Positions 1 through 64,000 of a stretch of 64,000 nucleotides of DNA are shown here, in pieces. Source of the stretch: Candidatus Omnitrophota bacterium. Its GTDB lineage: Bacteria; Omnitrophota; Gorgyraeia; Gygaellales; Profunditerraquicolaceae. Location of the stretch: NCBI GenBank assembly GCA_026387315.1, contig JAPLLY010000017.1:62001-126000 (forward strand), in the 5' to 3' direction. The position numbers and the translations under genes were made by a program. The notes beneath the pieces are model-generated. The model did no database searches, had not been told where the DNA came from, and saw nothing but the letters and a program-made list of their open reading frames with translations. Each line of letters begins with the position of its first letter. Positions within the stretch are counted from its first letter, which is position 1.

Positions 1-270
1 CCGGAGTTAAGATTAACCAAAGGCATCGCGTCAATAAATATCCCCGCGAATGAAACAGGCGAATATTCTATACAGTTAGGTTTTTTTACAAATAGTGTTA
101 ATGCTAATAATTTCAAGGATACATTGTTAAGTAGAAACTATCCTGCCTACGTAGAAAGTTTTGGCGCTGGTTTTCGGGTTAAGGTAGGTAGCTTTAAATT
201 ACAAAAGGAAGCGCTGGATTTAGAGGCCAAACTTTCCCAAGACGGTTTTGCCACCAAGATCTGTCCGTAG
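1..270 (+). CDS. SPOR-domain protein, C-terminal fragment (5' end outside window)
   Basis: Frame 1 open from base 1 to TAG at 268-270; translation ...ETGEYSIQLGFFTNSVNANNFKDTLLSRNYPAYVESFGAGFRVKVGSFKLQKEALDLEAKLSQDGFATKICP resembles a SPOR repeat; absent from the ORF track because it has no start in the window. Confidence 0.8.
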   Translation, partial: PELRLTKGIASINIPANETGEYSIQLGFFTNSVNANNFKDTLLSRNYPAYVESFGAGFRVKVGSFKLQKEALDLEAKLSQDGFATKICP

Positions 271-278
271 TTACTGAG

Positions 279-554
279 CCTCCAATAAATAATGGGCACA
301 TTGGCTGAGCTGATTTTGGAGCGAGACAAGGAACGAGGACGCCGGCGTAGTCTTGCGCTACGCCAAGGACGAGTGACGCAGTCGCAGCCCAAAATCAGCC
401 AGCCCATAACTATAGATGAGGGGGAAGCCCGCCTTTCGGCCGTCTGCGGCGTTGCTCCTCCTCGGCGTAGTACTGCGACTACGCCTTCGTCGTCGCGCCT
501 TGCATCCGGCCAAAATGCGGGCTTCCAATGTGCCCATTATTTATCGGAGGCTCA
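279..554. repeat. ~276-bp palindromic element with 27-bp terminal inverted repeats and two internal hairpin arms
   Basis: gcctccaataaataatgggcacattgg (279-305) versus ccaatgtgcccattatttatcggaggc (528-554), one mismatch; internal arms ctgattttgg/cccaaaatcag and ggaagcccgc/gcgggcttcc. Confidence 0.85.
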
Positions 555-556
555 GT

Positions 557-1477
557 ATGCTAAAGAAAAAGATAATTTTTCTCCTGGGGCCCACCGGTAT
601 AGGTAAATCCGCGGTAGCGATAAATTTGGCTAAAAAGATCAATGCCCAGATTATTTCCTGTGATTCTATGCAGGTATATCGTAAGATGGATATTCTTACT
701 TCCAAGGCGACTTCTGGACAAAGAAAAAAAGTTAAGCATTATCTCTTGGATATGATTGATCCGGAGCAGGAATATAATGTGGCTAAATATCGAAAGGCGG
801 CATTATCAATTTGCGATAAACTTTTTTTCAAAGGTAAAATACCGTTATTTGTGGGAGGAACCGGTCTTTATTACTCAATTATTATTGACGGGTTATTTCC
901 GGCAGTGCCGCGAGATAGATTAATTCGCGTAAAGTTAGAAAAGCAGCTTAAGTTGAAGGGGAACAAATATCTTTATAGGAGGTTGGTTAAGGTGGATAGC
1001 GCGGCTGCTGGAAAAATCCATCCTAATGATGCCAGAAGGATTATCCGTGCTTTGGAGGTGTATTTAAAAACAGGTAGGCGTATTTCCGTGTTACAGAAGA
1101 GTAGGGCTGGGTTGGCCAAGGAGTATGAGGTAAAGATTTTTGGATTAAATTCGAAAAGACAAGCTCTCTATGATACAATTAATCAAAGGGTTGATAAAAT
1201 GTTTAACCTAGGCTTAGTTAATGAGGTAAAGCGTTTGCTCAAATATAAATTAAGCCAGACTGCTCAATGTGCTATTGGTATCCGTGAGTTAAAGGGGTTT
1301 TTTGATGGGCAGTATTCTTTGGTTGAGGCTAAGCGCCTTATCCAGCGCAACAGCCGGCATTATGCTAAACGTCAACTGACTTGGTTTAGAAAAGACAAAC
1401 GTATTCAGTGGATTAATATTAATAAAATGGAAACACCTTCACAATTAGCTCTTAAACTGTGGAAAAAGCTCTCTTAG
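557..1477 (+). CDS. miaA: tRNA dimethylallyltransferase
   Basis: MLKKKIIFLLGPTGIGKSAVAINLAKKINAQIISCDSMQVYRKMDILTSKAT; ORF track start at 416 runs through the repeat, so ATG 557 after CGGAGG is preferred. Confidence 0.93.
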   Translation: MLKKKIIFLLGPTGIGKSAVAINLAKKINAQIISCDSMQVYRKMDILTSKATSGQRKKVKHYLLDMIDPEQEYNVAKYRKAALSICDKLFFKGKIPLFVGGTGLYYSIIIDGLFPAVPRDRLIRVKLEKQLKLKGNKYLYRRLVKVDSAAAGKIHPNDARRIIRALEVYLKTGRRISVLQKSRAGLAKEYEVKIFGLNSKRQALYDTINQRVDKMFNLGLVNEVKRLLKYKLSQTAQCAIGIRELKGFFDGQYSLVEAKRLIQRNSRHYAKRQLTWFRKDKRIQWININKMETPSQLALKLWKKLS

Positions 1478-2730
1478 TAAGTATTCAATTAAAAACGGAT
1501 AAGCATCATTGGCGTATTGAAGATATCTCTTCGGAGTTAGAGGAGTTGGCAATATCGGCTTGCGTGGAGGTGGTGGAAAACGTGACCTGTATTTGTGACC
1601 GGGCTACCTCTAATTATCTTATTGGCCGGGGAAAGGTTGAGGAAATTGGTTTTATCGCTAATGAACAAGGCGTGGACACGATAATTTTTAGCCATGATTT
1701 AAGCGGGACACAGCAACGTAATCTAGAAGGGGCTTTAGGTAAAAAAACGATTGATCGCACGCAATTGATCCTGGATATATTTTCCAGGCGCGCCAGGAGC
1801 CCTGAAGGCAAGATGCAGGTGGAGTTAGCTTTGCTGCGGTATTTACTGCCGCGTTTGACGGGCAAGGGAATAATGCTTTCGGGGTTAGGGGGCGGTATCG
1901 GTACCCGCGGCCCCGGCGAGACTAAGTTAGAGATGGATCGGCGCCAGATTAGAAGAAAAATCGATAAATTAAGAGAAGATTTAAAGACATTTCGTCTGCA
2001 CCGTTTGACCGCGAGCAAAAAAAGAAAAGTTAATAATTTACCGGTGGTGGCTTTAGTGGGTTATACTAGCTCCGGAAAATCCACGCTGCTAAACCTTTTA
2101 ACCGCGTCAACCCAGATCACTTCAGAAAAACTGTTTACTACTTTGGACCCGCTGGCTAAAAGCCTGCAGCTTCCTAATGGACAGAATATTATCATTTCAG
2201 ATACTGTGGGGTTTTTGCATGAACTCCCGCATCATCTCATCGAAGCTTTTAAGGCGACCTTGGAAGAGGTGGTTGATGCGGATTTATTAATCCATGTTTT
2301 AGATGTTGCTGACCAGCGCCTAGTTGGGCATAATCAAGCCGTGCTTAGCGTCTTAGAAGAGCTCGGGGCTCAGGATAAGCCTATCTTAGTGGCATTAAAT
2401 AAAATTGATTTGGTAAATGACCGCAGTTGGCTGGAAATTTCCAAGAAAGAATTCCCTAATTCTATTTTTTTATCCGCTAAAACCGGGGAGAACTTGGAGG
2501 CTTTAATTGCCAAGATAACCGGTCATTTTTCCGATCTGATGTTAAGTTTAAAGATCGTAATACCGCATAGCCGTATGGAGTTAGTGGATTTTTTCTATCG
2601 GCAAGCCAAGGTAAAGAAAATTGATTATTTACAAAAAGGTATCAATATCAGCCTGGATATTTCCCGGGCGCTTTTTAGCAGGATACAGAAAGACAAAGAT
2701 ATTGAGATTGTTTTAGAAAAAAGGGATTGA
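1459..2730 (+). CDS. hflX: GTPase HflX
   Basis: GGRGPGETKLE-type motif (GGGIGTRGPGETKLEMDRRQIRRKI) and GYTSSGKSTLLN P-loop. Confidence 0.93.
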   Translation: MEKALLVSIQLKTDKHHWRIEDISSELEELAISACVEVVENVTCICDRATSNYLIGRGKVEEIGFIANEQGVDTIIFSHDLSGTQQRNLEGALGKKTIDRTQLILDIFSRRARSPEGKMQVELALLRYLLPRLTGKGIMLSGLGGGIGTRGPGETKLEMDRRQIRRKIDKLREDLKTFRLHRLTASKKRKVNNLPVVALVGYTSSGKSTLLNLLTASTQITSEKLFTTLDPLAKSLQLPNGQNIIISDTVGFLHELPHHLIEAFKATLEEVVDADLLIHVLDVADQRLVGHNQAVLSVLEELGAQDKPILVALNKIDLVNDRSWLEISKKEFPNSIFLSAKTGENLEALIAKITGHFSDLMLSLKIVIPHSRMELVDFFYRQAKVKKIDYLQKGINISLDISRALFSRIQKDKDIEIVLEKRD

Positions 2731-2747
2731 ATTTTTTTAGGGTTAAG

Positions 2748-2774
2748 TTAGCACTCTGGTGATTTAAGTGCTAA
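2748..2774. promoter_or_regulatory. CIRCE operator
   Basis: TTAGCACTC-N9-AAGTGCTAA versus consensus TTAGCACTC-N9-GAGTGCTAA, upstream of hrcA. Confidence 0.9.
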
Positions 2775-2779
2775 TTTTA

Positions 2780-2807
2780 TTGACAAAATAGTAGATTATG
2801 TTAAAAT
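2780..2807 (+). promoter_or_regulatory. sigma70-like promoter of hrcA operon
   Basis: TTGACA (2780-2785), 16-bp spacer, TAAAAT (2802-2807), just downstream of CIRCE. Confidence 0.65.
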
Positions 2808-2855
2808 TACGCTTTGGCGTTTAGGGAGTGAGAAATGTAATCAGGAGGCCAAAGA

Positions 2856-3590
2856 GTGAGTACTGTGGATTATAATTCTCGCAGGAAGCAGGTTTTGAAC
2901 GCGGCGATCAACCGCCATATTAAGAACGCGCTTCCGGTGGCTTCAGATGATATTGCCGAAGAGTTTGATTTAAGCTCGGCAACGATTAGGAATATATTTT
3001 CTGAACTTGGTGAATCCGGATATTTAAAACATCCTCATACCTCAGGCGGAAGGATTCCTACGGATAAAGGATATCGTTATTATGTGGATTTCCTTATTCA
3101 GCAGATTGAACTTTTGGATAAAGAGAAGCAGTGCATTCTTAAGGACTGCAAAAGAAAAATGCGCCGGCTTGATGATACCCTGGAGAATACTTCTGAGGTT
3201 ATCTCTGAAATTACGCATTATGCCGGTATTGTTTCATTTTTACAGTGGCAGGATAAGATATTCTATAAAGGTATCAGCCGCATACTTGACCAGCCGGAGT
3301 TTAAGGACGCGGATAAGATCCGCCTGTTGGTTAGGTTAATGGAGGATAAAGGCAAGCTTTTAGATATTATTAATCGGGATTTTTCCGGCAAGGTGAAGGT
3401 TTATATCGGAAGTGAATTGGGTTTTCCGGAAATGGAAAATTGCTCTTTAATCGTCTCCGGTTTTAAGTTAAAAAATCAACCTTCAGGCAGGCTGGCAGTA
3501 TTAGGGCCAATGCGCATGGAATATGATCATATTATTCCGACTATGGAATATATCTCTGAAGTTTTGAATCAAATTTTGGAGGATTTTTAG
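2856..3590 (+). CDS. hrcA: heat-inducible transcription repressor HrcA (short form)
   Basis: N-terminal winged helix LSSATIRNIFSELGESGYLKHPHTSGGRIPTDKGYRYYVD and C-terminal LAVLGPMRMEYDHIIPTMEYISEVLN; GTG start. Confidence 0.9.
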   Translation: MSTVDYNSRRKQVLNAAINRHIKNALPVASDDIAEEFDLSSATIRNIFSELGESGYLKHPHTSGGRIPTDKGYRYYVDFLIQQIELLDKEKQCILKDCKRKMRRLDDTLENTSEVISEITHYAGIVSFLQWQDKIFYKGISRILDQPEFKDADKIRLLVRLMEDKGKLLDIINRDFSGKVKVYIGSELGFPEMENCSLIVSGFKLKNQPSGRLAVLGPMRMEYDHIIPTMEYISEVLNQILEDF

Positions 3591-3593
3591 AGT

Positions 3594-4142
3594 ATGGAAG
3601 AGCCTGAAAAGAAATCCGCCGCAGGCGGATCCGCCTCCGGTGGGAAAGAAGAAAAGGTTATTACTTTAAAAGAAGCAGAGTATCTGGGGCTCTTGGAGGA
3701 GGTTAAAAAAGGCAAGGACAGCTGGGATAAGATGCTGCGGAATCAGGCTGATCTTGAAAATACCCGTAAGCGCTTGGATCGGGAGAAGCAGGAGTTTATA
3801 AAATTTGCTAATGAAGGCCTTATTTTGGATTTGCTTAATGTGCTGGATGATTTGGAGCGTACCGTGGATTTGGCAGAATCAAGCAAGGAAGATCTTTCTG
3901 CTTTTTTAAAGGGAGTAGAAATGATTCTGGCGCATTTATATGAAATGTTGAAGAATCATGGAGTCAAGCCCATCGAGGCTGAAGGAAAAATATTTGACCC
4001 GAATTTCCATGAGGCCTTGATGCAAGTAGAAAACAAAGAGTTGCCGGAGCATACGATAATTGAGGTATTACAAAAGGGATATTTAATTCACGGGCGGGTA
4101 TTAAGAACCGCCAAGGTAAAAGTTTCGAAGAAATCTATGTAA
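3594..4142 (+). CDS. grpE: nucleotide exchange factor GrpE
   Basis: RNQADLENTRKRLDREKQEFIKFANEGLILDLLNVLDDLERT and C-terminal GYLIHGRVLRTAKVKVSKK. Confidence 0.93.
   Translation: MEEPEKKSAAGGSASGGKEEKVITLKEAEYLGLLEEVKKGKDSWDKMLRNQADLENTRKRLDREKQEFIKFANEGLILDLLNVLDDLERTVDLAESSKEDLSAFLKGVEMILAHLYEMLKNHGVKPIEAEGKIFDPNFHEALMQVENKELPEHTIIEVLQKGYLIHGRVLRTAKVKVSKKSM
3615..3643. repeat. intragenic palindromic repeat, in frame in grpE
   Basis: tccgccgcaggcggatccgcctccggtgg; near-identical copy in dnaK at 6051-6080. Confidence 0.75.
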
Positions 4143-4218
4143 AATAATCTTTCCCTTCGCGGGGGCTCGGGGTCATTTTTCCCCAAGCGCCGGTGGCTGG
4201 GGAAAAATGAGGAGGTTA
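4143..4218 (+). repeat. family-3 hairpin repeat upstream of dnaK (carries GAGGAGG)
   Basis: cccttcgcgggggctcggggtcatttttccccaagcgccggtggctggggaaaaatgaggagg; similar copies at ~21826-21988, 30396-30422, 54831-54903. Confidence 0.85.
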
Positions 4219-4220
4219 AC

Positions 4221-6140
4221 ATGGCAAAAGTAATTGGTATTGATTTAGGCACATCTAACTCGGCGGCTGCGATTATGGAAGGGGGCAGGCCGGTGATTAT
4301 TCCTTCAGCTGAAGGAGCGGGGGTTGCCTCAGGAAAAGCTTTTCCATCTTATGTGGCCTTTACTAAAGATGGCCAGCGCCTGGTGGGTGAACCGGCAAGG
4401 CGCCAGGCGGCGATTAATGCCGAAGGCACGATTCAAGCCGCTAAGCGTAAGATGGGTACGGATTTTAAATTTAAGGCTCATGGTAAAGATTATACTCCGC
4501 AGCAGATTTCCGCGTTTATCCTGCAGAAAATTAAACAGGACGCGGAGGCTTATTTGGGAGACAAAGTAGAAGAGGTGGTGATTACCTGTCCGGCGTATTT
4601 TAATGATAATCAACGCCAGGCAACTAAAGATGCCGGTGAAATCGCGGGTTTAAAAGTTTTGCGGATTATCAATGAGCCTACGGCCGCTTGCCTGGCTTAC
4701 GGCTTGGAGAAGGCGGATAAAGAACAAAGAATTATGGTCTTTGATTTAGGCGGCGGTACTTTGGATGTTACTATTATGGAGATGGCTCAGGGGGTATTCC
4801 ATGTGCAGGCAACCAGCGGCGATACGCAGCTGGGCGGAACAGACATGGATCGAGTCTTGCTTGAATATATTGTCGGGCAATTCAAACGTGAAACCGGTAT
4901 TGATTTGATGAATGATAAGATGGCAGTGCAGAGGGTACGCGAAGGCGCGGAAAAGGCCAAGATTGAGTTATCTTCCACGGTGAGCACGGATATCAACTTG
5001 CCTTTTATTACTGCTGATGCTACCGGGCCTAAGCATTTAACGATGACGATTACCCGGGCAAAGCTGGAGGATCTAGTTGGGCCGATTATCGACCGTTGCC
5101 GCCAGCCCATGGAGCAGGCGTTAAATGACGCTAAACTGATGGCCAAGGAGGTTGACCGGATTATCATGGTCGGCGGGCCTACGCGGATGCCGATTGTGCA
5201 AAAATTTGTTGAAGAATATGTCGGTAAGAAAATTGAGCGCGGAGTTGACCCTATGGAGTGCGTGGCTTTAGGGGCGGCAGTTCAGGCGGCGATTATTACC
5301 GGAGAGGTTAAAGATGTGCTTCTTTTGGATGTTACTCCGCTTTCCTTGGGTATTGAAACCTTAGGCGGAGTTAATACGAAGTTAATCGAAAGAAACGCCT
5401 CTATCCCTACTCAAAAAAGCCAGATATTTTCAACCGCGGCGGATAACCAGACTGCGGTTACCATCCGGGTCCTACAAGGTGAAAGGCCGTTGGCTGATGA
5501 TAACGTGGAATTGGGAAGGTTTGATTTAGTGGGGATTCCTGCCGCTACGCGCGGCGTGCCGCAGATTGAAGTAAAGTTTGATATTGACCGTGACGGGATT
5601 GTGCATGTTTCAGCTAAGGATCTGGGTACCGGCAAAGAGCAGTCTATCCGTATCAGCGCTCCTAAGAAGTTATCCAAGGAAGAGATTGATAAGATGGTCA
5701 AGGACGCGGAAAAATTCGCGGCCGATGATGCCAAAAAAAGGGAAGAAATTGAGATTATTAATCAGGCGGATAACCTGATCTATGCTACTGAAAAATCATT
5801 AAAGGATTACGGAGATAAGGTTAGCCAGGCTGAGCGCGCGGATATTGAGGCAAAAGTCAATGATTTAAAGAGCGCGGTTAAAGAGAAGAATATTGAGAGA
5901 ATTAAAAAAGGGATGGAGGAGCTGACCAAGGTTTCCCATAAGCTGGCTGAAGAGATTTACAAGCAGGCAGCCGCCAAGCAGCAAAAGCCGCAAGACGGCC
6001 AAGCCGCTTCTGGGAGCGAGCAAAATACCGCCGAAGAACCAGACAAGAAATCCGCCGCAGGCGGATTTGCCTCCGGCGGAAAAGACGAGGATATTATTGA
6101 CGCTGAGTATAAGGAAGAGGATCAAGGCGGTAAGAAATAA
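4221..6140 (+). CDS. dnaK: molecular chaperone DnaK
   Basis: [22 protein letters not shown]...; full-length Hsp70. Confidence 0.97.
6051..6080. repeat. intragenic palindromic repeat, in frame in dnaK
   Basis: tccgccgcaggcggatttgcctccggcgga, same sequence type as in grpE. Confidence 0.8.
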
Positions 6141-6241
6141 ACCCCGCTCCCCGGGCTAAAGCACGGGGCTTTGGGGAAAACATAACTACACAAACCTTAC
6201 ATCCCCGCTCTAAAGAGCGGGGCTTTACGGGGAGCGGGGTA
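6141..6241. repeat. family-2 compound palindromic repeat between dnaK and dnaJ
   Basis: accccgctccccgggctaaagcacggggctttggggaaaacataactacacaaaccttacatccccgctctaaagagcggggctttacggggagcggggtaaa; almost identical copy at 62158-62260. Confidence 0.9.
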
Positions 6242-6244
6242 AAG

Positions 6245-7408
6245 ATGTCTGTTAAAGGTAATTATTACGAAATACTGGGAGTTTCCAAGACCGCTAGCCT
6301 GGATGAAATAAAAAAGGCCTATCGTGAGATGGCGCTTAAATTTCATCCGGACCGCGTGCCGGCGGAAGAGAAAAAAGCCGCGGAGGAAAAATTCAAGGGG
6401 ATTTCTGAAGCATACGCTGTGCTTTCAGATTCTCCTAAGCGCGATCTCTATGATCAATACGGACATTCGGGCATAGACCAGAAATACGCCCAGGAAGATA
6501 TTTTTAAAGGCGCGGATTTCAGCAGTATTTTTAGGGAAATGGGTGGTGGATCTGGCGGCGGAGGAAGTATTTTTGAGGAGCTATTCGGTGACTTGGGGTT
6601 TGATATTTCCGGTTCAAGGCAATCAAGTTCTGGCGCTGCCAGGCGGCGCGGCAGGGATTTGCAGATTGCCATTGAAATATCGTTAGAGGAAGCAGCCGAA
6701 AGCGTGGAGAAAATCATTACCGTGCCACGCTATGAAACTTGTACGCTCTGTTCAGGCAGTGGCGCTAAACCCGGCTCCAAGAGGACGGTTTGTTCCCAAT
6801 GTAAGGGAGCGGGTAAAACGGTAGTTTCTAATGGTTTTTTCCAATTGGCTCAAACTTGTTCACGCTGCGGCGGAGAGGGCTCAATTATCGCGACTGCCTG
6901 TTCGGATTGCCGGGGAGAAGGCCGGGTTAAAATTACTAAAAAAATAAAAGTTAAGATACCTGCCGGAGTAGATAATGGTTCTCAGCTGCGCGTCCGCGCG
7001 GAAGGCGAAGCTGGATTAAATAGCCGGGGGGATTTATACGTAGTTATAGAGGTTAGAGAGCATGCGATCTTTCAGAGGCATAATAATGATATTGCAACAA
7101 GCGTGAATATAAGTTTGGCTAAAGCTGTTTTGGGTGGTGAGGTTGAGGTTCCGGCTTTAGACGGAAAACTGATGATGAAGATTCCCGCGGGTACCCAATG
7201 CGGAAAAACTTTTCGTCTTAATGGTAAAGGTATGCCGGACTTGCATTCCCGGGATATTGGTGACGAGTTAGTGAAAGTAGATATTGAAATTCCTACCAGG
7301 TTAACCGCGCAACAGAGGCAGCTGATAGAGGAGTTTGCCCGCTCAAGCGGAGAAGATTTGGGATCTAAGGAAAGCTTTACGGATAAGTTTAAAAAATCAT
7401 TTCGTTAA
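6245..7408 (+). CDS. dnaJ: molecular chaperone DnaJ
   Basis: J domain with HPD, G-rich region, four CxxCxGxG-type zinc repeats. Confidence 0.97.
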
Positions 7409-7415
7409 CATCATT

Positions 7416-7446
7416 CCTACCCTCGATTAAAACATTCGAGGGTAGG
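7416..7446. terminator. hairpin downstream of dnaJ, possible terminator
   Basis: cctaccctcga-ttaaaacat-tcgagggtagg, 11-bp perfect stem; no clear T-run follows. Confidence 0.4.
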
Positions 7447-7523
7447 TTTCAGTGACACAAGTTGTCATCCCCGCCCCCGCTTCCGCGAGGGTAAACTCCA
7501 GCGGGGATCTATAAAAGGATAAT

Positions 7524-7787
7524 ATGCCTACTTATGAATATGAATGTTTATTCTGTAAACATAAATTTGAAATTTTACAGAGTATAACCGCCAGGCCTAA
7601 AACTAAGTGCCCGGAATGCGGTAAAAAGTTAAAAAAGTTAATTAGCAGTACGGCAGGGTTTATTTTTAAAGGATCAGGTTTTTACGCTACGGATTATAAG
7701 AAGACAAGTAAGCCAGCAGTTAGCGCTTTGCCTGCAACCTGTCCTAAGGCGCATGATGGGTGCGCTGGTTGCCCGGCTAAGAAGTAA
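7524..7787 (+). CDS. FmdB family zinc ribbon protein
   Basis: MPTYEYECLFCKHKFEILQSITARPKTKCPECGKKLKKLIS. Confidence 0.85.
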   Translation: MPTYEYECLFCKHKFEILQSITARPKTKCPECGKKLKKLISSTAGFIFKGSGFYATDYKKTSKPAVSALPATCPKAHDGCAGCPAKK

Positions 7788-7813
7788 ATAATGACGTTAC
7801 CGAGGTAATTTTT

Positions 7814-9057
7814 ATGAGTAAAATCAAAGCTTTTAAGGCAGTAGTCTATAATCCGAAGGTTATCGGTGATTTTAAGCATGTGGTTTGCCCGCCATACGAT
7901 GTGATTTCCTCCCAGGCTCAAGATATACTCCATGAGCGTTCACCGCGTAATTTTATTCATATACTTTTAGCTAAAGATTCTCCCCTGGATGATAAATACC
8001 ACAGGGCAGGAGTAATATTCCGCAGCTGGCTTAAGGAAGAGGTGCTTATTCAGGATGAGCAGCCAGCCGTATATTTTTATAGTCAGCAATATGTTATCCG
8101 AGGTGAGAAAAAAACGCGCTTAGGATTTATTTCTTTACTTAGGCTGCCTGATGAAAAAGGCTCAGCTGTTTTTGGGCATGAAAATACGCATAACGCCGCG
8201 AAGCTGGATAGGTTTAAACTGGTTAAACAGGTAAGAGCTAATCTTAGCCCAATCTTTATAATTTTTCTGGATAAAAAACGCATTATTCAGCGCGTCTTTC
8301 AGAAGTATATTCCCGCGCAGAAGCCTTTTATTGAAGTTTTCGATGATGAAAAAACCGCGCATAAATTATGGCGCCTGAATGATCCGGGTGTTCTTAAGAC
8401 AATTGAATCCAGCATGGATAACGAAAATATGTTTATTGCCGACGGCCATCATCGTTATGAGGTTTCCTGCGCCTATCGGGATATGCTGCGCGAAAAATTG
8501 GGCGCGCAATTCACCGGCGAAGAAGATTTTAACTTTTGCCTGGCATATTTTACCAATAATTAGATACGCGCCTGGATTTAAATGATTTTATGGGCAAGGC
8601 CAAAGAGTATTTTGATATTGATCAACTAAAAGACCGGACACGCTTTTTCTTCTTAATGGAAAAAGCCGGCTGCACGGAGCATTTGTTGGGGTTATATAAA
8701 GATAAAAAATATTTTCTTTTACGGCTAAAAAATGTAAGGATGCTGGATAAACTAATCGCGGATAAGCCTAAAGAGTACAGGGAGCTGGACGTGGCAATTC
8801 TTAATTACCTGGTATTGAAAAATATCCTCAAACTTGATTTAAACAACCTAACGGCTATAAAATATAGCCCGGATCCTGACGAATTAATGGAGCAGGTGGA
8901 TAGCGACCCTTTAAATGCCGCGTTTTTCTTAAATCCGGTTAAAATTCAACAGATTATTAATATTGCTACCAGCGGTAATAAAATGCCTCCCAAATCCACC
9001 TATTTTTATCCTAAGGTACTTTCAGGCATGGTGGTGAATAAATTCCAAAAGGAATAA
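7814..9057 (+). pseudogene. DUF1015 family protein, split by frameshift (ORFs 7814-8563 and 8590-9057)
   Basis: FKAVVYNPKVIGDFKHVVCPPYDVIS ... ADGHHRYE ... FCLAYFTNN* then LDTRLDLNDFMGKAKEYFDIDQLKDRTRF in another frame. Confidence 0.65.
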
Positions 9058-9059
9058 GT

Positions 9060-9899
9060 ATGGCCTTATTTGGCAAACCAAAATATACCATTGTACGCTT
9101 AAAGAAAAAGGAAATCCCTGATGGTTTATGGACAAAATGCGAAGAATGTTCTGAGACTCTTTATAATAAAACACTGGAAGAGAATTCCAGGGTTTGCCCT
9201 AAATGTAACTATCATTTTGGCTTAACGGCGTATGAAAGAATAAATCTATTGTTGGATAAGGATACCTTTGTCGAATTCGATAGAGATATGGTTTCAGCTG
9301 ATCCCCTTGATTTCAAGGGGCCCAAGACCTATAAAGATAAATTAAAGCAGGATCAGGAGGCGACCGGGTTAAAGGATGCCGTTATATCAGGAGAAGGTAA
9401 AATTAATTCCCGACTGGTTGTGGCGGCGGTTACGGATTCGCGTTTTATTATGGGGTCGATGGGTTCGGTAGTTGGCGAAAAAATTACCCGGGCGATTGAA
9501 TATGCCACAAAAAATAAGCTTCCCATGATTATTGTTTCCGGTTCAGGCGGAGGGGCGCGGATGTATGAAGGCTTGTATAGCCTGATGCAGATGGCCAAAA
9601 CTTGCGCCGCTTTATCTTATCACCATAAAGCAAGCTTACCTTATATTTCCGTGCTGACTAACCCTACTATGGCGGGAATTATGGCTTCATTTGCCGGAGT
9701 TGGAGATATAATTATGGCTGAGCCTAACGCTCTTATTGGTTTTACCGGCCCCAGGGTTATTGAGCAGACAATTAGGCAGAAATTACCTATGGGTTTCCAG
9801 CGTTCGGAATTCTTGTTAGATCATGGGCTGATTGACATGATTGTGCATCGCAAAAATATGAAGGGAACTTTAAGTCAACTGCTTGACTATTTCAGCTAA
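9060..9899 (+). CDS. accD: acetyl-CoA carboxylase carboxyltransferase subunit beta
   Basis: zinc ribbon WTKCEECSETLYNKTLEENSRVCPKCNYHFGL and carboxyltransferase SGSGGGARMYEG...GFTGPRVIEQTI. Confidence 0.95.
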   Translation: MALFGKPKYTIVRLKKKEIPDGLWTKCEECSETLYNKTLEENSRVCPKCNYHFGLTAYERINLLLDKDTFVEFDRDMVSADPLDFKGPKTYKDKLKQDQEATGLKDAVISGEGKINSRLVVAAVTDSRFIMGSMGSVVGEKITRAIEYATKNKLPMIIVSGSGGGARMYEGLYSLMQMAKTCAALSYHHKASLPYISVLTNPTMAGIMASFAGVGDIIMAEPNALIGFTGPRVIEQTIRQKLPMGFQRSEFLLDHGLIDMIVHRKNMKGTLSQLLDYFS

Positions 9900-9932
9900 T
9901 TTTGTATAATAATTCTTTATTGTTCAAATTAG

Positions 9933-10006
9933 TGTCATTGCGAGCCCCGAAGGGGCGAAGCAATCTAGCTTTTAAGATTGCTTCGGTCGCTTCGCTCTCT
10001 CGCTTT
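9933..10006. repeat. dispersed palindromic repeat (GTCATTGCGAG...GCAATCT type)
   Basis: gtcattgcgagccccgaaggggcgaagcaatctagcttttaagattgcttcggtcgcttcgctctctcgc; inverted halves. Confidence 0.7.
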
Positions 10007-10078
10007 TGACACCTTTTAGAGTGTTTAATTTGGACACGAGCGATAATAATTGTTAATTAAAGTCAGGAGAGTAATTAA

Positions 10079-11182
10079 ATGGCTCAGGTAAGTTTAAGAG
10101 ATATATGTAAAGTTTTTCCGGGTAATATCACCGCGGTGAATAAAGTAAATTTAGGCATTGAAAATAAAGAATTTATGGTCTTTGTCGGGCCTTCGGGCTG
10201 TGGCAAATCCACGACCTTAAGAATGATCGCGGGCTTAGAAGAGATAAGCTCGGGCGATGTTTATATCGGAAATAAGCGGGTTAATGATGTTCCGGCCAAA
10301 GATCGGGATATTGCCATGGTTTTTCAGAATTACGCTCTTTATCCGCATATGACGGTCCAAGAGAATATGTCATTTGGCCTGCGGCTTAGGCGTATCCCCA
10401 AGCAGGAGATCGGGCAGCGGGTTAATGAGGCCGCGGAAATATTAGGAATTAAAAAATTGCTGAATCGTAAACCCCGCGAACTATCTGGCGGAGAGAGGCA
10501 GAGGGTGGCAGTAGGAAGGGCAATTGTAAGAAAGCCGATGGTTTTTTTGTTTGATGAGCCTTTAAGCAATCTTGACGCCAAGATGCGCGTACAGATGCGC
10601 ACTGAAATTCATAAACTGCATATTCGGTTACAGACTACCATTATTTACGTGACTCATGACCAGGTGGAAGCGATGACCATGGGAGATCGCATCGCCGTGA
10701 TGAAAGATGGCCTGATTGCCCAGCTCGGGGATCCGATTGATGTTTATGATCATCCGAAAAATAAGTTTGTCGCCAGCTTTATTGGTTCGCCGCCGATGAA
10801 TTTTATGCGGGGCAAGATTATTAAAAAAGAAGGTAAGCTCTATTTTGATGAAGATAAAATTCAAGTAAAGCTGGTTGAAGATATGCATAAGAAGATGGTT
10901 AATTATGCCGGCCAGGAAGTATTTTTTGGTATCCGTTCTGAAGATATTTATGATAAATTGTTTGTTTCGCAAGCCCCGCCGGAAAATATTGTTCGGGTAA
11001 ACTGTGAGGTATTTGAACCTATGGGTTCAGAGGTCTACCTTTACTTAAACACGGGTAAGCATACCTTTATTGCCCGGGTTAGCGCGCATGACCGCCCTAA
11101 GGTCAATCAGGAGATGGATGTAGTCTTTGATATGAGTAAGGTGCATTTCTTTGATAAAAATACCGAAGAAACTATTTGTTAA
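10079..11182 (+). CDS. ABC transporter ATP-binding protein, UgpC/MsmK-like
   Basis: Walker [28 protein letters not shown]-terminal TOBE-like region. Confidence 0.9.
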
Positions 11183-11204
11183 GTCTCCTTAGCTAAAAAG
11201 TTCT

Positions 11205-12488
11205 ATGCGGCAAAATACCACCCCCAAAAAGGCCTGGTTGTGTCTATTATCCTTCGCGGTTATCCTGTTAATAATAAATCTCTTCTTTTTTCACCAAAAA
11301 ATTAATTTAATTGTTTTTCTCTCCTTTATCTTAACTAATATTTTCATTTTTGCCTTCCTTTTGAAATTTTACTCCGCTAAATTGCTGATTATCCAATCTG
11401 GCGCCGAACACCATCAGGAAGAGATAAATATTATCGATGTAGAGAACAGAAAGAATCAAGAGCAAACTAAAGCGCTTAAATTAAAAATTACCCGTTACGA
11501 TAATTTAAAAAAACTAATTGAAGATCTTAACCAAAGCTTAAAATTGGATATCGTAATTGGCGTATTAAGTTCAACGGTTTATACGCTGATCTCAAATAGT
11601 ACCGGAGTGGCTCTTTTTTATCTGGTAGATAATCAGTATCAAAAACTAAAATTGGCCTATTCCATAAAAGAGGATAGCGGCCTGGTTATTCTCTCTAAAG
11701 AAGGCGATATTTTTGATCAGTGGGTCTTAAGGCATTCCAGCCAGCTGATTATTGAAAATCTGAAAAATGACTTTCGTTTTGATTTTGACAGTATTAACAA
11801 CCAAGATACGCGTTTGGTTTTATCTTTGATTAGTTCGCCTTTAATTAGTAATAATTCTTTGTTGGGGCTTATGCGCCTTGAAAGTAAAAAGGGTGGTTTT
11901 TTTAATCAGGATGATTTACGATTTCTTTCTCTGGTTGCTGATCTGGGGGCGGCAGCTTTGGAAAATAGTTTGCTCTTTAAGAAGACGCAGGATTTAGCTA
12001 TTCATGATGACCTGACTGCTTTGTATACCCGCGGCTTTTTTTTAGACAGGTTAAGGGATGAGGCTAGGCGCGCTGGGCGCCTGGATCAGCATTTATCGTT
12101 AATGATGATCGACATTGATTTTTTTAAACAATATAATGATAAATTTGGCCATATTGTGGGGGATCTGGTTTTAAAAAAGATGGGGATATTATTAAAAGAC
12201 GCGCTAAGCGAATTTAACCCCTTAATCTGCCGTTTTGGCGGAGAAGAATTTTTAGTTATGTTGTCCGGGATAGATAAACAGAAGTCATTAATTATCGCCG
12301 AAGAACTGCGCCAGAGGATTCAGGCGGAAAAGATAATGTTGCGCCGCCAGGATACATATATCACTGTTTCTATCGGCTTAGCCAGTTTACCCCTGGACAC
12401 CAAAGACCAAGATGATTTGGTGCAGAGGGCGGATAAGGCGATGTACGCGGCCAAGGGAAAAGGCAGAAACCAAGTATGCTGTGTATAA
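11205..12488 (+). CDS. membrane GAF-GGDEF diguanylate cyclase
   Basis: N-terminal hydrophobic helices, GAF-like region, FGGEEFLVML. Confidence 0.85.
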   Translation: MRQNTTPKKAWLCLLSFAVILLIINLFFFHQKINLIVFLSFILTNIFIFAFLLKFYSAKLLIIQSGAEHHQEEINIIDVENRKNQEQTKALKLKITRYDNLKKLIEDLNQSLKLDIVIGVLSSTVYTLISNSTGVALFYLVDNQYQKLKLAYSIKEDSGLVILSKEGDIFDQWVLRHSSQLIIENLKNDFRFDFDSINNQDTRLVLSLISSPLISNNSLLGLMRLESKKGGFFNQDDLRFLSLVADLGAAALENSLLFKKTQDLAIHDDLTALYTRGFFLDRLRDEARRAGRLDQHLSLMMIDIDFFKQYNDKFGHIVGDLVLKKMGILLKDALSEFNPLICRFGGEEFLVMLSGIDKQKSLIIAEELRQRIQAEKIMLRRQDTYITVSIGLASLPLDTKDQDDLVQRADKAMYAAKGKGRNQVCCV

Positions 12489-13471
12489 TATTATTTTTAA
12501 TTATTACTATTGCTCTTAGTTTGTTCTTTAGAGAGGTTTTTTCCCAGCGCCTTAAGCGCCAGGAAGCCAAGTATGCCTGCTTGCTAAATGAGCTTAATCG
12601 CCTGAATGGTTTTAAGGAAAGTTTAAATTTAGAAAATAATCTGTTGAATAAAAGATTTGATAATACTCTGGCGCTTTATGAGTTGACTAAAGATATCTGT
12701 ACTAGCTTGGATGAGGAGAAAGTGTTTACAATCTTTAATAAGAATTTAACCAAACACATTGGCCTAGCCGATTGCCGGTACATCAAGGATAGCGCGGATT
12801 TAATTAAATATAAAAATTATATGATCCTGCCTTTGAATCTGGAGCCAAATCAAATCGCCGGTTACCTGGTGGTAGACAGGATTCCAGAAACAGATAAGGA
12901 GAAGTTTGGAATTCTTACTCAGCAATTCTTAATTGGGTTAAGAAGGGCGCTTCTTTATCGCAAGGTTCAGGGTTTAACGATTACGGACTCACTTACCGGC
13001 ATTTATTGCCGAAGGTATTTTTTAGAGCGTTTTAGCGAAGAGCTTAAACGTTCTAAGAAAAATAAATTATGCTTAACCTTTTTGATGATTGATATAGATA
13101 ATTTTAAACAGTTCAATGACCGTTATGGGCATTTAACCGGGGATGCCATATTGCGTCAGGTTTCTAAAACTATTTCGCTGGCGGTCAGGCAAGTCGATTT
13201 TATCGGCCGCTACGGGGGAGAGGAGATTTCCGTGGTTTTGGCGGAAACAAATAAACAACAGGCTAATTTTGCCGTGGAACGTATCCGTCAGGCAATTACG
13301 CTTGAGGTAATCAAGGTCTATGATGAAGAATTGAGGGTTACGGTAAGCATAGGTGTTTCTACCTTTCCGGATAATGCTTTGAATATGCAAAACTTAATTG
13401 AAATGGCTGATCAAGCTTTATATCTAGCCAAGGAAACCGGAAAAAATAGAGTTTGTTTCTCACCTGTTTAA
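12476..13471 (+). CDS. GGDEF-domain protein
   Basis: N-terminal hydrophobic helix; DSLTGIYCRRYF...YGGEEISVVLAE. Confidence 0.83.
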   Translation: MLCIILFLIITIALSLFFREVFSQRLKRQEAKYACLLNELNRLNGFKESLNLENNLLNKRFDNTLALYELTKDICTSLDEEKVFTIFNKNLTKHIGLADCRYIKDSADLIKYKNYMILPLNLEPNQIAGYLVVDRIPETDKEKFGILTQQFLIGLRRALLYRKVQGLTITDSLTGIYCRRYFLERFSEELKRSKKNKLCLTFLMIDIDNFKQFNDRYGHLTGDAILRQVSKTISLAVRQVDFIGRYGGEEISVVLAETNKQQANFAVERIRQAITLEVIKVYDEELRVTVSIGVSTFPDNALNMQNLIEMADQALYLAKETGKNRVCFSPV

Positions 13472-13519
13472 TCATTTGATTAATGTTTAGTTTTCCGTCT
13501 TTTGCTTAACTATGCTGAC

Positions 13520-13682
13520 GCGGGTCCTGTCGAGCCTTGTCTCTCGCAGCACCGCTCGATTTTCCCCTGCGAGGAAAATCTTCGCTTCAGCAAAAATTCT
13601 CGCTCTGCCGAGACATATATTGGGGGCAACCGTGCCCGCTCGAATTTTTGAGATGCTGCTCAAGCCAAGGCTCGCCACCCGC
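13520..13682. repeat. family-4 repeat, long variant
   Basis: begins gcgggtcctgtcgagccttg and ends caaggctcgccacccgc. Confidence 0.65.
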
Positions 13683-13767
13683 TATAAGCTTTACTGATTT
13701 ATAAGCTTTCCGGCTTTTGCTGGAGGCACAATTAGAATATTTTCGGCACTTTGACTTATCGAGCATA

Positions 13768-13837
13768 GATAACGGGTGGCTTGGGTGTTTTCGCAGCGCG
13801 TCAGCGCTAGAAAATACCCAAGCCAGGACCCGTTATC
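13768..13837. repeat. family-4 palindromic repeat
   Basis: gataacgggtggcttgggtgttttcgcagcgcgtcagcgctagaaaatacccaagccaggacccgttatc. Confidence 0.85.
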
Positions 13838-13920
13838 CTAGAACAATCATAATCAGTAGGACCCGCGTAGGATATTATTTATTCCTTGAAAACCGGAGTG
13901 TTTTAATATAAAATACCACA

Positions 13921-16900
13921 ATGATTAAAAGATTTATTATTGCCATAGACTTAGGCGGCACTAATTTAAAATGCGCTTTACTGGACAGTAGTTTAAAGAT
14001 TAAAGCCAAAAGCTCTTTTAGCACAAAGAGTTTTGATAATAAGTATAAGCTTATTCAGGGGATTATCGATTCGGTAGAAAGCTTTATCTTAAACCAAAGG
14101 TTAAAGCGTTCTGCTATTCTGGGGGTGGGTATAGGTGTGCCTGGCCCGGTAGATACCCTCAAGGGAATCGTGCATTTCTTGCCGAATATTCCCGGATGGA
14201 AAGAAGTAAAGCTTAAAAAAATCCTGGAACAGAAAACCAAACTGCCTGTTTTTATTGATAATGATGCCAAACTGATGACTCTAGCAGAGCATGAGGCGGG
14301 CGCGGCAAAAAACTATAAAAACGCGCTATGTTTGACCTTGGGCACGGGAGTGGGCGGAGGTTTAATTATTAACGACTTACTCTATAGGGGGCCGGATAAT
14401 GCCGCCGGCGAAATCGGACATCTTCCGCTTAATGAAAAAGGCCCTTGGTGCGGCTGTGGCGCTCGAGGGTGCCTGGAGGCGTATGTTGGTAATCATAAAA
14501 TTATTAAAGACGCGCGTAAATTATTTGGTTCTAAGATTACCCTGGAAAGAGTAAGCGCGTTAGCCCGGGAGAATAACCCCAAAGCAATAAATTTTTGGAA
14601 CCAGGTGGGTGAAAAGCTGGGTTTAGCCTTGAGCGGGATGGTAAATTTACTTAATCTTGATCTGATTGTAATTGGCGGAGGGGTATCTTGCGTCGGTGGA
14701 GTGTTGTTGGAGAATATCAGGCGAACAATTCTTCTTCGCGCGATGCGGGTGCAGGCAAAAAGAGTAAGGGTAGTTAAAGCTAAGTTAGGAATTGATGCCG
14801 GAATTATTGGGGCAGGATATTTGGTTAGGGAGAGGATATCGGTAATTCTTAGCTTGATTTTTGGTTTTGTTTTCTGGGTTAACCTGGTTTTCGCGGAGGC
14901 CACTAAAGAGTCTCCGATGGTGATTAATGGTGATAATGTTGAGTATTCTGCCGATAGCCAAGAAGTCGTGGCTACCGGTAATATTGAAGTTATCTATAAG
15001 GGCGCCAAGTTAACCTGTAACAGATTAAAGGTTAATATGCAGACCAAAGAAGGCCTGGCTGAGGGTAATGCCAGAATCCAGGACGCCAAGGGGGTAGTTA
15101 CCGGAGAAAAGATTATTTATGATTTCGCGAATAAAACCGGAATTATCTATGATGCTAATTTTCGCGCTAATCCCTATTTTGGCAAAGCTAAAAAAGTAGA
15201 GAAGGTAAGTGAGAGTGAATTTGTAAATAAAGGCGGGTATTTTACTACTTGTAGCCTGGATCAACCGCATTACCGTTTCGCGGTAAAGAAATTAAATATG
15301 TTTCCCGGGGATAAAATGCAAGCCAAACAAGCCACGCTTTATTTAGGCGCGGTTCCATTATTTTACCTTCCGCAATTTAACTATTCGATGAAAGAACCAA
15401 TGATGCATGTGCAAGTTGAGCCTGGGACGCGCAAGGATTGGGGCCTGTATCTATTAAGTGCCTGGCGTTATAATATTACAGACAATGTCAATGGCAGGGC
15501 TCTTCTGGATTACCGCAATAAATTAGGATGGGCAGAAGGTTTCAACCTAAACTATAAGACTCCCGCGGTGGGAAAAGGCGATTTTAAATTCTATTATACG
15601 CTTGAAACGCCTCCGGATCAACCTGATACGGCGCCAGTATCGGATTACTACCGTTATTTTATGCGTTGGCGCCATAAATGGAACATTGATGAGCGCACCA
15701 ATGTTACCGCGGAGTTTCTCAAGATTACGGACCAGAGAAGAAAAGATGATACAACTTATACCATCGATCATAGTTTTCTACAAGATTATTTCTTTCGTGA
15801 ATATGAGAAAGATACTGAACCGCTAAGCTATGCTTTTTTTCATCACGCTTTTAATTATTCCAGTTTGGATGTACTTTTGCAAATACGTACTAATCATTGG
15901 TTTGACCAGATAGAGAAAAAACCGGAGATAAACTATAATCTGCCAAGTTTACAGTTAGGTGAAAGTCCGTTTTATTTTGAAAGTATAAATCAATTAGGTA
16001 CTTATAATAAGAATGATACTACCTCTCTAACTCCTACTGAAGATATCGCGGTAACTAGGCTGGATACTAAGAATACGTTTTCTCTGCCGACCAAGATTGC
16101 TTTTATTCAATTTAAACCTTTTGTTTCCAGCCGGCAGACTTTTTATGATAAGGGCGCAAATGGCCAGAGCGGGATTGCGCGCACAATCTTTTACAGCGGC
16201 GCGGATATGAGCACTAAGTTTTACCGTGTTTTTGATACTAAGACAAATTTCCTGGGGTTAGATGTAAACGGCCTAAGGCATATTATTACGCCGACCATAG
16301 GATATTTATATACCCATCCGCCCACTGTCTCTAACAGCAATATAAAATACATTGATGGCGTGGATTCTATAAACCGCGGTAATACCGCTGCTTTAAGTTT
16401 ATCCAATAAGTTGCAGACTAAGCGCAATGGGCAAAGCGTGGATTTTGTGGATTTTTTAATCACTACAAATTATGTGCTTGATCCAAAAAAAGGAGATAAT
16501 GCATTTTTTACTTCCACTCGGGAAGGTGAAGGTTTAAAAAGCAGCAATTTCTCGGATATTATTTTTAATTTAAAGGTATTACCCTATTCTTGGGTGAGGT
16601 GGGAGTCTGATGCTACTTTTGCGCATTCAGATCATAGCATTGGAAATAAGAATTTTAATAAATTTTCATTAGCTAATTATGACCTAAGTTTTGATTTGGC
16701 CAAGGATCGCTCATTTTCTATTGGCCAGCGCTATGAGAGAAAAGGCAAGAATGAAGTTACTCTTGGGTTTAGCTGGCTCCTGAACCCTAAATGGAAATTT
16801 CATATGTATCAACGCTTTAATTTTAAGAAAACAGATATGCTTGATCGAGGTTCACAGGAACAGGAATATACGGTTACCCGGGATTTGCATTGCTGGGATT

Positions 16901-17031
16901 TGGATGTTTCATTGAATAGAAAAGCGGATACTGGCACAACCATATTTTTTCTCTTTAGGCTTAAGGCTTTTCCTGAAAATGAATTCGGATTTGATCAGGC
17001 GATGACTAAAAAGAAATCCGGCACGCAGTAG
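13921..17031 (+). CDS. ROK family kinase fused in frame to LPS-assembly protein LptD
   Basis: Residues 1-300: MIKRFIIAIDLGGTNLKCALL...GEIGHLPLNEKGPWCGCGARGCLEAYVG (ROK); then signal-peptide-like VRERISVILSLIFGFVFWVNLVFAEA and OstA/LptD sequence; no stop between. Confidence 0.85.
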   Translation: MIKRFIIAIDLGGTNLKCALLDSSLKIKAKSSFSTKSFDNKYKLIQGIIDSVESFILNQRLKRSAILGVGIGVPGPVDTLKGIVHFLPNIPGWKEVKLKKILEQKTKLPVFIDNDAKLMTLAEHEAGAAKNYKNALCLTLGTGVGGGLIINDLLYRGPDNAAGEIGHLPLNEKGPWCGCGARGCLEAYVGNHKIIKDARKLFGSKITLERVSALARENNPKAINFWNQVGEKLGLALSGMVNLLNLDLIVIGGGVSCVGGVLLENIRRTILLRAMRVQAKRVRVVKAKLGIDAGIIGAGYLVRERISVILSLIFGFVFWVNLVFAEATKESPMVINGDNVEYSADSQEVVATGNIEVIYKGAKLTCNRLKVNMQTKEGLAEGNARIQDAKGVVTGEKIIYDFANKTGIIYDANFRANPYFGKAKKVEKVSESEFVNKGGYFTTCSLDQPHYRFAVKKLNMFPGDKMQAKQATLYLGAVPLFYLPQFNYSMKEPMMHVQVEPGTRKDWGLYLLSAWRYNITDNVNGRALLDYRNKLGWAEGFNLNYKTPAVGKGDFKFYYTLETPPDQPDTAPVSDYYRYFMRWRHKWNIDERTNVTAEFLKITDQRRKDDTTYTIDHSFLQDYFFREYEKDTEPLSYAFFHHAFNYSSLDVLLQIRTNHWFDQIEKKPEINYNLPSLQLGESPFYFESINQLGTYNKNDTTSLTPTEDIAVTRLDTKNTFSLPTKIAFIQFKPFVSSRQTFYDKGANGQSGIARTIFYSGADMSTKFYRVFDTKTNFLGLDVNGLRHIITPTIGYLYTHPPTVSNSNIKYIDGVDSINRGNTAALSLSNKLQTKRNGQSVDFVDFLITTNYVLDPKKGDNAFFTSTREGEGLKSSNFSDIIFNLKVLPYSWVRWESDATFAHSDHSIGNKNFNKFSLANYDLSFDLAKDRSFSIGQRYERKGKNEVTLGFSWLLNPKWKFHMYQRFNFKKTDMLDRGSQEQEYTVTRDLHCWDLDVSLNRKADTGTTIFFLFRLKAFPENEFGFDQAMTKKKSGTQ

Positions 17032-17066
17032 TATAAGAAATAAGATTTGATAAATTAAATAAAACA

Positions 17067-17101
17067 GGGGACGGTTCTCTTAAAAAAAGAGAACCGTCCC
17101 C
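17067..17101. repeat. family-1 GGGGACGG hairpin
   Basis: ggggacggttctcttaaaaaaagagaaccgtcccc. Confidence 0.9.
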
Positions 17102-17138
17102 GTGATTTAAATAAATTGAATACGAAAGAAGGCGCGGG

Positions 17139-18437
17139 GTGAACATCTCTATTATCGGTTCAGGTTATGTGGGATTAGTTTCCGGGGCTTGTTTTGCCGA
17201 GTTGGGCAATCAGGTTATCTGCGCTGACCATGATACAAAAAAAATCAGCGGCCTTAAGCAAGGAATAGTACCCATTTATGAACCAGGGTTACAGGAGCTG
17301 ATTGTCAATAATTTTAAGAATAAACGGCTTAAATTTACTTCCAGTATTAGGGAGGCGGTAGGAGCCAGTGAAGTAATCTTTATTGCCGTAGGCACTCCTG
17401 CGTTGGAAAATGGTGAGGCGGATTTAACCGGCATCGAGAATGTTGCCCGCGGTATTGCTCAGAATATGGACGGCTACCGTTTGATTGTTGAGAAATCTAC
17501 TGTGCCGGTGGAGACCTGCGCCTGGGTTAAGAAGACAATCTCAACTTATGTTAAAAAGGGCCATAAATTTGATGTAGTTTCTAACCCTGAGTTTTTAAGA
17601 GAGGGCTCAGCCATCAATGATTTTACCCATCCTGACCGGATCGTATTAGGCGTAGAAACCGCCAAGGCCAAGCAGATAATGACTAGTTTGTATCAGCCGT
17701 TGAACGCCCCGATTTTAGTCACTAATATAAAATCCGCGGAGCTAATTAAACACGCGTCCAATGCCTTTCTGGCTACCAAGATTTCATTTATCAATGCGAT
17801 TGCGCGCATTTGCGATAAGGTGGGCGCGGATGTAAAAGAGGTGGCCGTTGGCATGGGTTTAGATAATCGTATCGGCCGCTATTTTTTGCACGCCGGAATT
17901 GGTTATGGCGGCTCCTGTTTTCCTAAGGACTTGGAGGCTTTTATAAACCTAGCTAAAAAATCAGGTTATGATTTTGAAATCCTTAAAGCAGTAAGAAATA
18001 CCAATCAGGAGCAGAAGGGTTTTGTTTTACAAAAAATTAAAGACGCCTTGTGGATTATCCGGGATAAAACTATTGCTGTTTTAGGCCTGGCCTTTAAGCC
18101 GAACACCGATGATTTAAGAAATTCTCCCAGTATTAATTTGATTAACGCGCTAATCCAGGAAGGCGCGAAAATCAAGGTTTATGATCCTCAGGCCATGGAG
18201 AAGGCCGCCAAAATCCTAAAAAATGTTGCCTTTTGTAAAGATGCGTATCAAGCTGCCGAAGGCGCCGATTGCCTGATTATTGCCACGGAATGGAATGAAT
18301 TTAAGGAGCTGGATTTTATAAAATTGAAAAAAAAGTTAAAACGCGCGCTGATTATTGATGGCAGGAATATTTATGATCCTAAGCTGCTTAAGGGCATGGG
18401 TTTTACCTATATCGGAGTGGGCCGGGGAAATGGATAA
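17139..18437 (+). CDS. UDP-glucose 6-dehydrogenase
   Basis: MNISIIGSGYVGLVSGACFAELGNQVICAD...GYGGSCFPKDLEAF; GTG start. Confidence 0.9.
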   Translation: MNISIIGSGYVGLVSGACFAELGNQVICADHDTKKISGLKQGIVPIYEPGLQELIVNNFKNKRLKFTSSIREAVGASEVIFIAVGTPALENGEADLTGIENVARGIAQNMDGYRLIVEKSTVPVETCAWVKKTISTYVKKGHKFDVVSNPEFLREGSAINDFTHPDRIVLGVETAKAKQIMTSLYQPLNAPILVTNIKSAELIKHASNAFLATKISFINAIARICDKVGADVKEVAVGMGLDNRIGRYFLHAGIGYGGSCFPKDLEAFINLAKKSGYDFEILKAVRNTNQEQKGFVLQKIKDALWIIRDKTIAVLGLAFKPNTDDLRNSPSINLINALIQEGAKIKVYDPQAMEKAAKILKNVAFCKDAYQAAEGADCLIIATEWNEFKELDFIKLKKKLKRALIIDGRNIYDPKLLKGMGFTYIGVGRGNG

Positions 18438-19740
18438 AATTTTATTGGATTTAGATAAAAAAATAAAAAATAAACAGTTAAAGATCGCGATAGTAGGTTT
18501 GGGTTATGTCGGGCTGCCTTTGGCTTTAGAATTTGCTAAAAAAAAGATTAAGGTAATGGGGATTGAAATTGATGCCGGCCGCCTGAAATCTATTGCTCAT
18601 CGGAAATCTTATATCAGCGATATAAGCAGCCAGGAGTTAACAGCGATACTGGCTAGCGGATATTTTAAGGCCAGCGCGGATTTCGCGGATATCGCGCAAG
18701 CGGACGCGGTTTTGATCTGTGTTCCTAGCCCTTTGAAAGGAAAATATCTTCCGGATATTTCTTTTATCAGGAAAGCGGTAAACCAGGTTGCCCTGCATCT
18801 AAAAAACGGCGCGCTGGTAATTTTAGAAAGTACTACTTATCCCGGGACAACCGAAGAAGAGATCCTGCCGATTTTCCAAAATCGTGGTTTCAGGCATGGT
18901 AAAGATTTCTTCCTCTGTTTCTCACCCGAAAGGATTGACCCGGGTAATAAGAAATTTCCCGTGCGTAAGATTCCTAAGGTTATTGGCGGGCTTAGCCCTA
19001 AAGCCACGCGGCTGGCAATGGCAGTTTATCGGATTATTATTAAGCAGGTTGTCCCGGTAAGCAGCTGCCGGGCCGCTGAAACCGTGAAGCTCTTAGAGAA
19101 TACCTTCCGCTTAATTAATATCGGATTAATCGATGAGCTATCGATGATGGCGCATAAAATGAAAATTGATATCTGGGAGGTGGTGGGCGCCGCCAGCACT
19201 AAGCCGTTTGGTTTTATGCCCTTTTATCCCGGCCCAGGCGTAGGCGGCCACTGTATTCCTAAAGACCCTTTGTACCTGCATTGGAAGGCTAAGAGTTTCG
19301 GTTTCCATTCGCGTTTTATTAAACTGGCTTCTAATGTTATAAATTATATGCCCGAATATATCGTAAAAAGAGTTAAAGAAGCTTTGGCGCGGATGGGAAG
19401 AAAGCTAAAGGGCGCGAAAATATTAGTGATTGGGGTTACTTATAAAAAGGATATTAAAGACCTGCGCAAGTCACCGAGTATTGATGTAATCAATAGCTTA
19501 AAAAGGCAAGGCGCTAAAATATCTTACGCGGATCCACTGATACCTTTTCTTAAACTAGGGGGGTTAGATTTAAAATCCGTAACGTTAACTGATAAAAAAA
19601 TTAAAGAATTTGACTGTTGTCTTATTGCTACGGATCATACCGGAGTTAATTATGCCGCTTTATTAAAAAATGCAAAATTTATTTTTGATTCTCGAAACGT
19701 TTTTAAAGGAAAATATACGCAAAAAGTGGAGAGGTTATGA
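18430..19740 (+). CDS. UDP-N-acetyl-D-glucosamine/-mannosamine dehydrogenase (WbpA/WecC-like)
   Basis: IAIVGLGYVGLPLALEFAKKKIKVMGIEID...PGPGVGGHCIPKDPLYL; ATG 18430 overlaps previous stop (track start 18355 is out of context). Confidence 0.88.
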   Translation: MDKILLDLDKKIKNKQLKIAIVGLGYVGLPLALEFAKKKIKVMGIEIDAGRLKSIAHRKSYISDISSQELTAILASGYFKASADFADIAQADAVLICVPSPLKGKYLPDISFIRKAVNQVALHLKNGALVILESTTYPGTTEEEILPIFQNRGFRHGKDFFLCFSPERIDPGNKKFPVRKIPKVIGGLSPKATRLAMAVYRIIIKQVVPVSSCRAAETVKLLENTFRLINIGLIDELSMMAHKMKIDIWEVVGAASTKPFGFMPFYPGPGVGGHCIPKDPLYLHWKAKSFGFHSRFIKLASNVINYMPEYIVKRVKEALARMGRKLKGAKILVIGVTYKKDIKDLRKSPSIDVINSLKRQGAKISYADPLIPFLKLGGLDLKSVTLTDKKIKEFDCCLIATDHTGVNYAALLKNAKFIFDSRNVFKGKYTQKVERL

Positions 19741-19741
19741 G

Positions 19742-19859
19742 TCCCGCGCCTTCTATAAATTCGACTATTAAAAATAAAGGGGACGGTTCTGTTTTTCCGT
19801 CCTCTGATTTGATTGAAAAACAGAACCGTCCCCTAGATTTTAAGAAAGAAGGTGCGGGA
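19742..19859. repeat. nested repeat: outer TCCCGCGCCTTCT/AGAAGGTGCGGGA arms enclosing a family-1 hairpin (19779-19833)
   Basis: tcccgcgccttct...ggggacggttctgttttt...aaaaacagaaccgtcccc...agaaggtgcggga. Confidence 0.8.
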
Positions 19860-20794
19860 TGAGCAGGTTTTTGGTAACCGGCGGAGCGGGTTTTATTGGT
19901 TCACATATTGTGGAAGCCCTGGTTAAACAAGGCCAATATGTGCGGGTTTTGGATAATTTTTCCAGTGGAAAAATCTGCAATCTTAAGGGTTTAGAAAAAA
20001 AGATCAACTTAGTTAGGGGAGATATCTGTTCAGCGGCAACTTGTATTAAAGCTACCCAACGCATTGATTTTGTTTTACATCAGGCTGCCTTAAGAAGTGT
20101 GCCTAAAAGCCTGGTCGAGCCGCATGCGTATAATCGCGTTAATATTGATGGAACGCTTAATATGCTGGAGGCTTCGGTGCGGAATAAGGTAAAACGTTTT
20201 GTTTTCGCCTCATCCAGTTCCGTGTATGGCCAGGTGAAAGATTACCCCCAAAAGGAAAGTTTTATTCCCGGCCCGATTTCACCTTATGCCCTAAGTAAAT
20301 TAACCGGTGAATATTATTGTAAGATATTCAGCCTGTATTTTGGCTTGCCTACGGTTGCCTTACGCTATTTTAATGTCTTTGGGCCGCGCCAGGCCCTGGA
20401 CGATGATTACGCGGTAGTCATCCCTAAGTTTATCAATTGTTTACTTAAGAATCAGCCTCCTCCGATCTTTGGTAATGGCCGGCAGTCCCGGGATTTTACA
20501 TTTGTGCGGAATGTGGTGAGCGCCAATTTACTTGCCGCCGGAGCCGGTAAAGTTAAATACGGTGTTTTTAATATTGCCGGCGGTAAAGACACATCAGTTT
20601 TGGATTTAGTTAAAATTCTAAATAAAATTCTGGGTAAAAATATCCGCCCCAGATTATTCCCTCTTCGGCCAGGGGATGTGTTTAAGACATTAGCGGATAT
20701 TGGAAAAGCCGCTAAGTTATTAAATTTTAAACCCAGAGTTAATTTTATTGACGGATTAAAAATTACTGTTGACTTTTGGAAAAAAAATGCCTAA
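19859..20794 (+). CDS. NAD-dependent epimerase/dehydratase (UDP-sugar 4-epimerase-like, SDR)
   Basis: [25 protein letters not shown]...[14 protein letters not shown]. Confidence 0.88.
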
Positions 20795-21719
20795 GCAGAC
20801 CGTTTTAATTACCGGAGGCGCGGGTTTTATCGGCTCGCATTTGTGCCAGGCGCTGCTGGCCAGCGATTATCAGGTAATCTGCCTGGACAATTTTATTACC
20901 GGCAGCAGGGATAATCTAAGAACCTTTTTGCAAGATAAAAATTTTCGTTTAGAGGCCTGTAACGTTTCAAATTATATCAACATCCCCGGTAAATTAGATT
21001 ATGTCTTGCACTGTGCTTCATTGGCTTCTGTGAAGGATTATTTGGATTTTCCCATTCAAACTTTAAAGGTAGGTTCCTTAGGCACGCACAATGCTTTAGG
21101 TTTAGCTAAAAAGAAAAAAGCTGTTTTCATGCTTTTTTCTACATCGGAAGTTTACGGAGATCCCCTGGAGCATCCGCAAAAAGAAAGCTATTGGGGGCAT
21201 GTTAATTCTGTTGGTGTGCGCGGCTGCTATGATGAATCTAAGCGGTTTGCTGAGGCCCTTACCATGGCCTATCATCGTGCGCATAAATTAGATACCAAGA
21301 TTGCGCGTATCTTTAATACCTATGGGCCAAGGATGCGTCATAATGATGGCCGGGTAGTGCCTAATTTTATTGATCAGGCTTTAAAAGGTAAGGCTCTGAC
21401 GGTTTATGGAAAAGGCCGGCAGACCAGAAGTTTCTGTTATATTGATGACTTAATCGTTGGTATATTGCGTTTGATGCTTTCTGGCCAAAATTCACCGATT
21501 AATTTGGGTAATCCTCATGAATTTACCATTATGCAACTGGTAAAACTAGTTTTAAAATTAACTGGCTCCAAAAGTAAAGTTGTCTTCAGAAAATTACCCC
21601 AAGATGATCCTCAACAGCGCCAGCCGGATATCACCAAAGCCAAGAAACTTCTCGATTGGGAACCGATTGTGCCACTAGAGGATGGGCTAGAGCGCACCAT
21701 ATCCTGGTTTAGGGGATAA
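20787..21719 (+). CDS. NAD-dependent epimerase, UDP-glucuronate decarboxylase-like
   Basis: [24 protein letters not shown]...[36 protein letters not shown]. Confidence 0.85.
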
Positions 21720-21825
21720 ATCTAGGCCCTTTCCTTGACAATCCGATTGAATATATGTTATAATTAATAATTAAAATTAAGTCTGTTTAGGACAAGTAAA
21801 AGCCTTAATCTATGCAAGTAATGTT

Positions 21826-21986
21826 CCCCTTCGCGGGAGCTTGAGGGTCATTTTTCCCCAAGCGCCGGTCACGCCTGTGGCGGACTCCGCCAGAGGCGGA
21901 GAGGCTGGGGAAAAACTCTCCCCTTCGCGGGAGCTCGGGGTCATTTTTCCCCAAGCGCCGGAGGCTGGGGAAAAATGAGGAGGATG
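21826..21986. repeat. family-3 repeat, tandem double copy with a third palindrome nested in the first copy
   Basis: two copies of cccttcgcgggagct..catttttccccaagcgccgg..ggctggggaaaaa; ggcggactccgccagaggcggag in the first loop. Confidence 0.85.
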
Positions 21987-21988
21987 CT

Positions 21989-22579
21989 ATGATTCCGGGG
22001 ATATTGGCACAGTTTAATTTTTTGGATTATATGATTCTAATTATTTTATTTAGAATATGTTATATTGCTGCTAAAATGGGCTTATCCGTAGAAATCTTTA
22101 AGCTCTCAGGTGTAATATTTTCTACTTATATCGCGTTACATTATTATACTACTCTTTCGAATCTTATTCAGAGGCGTTTTTTGCCTAAAGCTATGCCTTT
22201 AGAGTTTATGGATTTTATAATCTTTCTTTTATTAATTATAGCGGTGTATTTATTTTTTGTAGGTTTGCGCGGCATTCTTTTCCGTTTTATACAATTGAAT
22301 GCTATTCCTAAAATTAATCAATTTTTTGGATTAATTTTAGGTATTGGCCGGGGTTTTCTATTTATAGGTTTGCTATCTTTTACTTTGGTTATTTCTAGCG
22401 TTACTTATCTTAGCAGTTCGGTAAAACATTCTTATTTGGCTAGTAAGGCTTTTGCAATTTCGCCCCAGGCGTATAATTGGCTTTGGAGCAATATTTTTTC
22501 TAAATTTTCTACTCAAGAAAAATTCAATTCCACGGTTACCGAAGTCATGGATGAATTCAACGCGAATGAAATTAATTAA
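21989..22579 (+). CDS. CvpA family membrane protein
   Basis: FLDYMILIILFRICYIAAKMGLSVEIFKLSGVIFSTYIALHYY; four hydrophobic segments. Confidence 0.75.
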   Translation: MIPGILAQFNFLDYMILIILFRICYIAAKMGLSVEIFKLSGVIFSTYIALHYYTTLSNLIQRRFLPKAMPLEFMDFIIFLLLIIAVYLFFVGLRGILFRFIQLNAIPKINQFFGLILGIGRGFLFIGLLSFTLVISSVTYLSSSVKHSYLASKAFAISPQAYNWLWSNIFSKFSTQEKFNSTVTEVMDEFNANEIN

Positions 22580-23450
22580 TTTTTATAACCAGGTAGTGCG
22601 TTTTGGCCGCTTAGCTGATCCGCGCAAGGGGAAAAAAGCAATTAAATCTTTTCCCGATTCGGCAATCCTTTTTGGCTCCCATAATTTAGAGATTAAAAAA
22701 ATAATGGTGGGGATTGATATTGAAGTCGCGGAGCTTTTGCTGGCTGATCGTATTCGCCAGAAAGAAGGGTTGGATTTAGTCATTGCCCATCATCCTGAAG
22801 GAAAAGCCTACGCGGGTTTGCACGAGGTAATGCGGCTGCAGATTGATTTGTTAACTCAAGCCGGGGTCGCTCATAAGACTGCTGCCAAGCTGCTAGAAGC
22901 CAGGATGGCCGAAGTTGAACGCAGGGTATTGCCGCAGAATCATACCCGGCCGGTGGATGCCGCCAGGTTATTGAATATGCCTTTTATGAATATGCACACA
23001 CCGGCGGATAATCACGTGTATAGGTATTTAGAGGCTATTTTTAAGCGGAAATCTAACCGCCCGCGCTTGGTGGAAGATCTGGTAAAGATATTAAACACAA
23101 TAACTGAGTATCAGATTGCCGCCAAATTTAATACCGGGCCGCGTATAATTCTGGGTAATCCCAGGCGGCCGATAGGTAAGATTTTACTTGAGATGACCGG
23201 AGGCACCGAGGGTTCAATTGATGTTTTTGATAAATTATATAAGGCCGGGGTAAGAACTTTAGTCTCCATGCATTTGAGTGAAGAGCATTTTAAAAAGGTT
23301 AAAGACGCTAATCTAAATGTGGTTATCGCCGGGCATATATCAAGTGATACTTTGGGGTTGAATCTGCTCTTGGATAACATTGAGAAATACGCGAAACAGG
23401 ATTTCGAAGTTATTGCCTGTTCCGGTTTTACCAGGATAAAGAGAGAATAA
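22566..23450 (+). CDS. Nif3/DUF34-like protein
   Basis: MVGIDIEVAELLLADRIRQKEGLDLVIAHHPEG...GGTEGSIDVFDKLYKAGVRTLVSMHLSEEH...VVIAGHISSDTLGLN; ATG 22566 preferred over track start 22452. Confidence 0.6.
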   Translation: MKLINFYNQVVRFGRLADPRKGKKAIKSFPDSAILFGSHNLEIKKIMVGIDIEVAELLLADRIRQKEGLDLVIAHHPEGKAYAGLHEVMRLQIDLLTQAGVAHKTAAKLLEARMAEVERRVLPQNHTRPVDAARLLNMPFMNMHTPADNHVYRYLEAIFKRKSNRPRLVEDLVKILNTITEYQIAAKFNTGPRIILGNPRRPIGKILLEMTGGTEGSIDVFDKLYKAGVRTLVSMHLSEEHFKKVKDANLNVVIAGHISSDTLGLNLLLDNIEKYAKQDFEVIACSGFTRIKRE

Positions 23451-23452
23451 AA

Positions 23453-25219
23453 ATGGCTGGACTTATTCCTGAAAACTTATTAGAAGATATACTTGGCCGG
23501 GTGGATATCGTTGAGATTATCTCCGGCTATATTCCGTTGAAGAAGGCGGGGGCGAACTTTAAGACTAATTGTCCCTTTCATCATGAAAAGACCGCTTCTT
23601 TTATGGTTTCCCCGGAGCGTCAGATTTACCATTGTTTTGGCTGCGGTGAGTCGGGCAATGCTTTTAAATTTCTTATGCGCCATGAACGGATGGAATTTCC
23701 CGAGGCGGTTGAAATGTTGGCTAAAAAGTGCGGGGTGAGCCTGCCGGATCAGGATAAACCGGAGTTAGCCAGGGCAGCGAGTTTAAGCAGTCAATTGTAT
23801 AAAGTTAATGAACTGGCAGTAAGTTTTTATGAAAATAACCTGCATACTGACAGTGTAGGCCTCGTGATAAATTATCTGTCCGCCAGGGGGATTAAACTGG
23901 CGACGATAAAAGAGTTTCATTTGGGGTTAGCTGCTTCTGGCTGGGACAATCTGATTAATTTTTTAAGAAGCAAGAATATCAGCCTGGCGCTTATGGAGCA
24001 AGCGGGTTTGGTTTTACCCAAGGATTCAGGTGGTTATTACGATCGTTTCCGTAATCGTATTATTTTTCCTGTTTTTGATATACGCGGCCGTATGATCGGA
24101 TTTGGCGCCAGGGTGATGGATAATAGCTTACCTAAATATATCAATTCTCCGGAGACACCGGTTTACGTAAAAGGCAAAAACCTTTTTGGTTTTAATTTAT
24201 CCAAAGATTTTATACGGGATGCTGATAGCGCGGTAATTGTGGAAGGTTATCTGGACTTTATGATTCCTTATCAAGAGGGGTTAAAAAATATCGTAGCTTC
24301 GCAGGGAACCGCGCTTACTTTGGAGCAGATTAAACTGCTTAAGCGCTATACGCATAATGTCGTTATGATTTATGACGGTGATACCGCCGGAGAAATAGCT
24401 ACCTTAAGGAGCTTAGACATACTTATTGATGAGGGCATAAACGTAAAAGTCGTTCCTTTGCCCAAGGGAATGGATCCTGACGCATTGGTGCGGAATGAAG
24501 GAATTAATACGCTAAAAGCCATGGTTGAAAAAGCGGAAAGTTTTTTTGATTATAAGCTGGATGTTCTAAAGAGCCGTCATGACATAAAAGATGCGCATGG
24601 TAAAACCAAAATTGCTTGCCAGATGCTCTCAACTATAAATAAGTTTGACAATGCTATTCTTAGGGGGGAGTATATTAAAAAATTGTCTGAGGCGATGCGC
24701 ATACCAGAGCAGCATATTCTTGAGGAGCTGCGTAAATTAAAACCTGACGTTTCTGGCGTTGGAGGCCAGCCTGTTTCTTTGGGGAGAAAGCAATCCCAGA
24801 TTAATCCGGCGGAGAAGCTTTTAATTAAATTTATGCTTGAGGAAAAGGAGTTGATTGAAAAAATTACGCGCGAGCTTTCACCTTCTGATTTCGCGGACGC
24901 GCGCACTGCTAAAATTGTTTCCGTAGTGCGGGATTTGGTTGGCCAGGGTAAGAATATCGAGCCAAGCGTACTGATGAATTATTTTGGTGAAGATGATGCC
25001 AGCCAATTGGTTTGTGAAACCATGTTTATGCCGGCCCTTACGGATCAGGGAAGAGAAAAGGCGGTTGATGATTGTATAGCGCGTATTAAGATCCAAAGTA
25101 AAAAAGCCCGGCGCGAACATTTGCACATCCAGATTGAAAACGCCCAAGCTCTGGGGGATGATGGTAAGTTAAACTGTCTTATTCAAGAATTTCATAATCT
25201 TATTAAGAAAGGTAATTAA
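23453..25219 (+). CDS. dnaG: DNA primase
   Basis: [69 protein letters not shown]. Confidence 0.96.
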
Positions 25220-25221
25220 GC

Positions 25222-26778
25222 ATGAAAAAGAATCAACCGCAGCCCACTAAGGATATGGAAAAGCTGATTGCCCTGGGCAAACAGAAGGGTTTTCTTACCT
25301 ATGATGAAGTCAATGATTTATTACCTGAAGATCTTTCCAGCACCGTGGCTATTGATCATCTTTTTGAATTACTGGGTAACGAAGATATTCAGGTGGTTGA
25401 GGGTGAAGCTGACGCGGGTTTATCGGTAAACAGGGTAGCTCAACAAGATAAGCAAAATTTAGTACAACAGCGGGAGGAGTTGATCGCCGAACAACTCAAA
25501 AGCGAAGAGCGTTTTATGCCCTTAGACGACCCGGTAAAGATGTATTTGAAGCAGATGGGGTCGATTTCTCTCTTAAGCCGTGAAAATGAAATTGAGTTAG
25601 CTAAGAAAATCGAGGAAGCCGAAGATAAGTTTAAACGCGCTAGTTTAGTAACTAAATTCGCCAGGAACGAAGTTTTAGTGGTTGCCGCTAATATCTTAGA
25701 AGATAAAATTAATATGGAGGAGGTAGTTAAAGAAGATATTCGGATAAAGAAAAGCAGTGTGATCGGCAGATTTAAGCGCCTTTTAGTCAAAATTAAACAG
25801 ACGCGCAGTGACAGCAACGCGATAAATTTAATTATACAACTTAATTTTACCACTTCGGTGATTGAGGCGGCGGTACGTAAGTTAAATCTTTTGCTGCGGG
25901 AATTCGAGCACATCCAACGTTTAGACAAGCCGGATAATCCGCGCAGCCGCCAAATACTTAATGAGTTGGCGCAGCCGTACACCAAAATTAAAGAGCAGAT
26001 GAAGTTGGTTAAGTCCGCCCATCTTAAGTTCAGCCGCATGAAAAAGAAATTAGTCGAAGCAAACCTGCGCCTGGTGGTGAGTATCGCCAAAAAATATACT
26101 AATCGCGGGCTTTCTTTCCTGGACTTGATCCAGGAGGGCAATATCGGTTTGATGCGGGCCGTGGAAAAATTCGAATATAAGCGCGGCTATAAATTCTCTA
26201 CTTATGCTACTTGGTGGATCCGCCAGGCGATTACCCGTTCCATCGCGGATCAGGCCCGCACGATTAGAATACCCGTGCATATGACTGAAACGATTAATAA
26301 GATAATTCGTTTTTCCAGGGTTTTTGTCCAGAAAAATGGCCGGGAGCCTACCCCTGAAGAGATCGCGCATAAAATGCGTTTTCCGCAGGGGAAGATAAAA
26401 TCCATATTAAAGATTGCCCAGGAACCTATTTCATTGCAGATGCCTATCGGCGATGAAGGGGATACGCATTTTGGGGATTTTATCCAGGATAAAAAGGCAG
26501 TTTCGCCGGCGAATGAAACTGTGCGTTCAATGTTAAAAGATGAAATGAATTCCGCTTTAGGCACATTAACTGAAAGAGAGAAAAAGATTTTGGTTTTACG
26601 TTTTGGCATTCATGATGGTTCCGCGCGTACTTTAGAAGAAGTAGGAAACGTCTTTAAGGTCACCCGCGAAAGAGTCAGGCAGATTGAGGCTAAGGCTTTA
26701 AAAAAACTTAGGCATCCGTCGCGTTCGCGGCGCTTGCGCACTTTTATGGATATGACTTTGGCGCACCAGAGAGAGTAA
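25222..26778 (+). CDS. rpoD: RNA polymerase primary sigma factor
   Basis: region 2 [56 protein letters not shown]; region 4 HTH. Confidence 0.96.
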
Positions 26779-28313
26779 TGGAAGATTCCAGGCAAATTAA
26801 TAGTGAGACGGAAAGGCTCAAGGAGATCCAGGCGGAACTTGAGCTTAGGGTTAAAGTGAGAACAGCGGAGCTGGCTAGTTCTAATGAAGTGCTGCGTAAA
26901 GAGATGCGGCTTGTTCAGCAGGCTCACCAAGAGTTGGAGGTTTTAGTCCAACAGCGTACAAAATCATTAGAGCTGGAAATCGCATCTAAAAAGGAAATTT
27001 ATGAAGAGCTTCAACGTTATCGCAATGATTTAGAGAAGTTGGTGGGAGAGCGCACGCGGGATCTCCTGCAGGAGGCAAACCGTTATAAAGCTTCGGAATT
27101 AGAGAAAAGCAAGCTAAATCGTGAACTGATTAAAGCCAATGAAAAATTAAAAAGCATTTCACTTATTGACGCGCATACCGGGTTATATAACTATCGTTAT
27201 TTGCAGGAGGCCATTGAGGTTGAATTCCAGCAAGCCAGAAGGTATGCTCAAAATTTAGCAATAATCATGCTGGATATTGATTACTTTAAATCGATCAATG
27301 ATGTTTATGGAATTGTTTTTGGAGATTTAGTTTTAAAGCAGCTAGCTAAACAGCTTAAGCGCATGGTGAGGCGTTATGATATTCTGATCCGCTATAGCGG
27401 TGAGGAGTTTATCATTATTTCTCCCCGATTAAACCGAAATATCGCCTTTAATCTGGCACAGAGATTGCTGGACTCTTTGAATTTTATAAACTTTGGAAAT
27501 AAAAAACATAGCGTTAAATTAAAAATAAGCCTTTCTGTGGCTACTTTTCCCGAGGATAGGGCGAAAAAAGGAATGGATTTAGTTAATCTGGCGGATGTAC
27601 TGCTGAATAAGGCCAAGGAAGGCGGAGGTAATCGCGTCTATTCTTCTCTGGATGTCAGGAATCCGCTAAGCAAAGGAATGGAGAAGTTTTCTAAAACAGT
27701 AGGGATAAAAACTTTAAAGAATACGATTAATAAGTTGCATAAGCAGTCCAAGCAGGGCTTAAGTGAATCAATCTTTGCCTTTGCTAAAACTTTGGAATTA
27801 AAAGATCATTATACCGGCGAGCATGTTGAAAACACGGTGCATTTTGCCACCGGAGTAGCCAAAGAATTAAACTTACCCAAAGAAGACGTGGAATTAATTG
27901 AGCAGGCGGCCATGCTGCATGATTTAGGTAAGATTGGTATCAGCGAAAACATTTTGCTTAAAAAAGGTAAGCTTAATAAAAAGGAATTTGAGGAAATTAA
28001 AAAGCATCCCCAAATTGGCGCGGATATTATCAGGCCGATTCAGTTTCTGCGTGACCTCATTCCTTTTATTTTCTATCATCATGAACGCTGGGATGGTAAA
28101 GGTTATCCTAGCGGAATAAGGGGAGAGGATATCCCGCTGGGCGCCAGGGTTATCGCGATTGCCGATGTATATCAAGCCCTGATTAGTGACCGGCCTTACC
28201 ATAAGGCTTTTACCAAGAGTGCGGCTGTAGAAATAATCAAAAAATCTTCCGGAACTCAATTTGACCCTCGTATTGTCAGCGCCTTTCTTAAAGTAGTGGG
28301 TAAGAAAAAGTAA
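26778..28313 (+). CDS. coiled-coil GGDEF/HD-GYP protein
   Basis: YSGEEFIIIS (GGDEF position) and HDLGKIGI...HHERWDGKGYPSGIRGEDIPLGARVIAIADVYQALISDRPY. Confidence 0.9.
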   Translation: MEDSRQINSETERLKEIQAELELRVKVRTAELASSNEVLRKEMRLVQQAHQELEVLVQQRTKSLELEIASKKEIYEELQRYRNDLEKLVGERTRDLLQEANRYKASELEKSKLNRELIKANEKLKSISLIDAHTGLYNYRYLQEAIEVEFQQARRYAQNLAIIMLDIDYFKSINDVYGIVFGDLVLKQLAKQLKRMVRRYDILIRYSGEEFIIISPRLNRNIAFNLAQRLLDSLNFINFGNKKHSVKLKISLSVATFPEDRAKKGMDLVNLADVLLNKAKEGGGNRVYSSLDVRNPLSKGMEKFSKTVGIKTLKNTINKLHKQSKQGLSESIFAFAKTLELKDHYTGEHVENTVHFATGVAKELNLPKEDVELIEQAAMLHDLGKIGISENILLKKGKLNKKEFEEIKKHPQIGADIIRPIQFLRDLIPFIFYHHERWDGKGYPSGIRGEDIPLGARVIAIADVYQALISDRPYHKAFTKSAAVEIIKKSSGTQFDPRIVSAFLKVVGKKK

Positions 28314-28324
28314 CCTAATTTAAA

Positions 28325-28363
28325 AGGAGACGGTTCTATTTTTTTTAAAATAGAACGTCTCCT
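28325..28363. repeat. family-1 hairpin variant (GGAGACGG)
   Basis: aggagacggttctattttttttaaaatagaacgtctcct. Confidence 0.8.
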
Positions 28364-28508
28364 AGTTTTGTATAAATATCTTGCCAAAAATCCCTAAAAA
28401 TAGTAATATAGTATTGTTTTAGAGCCAATCCGGTAATCTAAATTTGCCTAAAGCCAGTAATTGCAAATTTATCAGAGCCGGTTTTTGGTGAAGAAAGCGA
28501 ATTTTGCG

Positions 28509-28582
28509 GGGCCCATAGCTCAGTTGGTTAGAGCAGTTGACTCATAATCAATTGGTCCGGGGTTCGAGTCCCTGTGGGCCCA
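28509..28582 (+). tRNA. tRNA with CAU anticodon (Ile2 or Met)
   Basis: 74-nt cloverleaf GGGCCCA...CTCATAA...TTCGAGT...TGGGCCCA; resembles tRNA-Ile2; CCA not encoded. Confidence 0.92.
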
Positions 28583-28667
28583 GTAAATCAGATTTAAGAT
28601 CTAAGAACTAAGAGTCAAAAATAAGTTTTTCTTAAATCTTAATTCTTAGTTTTTAATCTGTTTTTTT

Positions 28668-28744
28668 GGGCGATTGGCTCAGTTGGTTAGAGCGCCACAT
28701 TCACATTGTGGATGTCAGAGGTTCGAGTCCTCTATCGCCCACCA
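28668..28744 (+). tRNA. tRNA-Val (CAC)
   Basis: GGGCGAT...CCACATTCACATTGTGG...TTCGAGT...ATCGCCCACCA; CCA encoded. Confidence 0.93.
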
Positions 28745-28770
28745 TTATTCAAGGAGATAAATTGGCGAGT

Positions 28771-29481
28771 ATGGATTTAAAAACTCAGATTATCGGTCTA
28801 GTGAGGTTACAGGAATTGGACAGCGAGATTTACGCTTTAGGAAATGAAAGAGCAGCCAAGCCTCAAGAGATCAAGGCTATGGAAGATGCCTTTGAACTTA
28901 AAAAACTGGATTTGGCGGCCTTGGAGAAGAAGTCATTGGATTTGCAAAAACAACGTAAAGAAAAAGAACTGGAACTTGCTGCTAATGTTGAAGGGGTTAA
29001 AAAACTGAACGGGCAGCTTTTTTCTTTAAAGACTAATAAAGAATTTCAAACTATGCAAAAGCAGATCGCGGATGCTCAGGCTGATGGTTCGGTAATCGAA
29101 GAAAAAATTTTGATTCTTTTTGAGGAATCAGATAAAATAAAAGCGCAAATTGATTCTGAGAACCTGAAGCTAAAAGCTGAAGAAGATATCTTTCTGCGGC
29201 AGAAGAAGGAGATAGAATCCCGCAGTGCAGAAATCGGCGGCCGGTTAAGCCAGCTGGATGCCCAGAGAAAACAGGTTATTCCCGGTATTGATCCTAAGAT
29301 GCTGCGGGAGTATGAGAGAATTTTACATAGCCGGGATGGTTTAGCCATGGTTACGGTTAAAGATAGCTCCTGCGGGGGATGCCATATGTTAGTGCCTCCC
29401 CAGGTAATCAATTTGATTAAGATGTATGAACATATTATTACCTGTGAAGTTTGCAATCGTATTTTGTATATTACTGAATGA
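28771..29481 (+). CDS. C4-type zinc ribbon, coiled-coil protein (DUF164-like)
   Basis: Coiled coil then CGGCHMLVPPQVINLIKMYEHIITCEVCNRILY; track start 28666 lies inside the tRNA. Confidence 0.82.
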   Translation: MDLKTQIIGLVRLQELDSEIYALGNERAAKPQEIKAMEDAFELKKLDLAALEKKSLDLQKQRKEKELELAANVEGVKKLNGQLFSLKTNKEFQTMQKQIADAQADGSVIEEKILILFEESDKIKAQIDSENLKLKAEEDIFLRQKKEIESRSAEIGGRLSQLDAQRKQVIPGIDPKMLREYERILHSRDGLAMVTVKDSSCGGCHMLVPPQVINLIKMYEHIITCEVCNRILYITE

Positions 29482-29942
29482 GTGATCTAGAAATTTACAT
29501 TGATGGCGCGTCCAAGGGTAACCCGGGACATAGCGGGGTGGGGATTGTAATTTATCGAGATGGCTTACGGATTAAGAATATCTCAAATTATATCGGCATG
29601 GCTACGAATAATGTAGCTGAATATACCGCTCTTATTTACGCGTTAGAAGAAGCATTGTTATTAAAAGCTAAGAGTTTAAAAATTAACACGGATAGCCAGC
29701 TTTTAGCCCGGCAGTTAAATAAAATTTATAAAGTTAAGCATGCGGGCATAATAAATTTATATAATCGAGCAGTGCATCTTTTGACGGGTTTTGAAAAAGT
29801 TTTAATTAATCATATTCCGCGCCAAGAGAATAGCTTGGCGGATAAATTGGCAACTTCGGCAGTTAAGGCGGCCCTGAGTAAACCCCTCTTACATCCCCGC
29901 TCTAAAGAGCGGGGCTTTACGGGGAGCGGGGTAAATCTTTAA
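29478..29942 (+). CDS. ribonuclease HI family protein
   Basis: LEIYIDGASKGNPGHSGVGIVIYRDG...NNVAEYTALIYALEEAL...HIPRQENSLADKLA. Confidence 0.9.
   Translation: MSDLEIYIDGASKGNPGHSGVGIVIYRDGLRIKNISNYIGMATNNVAEYTALIYALEEALLLKAKSLKINTDSQLLARQLNKIYKVKHAGIINLYNRAVHLLTGFEKVLINHIPRQENSLADKLATSAVKAALSKPLLHPRSKERGFTGSGVNL
29887..29935. repeat. family-2 repeat overlapping the 3' end of the RNase HI gene
   Basis: ttacatccccgctctaaagagcggggctttacggggagcggggtaaa. Confidence 0.88.
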
Positions 29943-29945
29943 TTT

Positions 29946-30284
29946 AAGCAGGCAGAACGTGGCTGCCCGTCATTAATTCAATGGCGGGAGGAAAGTCCGA
30001 GCTCCACAGGGTAACGTAATGGGTAACGCCCATCTGCCGGCGATAAGCCGGTAAGGATTAGAGCTACAGAGACGAGTAATCCCGCACCTTAAAAGGTGCG
30101 GGATGAGATGAAACGGGCAATCTCTACGTGGAGTAAGGCCAAATAAGAGACTAGGGGTAACCCTCCCCGTTGGAAGTCTCGGGTAGGCTGCTTGACTCTG
30201 GCAGTAATGCCGGGGCTTAGAGGAATGGCCACTTAAGAGGCGGATAATCGCCTCGACACAGAACTCGGCTTATTCTGCCTGCTT
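29946..30284 (+). ncRNA. rnpB: RNase P RNA
   Basis: gaggaaagtccgagctccacaggg, ggagtaaggccaaata, gggtaggctgcttga, acagaactcggctta; complementary termini aagcaggcag/ctgcctgctt. Confidence 0.94.
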
Positions 30285-30311
30285 AAAAAATCAATTCGCG
30301 CTACCTAGCGC

Positions 30312-30342
30312 GCACCCGCGCAATACCAATTAGCGCGGGGTG
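30312..30342. repeat. family-5 palindromic repeat
   Basis: gcacccgcgcaataccaattagcgcggggtgc; related copies at 35081-35110 and 56423-56456. Confidence 0.85.
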
Positions 30343-30353
30343 CAAGGAAAATA

Positions 30354-30388
30354 GGGGACGGTTCTCTTAAAAAAAGAGAACCGTCCCC
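30354..30388. repeat. family-1 GGGGACGG hairpin
   Basis: ggggacggttctcttaaaaaaagagaaccgtcccc; identical to 17067-17101. Confidence 0.9.
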
Positions 30389-30395
30389 TGGATTC

Positions 30396-30418
30396 GAGGC
30401 TGGGAAAAATGAGGAGGA
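30396..30418 (+). repeat. truncated family-3 repeat upstream of yebC
   Basis: gaggctgggaaaaatgaggagg, right half only. Confidence 0.75.
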
Positions 30419-30422
30419 AGTT

Positions 30423-31178
30423 ATGTCAGGTCATTCGAAATGGAAGACGAATAAAGGTAAAAAAGGTATAGCTGATGCTAAGCGCGGGGCTACTTTTACT
30501 AAGATTATTAAGGAGTTAGTGGTAGTAGCCAGGGATGGCGGAGGAAACCCTGATTCTAATCCCCGGCTGCGTGCCATAATGGAAAAGGCTAAAAAAGCAA
30601 ATATGCCTTCGGATAATGTGAAGATGGCGATTAAACGGGGAACGGGCGAGCTTCCCGGGATCGTCTATGAGGCGGTAATGTATGAGGCTTATGGGCCAGG
30701 CGGAGTAGCGATTTTGATTGATTCGCTCACGGATAATAAAAACCGCACTACGGCTGAGATACGTAACATTATGTCAAAAAAAGGCGGTAATATGGCCGGG
30801 GCCGGTTCGGTAAGCTGGATGTTTACCCAAAAAGGCTATGTTACAGTATCCAAAGACAGTGTCAAAGAAGATGAATTGATGAATATCGTTTTGGATGCCG
30901 GAGCTGAAGATATGAAGCACGAAGGCGATGTTTATGAAATTTACACTTCAGTTCAAGATTTGGAAAAGGTTAAGCAGGCGCTTCAAGATAAAGGCATTAA
31001 GTGGGTGGACGCGGAGTTAACCATGATCCCATCCTCAACGATTAAGGTTGCCGGCCATGAGGCTAAACAGGTTTTGTCATTGGTTGAAACCTTAGAAGAC
31101 CATGATGATGTTCAGCAAGTTTACGCGAACTTTGATATTCCGGATGAAATTTTTGATGAGGTTGCCGCTGAGGAATGA
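30423..31178 (+). CDS. YebC/PmpR family DNA-binding regulatory protein
   Basis: MSGHSKWKTNKGKKGIADAKRGATFTKIIKELVVVARDGG. Confidence 0.95.
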   Translation: MSGHSKWKTNKGKKGIADAKRGATFTKIIKELVVVARDGGGNPDSNPRLRAIMEKAKKANMPSDNVKMAIKRGTGELPGIVYEAVMYEAYGPGGVAILIDSLTDNKNRTTAEIRNIMSKKGGNMAGAGSVSWMFTQKGYVTVSKDSVKEDELMNIVLDAGAEDMKHEGDVYEIYTSVQDLEKVKQALQDKGIKWVDAELTMIPSSTIKVAGHEAKQVLSLVETLEDHDDVQQVYANFDIPDEIFDEVAAEE

Positions 31179-31705
31179 TTATTGTCGGGATTGATCCGGC
31201 CTTAGCCGTTAGCGGGTATGGCGTGATTCAGGTTAATAAAAATTCTTTAGCTTTAATTGAAGCCGGGATAATCAAAACTCAGGCTAAAGAAGCCCTTCCC
31301 CTGCGGTTGGATAAAATATACCGCGGGGTGCTCAAATTAATCAGCGATACAAAAGCAGATTGCCTGGTGCTGGAAAAAATATATTCACATTATAAACATC
31401 CGGCAACTGCTTGTATTTTAGGCCAAGCCAGAGGAGTGATTTGTTTGGCGGCTTTTACGGCGCATTTGCCTTTTTTTGAATACTCGGCTACGCGCATCAA
31501 GAAAGCCATAGTAGGAAAAGGGTTGGCTTCTAAAGCCCAGGTGCAAAGAATGGTCACCCACACTTTAGGATTAAAAACTTCTGTCTCCTATATGGATGTT
31601 ACTGATGCCTTGGCGTTGGCGATAGCGCATAGTTATATCGTGAAAGTAAACCCCGCTCCCCGTGCTAAAGAGCGGGGTTTTACGGGGAGCGGGATGAAAT
31701 TATGA
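31175..31705 (+). CDS. ruvC: crossover junction endodeoxyribonuclease RuvC
   Basis: MIIVGIDPALAVSGYGVIQ...LVLEKIYSHYKHPATACILGQARGVICLAA. Confidence 0.93.
   Translation: MIIVGIDPALAVSGYGVIQVNKNSLALIEAGIIKTQAKEALPLRLDKIYRGVLKLISDTKADCLVLEKIYSHYKHPATACILGQARGVICLAAFTAHLPFFEYSATRIKKAIVGKGLASKAQVQRMVTHTLGLKTSVSYMDVTDALALAIAHSYIVKVNPAPRAKERGFTGSGMKL
31651..31691. repeat. family-2 repeat at the ruvC/ruvA junction
   Basis: accccgctccccgtgctaaagagcggggttttacggggagcggg. Confidence 0.88.
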
Positions 31706-32325
31706 TTTATCGGATTTCAGGGTTGGTCGCGGAAAAAGGGCCGAATTATTTAGTCTTGGATTTAGGGGGTTTGAGTTACGAGGTTTTTATTCCTGCTTGT
31801 GTTATGCAGGGTCTTGACGCGGCGATGAGCTCTGATGGCAGGATTTCCCTGTTAACTTATCATTATTATCAGGTTGAGCAAGCCAAGAGCATGCCTATTT
31901 TAATTGGATTCCTAAGCCAGGTAGAAAAGGATTTTTTCGAGATATTTATTACGGTTTCCGGTATTGGGCCGCGGGCGGCGTTAAAGGCTTTGAATAAACC
32001 CATCTCTTTAATCGCTAAGGCTATTGATGAGGGGGATTTGGTTTCTCTAAAATCACTTCCCGGTATAGGTGAACAAAGAGCAAGAGAGATTGTGGCTAAA
32101 CTGCAAAATAAAGTGGGTAAATTCGGCCTAATTCAGGACCAGGCTATAAAAGACAATACCGCGGCCAAAAATATATCTGAAGAAGCTTTAGATGTTTTGT
32201 TGCAGTTGGAATATAAAAGGAGCGAGGCTTTGGGGATGATCAAGAAAGTTTTGGAAATAAATTCTCAAGTAAATACTACGGAAGAATTGTTGAATCTAGT
32301 GTATAAACAAAAACGTTTAAAGTAA
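31702..32325 (+). CDS. ruvA: Holliday junction branch migration protein RuvA
   Basis: MIYRISGLVAEKGPNYLVLDLGGLSYEVFIP...FEIFITVSGIGPRAALKAL. Confidence 0.93.
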   Translation: MIYRISGLVAEKGPNYLVLDLGGLSYEVFIPACVMQGLDAAMSSDGRISLLTYHYYQVEQAKSMPILIGFLSQVEKDFFEIFITVSGIGPRAALKALNKPISLIAKAIDEGDLVSLKSLPGIGEQRAREIVAKLQNKVGKFGLIQDQAIKDNTAAKNISEEALDVLLQLEYKRSEALGMIKKVLEINSQVNTTEELLNLVYKQKRLK

Positions 32326-32327
32326 AA

Positions 32328-32936
32328 ATGGAAGAGAATAATTTAAAATCAGCAATAGAGGCTTTAATTTTTGCGTCTGAGAAACCCATTACGGTAGAGC
32401 AGATAAAAAAGGTTTTAGGCGGCCTGGATACCCTCAGTATTAACAGAATTATTATGGAATTAAAAAATGAGTACCAGGCACAGAATAGGGGTATGCGGGT
32501 AGTTGAAATTGCCGGCGGATTTCAGATGACTACTTGTAGTAATTTTGCCTCATTCCTAAAAAAACTTTTTAAAAACCGCTATAGTGATAAGTTGTCTAAG
32601 CCCGCTCTGGAATCTTTGGCGATTATTGCCTATAAGCAACCGCTCACCAAGAGCGAGATTGAATCCTTGAGAAATGTAAATGTTGATGGGGTAATTAAAA
32701 GCCTGATGGATAAAAATCTAATTCGTATTTGCGGCAGGAAAAAGATTCCCGGCCGGCCATTTGTTTTTGGCACAACCGGGGAATTTCTGGAGCATTTTGG
32801 TTTAAAATCTCTTGCCGACCTGCCTAAGATGGAGGATTTTACAGTTTTAGCACAACAGCAGGAAGCTGGCGAAGCAATAGAACCGATCAACCAAACAGAT
32901 CTGGAGGCCAAAAATGAGTCTGGACAAATTGCGTAA
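32328..32936 (+). CDS. scpB: segregation and condensation protein B
   Basis: LKSAIEALIFASEKPITVEQIKKVLGG...ALESLAIIAYKQPLTKSEIESLRNVNVDGVIKSLMDKNLI. Confidence 0.93.
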   Translation: MEENNLKSAIEALIFASEKPITVEQIKKVLGGLDTLSINRIIMELKNEYQAQNRGMRVVEIAGGFQMTTCSNFASFLKKLFKNRYSDKLSKPALESLAIIAYKQPLTKSEIESLRNVNVDGVIKSLMDKNLIRICGRKKIPGRPFVFGTTGEFLEHFGLKSLADLPKMEDFTVLAQQQEAGEAIEPINQTDLEAKNESGQIA

Positions 32937-33975
32937 AAAAATTGATCTCCTTGATCGAAAATTAATTAATTTATTAAATTTACGCGCCGCGGCAACTAAA
33001 GATATCGGCAAAATTAAAATCAATGCCGGCAAAAGTATTTACGTGCCGGAAAGAGAGATGCAGGTTTTAAACAGGATTTTCAGTTTAAATAAAGGGCCTC
33101 TAAAAAAGAGCGCCTTGGAAGCGATCTATCGTGAGGTAATGAGCGCCAGCTTAGCTTTGGAAAAGCCGCTTAAGATTGCTTATCTTGGCCCGCAGGCAAG
33201 TTTCACTAACCTGGCGGCAATGAAAAAATTCGGGTCACAGGTTAGTTATGTTGCCTGCAATAGTATTGCCGATTGTTTCCTGGAGGTGGAAAAGACAAGC
33301 GCGGATTATGGGGTGGTGCCTATAGAAAATTCAATTGAAGGAGCGGTGAGCCATACCTTGGATGTTTTCGTGGATTCTGACCTGAAAATTTGTTCGCAGA
33401 TAATTTTAGAGGTAACGCATAATTTGTTAGCTAACTGTGTAAAGAACAAGATCCGAAATGTTTATTCGAATCCGCAGGTTTTTGGGCAGTGCCGTATCTG
33501 GTTGCAGAAGAATTTGCCCAATGCCCAGCTAATGGATGTTTCTAGTACTACGCGCGCGGCAGAAATGGCTAAAAAAGAAAAAAATAGCGCGGCGATTGCT
33601 TCGCTTTTGGCTTCTAAGGTTTACGGGTTAAAAGTGCTGGCCAGCGGGATTCAGGACTCCGCGCATAATATTACCCGTTTTCTGGTGGTGGGTAAGAATG
33701 TCGCCGCCCGGACAGGAAAGGATAAGACAAGCTTGTTTTTTTCGATTAAAGACCGGGTAGGCGCTTTATATGAAATGCTCTTGCCGTTTCGTAAATACGG
33801 GGTTAATCTTACCAAGATTGAATCTCGGCCTTCAAAAAAGAAGGCCTGGGAGTATTATTTTTTTGTCGATATCCTGGGTCACCAGGAGGATATTTTAATC
33901 AAGAAAGCGCTGAATGAATTAGAGCGCGGGTGTAGTTATTTAAAAATATTAGGTTCTTATCCTATTGGAGAATAA
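32914..33975 (+). CDS. pheA: bifunctional chorismate mutase/prephenate dehydratase
   Basis: LRKKIDLLDRKLINLLNLRAAATKDIGKIK; AYLGPQASFTNLAAMKKFG...GVVPIENSIEGAVSHTLD; ACT region. Confidence 0.93.
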   Translation: MSLDKLRKKIDLLDRKLINLLNLRAAATKDIGKIKINAGKSIYVPEREMQVLNRIFSLNKGPLKKSALEAIYREVMSASLALEKPLKIAYLGPQASFTNLAAMKKFGSQVSYVACNSIADCFLEVEKTSADYGVVPIENSIEGAVSHTLDVFVDSDLKICSQIILEVTHNLLANCVKNKIRNVYSNPQVFGQCRIWLQKNLPNAQLMDVSSTTRAAEMAKKEKNSAAIASLLASKVYGLKVLASGIQDSAHNITRFLVVGKNVAARTGKDKTSLFFSIKDRVGALYEMLLPFRKYGVNLTKIESRPSKKKAWEYYFFVDILGHQEDILIKKALNELERGCSYLKILGSYPIGE

Positions 33976-33978
33976 TAC

Positions 33979-35076
33979 TTGAAAGCGTTAATCCGTAAAA
34001 GTGTGTTGGCAGTTAAGCCCTATATTCCCGGTAAGCCGATAGAGGAAACTAAGAGGCAGTTGGGATTAAAAGAGGTAATTAAGTTAGCTTCTAATGAAAA
34101 TTCATGGGGACCATCACCTAAAGCCATAAGCGCGATTAAAAGATCTCTATCCGGGGTTAACCGTTATCCGGATGCGCAGGGGTATTATTTAAAAAAACGC
34201 TTGGCCAAGTTTTTTGGATTATCCCTCGAAAATTTTGTTTTAGGCAATGGTTCGGATGAATTGATTGATGTCGTGATTAAGACTTTTATGGAGGCGGATG
34301 AAAATATCGTTACCTCCCAGGGTACTTTTTTAGAGTATGAGATTATTGCCCAGGTTAATGATCGTAAAGTTAAGCATGCGCCTTTGCGTTATTTTAAATA
34401 TGATCTAGGGGCAATGTTAAAGTTAGTGGATAAAAAGACCAAGCTGATTTTTATTGCCAATCCTAACAACCCCACCGGAACCTATGTTACTAAAGATGAA
34501 GTTGCCCAATTTATAAACGCGTTACCGGAAACAGTGGTAGTTGTTTTTGATGAGGCTTATGACGCGTTTATCGATGTAGATGATTATCCGGATTCTTTGA
34601 GTTATTTAAAAAAGAAAAAGAAAATTATTATTCTTAGGACATTTTCTAAGGCCTACGGTTTAGCCGGGTTGCGTTTGGGTTACGCGATTGCTTCTGCGGA
34701 GTTAGTAACTTATATGGAACGTATCAGGCAGCCTTTTAATGTTAATCTTCTGGCCCAGGTTGCCGGGTTGGCCGCTTTAGAGGACAAAGATTTTTTAACC
34801 AAAACCCGCCGTCTGACTTTAGAGGGTAAGGATTTTATTTACCAGGAGTTGTCTAGAATGGGTGTGGGTTACGTGCTTTCAGTGGCGAATTTTATTTTGG
34901 TAGATGTAGGCAGGCCTGGCCAGGAAGTATTTAAGTCTTGCCTTAAGTTTGGGGTGATTGTTCGGGAGATGAGCCAGTATGGCCTGGCGAATTTTATCCG
35001 GGTGACCATCGGCACGCGAAAAGAAAATCAAAGGTTTATTCGTGTTTTAAGAAAAGTTTTAGCAGTTCGCACTTAA
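33979..35076 (+). CDS. hisC: histidinol-phosphate aminotransferase
   Basis: KLASNENSWGPSPKAISAI...NPNNPTGTY...RTFSKAYGLAGLRLGYAIA; TTG start. Confidence 0.9.
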   Translation: MKALIRKSVLAVKPYIPGKPIEETKRQLGLKEVIKLASNENSWGPSPKAISAIKRSLSGVNRYPDAQGYYLKKRLAKFFGLSLENFVLGNGSDELIDVVIKTFMEADENIVTSQGTFLEYEIIAQVNDRKVKHAPLRYFKYDLGAMLKLVDKKTKLIFIANPNNPTGTYVTKDEVAQFINALPETVVVVFDEAYDAFIDVDDYPDSLSYLKKKKKIIILRTFSKAYGLAGLRLGYAIASAELVTYMERIRQPFNVNLLAQVAGLAALEDKDFLTKTRRLTLEGKDFIYQELSRMGVGYVLSVANFILVDVGRPGQEVFKSCLKFGVIVREMSQYGLANFIRVTIGTRKENQRFIRVLRKVLAVRT

Positions 35077-35080
35077 GAGC

Positions 35081-35110
35081 CACCCGGCGCTAATTGCTAT
35101 TGCGCCGGGG
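35081..35110. repeat. family-5 palindromic repeat
   Basis: cacccggcgctaattgctattgcgccgggg. Confidence 0.82.
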
Positions 35111-35116
35111 AATCAC

Positions 35117-35171
35117 GGGGACGGTTCTATTTTTTCCGTTCTTTAAATTATAAAAAAATAAAACCGTCCCC
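35117..35171. repeat. family-1 GGGGACGG hairpin
   Basis: ggggacggttctattttttccgttctttaaattataaaaaaataaaaccgtcccc. Confidence 0.85.
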
Positions 35172-35196
35172 TTTATTTTCAAGGAGGAAGAAAATT

Positions 35197-36216
35197 ATGA
35201 TTATTGTTTTAAAGCCTGATGCCAGCCCGGAGCAAGTTGAGCATATTATTGAAAAAGTAAAGGCGCTTGGCCTGATTGCGCATGTTTCTAAGGGCTCAGA
35301 GAGAACAATTATTGGTGTTATTGGGCCGGAGGATGTATTACGGGTTACGCCTTTGGATGCTTTTCCAGGAGTGGAAAATGTTATTCCGGTGCTGGCGCCG
35401 TTTCGATTAGTTTCCCGGGAGTTTAAACATGAGGATTCAGTAATTGATTTGGGTAAGGGTGTAAAAATCGGCGGTAAAGAAGTAGTGATTATGGCTGGGC
35501 CATGTACTATTGAAAATATCGATAGTTTATTTGAAATTGCCCGCCAAGTTAAACAAGCCGGCGCGACTGTGTTGCGCGGAGGCGCTTTTAAACCCCGGAC
35601 ATCTCCTTATAGTTTTCAGGGTTTAGGTAAGGCTGGATTGCAAATGCTTAAACAGGTGGGCAATGAATTAGGTTTAGTCACGGTAAGTGAAGTTATAGAT
35701 AGCCGGGATGTGGGTTTGGTTGCCGACTACGTGGATGTTTTGCAAATTGGCTGCCGGAATATGCAGAATTTTAACCTTTTAAAAGAGGTAGGCGTTACTA
35801 AAAAGCCCGTAGTTTTAAAACGGGGGATGGCTTCCACGGTTAAAGATATGCTTATGTCCGCGGAATACATCTTAAGCGGCGGGAATTTTTCGGTAGTTCT
35901 TTGCGAAAGAGGGATCCGCACTTTTGAAGATTCCACGCGCAATACTTTAGATATTAGCGCGGTACCGGTAACCAAACAACTTTCGCATTTACCGATTATC
36001 GTTGATCCGTCGCATGCTGCCGGAAAATGGAGCTGGGTACCGGCTTTATCTAAAGGCGCTATAGCCGCCGGAGCTGATGGTTTAATTATCGAAGTGCATA
36101 ATCATCCTGAAGAAGCGGTTTCTGATGGGGCGCAGTCGCTTATTCCGGGCAAATTTCTTAATCTGATGAAAGAGCTTAAAGCCGTGGCTAATTCCGTGGG
36201 AAGAAAAATTCCATGA
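35197..36216 (+). CDS. aroF: 3-deoxy-7-phosphoheptulonate synthase
   Basis: VVIMAGPCTIENIDSLFEIARQVKQAGATVLRGGAFKPRTSPYSFQGLG. Confidence 0.94.
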   Translation: MIIVLKPDASPEQVEHIIEKVKALGLIAHVSKGSERTIIGVIGPEDVLRVTPLDAFPGVENVIPVLAPFRLVSREFKHEDSVIDLGKGVKIGGKEVVIMAGPCTIENIDSLFEIARQVKQAGATVLRGGAFKPRTSPYSFQGLGKAGLQMLKQVGNELGLVTVSEVIDSRDVGLVADYVDVLQIGCRNMQNFNLLKEVGVTKKPVVLKRGMASTVKDMLMSAEYILSGGNFSVVLCERGIRTFEDSTRNTLDISAVPVTKQLSHLPIIVDPSHAAGKWSWVPALSKGAIAAGADGLIIEVHNHPEEAVSDGAQSLIPGKFLNLMKELKAVANSVGRKIP

Positions 36217-37076
36217 GAATGTTTAATAAAGTCGTAATTATCGGCACAGGTTTAATCGGAGGATCTTTAGGCCTGGCTTTAAAGAAACAGCGTTTAGCCG
36301 GCCAAGTCATTGGTTTAAGCCGGCATCAGAAAAATGCCAGATTAGCTAAAAAGGCCGGTGCTATTGATGGTATCGGTTCATCTTTAGAGGTGGTGGCGGA
36401 TGCGGATTTAGTTATCTTGGCTACACCGGTTGATACAATTATTGATTTTGCTTTAAGAATTGAAAAAAAAATAAAAAAAGACTGCATTGTTATTGATGTC
36501 GGCAGTACCAAAGAGCGTATTGTCTCTAGATTAAGCGCTCTTATTCCTAACTTTTTGGGTTGTCATCCTTTGGCCGGCTCGGAGAAAAAAGGGATTGTTA
36601 ATTTAGAAGATAGTATTTTTAAAGGCTCAATTTGTATTATTACTCCTACGGTTAAAACTAATAACCACGCCTTAAATAAGGTTAAGCTGCTTTGGAAAAG
36701 ATTGGGCGCTGGCATCGTTATTCTCTCTGCGAAAAAGCACGATCAGGTCCTGGCATTTACCAGCCACCTGCCGCACGCGATAGCTTTTTCCTTGATTAGC
36801 TCAATTCCGGATCAATATTTAGGTTTGAGTTCCAGCGGCCTAAGAGATACTACGCGAATTTCTAGTTCTGATGCTAATCTCTGGAGTGAAATATTTCTAA
36901 GTAATCGCGGAAACTTATTGATTGCTTTATCGATATTTCAGACAAAACTTACCGCTTTAAAGCTTGCCTTAGAAAGTAAAAATAAGAGGCGGCTTGCAAA
37001 AATTCTTCTGTTGGCCAGGAAAAAACGAGAAAAGCTGCTGAGCTTCCAACGTGCCCATTATTTATCGGAGGCTTGA
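36213..37076 (+). CDS. tyrA: prephenate dehydrogenase
   Basis: VVIIGTGLIGGSLGLALKKQ...GCHPLAGSEKKGI. Confidence 0.9.
   Translation: MRMFNKVVIIGTGLIGGSLGLALKKQRLAGQVIGLSRHQKNARLAKKAGAIDGIGSSLEVVADADLVILATPVDTIIDFALRIEKKIKKDCIVIDVGSTKERIVSRLSALIPNFLGCHPLAGSEKKGIVNLEDSIFKGSICIITPTVKTNNHALNKVKLLWKRLGAGIVILSAKKHDQVLAFTSHLPHAIAFSLISSIPDQYLGLSSSGLRDTTRISSSDANLWSEIFLSNRGNLLIALSIFQTKLTALKLALESKNKRRLAKILLLARKKREKLLSFQRAHYLSEA
37047..37074. repeat. solo copy of the terminal repeat of the 279-554 element
   Basis: ccaacgtgcccattatttatcggaggc versus ccaatgtgcccattatttatcggaggc at 528-554. Confidence 0.88.
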
Positions 37077-37079
37077 GTA

Positions 37080-37745
37080 ATGATTATTGCCATTGATGGC
37101 CCGGCTGGCGCGGGAAAAAGCACAGTCGCTAAAATTCTAGCTAAAAAGTTAGGTTTTCTTTATATTGATACCGGCGCGATGTATCGGGCTTTGACTTTGA
37201 AGGTTTTAGAGCGTAATATCCCCATCAATGATGAGCCAAGAATTATTCAGTTGTCCCAAGGGGTTAAAATAGATTTACGCGACAACCTGGATGGGCCATT
37301 AACGGTTATACTTGACGGAGAGGATGTTTCTTTGGCCATTCGTAAGGCCCGGATCACGCGGTTTGTTTCGGATGTGGCTAAGATTAAACAGGTGCGTCAG
37401 GTATTGGTGAAGATGCAAAGAAAATTTGGCCAAAAAAGAAATTGTGTTTTAGACGGCAGGGATATCGGCACGGTAGTTTTTCCGCGCGCTCAGAAAAAGT
37501 TTTTTATTGATGCTTCCGCGGGAGTGCGGGTCAAGCGGCGTTTCCAGGAATTAATAGGTTTGGGCCAAAAGGTTACAGAGAATGAAGTGGCTAAGGATTT
37601 AACTAATCGGGATAAAATTGATTCTACCCGTCAAGCTTCGCCTTTACGCCAAGCTCCTGAGGCGATTTATATTGATACTACCGATCTTTCTATAGAACAG
37701 GTAGTAGAGAAGATGTTTAATTTATGTAAGTTATCGAGGACTTGA
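37080..37745 (+). CDS. cmk: (d)CMP kinase
   Basis: MIIAIDGPAGAGKSTVAKILAKKLGFLYIDTGAMYRALT. Confidence 0.95.
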   Translation: MIIAIDGPAGAGKSTVAKILAKKLGFLYIDTGAMYRALTLKVLERNIPINDEPRIIQLSQGVKIDLRDNLDGPLTVILDGEDVSLAIRKARITRFVSDVAKIKQVRQVLVKMQRKFGQKRNCVLDGRDIGTVVFPRAQKKFFIDASAGVRVKRRFQELIGLGQKVTENEVAKDLTNRDKIDSTRQASPLRQAPEAIYIDTTDLSIEQVVEKMFNLCKLSRT

Positions 37746-37749
37746 GTAG

Positions 37750-39549
37750 ATGGATAGGGCTCTGCTGAGGAATTTTTCGATTATCGCGCATATTGACCAT
37801 GGTAAATCTACTTTAGCTGACCGGATATTAGAGATAACCGGAGCGGTTGATAAACAGCATAAAGGCGATCAGCTTCTAGACGATATGGAGTTGGAAAAGG
37901 AGCGGGGCATTACGATTAAGGCTTCGATGGTCAGGTTGAATTATTTTTCCAAGAAATTTAACCAAGAGTATATTTTAAACCTTATTGATACTCCCGGCCA
38001 TGTGGATTTTACTTATGAAGTATCCAAATCTTTAGCTGCTTGTGAAGGAGCGGTGTTGGTGGTAGATGCCGGCCAGGGGATTGAAGCGCAAACCGTGGCA
38101 AATTATTACCTGGCTTTAGAAAATAATTTGCAGGTTATCCCGGTAATCAATAAGGTGGATTTAATTTCCGCCGATGTGGGCCGGGTTAAAATGCAGGTAG
38201 AAACGGTCTTGGGTTTTAAAGAAGAAGAGATTATTCTGGCTTCCGCCAAAGAAGGCAAGGGGATTGTTGAAATCTTGGATCGGATTATCGAAACGATTCC
38301 CTCTCCTGGCGGCCAAATGGATAGCCCGCTTAAAGCTTTAATTTTCGATTGCCGTTTTGACGCTTTTAAAGGGGTGGTAGTTTTTGTAAAAATTATTGAC
38401 GGGGCGATCACTCCTAAAACACAGTTGAAAATGTTTCACGCCGGTAAGGTTTATAAAATCGAAGAGTTAGGTGTTTTTAAAGATTTGAAATATTTTGCCG
38501 TGGAAAGCTTGACTTGCGGTGAGGTTGGGTATTTTACCGCTAATATGCGCGATCCCCGGGAGGTAATTATCGGAGATACAATTACCGATCCTAAGAATCC
38601 TTGTGAGCAGGCTTTGCCCGGTTACCGCATAGTAAAACCTCTGGTGTTTTGCGGTATTTATCCGGTTAACCCGGCGGATTTTGGGCAGTTACGCGACGCA
38701 ATGGATAAATTAAAGCTTTCGGACGCCTCTTTTGTGTTTGAGCCTGAAAATTCCCAGTCATTCGGGACAGGTTTTCGCTGCGGTTTTCTGGGGCTTTTGC
38801 ATATGGAGATTGTTCAAGAAAGGCTCGAGCGCGAGTATGATTTAAACCTTATTCTTACCGTGCCCAATGTAGTTTATCGCGTAAAACATAAGTCCGGGGA
38901 ACTTATGGAAGTAGATACGCCGATGAAGCTTCCTGCCTCTGGCGATATTCTGGAGGCGCAGGAGCCATTTGCCAGCCTGCTGATGATTGTGCCGGTTGAT
39001 TCTATAGAAGCAATTTGCGATTTTACTAAATCCCGCAGAGGAGTATTTATTGCTAATGAATATTTAGGCGAGGATCGGGTAAAAGTAGTATTTTCGATAC
39101 CGCTTTCCGAAATTATCGTGGATTTCTATGACCGGATGAAATCGATCACCCGGGGTTATGGCTCTATGGATTACGAGGTTAAGGAATATCTGCCGACAAA
39201 ATTGGTTAAACTTGATATATTGTTAAATAGCCAGATTTGCGATGCCTTTTCTTCCTTGATGTTTAAAGAGAAAGCTATGAGCAGGGCGCATTTGCTAGTT
39301 TCTAAACTTAAGGAGTTGATTCCGCGGCAACTCTTTGAAGTAACTATTCAGGCTTCAGTGGGCAGCCAGATTCTGGCTTCGGAAAGAGTGCGCTGCGTGG
39401 GAAAAAATGCCACGAGTAAATGTTCCGGAGGCGATATTACCCGTAAACGCAAACTTTGGGAAATTCAGAAAAAAGGCAAGAGGAGATTAAAACAGTTTGG
39501 CAAAGTCCAAATACCGCAAGAGGCTTTTTTGGAGGTATTAAAAATATGA
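37750..39549 (+). CDS. lepA: elongation factor 4
   Basis: NFSIIAHIDHGKSTLADRILEITGAV...CGGDITRKRKLWEIQKKGKRRLKQFGKVQIPQEAFLEVLK. Confidence 0.97.
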   Translation: MDRALLRNFSIIAHIDHGKSTLADRILEITGAVDKQHKGDQLLDDMELEKERGITIKASMVRLNYFSKKFNQEYILNLIDTPGHVDFTYEVSKSLAACEGAVLVVDAGQGIEAQTVANYYLALENNLQVIPVINKVDLISADVGRVKMQVETVLGFKEEEIILASAKEGKGIVEILDRIIETIPSPGGQMDSPLKALIFDCRFDAFKGVVVFVKIIDGAITPKTQLKMFHAGKVYKIEELGVFKDLKYFAVESLTCGEVGYFTANMRDPREVIIGDTITDPKNPCEQALPGYRIVKPLVFCGIYPVNPADFGQLRDAMDKLKLSDASFVFEPENSQSFGTGFRCGFLGLLHMEIVQERLEREYDLNLILTVPNVVYRVKHKSGELMEVDTPMKLPASGDILEAQEPFASLLMIVPVDSIEAICDFTKSRRGVFIANEYLGEDRVKVVFSIPLSEIIVDFYDRMKSITRGYGSMDYEVKEYLPTKLVKLDILLNSQICDAFSSLMFKEKAMSRAHLLVSKLKELIPRQLFEVTIQASVGSQILASERVRCVGKNATSKCSGGDITRKRKLWEIQKKGKRRLKQFGKVQIPQEAFLEVLKI

Positions 39550-40121
39550 GTTTAAAAAAGAAATCCGTAATCCGTGATTGGGCTGAATCAATTATTATCG
39601 CTTTTTTATTGGCTTTAGTTATTCGGGCTTTCCTAGTCCAGGCCTTTAAGATCCCTACCGGGAGCATGCGCATGACCTTAATTGAAGGGGACCTAATTTT
39701 GGTAAATAAATTTGTTTATGGGGCAAAAATCCCTTTTACCAACTTGCGCCTGCCTGTACTAAGGCCTCCAAAAAGAGGGGACGTGATTGTTTTTATTTAT
39801 CCGGAAGATAAGAGTAAAGATTATATTAAAAGACTAGTGGGGCTTCCCGGAGATCTGGTTGAAATTAAAGGCGGTTCAATCTATATCAATGATCAGCCCG
39901 CCGCGGAGGCTATTTTTAATCAGATTTATTATTATAATCTGGGCCAATTTGGTTCAGCGGGGGAAAAATTAATTGTGCCGTTGAATAGTTATTTTGTTTT
40001 AGGGGATAATTCTGTTTCTTCTAAAGATAGCCGTTTTTGGGGGTTTGTGCCTAAAAATAATTTACTGGGACAGGCGATGATTATCTATTGGCCGCTGCAG
40101 CGTATAAGATTAATTAAATGA
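39546..40121 (+). CDS. lepB: signal peptidase I
   Basis: IPTGSMRMTLIEGDLILVNKFVYGAKIPF...YIKRLVGLPGDLVEI...FVLGDNSVSSKDSRFWGFVP; ATG 39546 preferred. Confidence 0.94.
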   Translation: MSLKKKSVIRDWAESIIIAFLLALVIRAFLVQAFKIPTGSMRMTLIEGDLILVNKFVYGAKIPFTNLRLPVLRPPKRGDVIVFIYPEDKSKDYIKRLVGLPGDLVEIKGGSIYINDQPAAEAIFNQIYYYNLGQFGSAGEKLIVPLNSYFVLGDNSVSSKDSRFWGFVPKNNLLGQAMIIYWPLQRIRLIK

Positions 40122-40681
40122 ATATCGCTAATAAAATTTCAACCTTTCGCATTTTAAGCGTTCCATTTTTTATTGCCTGCTTGTTATATTATGCGCCAGA
40201 AAGGATGTATTTAAAGAATTTGGCTTTAGTCATATTTGTCCTGGGCGTTATTTCTGATGGTTTAGACGGTTATATCGCCAGGAAAGCCAAGATGCAATCG
40301 AAGGCAGGATTAATTTTAGATCCCCTGGGAGATAAGCTTTTATTAATGAGCGCTTTTATATTCTTATCACCGATCTGCCGGTTGGGATTAAAATTTCCGC
40401 TTTGGGTGAGCTTTATTGTGATCTCCCGGGACTTAATTATCATTATGGGGGCGGTGGTTATCTATATGGTTAAACAGAATTTAGATGTCCATCCCACTAA
40501 ATGGGGTAAACTGACTGCTACTTTTCAGATGCTTTCGGTGATTTGTGTTTTATTGCAATGGAAGCTGGCAGCGTTGATTTGGTGGCCAGCGATAATCCTT
40601 ACGGTTATTTCAGGGATAGATTATGTAAAGAGAGGATTTAAAATTTTATATGGTTCTGACAGTCGCCGCGCTGCTAGCTAG
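40118..40681 (+). CDS. pgsA: CDP-diacylglycerol-glycerol-3-phosphate 3-phosphatidyltransferase
   Basis: SDGLDGYIARKAKMQSKAGLILDPLGDKLLL (CDP-alcohol phosphotransferase motif). Confidence 0.9.
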   Translation: MNIANKISTFRILSVPFFIACLLYYAPERMYLKNLALVIFVLGVISDGLDGYIARKAKMQSKAGLILDPLGDKLLLMSAFIFLSPICRLGLKFPLWVSFIVISRDLIIIMGAVVIYMVKQNLDVHPTKWGKLTATFQMLSVICVLLQWKLAALIWWPAIILTVISGIDYVKRGFKILYGSDSRRAAS

Positions 40682-41270
40682 TTATCTTATTGGTTCTATA
40701 CCTACAGCTTATCTTTTTGGCAAGGCTCTAAAAGGAATTGATATACGTAAGGTTGGCTCAGGCAATGTGGGCGCCACTAATGCCCTGCGCGCTTTAGGTA
40801 AAGGGCCGGCAATTATGGTCTTGCTCTTGGACATACTAAAAGGATTTGCGGTAGTTGTTTTCTTGGGAAACTTTTTTTGGGATAAACCCATTTTGTTACA
40901 GACTCTAAATCTGCGTATACTTATGGGCTTATCTTGTATTTGTGGGCATAACTGGCCGATATTTTTACGGTTTAAGGGAGGCAAAGGGATCGCCGCAACT
41001 TTTGGTGTTTTGGCCGGCCTTTCCTTAAAAATTGCCGGTTTAAATTCAGTGATCGGGTTATTAATTTTAATCTGGTTTATTGTTTTTTTTGCTTTTAGAA
41101 TAGTCTCATTAGCTTCGATTTGCAGCGCTATCGCTTTAGTAGTTTTTTCTCTTCTGTTTAAGCTTCCCTGGATGGTTATTTATTTGAGCCTGTTGCTCTG
41201 TGTTTTTGTAATTATCCGGCATAAAGCCAATCTGGTTAGGATCTACCAAGGCCAAGAACCCCGCCTGTAA
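40650..41270 (+). CDS. plsY: glycerol-3-phosphate acyltransferase PlsY
   Basis: LASYLIGSIPTAYLFGKALKGIDIRKVGSGNVGATNALRALG...GHNWPIFLRFKGGKGIAATFG. Confidence 0.95.
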   Translation: MVLTVAALLASYLIGSIPTAYLFGKALKGIDIRKVGSGNVGATNALRALGKGPAIMVLLLDILKGFAVVVFLGNFFWDKPILLQTLNLRILMGLSCICGHNWPIFLRFKGGKGIAATFGVLAGLSLKIAGLNSVIGLLILIWFIVFFAFRIVSLASICSAIALVVFSLLFKLPWMVIYLSLLLCVFVIIRHKANLVRIYQGQEPRL

Positions 41271-41276
41271 AATCCC

Positions 41277-41351
41277 GGGGACGGTTCTCTTGTTTAAATT
41301 TTAAACAAGAGAACCGTCCCCTTGTTTTTTGGAAAAAATAGAACCGTCCCC
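41277..41351. repeat. family-1 hairpin plus adjacent solo 3' arm
   Basis: ggggacggttctcttgtttaaattttaaacaagagaaccgtcccc (41277-41321) then aaaaaatagaaccgtcccc. Confidence 0.9.
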
Positions 41352-41464
41352 TGGATTTAAGAACCCAAGCAACCGCTTTCTTTTTAAGGCCATTTTCTAT
41401 TGAAATGGCTTTTTCGGGCTGTATACTTTAGTTGATATTAGAGCAACCCACCAGCCACAGGAGA

Positions 41465-41544
41465 AACCGGGTTATCAGTAAACCCCGCTCCCCGAGTTAA
41501 AGCGCGGGGCTTTACGGGGAGCGGGGTAAAATGGTAACCCGGTT
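41465..41544. repeat. family-2 repeat nested within an AACCGGGTTA/TAACCCGGTT hairpin
   Basis: aaccgggttatc-agta-aaccccgctccccgagttaaagcgcggggctttacggggagcggggtaaaat-ggtaacccggtt. Confidence 0.8.
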
Positions 41545-41562
41545 AACTAAAAGGTAAAGTAA

Positions 41563-41901
41563 ATGCGCGATCTACTCTATAAAAACCTGACTTTTCCTAA
41601 TCGGGGGCGTAAAATAATCGCTAGCTCTGAGGTAGCCGATAAAGCGGGTGTGCATAGTGTGGTGCGCAGGCATTTTGCTTATATCGTCAAACCGATCCCA
41701 AGCACTGCTGTAATTAAACCGCAACCGTATCTGTATGTTTTAAAAGAAAGAAATACTAAGCAGAAGCTGGAGCATTTTTTCTGCAAGATTAAAGGAAGCG
41801 TTCTGGCGGAAAATAAGGAAAAATTCTTTCAAATTTTCTTTGTACACACCTTAAGCGTTGAGCTTACTGTTTCGGTAAAGTTAAGCGATAAGCTAGGTTA
41901 A
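41563..41901 (+). CDS. hypothetical protein
   Basis: 112-aa ORF with ATG; no recognised family; C-terminus runs into the ctaggttaa tandem repeat. Confidence 0.5.
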   Translation: MRDLLYKNLTFPNRGRKIIASSEVADKAGVHSVVRRHFAYIVKPIPSTAVIKPQPYLYVLKERNTKQKLEHFFCKIKGSVLAENKEKFFQIFFVHTLSVELTVSVKLSDKLG

Positions 41902-41924
41902 GGCTAGGTTAAAACTAGGTTAAA
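41893..41924. repeat. short tandem repeat
   Basis: ctaggttaaggctaggttaaaactaggttaa, three imperfect ~10-11-bp units. Confidence 0.7.
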
Positions 41925-41929
41925 AACCA

Positions 41930-41998
41930 GGGGACGGTTCTCGAAAGAGAACCGTCCCCTTTGATTTTAACTTTTTTAAAAAAAGAGAACCGTCCCCC
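41930..41998. repeat. family-1 hairpin plus adjacent solo 3' arm
   Basis: ggggacggttctcgaaagagaaccgtcccc then aaaaaaagagaaccgtcccc. Confidence 0.9.
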
Positions 41999-42008
41999 AG
42001 TTTTTAAG

Positions 42009-45000
42009 TTAGCCTAAATAAATATCTATTCTTTTAATTTGGCGTTCCCTTATTGCCTGGGCATAGGGGGAGGGTATGATTGGGAAATTAAACTCTCTTG
42101 GTTTATCCTTATCCTGGATAATAATTTTTATAATTTTGACAGCATTTTTGCCAAAAGTATTTTTCCTTTTAGGATTATGATAGGTTACTCTAATCTGGCT
42201 TAAGAAATTAAAAGAATATTCTCCGTTTTTATCGAATAACCAGCCGGCAAGATTCGGTTTAAAGGTTAAATTAAGCTGGCCGGTTGCATCTAATGAAAAT
42301 GGGTTTAGACCGGCGTTCATCAGCAGCCAGATATGCAGGAATTCCGCGGTTGAGCCGGAAAGCCTGGCCACAAAACCGTTTCCATGTAATTTCTTATCGG
42401 CAAAAGCGCTGCTTACCAGAAAAGAGGAATTTTCCAATATGCTGCGCCCATAGTTTCGCGGATTTTGGAAAGGAATAAGCACGTTTTTAAATTCAACATA
42501 GAACTCTTCAGTTAAGCCGGCTTTAAGCAATTCCAGAATATACTTATACTCCATATGCAGCCAGATTGATTCATTCTCCAGCCAGCCAGGGCTGAATATT
42601 CTGCATCTGCCGATTTCTTCCGGCATCGAATTAAGTGGAGCGGTTACTTTATACATCTTTAGTTTTTTATCAAAAAGCCTACTTTTCTTAGTTGCTTTGT
42701 GCAGGGCTAAGCCTTGTTGGCGTTGGCCAGTGAGCCTTAAGGCATGCATTTGCCCTTCCAGAAACAGAGGAAGGGGTTTTTGGTTAAATTTCTTCGGTTT
42801 TAGGTAATGATCCCCAATTAGATCATATTCTGTAACTTCGTTAATAAAGTATGAATTGTAGACGCCCTGGGTTTGGTTAAAAGCTTTATTTAATCCGCGC
42901 TCTACTTTTTCCAGGGCCTCTTCCAGGAAACTAATAAGTTTAGCCGCCGGAAAATTAGTCAGGGCGCCGGAAAAACCCAGGTGGATATTCTGGCGGTAAT
43001 TTTCTTTGAGAGTATTGCTTTTGTCCCAATAAGAGAACTCCTCGAGCGAAAATATGGCGCCGAGTTGCTCGATAAAACTAGCTATTTCCCCGGCCAGCTC
43101 AATTTCTTTAATTAAGGAGTTTTCTAAGGCCTGTTTTATCTTTTTAAGCAGGCGTTTTAATTCAAAGGTTTCACAGGTTGATGAACCAAAGAGGGCAGGC
43201 AGTCCGTTGAGTGAATCAAACCAGTTAGGTTTATTGGCTTCCATCTCAATGCCTACGCCAAAGGCATCCAGAGAAGCTAGTTTATTTGCCGCTAAACATA
43301 AAAGTTTAGCCGCTAGAGTAGTGTAATGAATTTGGCCTTCTCCATGGAGGGTTCTTAAGCAATGCGGGTTAATCAGGCGCTTGCGCAGCATTTCTTTTTT
43401 ATTGCTGTCTAGCGAGAGGGAGTGTAATTGGCGCGCCTGGCCGTTATGCAGGACGTATTTTTCACTACGCGGCCTGACTATTTCGGCGTTATCGTAAAAT
43501 GAAAAAACTTTTCTGGTAAAGAAAAGTTCATTGGCTTTCTCCGGATACAGCCCCAGGTAACTGTCGATTAAATCCAGATTATAGGCCCAGTGATCGGTCC
43601 AAAAGCCTTCCGCGTGTTCAGCCTCCTGTATTTTTAAAGCGCAATTCAGAATAAGCCCCAGAAAATTATCGTAGGAGGTATTAAGGATAATTTTATTTTC
43701 TTCAATAAAAAAGATAAGTTCTCCCGGAGTAAAAGGTTTTTTCAAAAAGGAGCTAAGCCTATCCAGATCATTCTTTTTAACCGCGGTTTCCAGTAGTTTT
43801 TCTAAATCCAGGTTATCTTTAATCAAAAAGCTTTCAGGCTTAACTATCAGAGGATTAAAACCATCCGCCTGGATTAAATTCATAAAAAAGATGATATTTT
43901 CATCCTGAATCCGCGGGTTAAACCAAAGATCATTGCGGCGGTTTTGATTGGTGTCCCGGTAGTTACCGTTACCTTGGGAAAGATAGGTGGGTTGCAGCTG
44001 AAATTTATTGTAGTCTCTTTCTAAATCGCCGTGTTTGCGCGCGTAAAGATAGAAGACAGTTCTGGAGGATTCAGATTTTTCCTCTGGCGAAAAAACTTCC
44101 GGATACCCGCCGCGCATGATGTTGTCTAAATAAGTCTGCCCGGCGTATAGATTAAACTCCGAGGAACTGCTTTTAGTGAAGATATCACTTTTTAGTTTTG
44201 CGATTAACTCTTGGTTTTGGCGGAGCTTATCTTCAATATAACCTGGTTTAATGATTTTTTTAATTGAGCTATTCAAGGTCTTAACGTTACGCGCCTGGCC
44301 GATTACCGCGTAAAATGTTTTCTGCTGGCTTGGTTTTAATTCCAGGTTCATTAAGAGTAAGGCGCTGGGAGTCTTGCCCTGGGTTAATTGTTCAGCCGGA
44401 TATAAAAATTTAGGCTTAGCTAAAAATTCAGCCGGATAAGAGAAATCCGTTATCGCGCCGAAAACAGCCTGGGGATCAACTATAGGTTTAAACAGTTCGG
44501 ATTTTTTGCTCTTGAAATGGAACCCTAGATAAAAATTTCCCGCTTCGATATGCACGACTTCGGGCCGATCAGTTGGGTCAACCTCCAGCTTATAAAAGGG
44601 GACAGAATTATTTAAGTTATCGATTTTCATCCAGGCTTCAATGGTGCGCCCGAGTTTCTTTAGAAAAAAATTATTTGCGCCAAAAGGCACTATTTGAGGT
44701 AATCCGTCGATAACTTGGAGAGATTTGGGTTTATTCCCGGTATTTTCTAAGCTTACTATACGCGTTAATCCGGCGTAAGTATCGTTAGGGATATTAAAAT
44801 ATTTTACCCGGGTTTTAATCCCTAGTGAGCGATTTTCCTCCTCCAGGATGAGTTCCGCGGAGCCGATGCGCAGGGAATTGGTAATTTGGTATTTTAAATT
44901 CGTATAGCCGTTATGGAACGGTTCATAATAGATCGGTTCGGATATAGGGCTTTTTATTTTAATGAAAGTGCGGAATCCCTGGTTAGAGACGAACTGCCAG

Positions 45001-45227
45001 GCTTTATTCGCTGAGAAGAATTCCAGAATGGCGTGGTCCTTATCTTTAGTTCCGAAGCTGCAAACGCATTGGCCGCGGTTAACGTAGAAAACCCACATCG
45101 GGATTCCGTATTTTCCGGCAATCCCCGGGAAGAAATTAGCAAAAGGCTTGGCGTAATTGTAATTTTCAATTACAAACTCGCCCTGCTTATTTAAATGATA
45201 TTTGGCTTTTAATTGGTTAGATTTCAT
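42009..45227 (-). CDS. cellobiose phosphorylase-like (GH94-related) protein
   Basis: 1072 aa; YVNRGQCVCSFGTKDKDHAILEFFSANKAWQFVSNQGFRTFIK; glycan phosphorylase-like layout. Confidence 0.65.
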   Translation of the reverse strand: MKSNQLKAKYHLNKQGEFVIENYNYAKPFANFFPGIAGKYGIPMWVFYVNRGQCVCSFGTKDKDHAILEFFSANKAWQFVSNQGFRTFIKIKSPISEPIYYEPFHNGYTNLKYQITNSLRIGSAELILEEENRSLGIKTRVKYFNIPNDTYAGLTRIVSLENTGNKPKSLQVIDGLPQIVPFGANNFFLKKLGRTIEAWMKIDNLNNSVPFYKLEVDPTDRPEVVHIEAGNFYLGFHFKSKKSELFKPIVDPQAVFGAITDFSYPAEFLAKPKFLYPAEQLTQGKTPSALLLMNLELKPSQQKTFYAVIGQARNVKTLNSSIKKIIKPGYIEDKLRQNQELIAKLKSDIFTKSSSSEFNLYAGQTYLDNIMRGGYPEVFSPEEKSESSRTVFYLYARKHGDLERDYNKFQLQPTYLSQGNGNYRDTNQNRRNDLWFNPRIQDENIIFFMNLIQADGFNPLIVKPESFLIKDNLDLEKLLETAVKKNDLDRLSSFLKKPFTPGELIFFIEENKIILNTSYDNFLGLILNCALKIQEAEHAEGFWTDHWAYNLDLIDSYLGLYPEKANELFFTRKVFSFYDNAEIVRPRSEKYVLHNGQARQLHSLSLDSNKKEMLRKRLINPHCLRTLHGEGQIHYTTLAAKLLCLAANKLASLDAFGVGIEMEANKPNWFDSLNGLPALFGSSTCETFELKRLLKKIKQALENSLIKEIELAGEIASFIEQLGAIFSLEEFSYWDKSNTLKENYRQNIHLGFSGALTNFPAAKLISFLEEALEKVERGLNKAFNQTQGVYNSYFINEVTEYDLIGDHYLKPKKFNQKPLPLFLEGQMHALRLTGQRQQGLALHKATKKSRLFDKKLKMYKVTAPLNSMPEEIGRCRIFSPGWLENESIWLHMEYKYILELLKAGLTEEFYVEFKNVLIPFQNPRNYGRSILENSSFLVSSAFADKKLHGNGFVARLSGSTAEFLHIWLLMNAGLNPFSLDATGQLNLTFKPNLAGWLFDKNGEYSFNFLSQIRVTYHNPKRKNTFGKNAVKIIKIIIQDKDKPREFNFPIIPSPYAQAIRERQIKRIDIYLG

Positions 45228-45303
45228 CTATAAATAAAGTTAATTATTTGTATTTTACACATATTTGCGTATTTGTCAACTTATAAGGGGTAATGGATGG
45301 CCT

Positions 45304-45366
45304 GCGGGTCCTGCCTCGGGCATTTTCTTGCGCTAGACGCGCTGCGAAAACGCCCGAGTCACCCGC
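45304..45366. repeat. family-4 palindromic repeat
   Basis: gcgggtcctgcctcgggcattttcttgcgctagacgcgctgcgaaaacgcccgagtcacccgc. Confidence 0.85.
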
Positions 45367-45518
45367 TGGACAAAACAATTAATATCCCGCTTGCGCGGAA
45401 ACAAAGAGTTCCCGATAGAGGCATTCGGTTTTTTATCTTGATTTTGTGGTTGATAACAGTATAATAAATTTAAATATACTCCAGAAGAAGTTGTAGGTAG
45501 AAAGCGGGAAAGGGTAAA

Positions 45519-46673
45519 ATGAATAAAAGAATATATCTATTTATTTTTTGGGTTTGTTTCTTAAGTTCTGCTTTAAAAACCAGCGCGATTGCGCAGGATT
45601 TGGTTCGGGATAATAAAGTTGAAAAAGAGTTAGTGAATCTCGAAAATAAATCTAATAATAGCCCATTTGGAGTACTTGAGTTTCTACACTGGAACCATAA
45701 TTGGAATAATTATAAATATCCTGACCAAGGGTCGTTAAGAAAAGCTGTGGCATTAATGAAAGAGGCAGGCGTTGGCTGGGTGAGAATGGATTTTCTATGG
45801 GAGGATATCGAGCCGGAAAAAGGAAAGCTTAATTTTGAAAAGTACGATTATCTTGTTGATTTATTAACCCAAAATAATATTGGCATATTAGGTTTATTAA
45901 GCTATAGCGCCTCCTGGGCAGGGCCGGCTTGGAATTCCCCTCCCTATGAAGATGAATCTTTCGTTAGCTATGCTTCTAATGTAATTGGCCGTTATAAAGA
46001 TAAAGTTAAATATTGGGAGATTTGGAATGAGCCTGACGATGAACAATACTGGAAGCCTCAAGACGGGATGGCCCGGTATACCAATTTATTAAAGAAAGTG
46101 TATTTGGAAGCCAAACAAGTTAGCCCTGATTGTAAAATATTAAACGGTGGTTTATCCAAGGCGATTACTTTATCTTTGAAAATGCTATACCAGAATGGCG
46201 CCAAAGGGTATTTTGACATATTAGCTATCCATCCTTTTGTAAACCCTTTAAATGAAGTTGATGTCGTCAGGGTCAAGGGATTATATAACGGCTGTAAAAA
46301 GATTATGCAAGATAATGGAGATGACCAGAAGGTTTGGTTTACAGAGCTGGGTGCCCCTGGCGTGCCATCTCCTTCAGCATCAAACTCCTGGTGGTTAGGA
46401 ATGAGCCCCACAGAAGCGCAGCAGGCAGCCTGGGTAAAAAGAATATATACTGAAATACTTCCTGAACTGCCAGATTGCCAAAAAGTGTTTTGGGCATTTT
46501 TTAGAGATTGCAATAATTATTGGAATAACGGGATTGATTATTTTGGTTTAGTAAAGTGGAATTTTTCTAAAAAACCCGCTTTTAATGCGTATAAAGAATC
46601 AGCGCGAGAATGGGTTGAGTCGCCACGGATTCAAAAACCCAAGGAAAAATTAAAAGGCATATCGCCGTGGTAA
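45519..46673 (+). CDS. secreted glycoside hydrolase, GH39-like TIM barrel
   Basis: N-terminal signal-like segment; AGVGWVRMDFLWEDIEPEKGKLNFEKYDYLVD; YWEIWNEPDDEQYW. Confidence 0.75.
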   Translation: MNKRIYLFIFWVCFLSSALKTSAIAQDLVRDNKVEKELVNLENKSNNSPFGVLEFLHWNHNWNNYKYPDQGSLRKAVALMKEAGVGWVRMDFLWEDIEPEKGKLNFEKYDYLVDLLTQNNIGILGLLSYSASWAGPAWNSPPYEDESFVSYASNVIGRYKDKVKYWEIWNEPDDEQYWKPQDGMARYTNLLKKVYLEAKQVSPDCKILNGGLSKAITLSLKMLYQNGAKGYFDILAIHPFVNPLNEVDVVRVKGLYNGCKKIMQDNGDDQKVWFTELGAPGVPSPSASNSWWLGMSPTEAQQAAWVKRIYTEILPELPDCQKVFWAFFRDCNNYWNNGIDYFGLVKWNFSKKPAFNAYKESAREWVESPRIQKPKEKLKGISPW

Positions 46674-46688
46674 TAAGAGGAGGAGAAA

Positions 46689-47489
46689 ATGGAGCGTATG
46701 GATCAAATTAAATTAGCAATAAATTGGGCAATTAAAGCTGCGGTTGTTGTTGTGGCTTTAGTAATGTTCTTTGGAAGTTTTTATGTAATAGGAGTTGGCC
46801 AGGTAGGCGTAATATTTAATCAGGCCACAGGAAGGACTAAATCGGTTCAGTCAGGGTTTAGCTTAAAAATACCAATTGTTGATCAGCTTAATGTATTTGA
46901 TATTAGAACGCAGAGAATTGATATTGAAGAAGATTGCGCTTCTAAAGATTTGCAGCTTGTGAGAATGAAAACAGTAATAAACTACCACCTTGATTATACT
47001 AAAGTAAATGAAATATTTACCAAAGTAGGCAGAGATTATACGGTTAAAGTTATCATTCCTATAACTAATGAAATTGCCAAATCTTTAGTATCTCAATACA
47101 CTGTTGAAAATATTATTGTAAAACGAGCGGAATTAAAAGATGCCATTGAAGAAGCTTTGCGTGTAAAATTAAAAGAGTATTTTGTAGTAATTGAAAGTGT
47201 TAATTTAGTGAATGTAGATTTTACTCCAGAATTTAATAGAGTAGTTGAAGCCAAACAAATTGAAGAACAAAAAATTAAGACAGCTGAATATAAGAAAATG
47301 CAGGCAGCTCAAAATAAAGAAGCGGTTATTTTAGAAGCGGAAGGAGAATCAAGAAGGCAGGAATTAATAAGAGCGACTGTTAATCCTCAAATTGTTTCTT
47401 TAGAGTGGATTAAAAAGTGGGATGGCAAGCTTCCGGTTACAATGTTGGGTGATAAAACAGTAATGATGTTGAACCAAGATAACAAATAA
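46689..47489 (+). CDS. SPFH/prohibitin family protein
   Basis: N-terminal TM, VGQVGVIFNQATGRTKSVQSGFSLKIPIVDQLNVFDIRTQRIDIEE, C-terminal coiled coil. Confidence 0.85.
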   Translation: MERMDQIKLAINWAIKAAVVVVALVMFFGSFYVIGVGQVGVIFNQATGRTKSVQSGFSLKIPIVDQLNVFDIRTQRIDIEEDCASKDLQLVRMKTVINYHLDYTKVNEIFTKVGRDYTVKVIIPITNEIAKSLVSQYTVENIIVKRAELKDAIEEALRVKLKEYFVVIESVNLVNVDFTPEFNRVVEAKQIEEQKIKTAEYKKMQAAQNKEAVILEAEGESRRQELIRATVNPQIVSLEWIKKWDGKLPVTMLGDKTVMMLNQDNK

Positions 47490-47534
47490 AGATTTTGAAA
47501 AAGTTTACATTCAAAACCTTAAACGGGAGGCTAA

Positions 47535-47840
47535 ATGGTTAGAAATATTATTATGTTGCTTCAAGAACCTTTAATCAGCTTAGTACTTTTAATTCTTTGT
47601 TTATTTGCATTATTGGATTCGTTCAAAAGATACAAAAAAGGAGATAAGCAGTATAAATTTGTTTCTTTTGGGTTTATTTTGTTAATTCTGGCTGGGATAA
47701 TGCAGAAGATTTTTTTTAGATTGCATATTTTCCCAAGGACAATTTTAGGGATCAGTTTTTCGTTAATAATATTTTTACTGGTTTTCATGAGCGTTATTTT
47801 TATTTTTTATATTCCTCATAAACTTTCAAAAAAAAAGTAG
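47535..47840 (+). CDS. hypothetical membrane protein
   Basis: 101 aa, about three hydrophobic segments. Confidence 0.5.
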   Translation: MVRNIIMLLQEPLISLVLLILCLFALLDSFKRYKKGDKQYKFVSFGFILLILAGIMQKIFFRLHIFPRTILGISFSLIIFLLVFMSVIFIFYIPHKLSKKK

Positions 47841-47957
47841 TTTAGGGGTCAGGCCTTCACAGGGGGAGTAAGTATAGCTGCTCTTTTGAGGGGCTGGGCT
47901 TAACCGTTTGGCCCTTTTAACTAAAATTTTCAAGCAGCATGTTTGACGGGTAAATCA

Positions 47958-48001
47958 GGGGACGGTTCTATTTTTTCTCAAGAAAAAATAGAACCGTCCC
48001 C
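47958..48001. repeat. family-1 GGGGACGG hairpin
   Basis: ggggacggttctattttttctcaagaaaaaatagaaccgtcccc. Confidence 0.9.
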
Positions 48002-48070
48002 ATGTTTTTAAGATACTACCGTTTGACTTTTTATTAAAGGGTGATAAAATATTAGAAATCCGGAGGTTAG

Positions 48071-48358
48071 ATGTCTATCGATAAAGAAACAATTAAACAT
48101 GTCGCGCATTTAGCGCGTATTGAGTTGCAGGCTAATGAGTTAGAAAAGTTATCCGGAGAGCTGGATGAGATATTAGGCTTTATTGATAAACTTAAGGATT
48201 TGGATGTAGAGGATGTTAAACCCGCCAGCTATATTCTACCTCTAAGTAATGTCCTGCGGGAGGATGAGCCCCAGGTTTCTTTGAGCCCACAAAAGGCTTT
48301 GGAAAATGCTCCGAGTAAAAAGGGAAACTTCTTTAGTGTCCCGAAAATAATAGAATAA
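48071..48358 (+). CDS. gatC: Asp-tRNA(Asn)/Glu-tRNA(Gln) amidotransferase subunit C
   Basis: [42 protein letters not shown]. Confidence 0.93.
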
Positions 48359-48360
48359 AT

Positions 48361-49800
48361 ATGGAATTAAATCAATTTACCGCGCATGAATTATTGGAAA
48401 AACTTAAAACGCAAGAGGCGTCGCCTAAGGCGATTCTGGATTCCCTTTACGCGCGCATCCAAAAGGTTGAGCCTGAGGTTAAGGCTTATGTTAGGGTTCA
48501 AGAGGCAGAAAATTCTGCTCTAAATTATTCTTCTTTAAGTTTACTTAAACTTAAAGGATTACCCGTTACGATCAAAGATAATATTTGTACCGAAGGGCTG
48601 CCTACTGAATGTTGTTCAAAAATTCTACAGGGTTTTCGTCCGCCGTATGATGCCACGGTAATTAATAAGTTAAAAGAAAGCGGCGCTGTAATTTTCCCAT
48701 TAAAAGCTAATATGGATGAGTTTGCTTTTGGTTCATCCACGGAAAATTCCTATTTTGGGCCAACGCGTAATCCCTGGAACCTGGATTGTGTTCCCGGAGG
48801 TTCCTCCGGAGGATCCGCCGCTGCCGTCGCTAGTGATGAAGCGATTTGGGCTTTAGGAAGCGATACTGGCGGTTCCATACGCCAGCCGGCATCTTTTTGC
48901 GGGGTAGTCGGATTAAAACCAACTTATGGCCGGGTTTCGCGTTTGGGATTAATTGCTTTTGCTTCCAGCCTGGATCAGATTGGCCCGATTACCAAGGATG
49001 TTCAAGACGCGGCAATTTTAACCGGGCTGATCTGTGGGTATGATCCTGGCGATTCGACTTCCGTAAATCAGGGGGTTCCGGATTACACTAAAAGCTTAAC
49101 CGGCGATATTAAGGGTTTAAAGATCGGTATACCTAAAGAATATTTTGTCGCGGGGCTAGACGCGGAAGTTAAAACGATCATTGAAGAGGCGGTAAATAAA
49201 CTCAAAAATTTAGGCGCGCTTACTAACCCGGTATCCTTGCCGCATACCGAGTACGCTGTGCCGGTTTACTACATTATCGCTACGGCTGAAGCTAGCTCCA
49301 ATTTAGCCAGGTTTGATGGAGTGCAATATGGATATCGGGCGCAGTCGAATAATTTAATTCAAATGTATAAGTTAACTCGCGCCCAAGGTTTTGGCCAAGA
49401 GGCTAAGCGCAGGATCATCCTGGGAACCTTTGTTTTATCGCATGGGTATTATGACGCGTATTATTTACGCGCCTTAAAGGTGCGCGCGCTGATTAAGCAG
49501 GATTTTGATAAAGTTTTTCAGGATTTTGATTGTATCGTTGCTCCTACTTCTCCCACCAGCGCCTTTAAAATCGGTGAAAGGGCGCAGGACCCTCTAAAGA
49601 TGTATCTTTCCGATATCTATACAATATCCGTAAATTTAGCTGGAATTCCGGCGATATCTGTTCCTTGTGGCTTTACCAAAAAAGGATTGCCCGTAGGCCT
49701 ACAGATTATGGCCAGGCCATTTAATGAAGAGATGCTTTTTAGGGTAGCGCATACTTTTGAACAGAATACAGATTGGCACAAACTTAAACCTAGACTATGA
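48361..49800 (+). CDS. gatA: Asp-tRNA(Asn)/Glu-tRNA(Gln) amidotransferase subunit A
   Basis: amidase signature [49 protein letters not shown]. Confidence 0.96.
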
Positions 49801-51239
49801 ACCCCACACCTTATAAATACCAGACAGTCATCGGACTAGAAGTTCACCTCCAGCTAAATACTAGAACCAAAGCATTTTGCGGCTGCTCGACGGATTTTGG
49901 AAAAGCCCCTAATTCTAATGTTTGTCCGGTATGCCTGGGGTTTCCCGGAACACTTCCGGTTTATAATCGGGGAGCGTTAAATTCCGCGATTAAGTTAGCG
50001 TTGGCTTTTGGCTGCCAGATTCAAGAGCATACTAAATTTGATCGTAAAAATTATTTTTATCCGGATTTACCAAAAAATTACCAGATTTCACAATTTGATT
50101 TGCCATTATCGCGAAACGGATATTTGGATATTTATAGTCAAGATAAACTTAAACGCATCGGGATTACCCGGGTGCATTTAGAGGAGGATGCCGGTAAACT
50201 TATTCATGAAACAGATGTAAGCCTGGTGGATTTTAATCGCACCGGAATCCCCCTTTTGGAAATCGTCAGTGAGCCGGATTTAAACAGTCCGCAAGAAGCT
50301 TTTGATTACCTGACGAGTTTAAAAAGCATTATCGAATACCTGGATGTATCGGATTGCGATATGGAAAAAGGTTCTTTGCGCTGCGATGCTAATATTTCTT
50401 TACGGTTTCCAGGGGCTAAAGAACTGGGTGTTAAAACCGAACTAAAGAATATGAATTCTTTTAAAGGGGTAAAAGATGCCTTAACCTTTGAGGCCCAGCG
50501 CCAAACTCAGCTCTTGGAAGCAAATCAGAAAATGGTTCAAGAAACCCGGCTTTGGGATATCCAAAAGGGAGTGACTGTAGTTATGCGCACCAAAGAGGGG
50601 GCAAAAGATTATCGATATTTTCCGGATCCGGATTTAACCGTTTTTATTATTGAACAATCCATGATTTCCCGGATCAAAGCGCTTTTACCAGAACTGCCCC
50701 AGGAAAAAATGCGCCGTTTCGTTAAAGAGTACGGGCTGACTGAATATGACGCGAAGATTTTAGTGAGCTCTAAAAAAGACGCGGAATTTGCCGAAAGTTG
50801 TATCCAGGATTACCCGGGAAAAGACAAAAAGGAAATGGTTAATTGGTTAATTGGCCCGTTGTTGTCTGAGGCTAATTTGAGGAAAGTAAAATTACATGAG
50901 TTAAGTTTTGATAGAAATGAATTAATCAACTTGATTGGTTTTGTTCAAAGGCAGGATATCTCCCAACTTTGCGCTAAGAGCGTATTAAGCCAGTTGATTG
51001 ATACCGCCAAATCCGCGCGAGATTTGATTCAGGAAGGAAATCTAGGGCAAGTATCTAATGCTGACGCGCTGTCTGAAGTGATTGAAACGGTTATTCAGGA
51101 AAATGAAAAATCGGTGAGTGATTTTAAAGCGGGCAAGGCTAATGCCTTGATGTATCTAGTTGGACAGGTAATGAAGAAAAGTTCTGGCAAGGCTAACCCT
51201 AAAGTAGCCGGAGAATTAATACGGGGGAGGTTGAATTGA
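49797..51239 (+). CDS. gatB: Asp-tRNA(Asn)/Glu-tRNA(Gln) amidotransferase subunit B
   Basis: [25 protein letters not shown]...[24 protein letters not shown]. Confidence 0.96.
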
Positions 51240-52549
51240 GGCGTAAAAATATATTTTTTGTTTCTTTGTTCATTGTGTTTGTATTTATCGGCGCCAGGTT
51301 AGGTTTTTCCGAAAATAAAAAGAAGAATAATGATGAGTTGTATAAACAGGTTGAGATATTTTCCGACACCCTGGCAATTATTCAAAAAGAATATGTTTTT
51401 GATACAAAAACTAAAGATTTAATCTACGGGGCATTAAAAGGTATGCTGGCTTCACTTGACGCGCATAGCCAATTCCTGGATCCGGAAACCTACGAGGAAT
51501 TAAAAGTAGATACCCAGGGTAAGTTCGGGGGCTTGGGTATTGAGATCACCATTAAAGATGGGTTGTTAACTGTAATTACGCCGATTGAGGATACCCCTGC
51601 CTGGAAGGCAGGGGTAAAGGCCAATGATCGCATTGTAAAAATTAATGATACCTTGACCCGTGAGATGCCTCTTACTGACGCGGTTAAAAAAATGCGCGGG
51701 GAGCCCGGTGGAATAGTTAACCTTACCATATTAAGGGATACTGAAAAAAAACTCTTAGATTTTAAAATCACCAGAGAAATCATTAAGATTACAGATATAA
51801 AATACGCGCGTATCCTGGAAGAGGGGATTGGTTATATCCGGATAAGTGAATTCCGTGAAAATACCTTTCTGGAATTAAATAACGCGTTAGGTATTCTTTC
51901 CAAGCAAGGAATGAAGGCATTGATACTTGATCTGCGTAATAATCCCGGCGGGCTCCTGGATGCCGCGGTCAAGGTAACCGGAAAGTTCCTGAGGCCCAAT
52001 AAACTGATTGCCTATACTAAAGGCAGGCCTCGTAAAGATGCTGCGCATCCACGGGAAAGGCAGAATGATCAGGATCTAGAATTTTTCTCCGAGGCTAAGA
52101 ATACAAACTTAGAGTTACCGCTGGTGATTCTGATTAATGAAGGCTCAGCTTCCGGAAGCGAGATTGTTGCCGGAGCTCTGCAGGATTATAAGCGCGCCAT
52201 AATTATTGGGAAAAAGTCTTTTGGTAAGGGTTCTGTGCAGACAGTTATCCCCTTAGAAGATGGCTCAGCTCTGCGTTTGACCACGAGTCATTATTTTACT
52301 CCCTCCGGTAAAATAATCCAAGGTAAGGGGGTTACTCCGGATATTCTGGCGGAAGAGAAGAAAAAAGACTTAGATAGCAAAATTGATGAACCAGAGAGTA
52401 AAAAGCCTGATGAAATATTTGACGAAATCCAGAATGATCGGGAAAAAAACAAACCAGCCAAAGACGCCTTTAATTATAAAACCGATATGCAGCTTATGCG
52501 CGCCGTGGATGCTTTAAAAGTAATCCAGATTTATAAACAGGTTAAGTAA
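51236..52549 (+). CDS. S41 family C-terminal processing peptidase
   Basis: PDZ domain then LRNNPGGLLDAAV...NEGSASGSEIVAGALQDYKRAIIIGKKSFGKGSVQT. Confidence 0.94.
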   Translation: MRRKNIFFVSLFIVFVFIGARLGFSENKKKNNDELYKQVEIFSDTLAIIQKEYVFDTKTKDLIYGALKGMLASLDAHSQFLDPETYEELKVDTQGKFGGLGIEITIKDGLLTVITPIEDTPAWKAGVKANDRIVKINDTLTREMPLTDAVKKMRGEPGGIVNLTILRDTEKKLLDFKITREIIKITDIKYARILEEGIGYIRISEFRENTFLELNNALGILSKQGMKALILDLRNNPGGLLDAAVKVTGKFLRPNKLIAYTKGRPRKDAAHPRERQNDQDLEFFSEAKNTNLELPLVILINEGSASGSEIVAGALQDYKRAIIIGKKSFGKGSVQTVIPLEDGSALRLTTSHYFTPSGKIIQGKGVTPDILAEEKKKDLDSKIDEPESKKPDEIFDEIQNDREKNKPAKDAFNYKTDMQLMRAVDALKVIQIYKQVK

Positions 52550-52555
52550 TTTAAA

Positions 52556-53341
52556 ATGACACCTTTGAAAATGAAAAATAAAACCTTTAAGGCATTGGGG
52601 ATTATTTTGGTTTTGCTGGTATTTATCGCGCTCATTTTGATCCCGCTTCACAAAAAAGCTCCGGTTAAGAAAACGCCAAAGATAAGCGGCCGGATTGCTA
52701 TTGTAATTGATGATTGGGGGTATAGCTTAAATAACCTTGGGATTATTGAGCAAATAAAACAACCTTTAACTTGCGCGATTTTGCCCGGTTTAAAGAATTC
52801 AAATCCGGTTATGCGAGAATTAAATAATTTAGGTTTTGAAATAATTTTACATTTACCCATGGAGCCAAAAGAAAAGTATAATTTAGAAAACAATACGATT
52901 ACTTTAAAGATGGATGCTGAGAGAATCTCCAATATTTTTCAGAAAGATTTAACTAGCGTTACTTTTGCTAAGGGGGTATCCAATCATATGGGGTCAGCGA
53001 TTACTGAAAATAAAAAAGCCAGCGCCATGGTGTTGGCTGAAACAAAAAAACACGGGTTATATTTTTTCGATAGTTTTGTGACTAGTAAATCCGTCTGTTC
53101 TGCTTTGGCTAAAAAAATAAAGATTAGATTCGCTAAAAGGGATGTATTTTTGGATAATCAGGATGATTCTGGATACATAAGAGGACAGTTAATAAAATTA
53201 AAGAATTTAGCCAGAAGAAAAGGCACGGCCATTGGCATCGGCCATGACCGTAAAAATACCTTGTTGGTATTAAAAGAAATACTTCCCCATCTGGAAATAG
53301 AAGGTTATAAATTTGTTTTTCTTTCGCAGGTGGCACAATGA
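52556..53341 (+). CDS. divergent polysaccharide deacetylase family protein (YibQ-like)
   Basis: RIAIVIDDWGYSLNNLGIIEQIKQPLTCAILPGLKNS...ILHLPMEPK. Confidence 0.85.
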   Translation: MTPLKMKNKTFKALGIILVLLVFIALILIPLHKKAPVKKTPKISGRIAIVIDDWGYSLNNLGIIEQIKQPLTCAILPGLKNSNPVMRELNNLGFEIILHLPMEPKEKYNLENNTITLKMDAERISNIFQKDLTSVTFAKGVSNHMGSAITENKKASAMVLAETKKHGLYFFDSFVTSKSVCSALAKKIKIRFAKRDVFLDNQDDSGYIRGQLIKLKNLARRKGTAIGIGHDRKNTLLVLKEILPHLEIEGYKFVFLSQVAQ

Positions 53342-53369
53342 CCCTTCGACGTCAACAGGGAGTCCAGCG

Positions 53370-54338
53370 ATGATTGTTTTAGGGGTCGAGAGTTCTTGTG
53401 ATGAAACCGGGGTGGCCATCGTTAAGGATGAGAGAAAGATTTTAGCTAATGTCGTGGCTTCCAGCCTAAAATTACATCGGCGCTATGGCGGGGTGGTCCC
53501 GGAGATTGCCTCGCGTATGCAGTTGGAAAGCATAGCTGGTATTTTTACGGAGGCAATTAAGATCGCTAAAATAAGGCCTGAGCAGATTGGCTTAGTCGCG
53601 GTTACTACCCATCCCGGTTTACCCGGTTCATTGATGGTAGGAATCGCGTTTGCCAAAGCCCTGGCTTTAAGCTTAGGCAAGCCGATACTAGGGGTTAATC
53701 ATATTCATAGCCATGTTTATGCCAATCTCCTTGGCTATACTAATATTAAGCTGCCGGCTGTGGCTTTAGTTGTTTCCGGAGGGCACACCTCTTTATTTTA
53801 TATAAAAGATTTTTCTAAAATTCAGGTAATCGGACAAACCCGGGATGACGCCTGCGGAGAGGCTTTTGATAAAGTAGCCAAGATTATGGGGCTGGGTTAC
53901 CCGGGAGGGCCTTTAATTGAAAAAATAGCTCAAAGTGGAAATAAACATAAAATTAAATTTGCCTGCTCAAGAATGAGCAATGAACTGGATTTTAGTTTTA
54001 GTGGTATAAAAACCGCGGTTTTATATTATTTAAAAGATAAAAAATCTGGCATTAAATTTAGCCAAGACCTGGCCGCTTCTTTCCAGGAGACCGTGGTTAA
54101 TGTTTTAGTAAAAAAATCCCTGCTGGCCTGTAAACGAAAAAATGTTACGCGCCTTTTAATCGGCGGAGGGGTAGCGGCCAACGGAGTTTTGCGTCAAAAA
54201 TTCATGGCGGAGGCTAAAATTGCAGGAATTGACTACTTTTTTCCGGATATTAATTTGTGTATGGATAATGCCGCGATGATTGCCGGTTTAGGGGGTTATC
54301 TTTACCAACGCGGCGCAAGAAGCGATTTTAAAAACTAG
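53370..54338 (+). CDS. tsaD: tRNA N6-threonylcarbamoyladenosine biosynthesis protein TsaD
   Basis: MIVLGVESSCDETGVAIVKD...GVNHIHSHVYANLL; ATG 53370 preferred over track start. Confidence 0.95.
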   Translation: MIVLGVESSCDETGVAIVKDERKILANVVASSLKLHRRYGGVVPEIASRMQLESIAGIFTEAIKIAKIRPEQIGLVAVTTHPGLPGSLMVGIAFAKALALSLGKPILGVNHIHSHVYANLLGYTNIKLPAVALVVSGGHTSLFYIKDFSKIQVIGQTRDDACGEAFDKVAKIMGLGYPGGPLIEKIAQSGNKHKIKFACSRMSNELDFSFSGIKTAVLYYLKDKKSGIKFSQDLAASFQETVVNVLVKKSLLACKRKNVTRLLIGGGVAANGVLRQKFMAEAKIAGIDYFFPDINLCMDNAAMIAGLGGYLYQRGARSDFKN

Positions 54339-54381
54339 GGGACGGTTCTATTTTTCTTTTCAGAAAAATAGAACCGTCCCC
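54338..54381. repeat. family-1 GGGGACGG hairpin abutting the tsaD stop codon
   Basis: ggggacggttctatttttcttttcagaaaaatagaaccgtcccc; first G is the last base of TAG. Confidence 0.9.
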
Positions 54382-54402
54382 TGATTCAAAAGCGGAGGGC
54401 TT

Positions 54403-54828
54403 ATGCCTACGGATTTACAAATGATCACGCGTTTATTATTAACTTTGGTTTTAAGCGGCTTAATCGGACTGGAAAGGCAAGTACACCGCAGAGATGCCGG
54501 CCTGCGCACGCATATCTTAGTGGCTTTGGGCAGCTGTCTTATCATGTTGACATCTTTGTATGTTTTTGATATATATAAAGATCAGGTAGCCTTAGATCCT
54601 GTGCGGATTGCCGCTGGAGTAGTTACCGGTATTGGTTTTCTGGGAGCCGGTACGATAATTCATGAATCTGATGGGGTCAGGGGTTTAACCACGGCGGCTA
54701 GCCTTTGGGTGGCGGCAGGGATTGGTTTAGCGGTGGGAGTGGGTTTTAATAAAATAGCAATTTATACCACGGTTTTGGTTTTAATTGTTTTACATTTTTT
54801 ACGTTACGTAGAGGGACCAGTAAAATAA
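54403..54828 (+). CDS. MgtC/SapB family membrane protein
   Basis: LLLTLVLSGLIGLERQVHRRDAGLRTHILVALGSCLIMLTS...AAGVVTGIGFLGAGTIIHESDGVRGLTTAASLWVAAGIGLAVG. Confidence 0.92.
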   Translation: MPTDLQMITRLLLTLVLSGLIGLERQVHRRDAGLRTHILVALGSCLIMLTSLYVFDIYKDQVALDPVRIAAGVVTGIGFLGAGTIIHESDGVRGLTTAASLWVAAGIGLAVGVGFNKIAIYTTVLVLIVLHFLRYVEGPVK

Positions 54829-54830
54829 TC

Positions 54831-54899
54831 TTTCCCCCTCGCGGGAGCTCGGGGCCATTTTTCCCCAAGCGCCGGAGGCTGGGGAAAAATGAGGCGGGT
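54831..54899 (+). repeat. family-3 hairpin repeat upstream of the bactofilin gene
   Basis: ccctcgcgggagctcggggccatttttccccaagcgccggaggctggggaaaaatgaggcggg. Confidence 0.87.
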
Positions 54900-54903
54900 A
54901 AAC

Positions 54904-55410
54904 ATGGCCTTTAAAAAGAATTTAGAGGAAAAAACGCTAGATGTCGATGCCGCCATGCAGGGGACTTTAAGCTTTAAGGATCCGGTTAACCTGCGGATTA
55001 ATGGAAAATTTGAAGGCAATCTGGAAACTTTGGGTAATTTGACTATCGGCGCTACAGCTGTAATCAACGCGGATATCCTGGGAGATAATATTATTATTGG
55101 CGGCCGAGTCAAGGGTAAGATTACCGCTAAGGAAAGGCTTACTCTTCTTCCGCAGGCGATAGTTGAAGGGCATATCTATCCGGCAAAACTTAATATTGCC
55201 GAAGGCGCGGTTTTTCAAGGACAGTGCACAATGTTGCATGATTTTCTTAATTCTGAGCAGTTGGCTAAATACCTGGAGGTAGAATTAAGCTCGATTGTAG
55301 AATGGGCTAATTCAGGAAAAGTACCGGCAAGTAAAGAAGATAACGCCTGGAAATTTGAACGTAAAGCGATAGATTCCTGGGTAGCTTCAGGCAAAATCGC
55401 AAAGTCTTAG
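54904..55410 (+). CDS. bactofilin with C-terminal excisionase-type HTH domain
   Basis: GTLSFKDPVNLRINGKFEGNLETLGNLTIGATAVINADILGDNIIIGGRVKGKITAKERLTLLPQAIVEGHI (bactofilin) then FLNSEQLAKYLEVELSSIVEWANSGKVPASKEDNAWKFERKAIDSWVASGKI (HTH_17-like). Confidence 0.85.
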   Translation: MAFKKNLEEKTLDVDAAMQGTLSFKDPVNLRINGKFEGNLETLGNLTIGATAVINADILGDNIIIGGRVKGKITAKERLTLLPQAIVEGHIYPAKLNIAEGAVFQGQCTMLHDFLNSEQLAKYLEVELSSIVEWANSGKVPASKEDNAWKFERKAIDSWVASGKIAKS

Positions 55411-55443
55411 CGGATACAACTCTAAGCCGCTAACGTATAAAAA

Positions 55444-55755
55444 ATGACTGAAGAAAAAATGCTCACCGTTAGAGATGTATCCATTATGCTGGGGGTCTCG
55501 GAAAAAGATGTTTTGGATCTGACTGAGAACGGAACGATCCCAGGTTATAAGGTAGGAGGCGTATACCTAAGATTTAAGCAGGAGCAGGTTGAGCAATACA
55601 AGAAAAATCAAAGCCTCCTGGAGCCTAAGGCGGCTAAAGGAGAATCCGAAGGCTTAAGAAACAGGATTCACGATTTCTTTTATTTTAATGATTTTTATAT
55701 TTTTGCCCTAATTTTCATAATCCTTTTGGGATACTTGGTTTACCGGGGTATATAG
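55444..55755 (+). CDS. excisionase-type HTH protein with C-terminal transmembrane helix
   Basis: MLTVRDVSIMLGVSEKDVLDLTENGTIPGYKVGGVYLRFKQEQVEQYKK then DFYIFALIFIILLGYLVYRGI. Confidence 0.8.
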   Translation: MTEEKMLTVRDVSIMLGVSEKDVLDLTENGTIPGYKVGGVYLRFKQEQVEQYKKNQSLLEPKAAKGESEGLRNRIHDFFYFNDFYIFALIFIILLGYLVYRGI

Positions 55756-55759
55756 AGCA

Positions 55760-56437
55760 ATGTCCGCGCGCAAAGGGTTTTGTGATTTAGGGTTTGCCAA
55801 AATTGATACCGCTAGAAAGAAACGAAAAGGATTCGCGGAAGTTATCTATTGCCCGGGAAAAGGCCGCCCGCACTTAAGACAAATTGCTAAAAAAATAATT
55901 TCCTGCCGCCAAGACCTGCTTTTAACCAAACTAGATAAAACTACATTTTCCTTTTTAAAGAAAACAATTCCTGCTTTAAAATATAACAGCTTGGCAAAAA
56001 TCGGTTATTATTCAAGTAAACCTAAGGCCCTATCCGGAGGTTTAGTCTTAGTGGTCTCTGCCGGAACAGCGGATATTCCGGTAGCTGAAGAAGCGGTACA
56101 GACCCTGTTGGTTATGGGTAACCAGGTTGAAAGGCTCTATGATGTAGGCGTAGCCGGAGTGCACCGGCTGATGCATAATCTTGATAAATTAAGAAAGGCT
56201 CAAGTAATTGTGGTGGTGGCAGGCATGGAGGGAGCTTTAGCCAGTTTAGTCAGCGGGCTAGTCAAGGCGCCAATTGTGGCTGTACCGACCAGTTGCGGAT
56301 ATGGCTCCAGCTTTTCTGGTTTGGCCGCGCTTCTAACGATGTTAAATGGTTGTTCGCCGGGAGTCAGCGTAGTCAATATTGATAACGGATTTGGGGCCGG
56401 CTATTTTGCTAGTTTAATTAATAACACCCCGCGCTAA
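55760..56437 (+). CDS. larB: nickel pincer cofactor biosynthesis protein LarB
   Basis: VVSAGTADIPVAEEAVQTLLVMGNQVERLYDVGVAGVHRLM...VAGMEGALASLVSGLVKAPIVAVPTSCGYGSSFSGLAALLTMLNGCSPGVSVVNIDNGFGAGYFA. Confidence 0.92.
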   Translation: MSARKGFCDLGFAKIDTARKKRKGFAEVIYCPGKGRPHLRQIAKKIISCRQDLLLTKLDKTTFSFLKKTIPALKYNSLAKIGYYSSKPKALSGGLVLVVSAGTADIPVAEEAVQTLLVMGNQVERLYDVGVAGVHRLMHNLDKLRKAQVIVVVAGMEGALASLVSGLVKAPIVAVPTSCGYGSSFSGLAALLTMLNGCSPGVSVVNIDNGFGAGYFASLINNTPR

Positions 56438-56456
56438 TTGGTATTGCGCGGGTGTT
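56423..56456. repeat. family-5 palindromic repeat overlapping the larB 3' end
   Basis: aacaccccgcgctaattggtattgcgcgggtgtt. Confidence 0.88.
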
Positions 56457-56477
56457 GTCTAGGTAGACAAGATAATT

Positions 56478-57809
56478 ATGGCACTTTCGGGTTTGGATAT
56501 TTATAAGTTATTGCCTAAAACAAATTGCCGCCAGTGTGGTTTAGCTACTTGCTTGGCTTTTGCCATGCAGTTGGCTAAGAAAACATTGCCGATTGAAAAA
56601 TGCCCTTTTGTTTCGCTTGAGGCTAAAAGTACTTTGGAAGCGCAGGCAATGCCCGCGATTAAATTAATTACTTTGGGCGGCAATGAATTGAAATTTGATA
56701 TTGGTAATGAAACGGTAATGTTTAGGCATGAAGAAAAATTCCGTAATCCAACGGGAGTAGGTTTTATCATTGATGATAATTTAGGCGGCACCGAAATAAA
56801 AGAGCGGCTTAATAGGATCAATCAATTAAAATTTGAACGCGTGGGCCAGAAGCTTGGAGTTAATCTCGTCGCGCTAAAGCAAAATAAGGATGCCCAGAGG
56901 TACCTGGAGGTAACTAAATTGCTTCTGGATAACACTACTTTGCCGATTATGTTGATGAGCAGTGACCTGGTTGCTTTAAAACAGGCGGCAGTTATCAGCC
57001 GAGAGCGTAAGCCGCTGCTTTATTCCGCGGTTGGGGAAAATTTCGCGCAAATCGCTACAATCGCTAAAGAATTTCAGTTACCTTTAGTAGTTACCGCGCG
57101 GGATATTGATCAACTGAGCCAGCTTACCCAAGAACTTAACGGCTTAGGAGTAAGGGAGCTGATTTTAGATACAGGGATAAAGCCGATAGCGGATAAAATC
57201 TGGGATTTAACGCAACTGCGCCGGCAGGCGCTTAAGAAATCGAATCGCGCGTTAGGTTATCCGAGCCTGGCAATTATCCAGCAAGCTGACCCTTATCAAG
57301 AGGCGATAGAGGCAGGCGCTTATATCGTTAAATATGCCGGGATCGTTTTGATTAAAGGCCTGGCTGCCTGGGAAGTCCTTTCCATTTTGACCTTGCGGCA
57401 AAATGTTTATACTGATCCGCAAAAACCTTTACAAATTTCCCCTAAGCTTTACCCTGTTGGGCAAGTAAGCCGGGATTCGCCGGTTTTGATTACCACCAAT
57501 TTTTCTTTAAGTTATTATACTGTTTTGACAGAGGTAGAATCTAGTAAAATACCCGCGTATATTTTAAGCGTAGATACCCAAGGCATGTCTGTGCTTACTG
57601 CCTGGGCTGCTGAAAAATTTAACGCTGAAGTAATTACAAAATCACTGGAAAGCTCGAAGGTAAAAGAGATAATTGGGCATAAGAATTTGATTATTCCCGG
57701 TTATGTTGCCATGATCAGCGGTGATTTGGAAGATCAGTCAGGGTATAGAATAATTGTGGGCCCTAAAGAAGCAGCAGGGATCCCTAGTTTCTTGAAAAAT
57801 TTACAATAA
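56478..57809 (+). CDS. acsC: corrinoid iron-sulfur protein large subunit (acetyl-CoA decarbonylase/synthase gamma)
   Basis: MALSGLDIYKLLPKTNCRQCGLATCLAFAMQLAKKTLPIEKCPFVS and TIM-barrel body. Confidence 0.92.
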   Translation: MALSGLDIYKLLPKTNCRQCGLATCLAFAMQLAKKTLPIEKCPFVSLEAKSTLEAQAMPAIKLITLGGNELKFDIGNETVMFRHEEKFRNPTGVGFIIDDNLGGTEIKERLNRINQLKFERVGQKLGVNLVALKQNKDAQRYLEVTKLLLDNTTLPIMLMSSDLVALKQAAVISRERKPLLYSAVGENFAQIATIAKEFQLPLVVTARDIDQLSQLTQELNGLGVRELILDTGIKPIADKIWDLTQLRRQALKKSNRALGYPSLAIIQQADPYQEAIEAGAYIVKYAGIVLIKGLAAWEVLSILTLRQNVYTDPQKPLQISPKLYPVGQVSRDSPVLITTNFSLSYYTVLTEVESSKIPAYILSVDTQGMSVLTAWAAEKFNAEVITKSLESSKVKEIIGHKNLIIPGYVAMISGDLEDQSGYRIIVGPKEAAGIPSFLKNLQ

Positions 57810-57814
57810 TCCAT

Positions 57815-57888
57815 GATTTTGCGGGTCCTGTCTTGGGTATTTTCTTGCGCTGACGCGCTGCGAAAACACCCAAGCCACCCGCAAAATC
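57815..57888. repeat. family-4 palindromic repeat between acsC and acsV
   Basis: gattttgcgggtcctgtcttgggtattttcttgcgctgacgcgctgcgaaaacacccaagccacccgcaaaatc. Confidence 0.9.
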
Positions 57889-57896
57889 TTTAGCTT

Positions 57897-59525
57897 ATGA
57901 AAAAATTCAAAGTTAGTTTTTTTCCGGATAATTTAACGATTAGCGTAGAGAAAGATGAAACTATACTTTCTGCGGCGATCGCGGCGGGGATTTATCTTAA
58001 TGCCAATTGCGCTGGAGACGGAACCTGTGGCCGATGTAAGGTTATTGTTCAACAGGGGCAGGTTAAAAGCCGGCCCAACGGAATAATCACCGCGGCTGAG
58101 AAAAAAAATAATGTTTATCTGGCCTGTTTGGCCATTATCCAGAGCGATCTAGAGGTTTTGATACCAGATAACTCGCGGATTGATAAAAATATCCAAATTG
58201 ACAGCTTAGGAGGCGAGGTTACGATTGAGCCGGCCGACACCACCGGTAAAAACTTTGGGCTTTGTTTTGATATCGGCACGACGACAATTTCCGGTCAACT
58301 AGTAAATCTAAATTCAAAAAAAATTCTGGGAACCAAAACCGCCTACAACCAACAAGCTGTTTTTGGCAGCGATGTAATTACGCGTATAGTCTATGCGGCT
58401 AAAACCGGCGGCTTAGAAAAATTACATAACGCTGTTAGCGATACGATGAATCAAATTATTAAGGATTTAGCCAGCGAGCATAAAATTAGCCTTTTTGATG
58501 TTAACTGTATTGTTTGTTCAGGCAACACGACGATGATTCATCTGCTTTTAAGCCTGGATCCAGCGCATATCCGCCGCCAGCCATATGTTCCCACGGCAAA
58601 TTTCCCGCCGGTTTTACGCGCCGCCGAAGCTGGAATAAACATTAATCCCTCCGGATTACTCAGCTGCGTTCCCGGGGTTTCTAGTTATGTGGGCGGGGAT
58701 ACCACCGCCGGAGTTTTATCCAGCGGAATATATCAAAAAGAAGAGCTTTGTATTTTAATTGATATCGGGACAAACGGAGAAATTGTTTTAGGTAACCGGG
58801 ATTTTCTGGCCGCCTGCGCGGCATCCGCCGGCCCGGCTTTTGAGGGCAGCGGGGTAACTAGCGGTATGCGCGCCTCTGGAGGGGCAATCCAAAAAGTAAG
58901 TATTAATAAAAATGATTTTGGCGTTAAGTATTCGACGATTCAGGATAAATTACCTCTGGGGATTTGCGGGTCAGGTTATATCGATTTACTTAGCGAAATG
59001 TTGGAGGCGGGAATAATTGATAAAGGAGGAAAGATTAAAGTTGCCGGCAAACGGATTCGCTCGACCGATAATGGCCGGGAGTTTGTAGTTTGCTTTAAAG
59101 AAGAAATCCAGGCTCAAGCGGATATTGTGATTAACGAGGCGGATATTGAAAATCTTAAGCGTTCTAAGGGCGCGATATATTCAGCTTGCGCTATTTTAGT
59201 TAAACATTTAGCCTTGAAATTTTCCGCCATCTCTAAGCTATTTATCGCCGGGGGATTTGGCGCTTACCTGGATATTGAGAAAGCCATCCGCATTGGATTA
59301 TTGCCGGATTTAGAGCGTTCTAAATTTATTTTTATCGGTAATAGTTCTTTGACCGGCTCTAGAGAAATACTTTTATCCGCTCAAGCGATGGCCATAGCAG
59401 ACGCGCTGGCCTCTAAAATTACCTATTTTGATTTATCGGTTGACTCGGGGTACATGGAAGAATATAGCCAGGCGTTATTTTTCCCGCATACGGATTTGAC
59501 TAAGTTTCCTACGGTGGGGTTTTAA
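57897..59525 (+). CDS. acsV: corrinoid activation/regeneration protein AcsV (2Fe-2S plus ASKHA)
   Basis: NCAGDGTCGRCKVIVQQG...FGLCFDIGTTTISGQLVNL...LIDIGTNGEIVLGN. Confidence 0.88.
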   Translation: MKKFKVSFFPDNLTISVEKDETILSAAIAAGIYLNANCAGDGTCGRCKVIVQQGQVKSRPNGIITAAEKKNNVYLACLAIIQSDLEVLIPDNSRIDKNIQIDSLGGEVTIEPADTTGKNFGLCFDIGTTTISGQLVNLNSKKILGTKTAYNQQAVFGSDVITRIVYAAKTGGLEKLHNAVSDTMNQIIKDLASEHKISLFDVNCIVCSGNTTMIHLLLSLDPAHIRRQPYVPTANFPPVLRAAEAGININPSGLLSCVPGVSSYVGGDTTAGVLSSGIYQKEELCILIDIGTNGEIVLGNRDFLAACAASAGPAFEGSGVTSGMRASGGAIQKVSINKNDFGVKYSTIQDKLPLGICGSGYIDLLSEMLEAGIIDKGGKIKVAGKRIRSTDNGREFVVCFKEEIQAQADIVINEADIENLKRSKGAIYSACAILVKHLALKFSAISKLFIAGGFGAYLDIEKAIRIGLLPDLERSKFIFIGNSSLTGSREILLSAQAMAIADALASKITYFDLSVDSGYMEEYSQALFFPHTDLTKFPTVGF

Positions 59526-59543
59526 ATATCGGAGATTCGAGTA

Positions 59544-60320
59544 ATGGGTTATGTTATCGCGCTGGCTGGAAAAGGAGGCACGGGAAAAACTACGATTGCC
59601 GCTTTAATTATCCGGGCTTTAAAAGAAAAAAAACTGGGTTCAGTGTTAGCTATTGATGCTGACCCTAATAGCAATTTAGGAGAGGTTTTGGGCGTGCCGG
59701 CAGGTGATAATCTGGGCGCTATCCTGGATCAAATATCTGCTGATCCGAATAAAGTCCCGGCGGGGATGGCCAAAGAGCGTTTTATTCAGCACCAGGTGCA
59801 GACAACGATTCAGGAAGAGGATGGTTTTGATTTATTAAGCATGGGCAAGCCTGAAGGGCCGGGCTGTTATTGTTACGTAAATAATGTTTTACGCGGTTTG
59901 ATGATTAAGTTGATCAAGGATTATGATTATATCGTTGTGGATAACGAAGCTGGATTAGAGCACTTGTCGCGGCGCACCAGCCGATTCGCGGATATCTTGA
60001 TTGTAGTATCGGACGCTTCTAGCGTAGGCTTAAAATCAGCTAAAAGAATTATAGAATTAGTGAATACCTTAAAATTTGAAGTTAAAAAAAGTTTTCTTTT
60101 GATTAATCGTTTTAATAAAAATATACCCGAGGATAAAATTAAAGAAACCGGCTTGGAGTATTTAGGTAATTTACCGCTGGAGCCGCAAATTGAGGAGTTG
60201 AGCCTGCAAGGTAGATCCATTTTTGATTTAAAATCAGACGCGCAAATTTTAACGGCGCTTAGTTTGATACTGTCAAATTCCCCTCTCCTGGTGGGAGGGG
60301 CTAGGGGTGGGGGAGATTAA
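59544..60320 (+). CDS. cooC: CooC-like nickel insertion ATPase
   Basis: MGYVIALAGKGGTGKTTIAALIIRALKEKKLGSVLAIDADPNSNLGEVLG; GPGCYCYVNNVLRG. Confidence 0.87.
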   Translation: MGYVIALAGKGGTGKTTIAALIIRALKEKKLGSVLAIDADPNSNLGEVLGVPAGDNLGAILDQISADPNKVPAGMAKERFIQHQVQTTIQEEDGFDLLSMGKPEGPGCYCYVNNVLRGLMIKLIKDYDYIVVDNEAGLEHLSRRTSRFADILIVVSDASSVGLKSAKRIIELVNTLKFEVKKSFLLINRFNKNIPEDKIKETGLEYLGNLPLEPQIEELSLQGRSIFDLKSDAQILTALSLILSNSPLLVGGARGGGD

Positions 60321-60334
60321 TTGGGAGGCCAAAT

Positions 60335-61270
60335 ATGGAAATATCATTAGCGCTTGAGAAATGGCCGGGAGTAATTTCGACGGTAATTATCGGAGCGAAA
60401 AAAGAAGAGGGGGGTTCCCGCGGCGAGACGGTAAAAATCGGCGGGCAAAGCACCATGCCTTTATTATTTAAGGAAGGCGCTATTCCTAATCAACCTAAGA
60501 TTGCTTTTGAAATCTGGGACATTGCTCCGGTTGACTTCGACGAAGAGTTAACCGCCGCCTACGGCGAGGCAATCAATGACCCTTTGGCTTGGGCGGATAT
60601 TTGCGTTAATGAATATAAAGCACAACTGCTTTGCCTAAAAATGCAAGGAACGCATCCTGATTTTGGCGATAAAAGCCCTGCAAGCGCGGCAAAGTTTATT
60701 TCTACATTACTAAGTAGAGTTAAAGTTCCTTTAATAATTATAGGAAGCGGGGATGACGCCAAAGATAATTTGATTATGCCGGCTTGTTCCGAGGCAGCTA
60801 AAGGCGAGCGCTGCCTGATTGGCTGCGCGGTAGCTGATAATTATAAAACTTTAACGGCCAGCGGATTAGCTGACGGACATAGTATTATCGCCGAAAGCCC
60901 GATAGATATTAATATTGCCAAACAGCTAAATATTTTAATTTCTGATCTGGGATTAAGCCTGGAACGCATTGTGATTAATCCGACGATTGGCGCGTTAGGG
61001 TATGGTTTGGAATACGCTTATTCGATTATGGAAAGAGCCAGGCTGGCGGGTTTATCCGGGGATAAAACTTTAGCTTCGCCTTTTATTTGTTTCGTCGGCC
61101 AGGAGTCTTGGAAAACCAAAGAAGCAAAAGCTAATCCCCAGCAGGGAATTATCTGGGAGGCTCTTACTGCCGCTAGCTTTATTCAATCCGGAGCGGATCT
61201 TTTGGTTATGCGCCATCCTAAGGCTATAGAGGAAGTTAATAAATATATAGCTGTAAGTTATAAGCTGTAA
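60335..61270 (+). CDS. acsD: corrinoid iron-sulfur protein small subunit (acetyl-CoA decarbonylase/synthase delta)
   Basis: PKIAFEIWDIAPVDFDEELTAAYGEAINDPLAWADICVNEYKAQLLCLKMQGTHPDFGDKS. Confidence 0.9.
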   Translation: MEISLALEKWPGVISTVIIGAKKEEGGSRGETVKIGGQSTMPLLFKEGAIPNQPKIAFEIWDIAPVDFDEELTAAYGEAINDPLAWADICVNEYKAQLLCLKMQGTHPDFGDKSPASAAKFISTLLSRVKVPLIIIGSGDDAKDNLIMPACSEAAKGERCLIGCAVADNYKTLTASGLADGHSIIAESPIDINIAKQLNILISDLGLSLERIVINPTIGALGYGLEYAYSIMERARLAGLSGDKTLASPFICFVGQESWKTKEAKANPQQGIIWEALTAASFIQSGADLLVMRHPKAIEEVNKYIAVSYKL

Positions 61271-61307
61271 GCCGTAAGTTATAAGCTGTAAGCCGTAAGT
61301 TGTAAGC
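61253..61307. repeat. 21-bp tandem repeat, ~2.5 units
   Basis: gtaagttataagctgtaagcc x2 then gtaagttgtaagc; overlaps the acsD stop. Confidence 0.85.
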
Positions 61308-61369
61308 TTACGACTTAAAACTTAAAGCTTAAAACTTCTGTATAGTTTAACTTTTTCAAGGGGTGAATT

Positions 61370-62158
61370 ATGTTTGTAATCGGTGAGTTAATTAACGGGA
61401 TGTATTCTAATATCGCTTTGGCGCTTAAGGATCACAATAAAAAAATCGTGCAAACTTGCGCCTTGGAGCAAATTGCCAGCGGCGCGGATGCCTTGGATAT
61501 ATGCTGCGGGCCGGCTTCCCAAAATCCCCTAATTGATATGCCCTGGCTGGTGGAAACAGTCCAGGAGGTAACCGATAAACCGCTTTGCCTGGATTCCAGT
61601 AATCCTAAAGTTATCCAAGAAGGTTTAAAAGCCGCTAAAAATAAAACCATAATTAATTCCACGACCGCGGACGCGGAAAAACTAGAAATTCTTATTCCGT
61701 TGGCCAAAAAATATAAATCTAAGCTCATTGGCATAACCATCAGCGCTCAAGGTATTCCCCAGAATAAAGATCAACGCCTGGAGTTAGCGGCAACAATTCT
61801 TACGCAGGCTGGGGAGCAAGGGTTTCCTATTAAAGACCTATACCTTGACCCTATAGTTATGCCGATTAATGTGGCGCAAAACCAAATCCAAGATATTTTG
61901 GCGGCGTTGCTTGAGTTTAAGTTGATTTCGCAGCCTAGCCCGAAAACAATTATCGGCTTAAGTAATATTTCTCAAGGGTCAAAGGTTCGCAGTTTGATTA
62001 ACCGCGCATTTTTGACGATGGCAGTTGCATCCGGATTAGATTCTGCTATACTTGATCCTAAAGATAAAGAGCTGATGGACGCATTAATTACCGCGGAGCT
62101 GGTTTTAAATAAAAATATTTACTGTGATTCGTATTTAGAGGCTTATCGAAAGAAGTAA
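61370..62158 (+). CDS. acsE: methyltetrahydrofolate:corrinoid/iron-sulfur protein methyltransferase
   Basis: MFVIGELINGMYSNIALALKDHNKKIVQTCALEQIASGADALDICCGPAS; DHP-synthase-like fold motifs. Confidence 0.88.
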   Translation: MFVIGELINGMYSNIALALKDHNKKIVQTCALEQIASGADALDICCGPASQNPLIDMPWLVETVQEVTDKPLCLDSSNPKVIQEGLKAAKNKTIINSTTADAEKLEILIPLAKKYKSKLIGITISAQGIPQNKDQRLELAATILTQAGEQGFPIKDLYLDPIVMPINVAQNQIQDILAALLEFKLISQPSPKTIIGLSNISQGSKVRSLINRAFLTMAVASGLDSAILDPKDKELMDALITAELVLNKNIYCDSYLEAYRKK

Positions 62159-62260
62159 ACCCCGCTCCCCGTGCTAAAGTACGGGGCTTTGGGGAAAACA
62201 TAACTACACAAACCTTACACCCCCGCTCTAAAGAGGGGGCTTTACGGGGAGCGGGGTAAA
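62158..62260. repeat. family-2 compound palindromic repeat
   Basis: Near-identical to 6141-6241, including aaaacataactacacaaaccttac linker. Confidence 0.9.
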
Positions 62261-62268
62261 AGAAGTTT

Positions 62269-62345
62269 GACGGCGTAGCTCAGCCTGGTAGAGCAAGCGG
62301 CTCATACCCGCTCGGTCAGTGGTCCAACTCCACTCGCCGTCACCA
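62269..62345 (+). tRNA. tRNA with CAU anticodon (Met, possibly Ile2)
   Basis: GACGGCG...AGCGGCTCATACCCGCT...AGTGGTCCAACTCCACT...CGCCGTCACCA; paired position 1-72 argues against initiator. Confidence 0.85.
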
Positions 62346-62353
62346 TAATAAAA

Positions 62354-62451
62354 GGGGACGGTTCTATTTTTCCTGATTTGCCTGTGTAGACCTACGCGGT
62401 CTACATATATGTAGACCGCGTAGGTCTACGTGGTTCGGGGGAACCGTCCCC
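62354..62451. repeat. family-1 element with a 44-bp perfect palindrome in its loop
   Basis: ggggacggttctatttttcctgatttgcctgt-GTAGACCTACGCGGTCTACATATATGTAGACCGCGTAGGTCTAC-gtggttcgggggaaccgtcccc. Confidence 0.93.
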
Positions 62452-63761
62452 TAGTTTCTAGTTGAGATTTTCTTTGCCAATTTCTCCACGATCAGGGAAG
62501 TAAGAATGAATACGCTTGCTTCAGTGAACACCGTGGCTAAGGCTGCTCCCGCGTAGGAGAATTGATGGATGAGTATGAAGATGAGCGGTAGACCGGTAAG
62601 CGCGGCGGCAATGTGAATTTTGGCATAGAGATCCTGCTTACCGCAGACCAGCAGAAACTGCACCTTAAAGTTATTCGCCCCCACAAAAAATACCGCTGCT
62701 AACAGCAGCCGCAAAGCCAACACCACTTCTTGATAAGCGACTCCGCAAGCAAAATTAATAATCCAGGGAGCAATAAAATAAGCAATGGGCAAACTGATGA
62801 CAAAACCTAAGGTTATGCCATCCTGGATTCGATACATTATGGCTACCGCGCGTTGCTTATTTTTCGCGAAAACATTACTAATTCTGGGGTAGACTGCCCG
62901 GGTGAATGAATCCATGGGAAAGGTCTGAATAATATTGGCGATCCTTTCAGCCAGTGAATAATATCCGGTAAGCACATTGTTGGTAAGTAATCCTACGGCA
63001 AAAACCCGGCTGGTAGTATAGGCGTTGACCGCTAAAATAGAAATAAAAATATCCCAGCCTGTTTTAAGCTCCCTTTTTATATCCATATATTTCTGTAAAA
63101 TAAATTCCAGCCGGAATTTCTTAAAGGCAATATAAAGCCCAAGTATTCCGCTGATGATAGATAAAAGCGAACCTAATAGCGGCACCCGCAGGTAATCCTC
63201 GGGGCCATTGATAAAAATAAAAATACAAATTGCGTAAACTATGCCGCTGATTACATTGACTACGGCGATGTAGCTCATTTTTTCTTTACCTTGGAAAAAC
63301 CAGATCGGAAATAAAGTGCTGCCAATCACTGTTCCAAAACATAAGATGTAAACTATCCAGTCAGCTCTGAATCTGGGCACAAGATAGAGCAGGGCGCCAA
63401 GGGCCAGCAAGCTGATGGCCGCGAAAATTAGCTTTACGGTCATTACCGAAGAAAATAGCGCGCTAACCTTTTCCTTATGTTCTCCGATCAGCGCGATTGT
63501 GCGGGTAGCGGATAGGCTGAAACCGTAATCCGTTAAAATCATAAAATATTGCGCCAGGCTTTGGGCAAAAGCGATTAAGCCGAATTTTTCTATGCCAATT
63601 ACCCGGATCAGATAGGGAAGCACAACTATAGGCAGGATATAGCTAATACCCTGGAGAGTGGTGAGGGAAATAAAATTTCCCAGGACAATCTTTTTTTCTT
63701 GGTGGGTGACAATTTTAGCGGGCATGGATATTAATTTACACTTTGTGAGGAGTAAAGTCAA
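62451..63761 (-). CDS. oligosaccharide flippase family protein (Wzx-like)
   Basis: Polytopic; LGNFISLTTLQGISYILPIVVLPYLIRVIGIEKFGLIAFAQSLAQYFMILTDYGFSLSATRTIA; start may be internal ATG (MPAKIV). Confidence 0.88.
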   Translation of the reverse strand: MTLLLTKCKLISMPAKIVTHQEKKIVLGNFISLTTLQGISYILPIVVLPYLIRVIGIEKFGLIAFAQSLAQYFMILTDYGFSLSATRTIALIGEHKEKVSALFSSVMTVKLIFAAISLLALGALLYLVPRFRADWIVYILCFGTVIGSTLFPIWFFQGKEKMSYIAVVNVISGIVYAICIFIFINGPEDYLRVPLLGSLLSIISGILGLYIAFKKFRLEFILQKYMDIKRELKTGWDIFISILAVNAYTTSRVFAVGLLTNNVLTGYYSLAERIANIIQTFPMDSFTRAVYPRISNVFAKNKQRAVAIMYRIQDGITLGFVISLPIAYFIAPWIINFACGVAYQEVVLALRLLLAAVFFVGANNFKVQFLLVCGKQDLYAKIHIAAALTGLPLIFILIHQFSYAGAALATVFTEASVFILTSLIVEKLAKKISTRN

Positions 63762-63787
63762 GAAGGTTTCTATTTTCTAAAATCAAA

Positions 63788-63932
63788 GGGGACGGTTCTA
63801 TTTTTTAATAACGTTATTCCCGCGTACCACGTAGACCTACGCGGTATACATATACGTAGACCTACGCGGTCTACATATATGTAGACCGCGTAGGTCTACA
63901 CAGGTAAATCAAGGAAAAATAGAACCGTCCCC
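63788..63932. repeat. family-1 element containing three 19-bp GTAGACC units, inverted relative to the 62354 copy
   Basis: ggggacggttctattttttaataacg...gtagacctacgcggtatac-atatac-gtagacctacgcggtctac-atatat-gtagaccgcgtaggtctac-acaggtaaatcaaggaaaaatagaaccgtcccc. Confidence 0.93.
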
Positions 63933-64000
63933 TGGTTTTTTAACCGTCTCCTGAAACATGAAATTCAGGCTATAAATTTTACAATTTTATGGTAAGATAA

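Follow-up and report, generated by a model that had tools for sequence, protein, structure and literature searches.

A bactofilin carrying a C-terminal winged helix-turn-helix and a membrane-anchored winged helix-turn-helix protein form a core gene pair of the phylum Omnitrophota

The window, the whole 64,000-nucleotide stretch of DNA that we analysed, belongs to an Omnitrophota MAG (G000; 1.8 Mb in 62 contigs) that has one bactofilin. The bactofilin gene and the gene following it lie between tsaD/mgtC and larB, beyond which come genes that are of Wood-Ljungdahl type by resemblance (53361–62158), an arrangement that most loci of the order retain. The features of the locus are listed in Table 1. 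The first gene of the pair encodes a bactofilin β-helix (PF04519, E 2.6e-24) followed by an excisionase-type helix-turn-helix (HTH; PF12728, HTH_17, E 7.6e-9), and the second encodes the same HTH class followed by a single C-terminal transmembrane (TM) helix, hereafter HTH-TM. Both architectures had been predicted originally and were confirmed here, as was the adjacency of the two genes; the gap, however, is 33 bp and not the predicted 34 bp.

Table 1. Positions of the genes, domains, and motifs at the locus (numbered within the window)
Feature	Position	Strand	Basis or remark
MgtC-family gene, conserved upstream neighbour	54403..54828	+	
Bactofilin-wHTH fusion protein, 168 aa	54904..55410	+	PF04519 + PF12728; AF2 mean pLDDT 86.7; start fits homologues L033, L035
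N-terminal MAFKKNLE, candidate membrane-targeting peptide (one aromatic + lysines)	54904..54927	+	suggested by likeness to MFSKQAKS
Bactofilin β-helix domain, aa 12-108	54937..55227	+	PF04519; structural match BacA 2n3d, TM 0.84
C-terminal winged HTH, aa 114-163, HTH_17/MerR-Xis fold	55243..55392	+	PF12728, AF2, Foldseek
Turn + recognition helix EVELSSIVEWANSGK, acidic	55276..55320	+	net charge −2; family mean −1.95, n=117
HTH-TM protein, 103 aa, 33 bp 3' of fusion gene	55444..55755	+	HTH_17 E 6.8e-9; AF2 mean pLDDT 75.4
Winged HTH of HTH-TM, aa 6-56	55459..55611	+	PF12728, AF2, Foldseek
Turn + recognition helix GVSEKDVLDLTENGT of HTH-TM, acidic	55492..55536	+	net charge −3; family mean −1.93, n=116
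Juxtamembrane motif DFFYFNDFYI of HTH-TM	55672..55701	+	3.85 bits
Single transmembrane helix, aa 83-101	55690..55746	+	AF2 helix, hydropathy
larB, frequent downstream neighbour	55760..56437	+	

The start codon of the fusion gene is most likely the ATG at 54904 because the homologues L033 and L035 begin after AAAGGAGG; a second in-frame ATG lies upstream, at 54889. The leader (54831–54903) holds a dispersed repeat, TTTTTCCCCAAGCGCCGGAGG (54856–54891), which also occurs at 4176, 21851, and 21944 and is absent from this spot between mgtC and the bactofilin start in L033 and L035. Another dispersed repeat, the palindromic GGGGACGGTTCTATTTTTCT, is found at 54337–54382 and elsewhere from 17082 to 63932, with 16 matches (at most two mismatches) in 64 kb versus 0 expected, and forms a perfect 21-bp inverted pair between tsaD and mgtC. 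Rfam returned nothing between 52000 and 58000.

Both HTHs pass the Pfam curated cut-off, the β-helix domain passes that of the bactofilin family, and the expected Pfam families were matched by 79 of 79 fusion homologues and 87 of 87 HTH-TM homologues sampled. In the AF2 model of the fusion (79 aligned sequences), the β-helix is followed by helices 117–124 and 128–137, a wing, and helix 153–161. Similarly, the model of HTH-TM (87 aligned sequences) consists of helices 9–16 and 20–28, a wing, helix 46–58, a further helix at 69–81, and the TM helix. Both HTHs show the helix-helix-hairpin-helix order of the HTH_17/MerR-Xis fold, and in Foldseek both matched BldC, Xis, RacA, and other MerR-type winged HTHs (wHTHs), and also CbpM, with TM-scores of 0.6–0.88 over the target and weak E-values of 0.006 or more, as expected for a domain of only 50 residues. 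The C-terminal domain of the fusion models as a MerR/Xis-type wHTH, in agreement with the original prediction. A PADLOC match to mad1 (E 7e-5) and NCBIfam MAD1 matches below cut-off were set aside as reflecting the shared fold only.

The fusion resembles the canonical bactofilins, C. crescentus BacA and T. thermophilus Bac, in its β-helix (Foldseek match to BacA), in being a single short protein, and, in close relatives, in an N-terminus like those that target membranes; whereas the canonical proteins have unstructured tails, the Omnitrophota fusion ends in a folded wHTH. Its β-helix would, by analogy with the family, mediate polymerisation. The N-terminal MAFKKNLE is similar to MFSKQAKS of C. 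crescentus BacA (PMC12448750), and peptides of this type are common among close relatives and degenerate in others. A survey of 14,337 bactofilin N-termini describes membrane-targeting peptides and, occasionally, TM domains at the N-terminus; searching its text for additional domains or for Omnitrophota returned nothing (PMC12448750). Bactofilin matches without an HTH also occur in Omnitrophota (G090:C114, G109:C28, G029:C5, G075:C17, and G120:C152), some of them beside the fusion.

The C-terminal hydrophobic helix of HTH-TM has a 19-residue hydropathy of 2.13 from residue 81, and the protein ends shortly past this helix, with almost no periplasmic part. Its conservation peaks at the juxtamembrane DFFYFNDFYI (compared with 2.86 bits for the HTH), where Y80, D83, F84, and Y85 are invariant in A2. 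A cytoplasmic HTH followed by one TM helix is also the layout of RodZ, in which the HTH interacts with MreB and with itself and does not bind DNA (PMC6946637). In contrast, RodZ has an XRE-type HTH_25 and a periplasmic domain, and neither was found in HTH-TM, which has HTH_17 instead. The window genome and nearly all relatives checked have an HTH_25 (RodZ-like) gene besides, and the idea that HTH-TM replaces RodZ was rejected on this ground.

The full-length fusion is present in most of the 128 genomes of the window genome's order. A phylum-wide sample of 335 Omnitrophota genomes, families outside the window's class included, contained it in about 283 at E<1e-30. By tallies made by hand from tables, HTH-TM (E<=1e-10) occurs in all 283 fusion genomes and, without the fusion, in about 20 others, while 32 genomes have neither; the fusion was never found without HTH-TM among the 335. 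Family f35 lacks both genes. At the 125 loci read directly, the two genes always share a strand; the gap between them has a median of 13 bp, and some pairs overlap by 4 bp. Across the phylum Omnitrophota, the pair is a core feature, and the expectation that the two genes are co-conserved in related genomes was borne out. Outside the phylum, no fusion turned up among 44 genomes from the phylum to which Auribacter fodinae belongs, nor among 120 from that of the Treponema record, where bactofilin matches end near profile position 112–125; other phyla were covered only by a pattern-limited scan. Plasmids yielded partial bactofilin matches, none spanning 80% of the query, and no fusion. A record titled Candidatus Pacebacteria (L044) carries an 86% identical fusion in the same gene order, and its title or bin looks wrong. 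A 271-aa open frame resembling a natural fusion of both genes (G106/L063) was rejected, as the L063 assembly has a run of N there.

A basic recognition helix, the mark of DNA-binding HTH_17/MerR-Xis proteins, was found in neither family. We compared the net charge of the 15-residue turn plus recognition helix as a proxy for DNA binding. The mean is −1.95 for the bactofilin wHTH (range −4 to 0; 117 distinct sequences) and −1.93 for HTH-TM (n=116; four above zero), against +3.86 (range +2 to +5) in 14 distinct stand-alone HTH_17 sequences of the same order, so that the ranges barely overlap (Mann-Whitney p about 2e-12 and 2.5e-9, on a smaller first set and with relatedness ignored). Among reference proteins, the helix charge is +4 for BldC and +3 for RacA in their DNA-bound structures, +3 in Xis Gp37, and −4 in CbpM. 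An acidic residue (D/E) occupies position 133 of the bactofilin wHTH in 110 of 117 sequences. The replacement of Arg by an acid at one position was discarded as proof against DNA binding: D or N stands there in stand-alone HTH_17 proteins too, and net helix charge was therefore used. Genus relatives (e.g., L184, L195, and L209) also encode small stand-alone HTH_17 proteins whose recognition helices are basic (e.g., MVNSNLMTIEDLADYLKVTRRTIYDWLKHNKIPALKLVGQWRF), and these proteins are conserved between genomes. Taken over its full length, the bactofilin wHTH domain is also negative (−3.2). The wing of HTH-TM is basic (+3.45), which leaves room for weak or wing-mediated DNA binding, disfavoured though DNA binding is. 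Judged by these charges, both wHTHs probably do not bind DNA.

This bears on the original prediction that the two HTHs could bind DNA and connect the nucleoid with the bactofilin filament and the membrane, which we now regard as improbable. The fold does match the DNA-binding BldC, Xis, and RacA, the HTH-TM wing is basic, and bactofilins of Myxococcus position ParABS (PMC5703909); however, the recognition helices are acidic throughout the phylum, the bactofilin wHTH is negative overall, and the known bactofilin–chromosome link goes via PadC and ParA, not via a bactofilin-borne HTH (PMC5703909). In that M. xanthus BacNOP-PadC-ParABS system, bactofilin filaments are likewise joined to a possible-HTH protein and the genes are clustered, but the connection to DNA is made there by a separate ParB-like protein bound to a disordered tail of BacP. 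Tethers of the proposed kind exist: a MerR-type wHTH is joined to the membrane by an amphipathic helix in RocS and to a polar anchor in RacA-DivIVA (PMC11500499). Their wHTHs bind DNA, and they have coiled-coil linkers and no bactofilin, whereas the Omnitrophota pair has the fold and the membrane anchor without the DNA-contact charge. With these precedents, the tether idea is less unprecedented than had been claimed; of the bactofilin-HTH fusion itself, no description was found in the titles, abstracts, and passages searched.

Membrane-bound one-component regulators are known, and on that precedent HTH-TM could be a membrane-anchored transcription regulator of the operon, with the bactofilin wHTH as its filament-borne antagonist or co-regulator. 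The basic wing agrees with such a function, but the acidic recognition helix and the near absence of a periplasmic part for sensing do not; moreover, the conserved neighbours are housekeeping genes, and no operator was identified. We consider this reading very unlikely.

Whether the two proteins are partners at all has to be judged from gene content more than from gene order. Nearly all loci share GatB-Ctp-(PsdA)-TsaD-MgtC-bactofilin-HTHTM as a syntenic block, and since its long GatB-Ctp-TsaD-MgtC part is equally syntenic, the adjacency of the pair is weak evidence of partnership; the asymmetry, in which the fusion never occurs without HTH-TM but HTH-TM sometimes occurs without the fusion, tells more. 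In all 14 checked genomes that have HTH-TM without the fusion, bactofilin matches were absent. The flanks are intact in several of them, as TsaD-MgtC-HTHTM-LarB in L163, L171, L172, and L174 and as TsaD-HTHTM-PolA in L165 and L166; weaker cases among the roughly 20 are L162 and G359, at contig ends, and G155, with only a 65-aa HTH frame. In the comparison made, no HTH-TM sequence change was visible and no position tracked the loss of bactofilin, the HTH and the motif appearing unchanged. Lys21 was tried as a residue tied to bactofilin presence and proved lineage-specific within families f9 and f32. Since HTH-TM is retained without bactofilin, it has a bactofilin-independent role and is more than the membrane end of a tether built on bactofilin; the fusion, in turn, may need HTH-TM.

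These observations also suit a reading without partnership, in which HTH-TM acts on its own as a small membrane protein (a regulator or an assembly factor), the bactofilin wHTH recruits something else, and the gatCAB-ctp-tsaD-mgtC block merely stayed together. The long synteny and the unchanged place of HTH-TM in several bactofilin-free lineages argue for it, while the invariable company of HTH-TM in fusion genomes, the very short and sometimes overlapping gap, and the unusual acidic wHTH common to both proteins argue against it. We hold it to be a serious though doubtful alternative.

Our tentatively favoured explanation, which falls just short of an even call, is a phylum-wide Omnitrophota module in which MerR/Xis wHTHs serve as protein-interaction modules and the wHTHs of the filament dock on membrane-anchored HTH-TM. 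The bactofilin would polymerise and show its acidic C-terminal wHTH along the filament. HTH-TM would be a small bitopic membrane protein that presents a cytoplasmic acidic-helix wHTH and the nearly invariant juxtamembrane FYFNDFY. Docking, directly or via a shared third protein, would hold the filament at the inner membrane, where it could scaffold an envelope process, and HTH-TM additionally has its own filament-independent role. This adaptor reading is based on the acidic helices, which depart from stand-alone relatives and resemble CbpM; on the presence of HTH-TM in every fusion genome, on the same strand and at a short distance; and on the precedents of CbpM, an acidic J-domain binder, and RodZ. 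Physical contact between the fusion and HTH-TM is conceivable but somewhat doubtful; in a paired mean-field DCA of the two proteins, inter-protein scores were mixed with noise at Neff 81.

CbpM has the MerR fold without the DNA-contact residues and binds the J-domain of CbpA with acidic interface residues (PMC4063869). Like the Omnitrophota proteins, CbpM (3ucs) is a MerR-type wHTH, its second helix, GVSEEELTEIVGLGM, is strongly acidic, and its gene lies directly downstream of its partner's; in contrast, CbpM has a coiled-coil and a J-domain as its target, and it has neither a membrane helix nor a cytoskeletal partner. In the bactofilin-LmdC (M23 peptidase) modules, too, the operon encodes a bitopic membrane partner right beside the bactofilin, but that partner is a periplasmic hydrolase and no HTH is involved (PMC10945521). 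Bactofilin filaments with non-DNA-binding wHTH docking sites for HTH-TM could possibly, although we would not rely on it, add to RodZ and CbpM another independent example of a DNA-binding fold turned protein adaptor, one in which the filament itself carries the HTH.

Collectively, the results describe a cytoskeletal gene pair that is core to the uncultured phylum Omnitrophota and apparently ancestral, with the FYFNDFY motif and the acidic-helix signature as named, testable features. The pair would exemplify how a winged HTH can become an adaptor carried by a filament, and it warns that an HTH on a cytoskeletal protein is not always a DNA tether.
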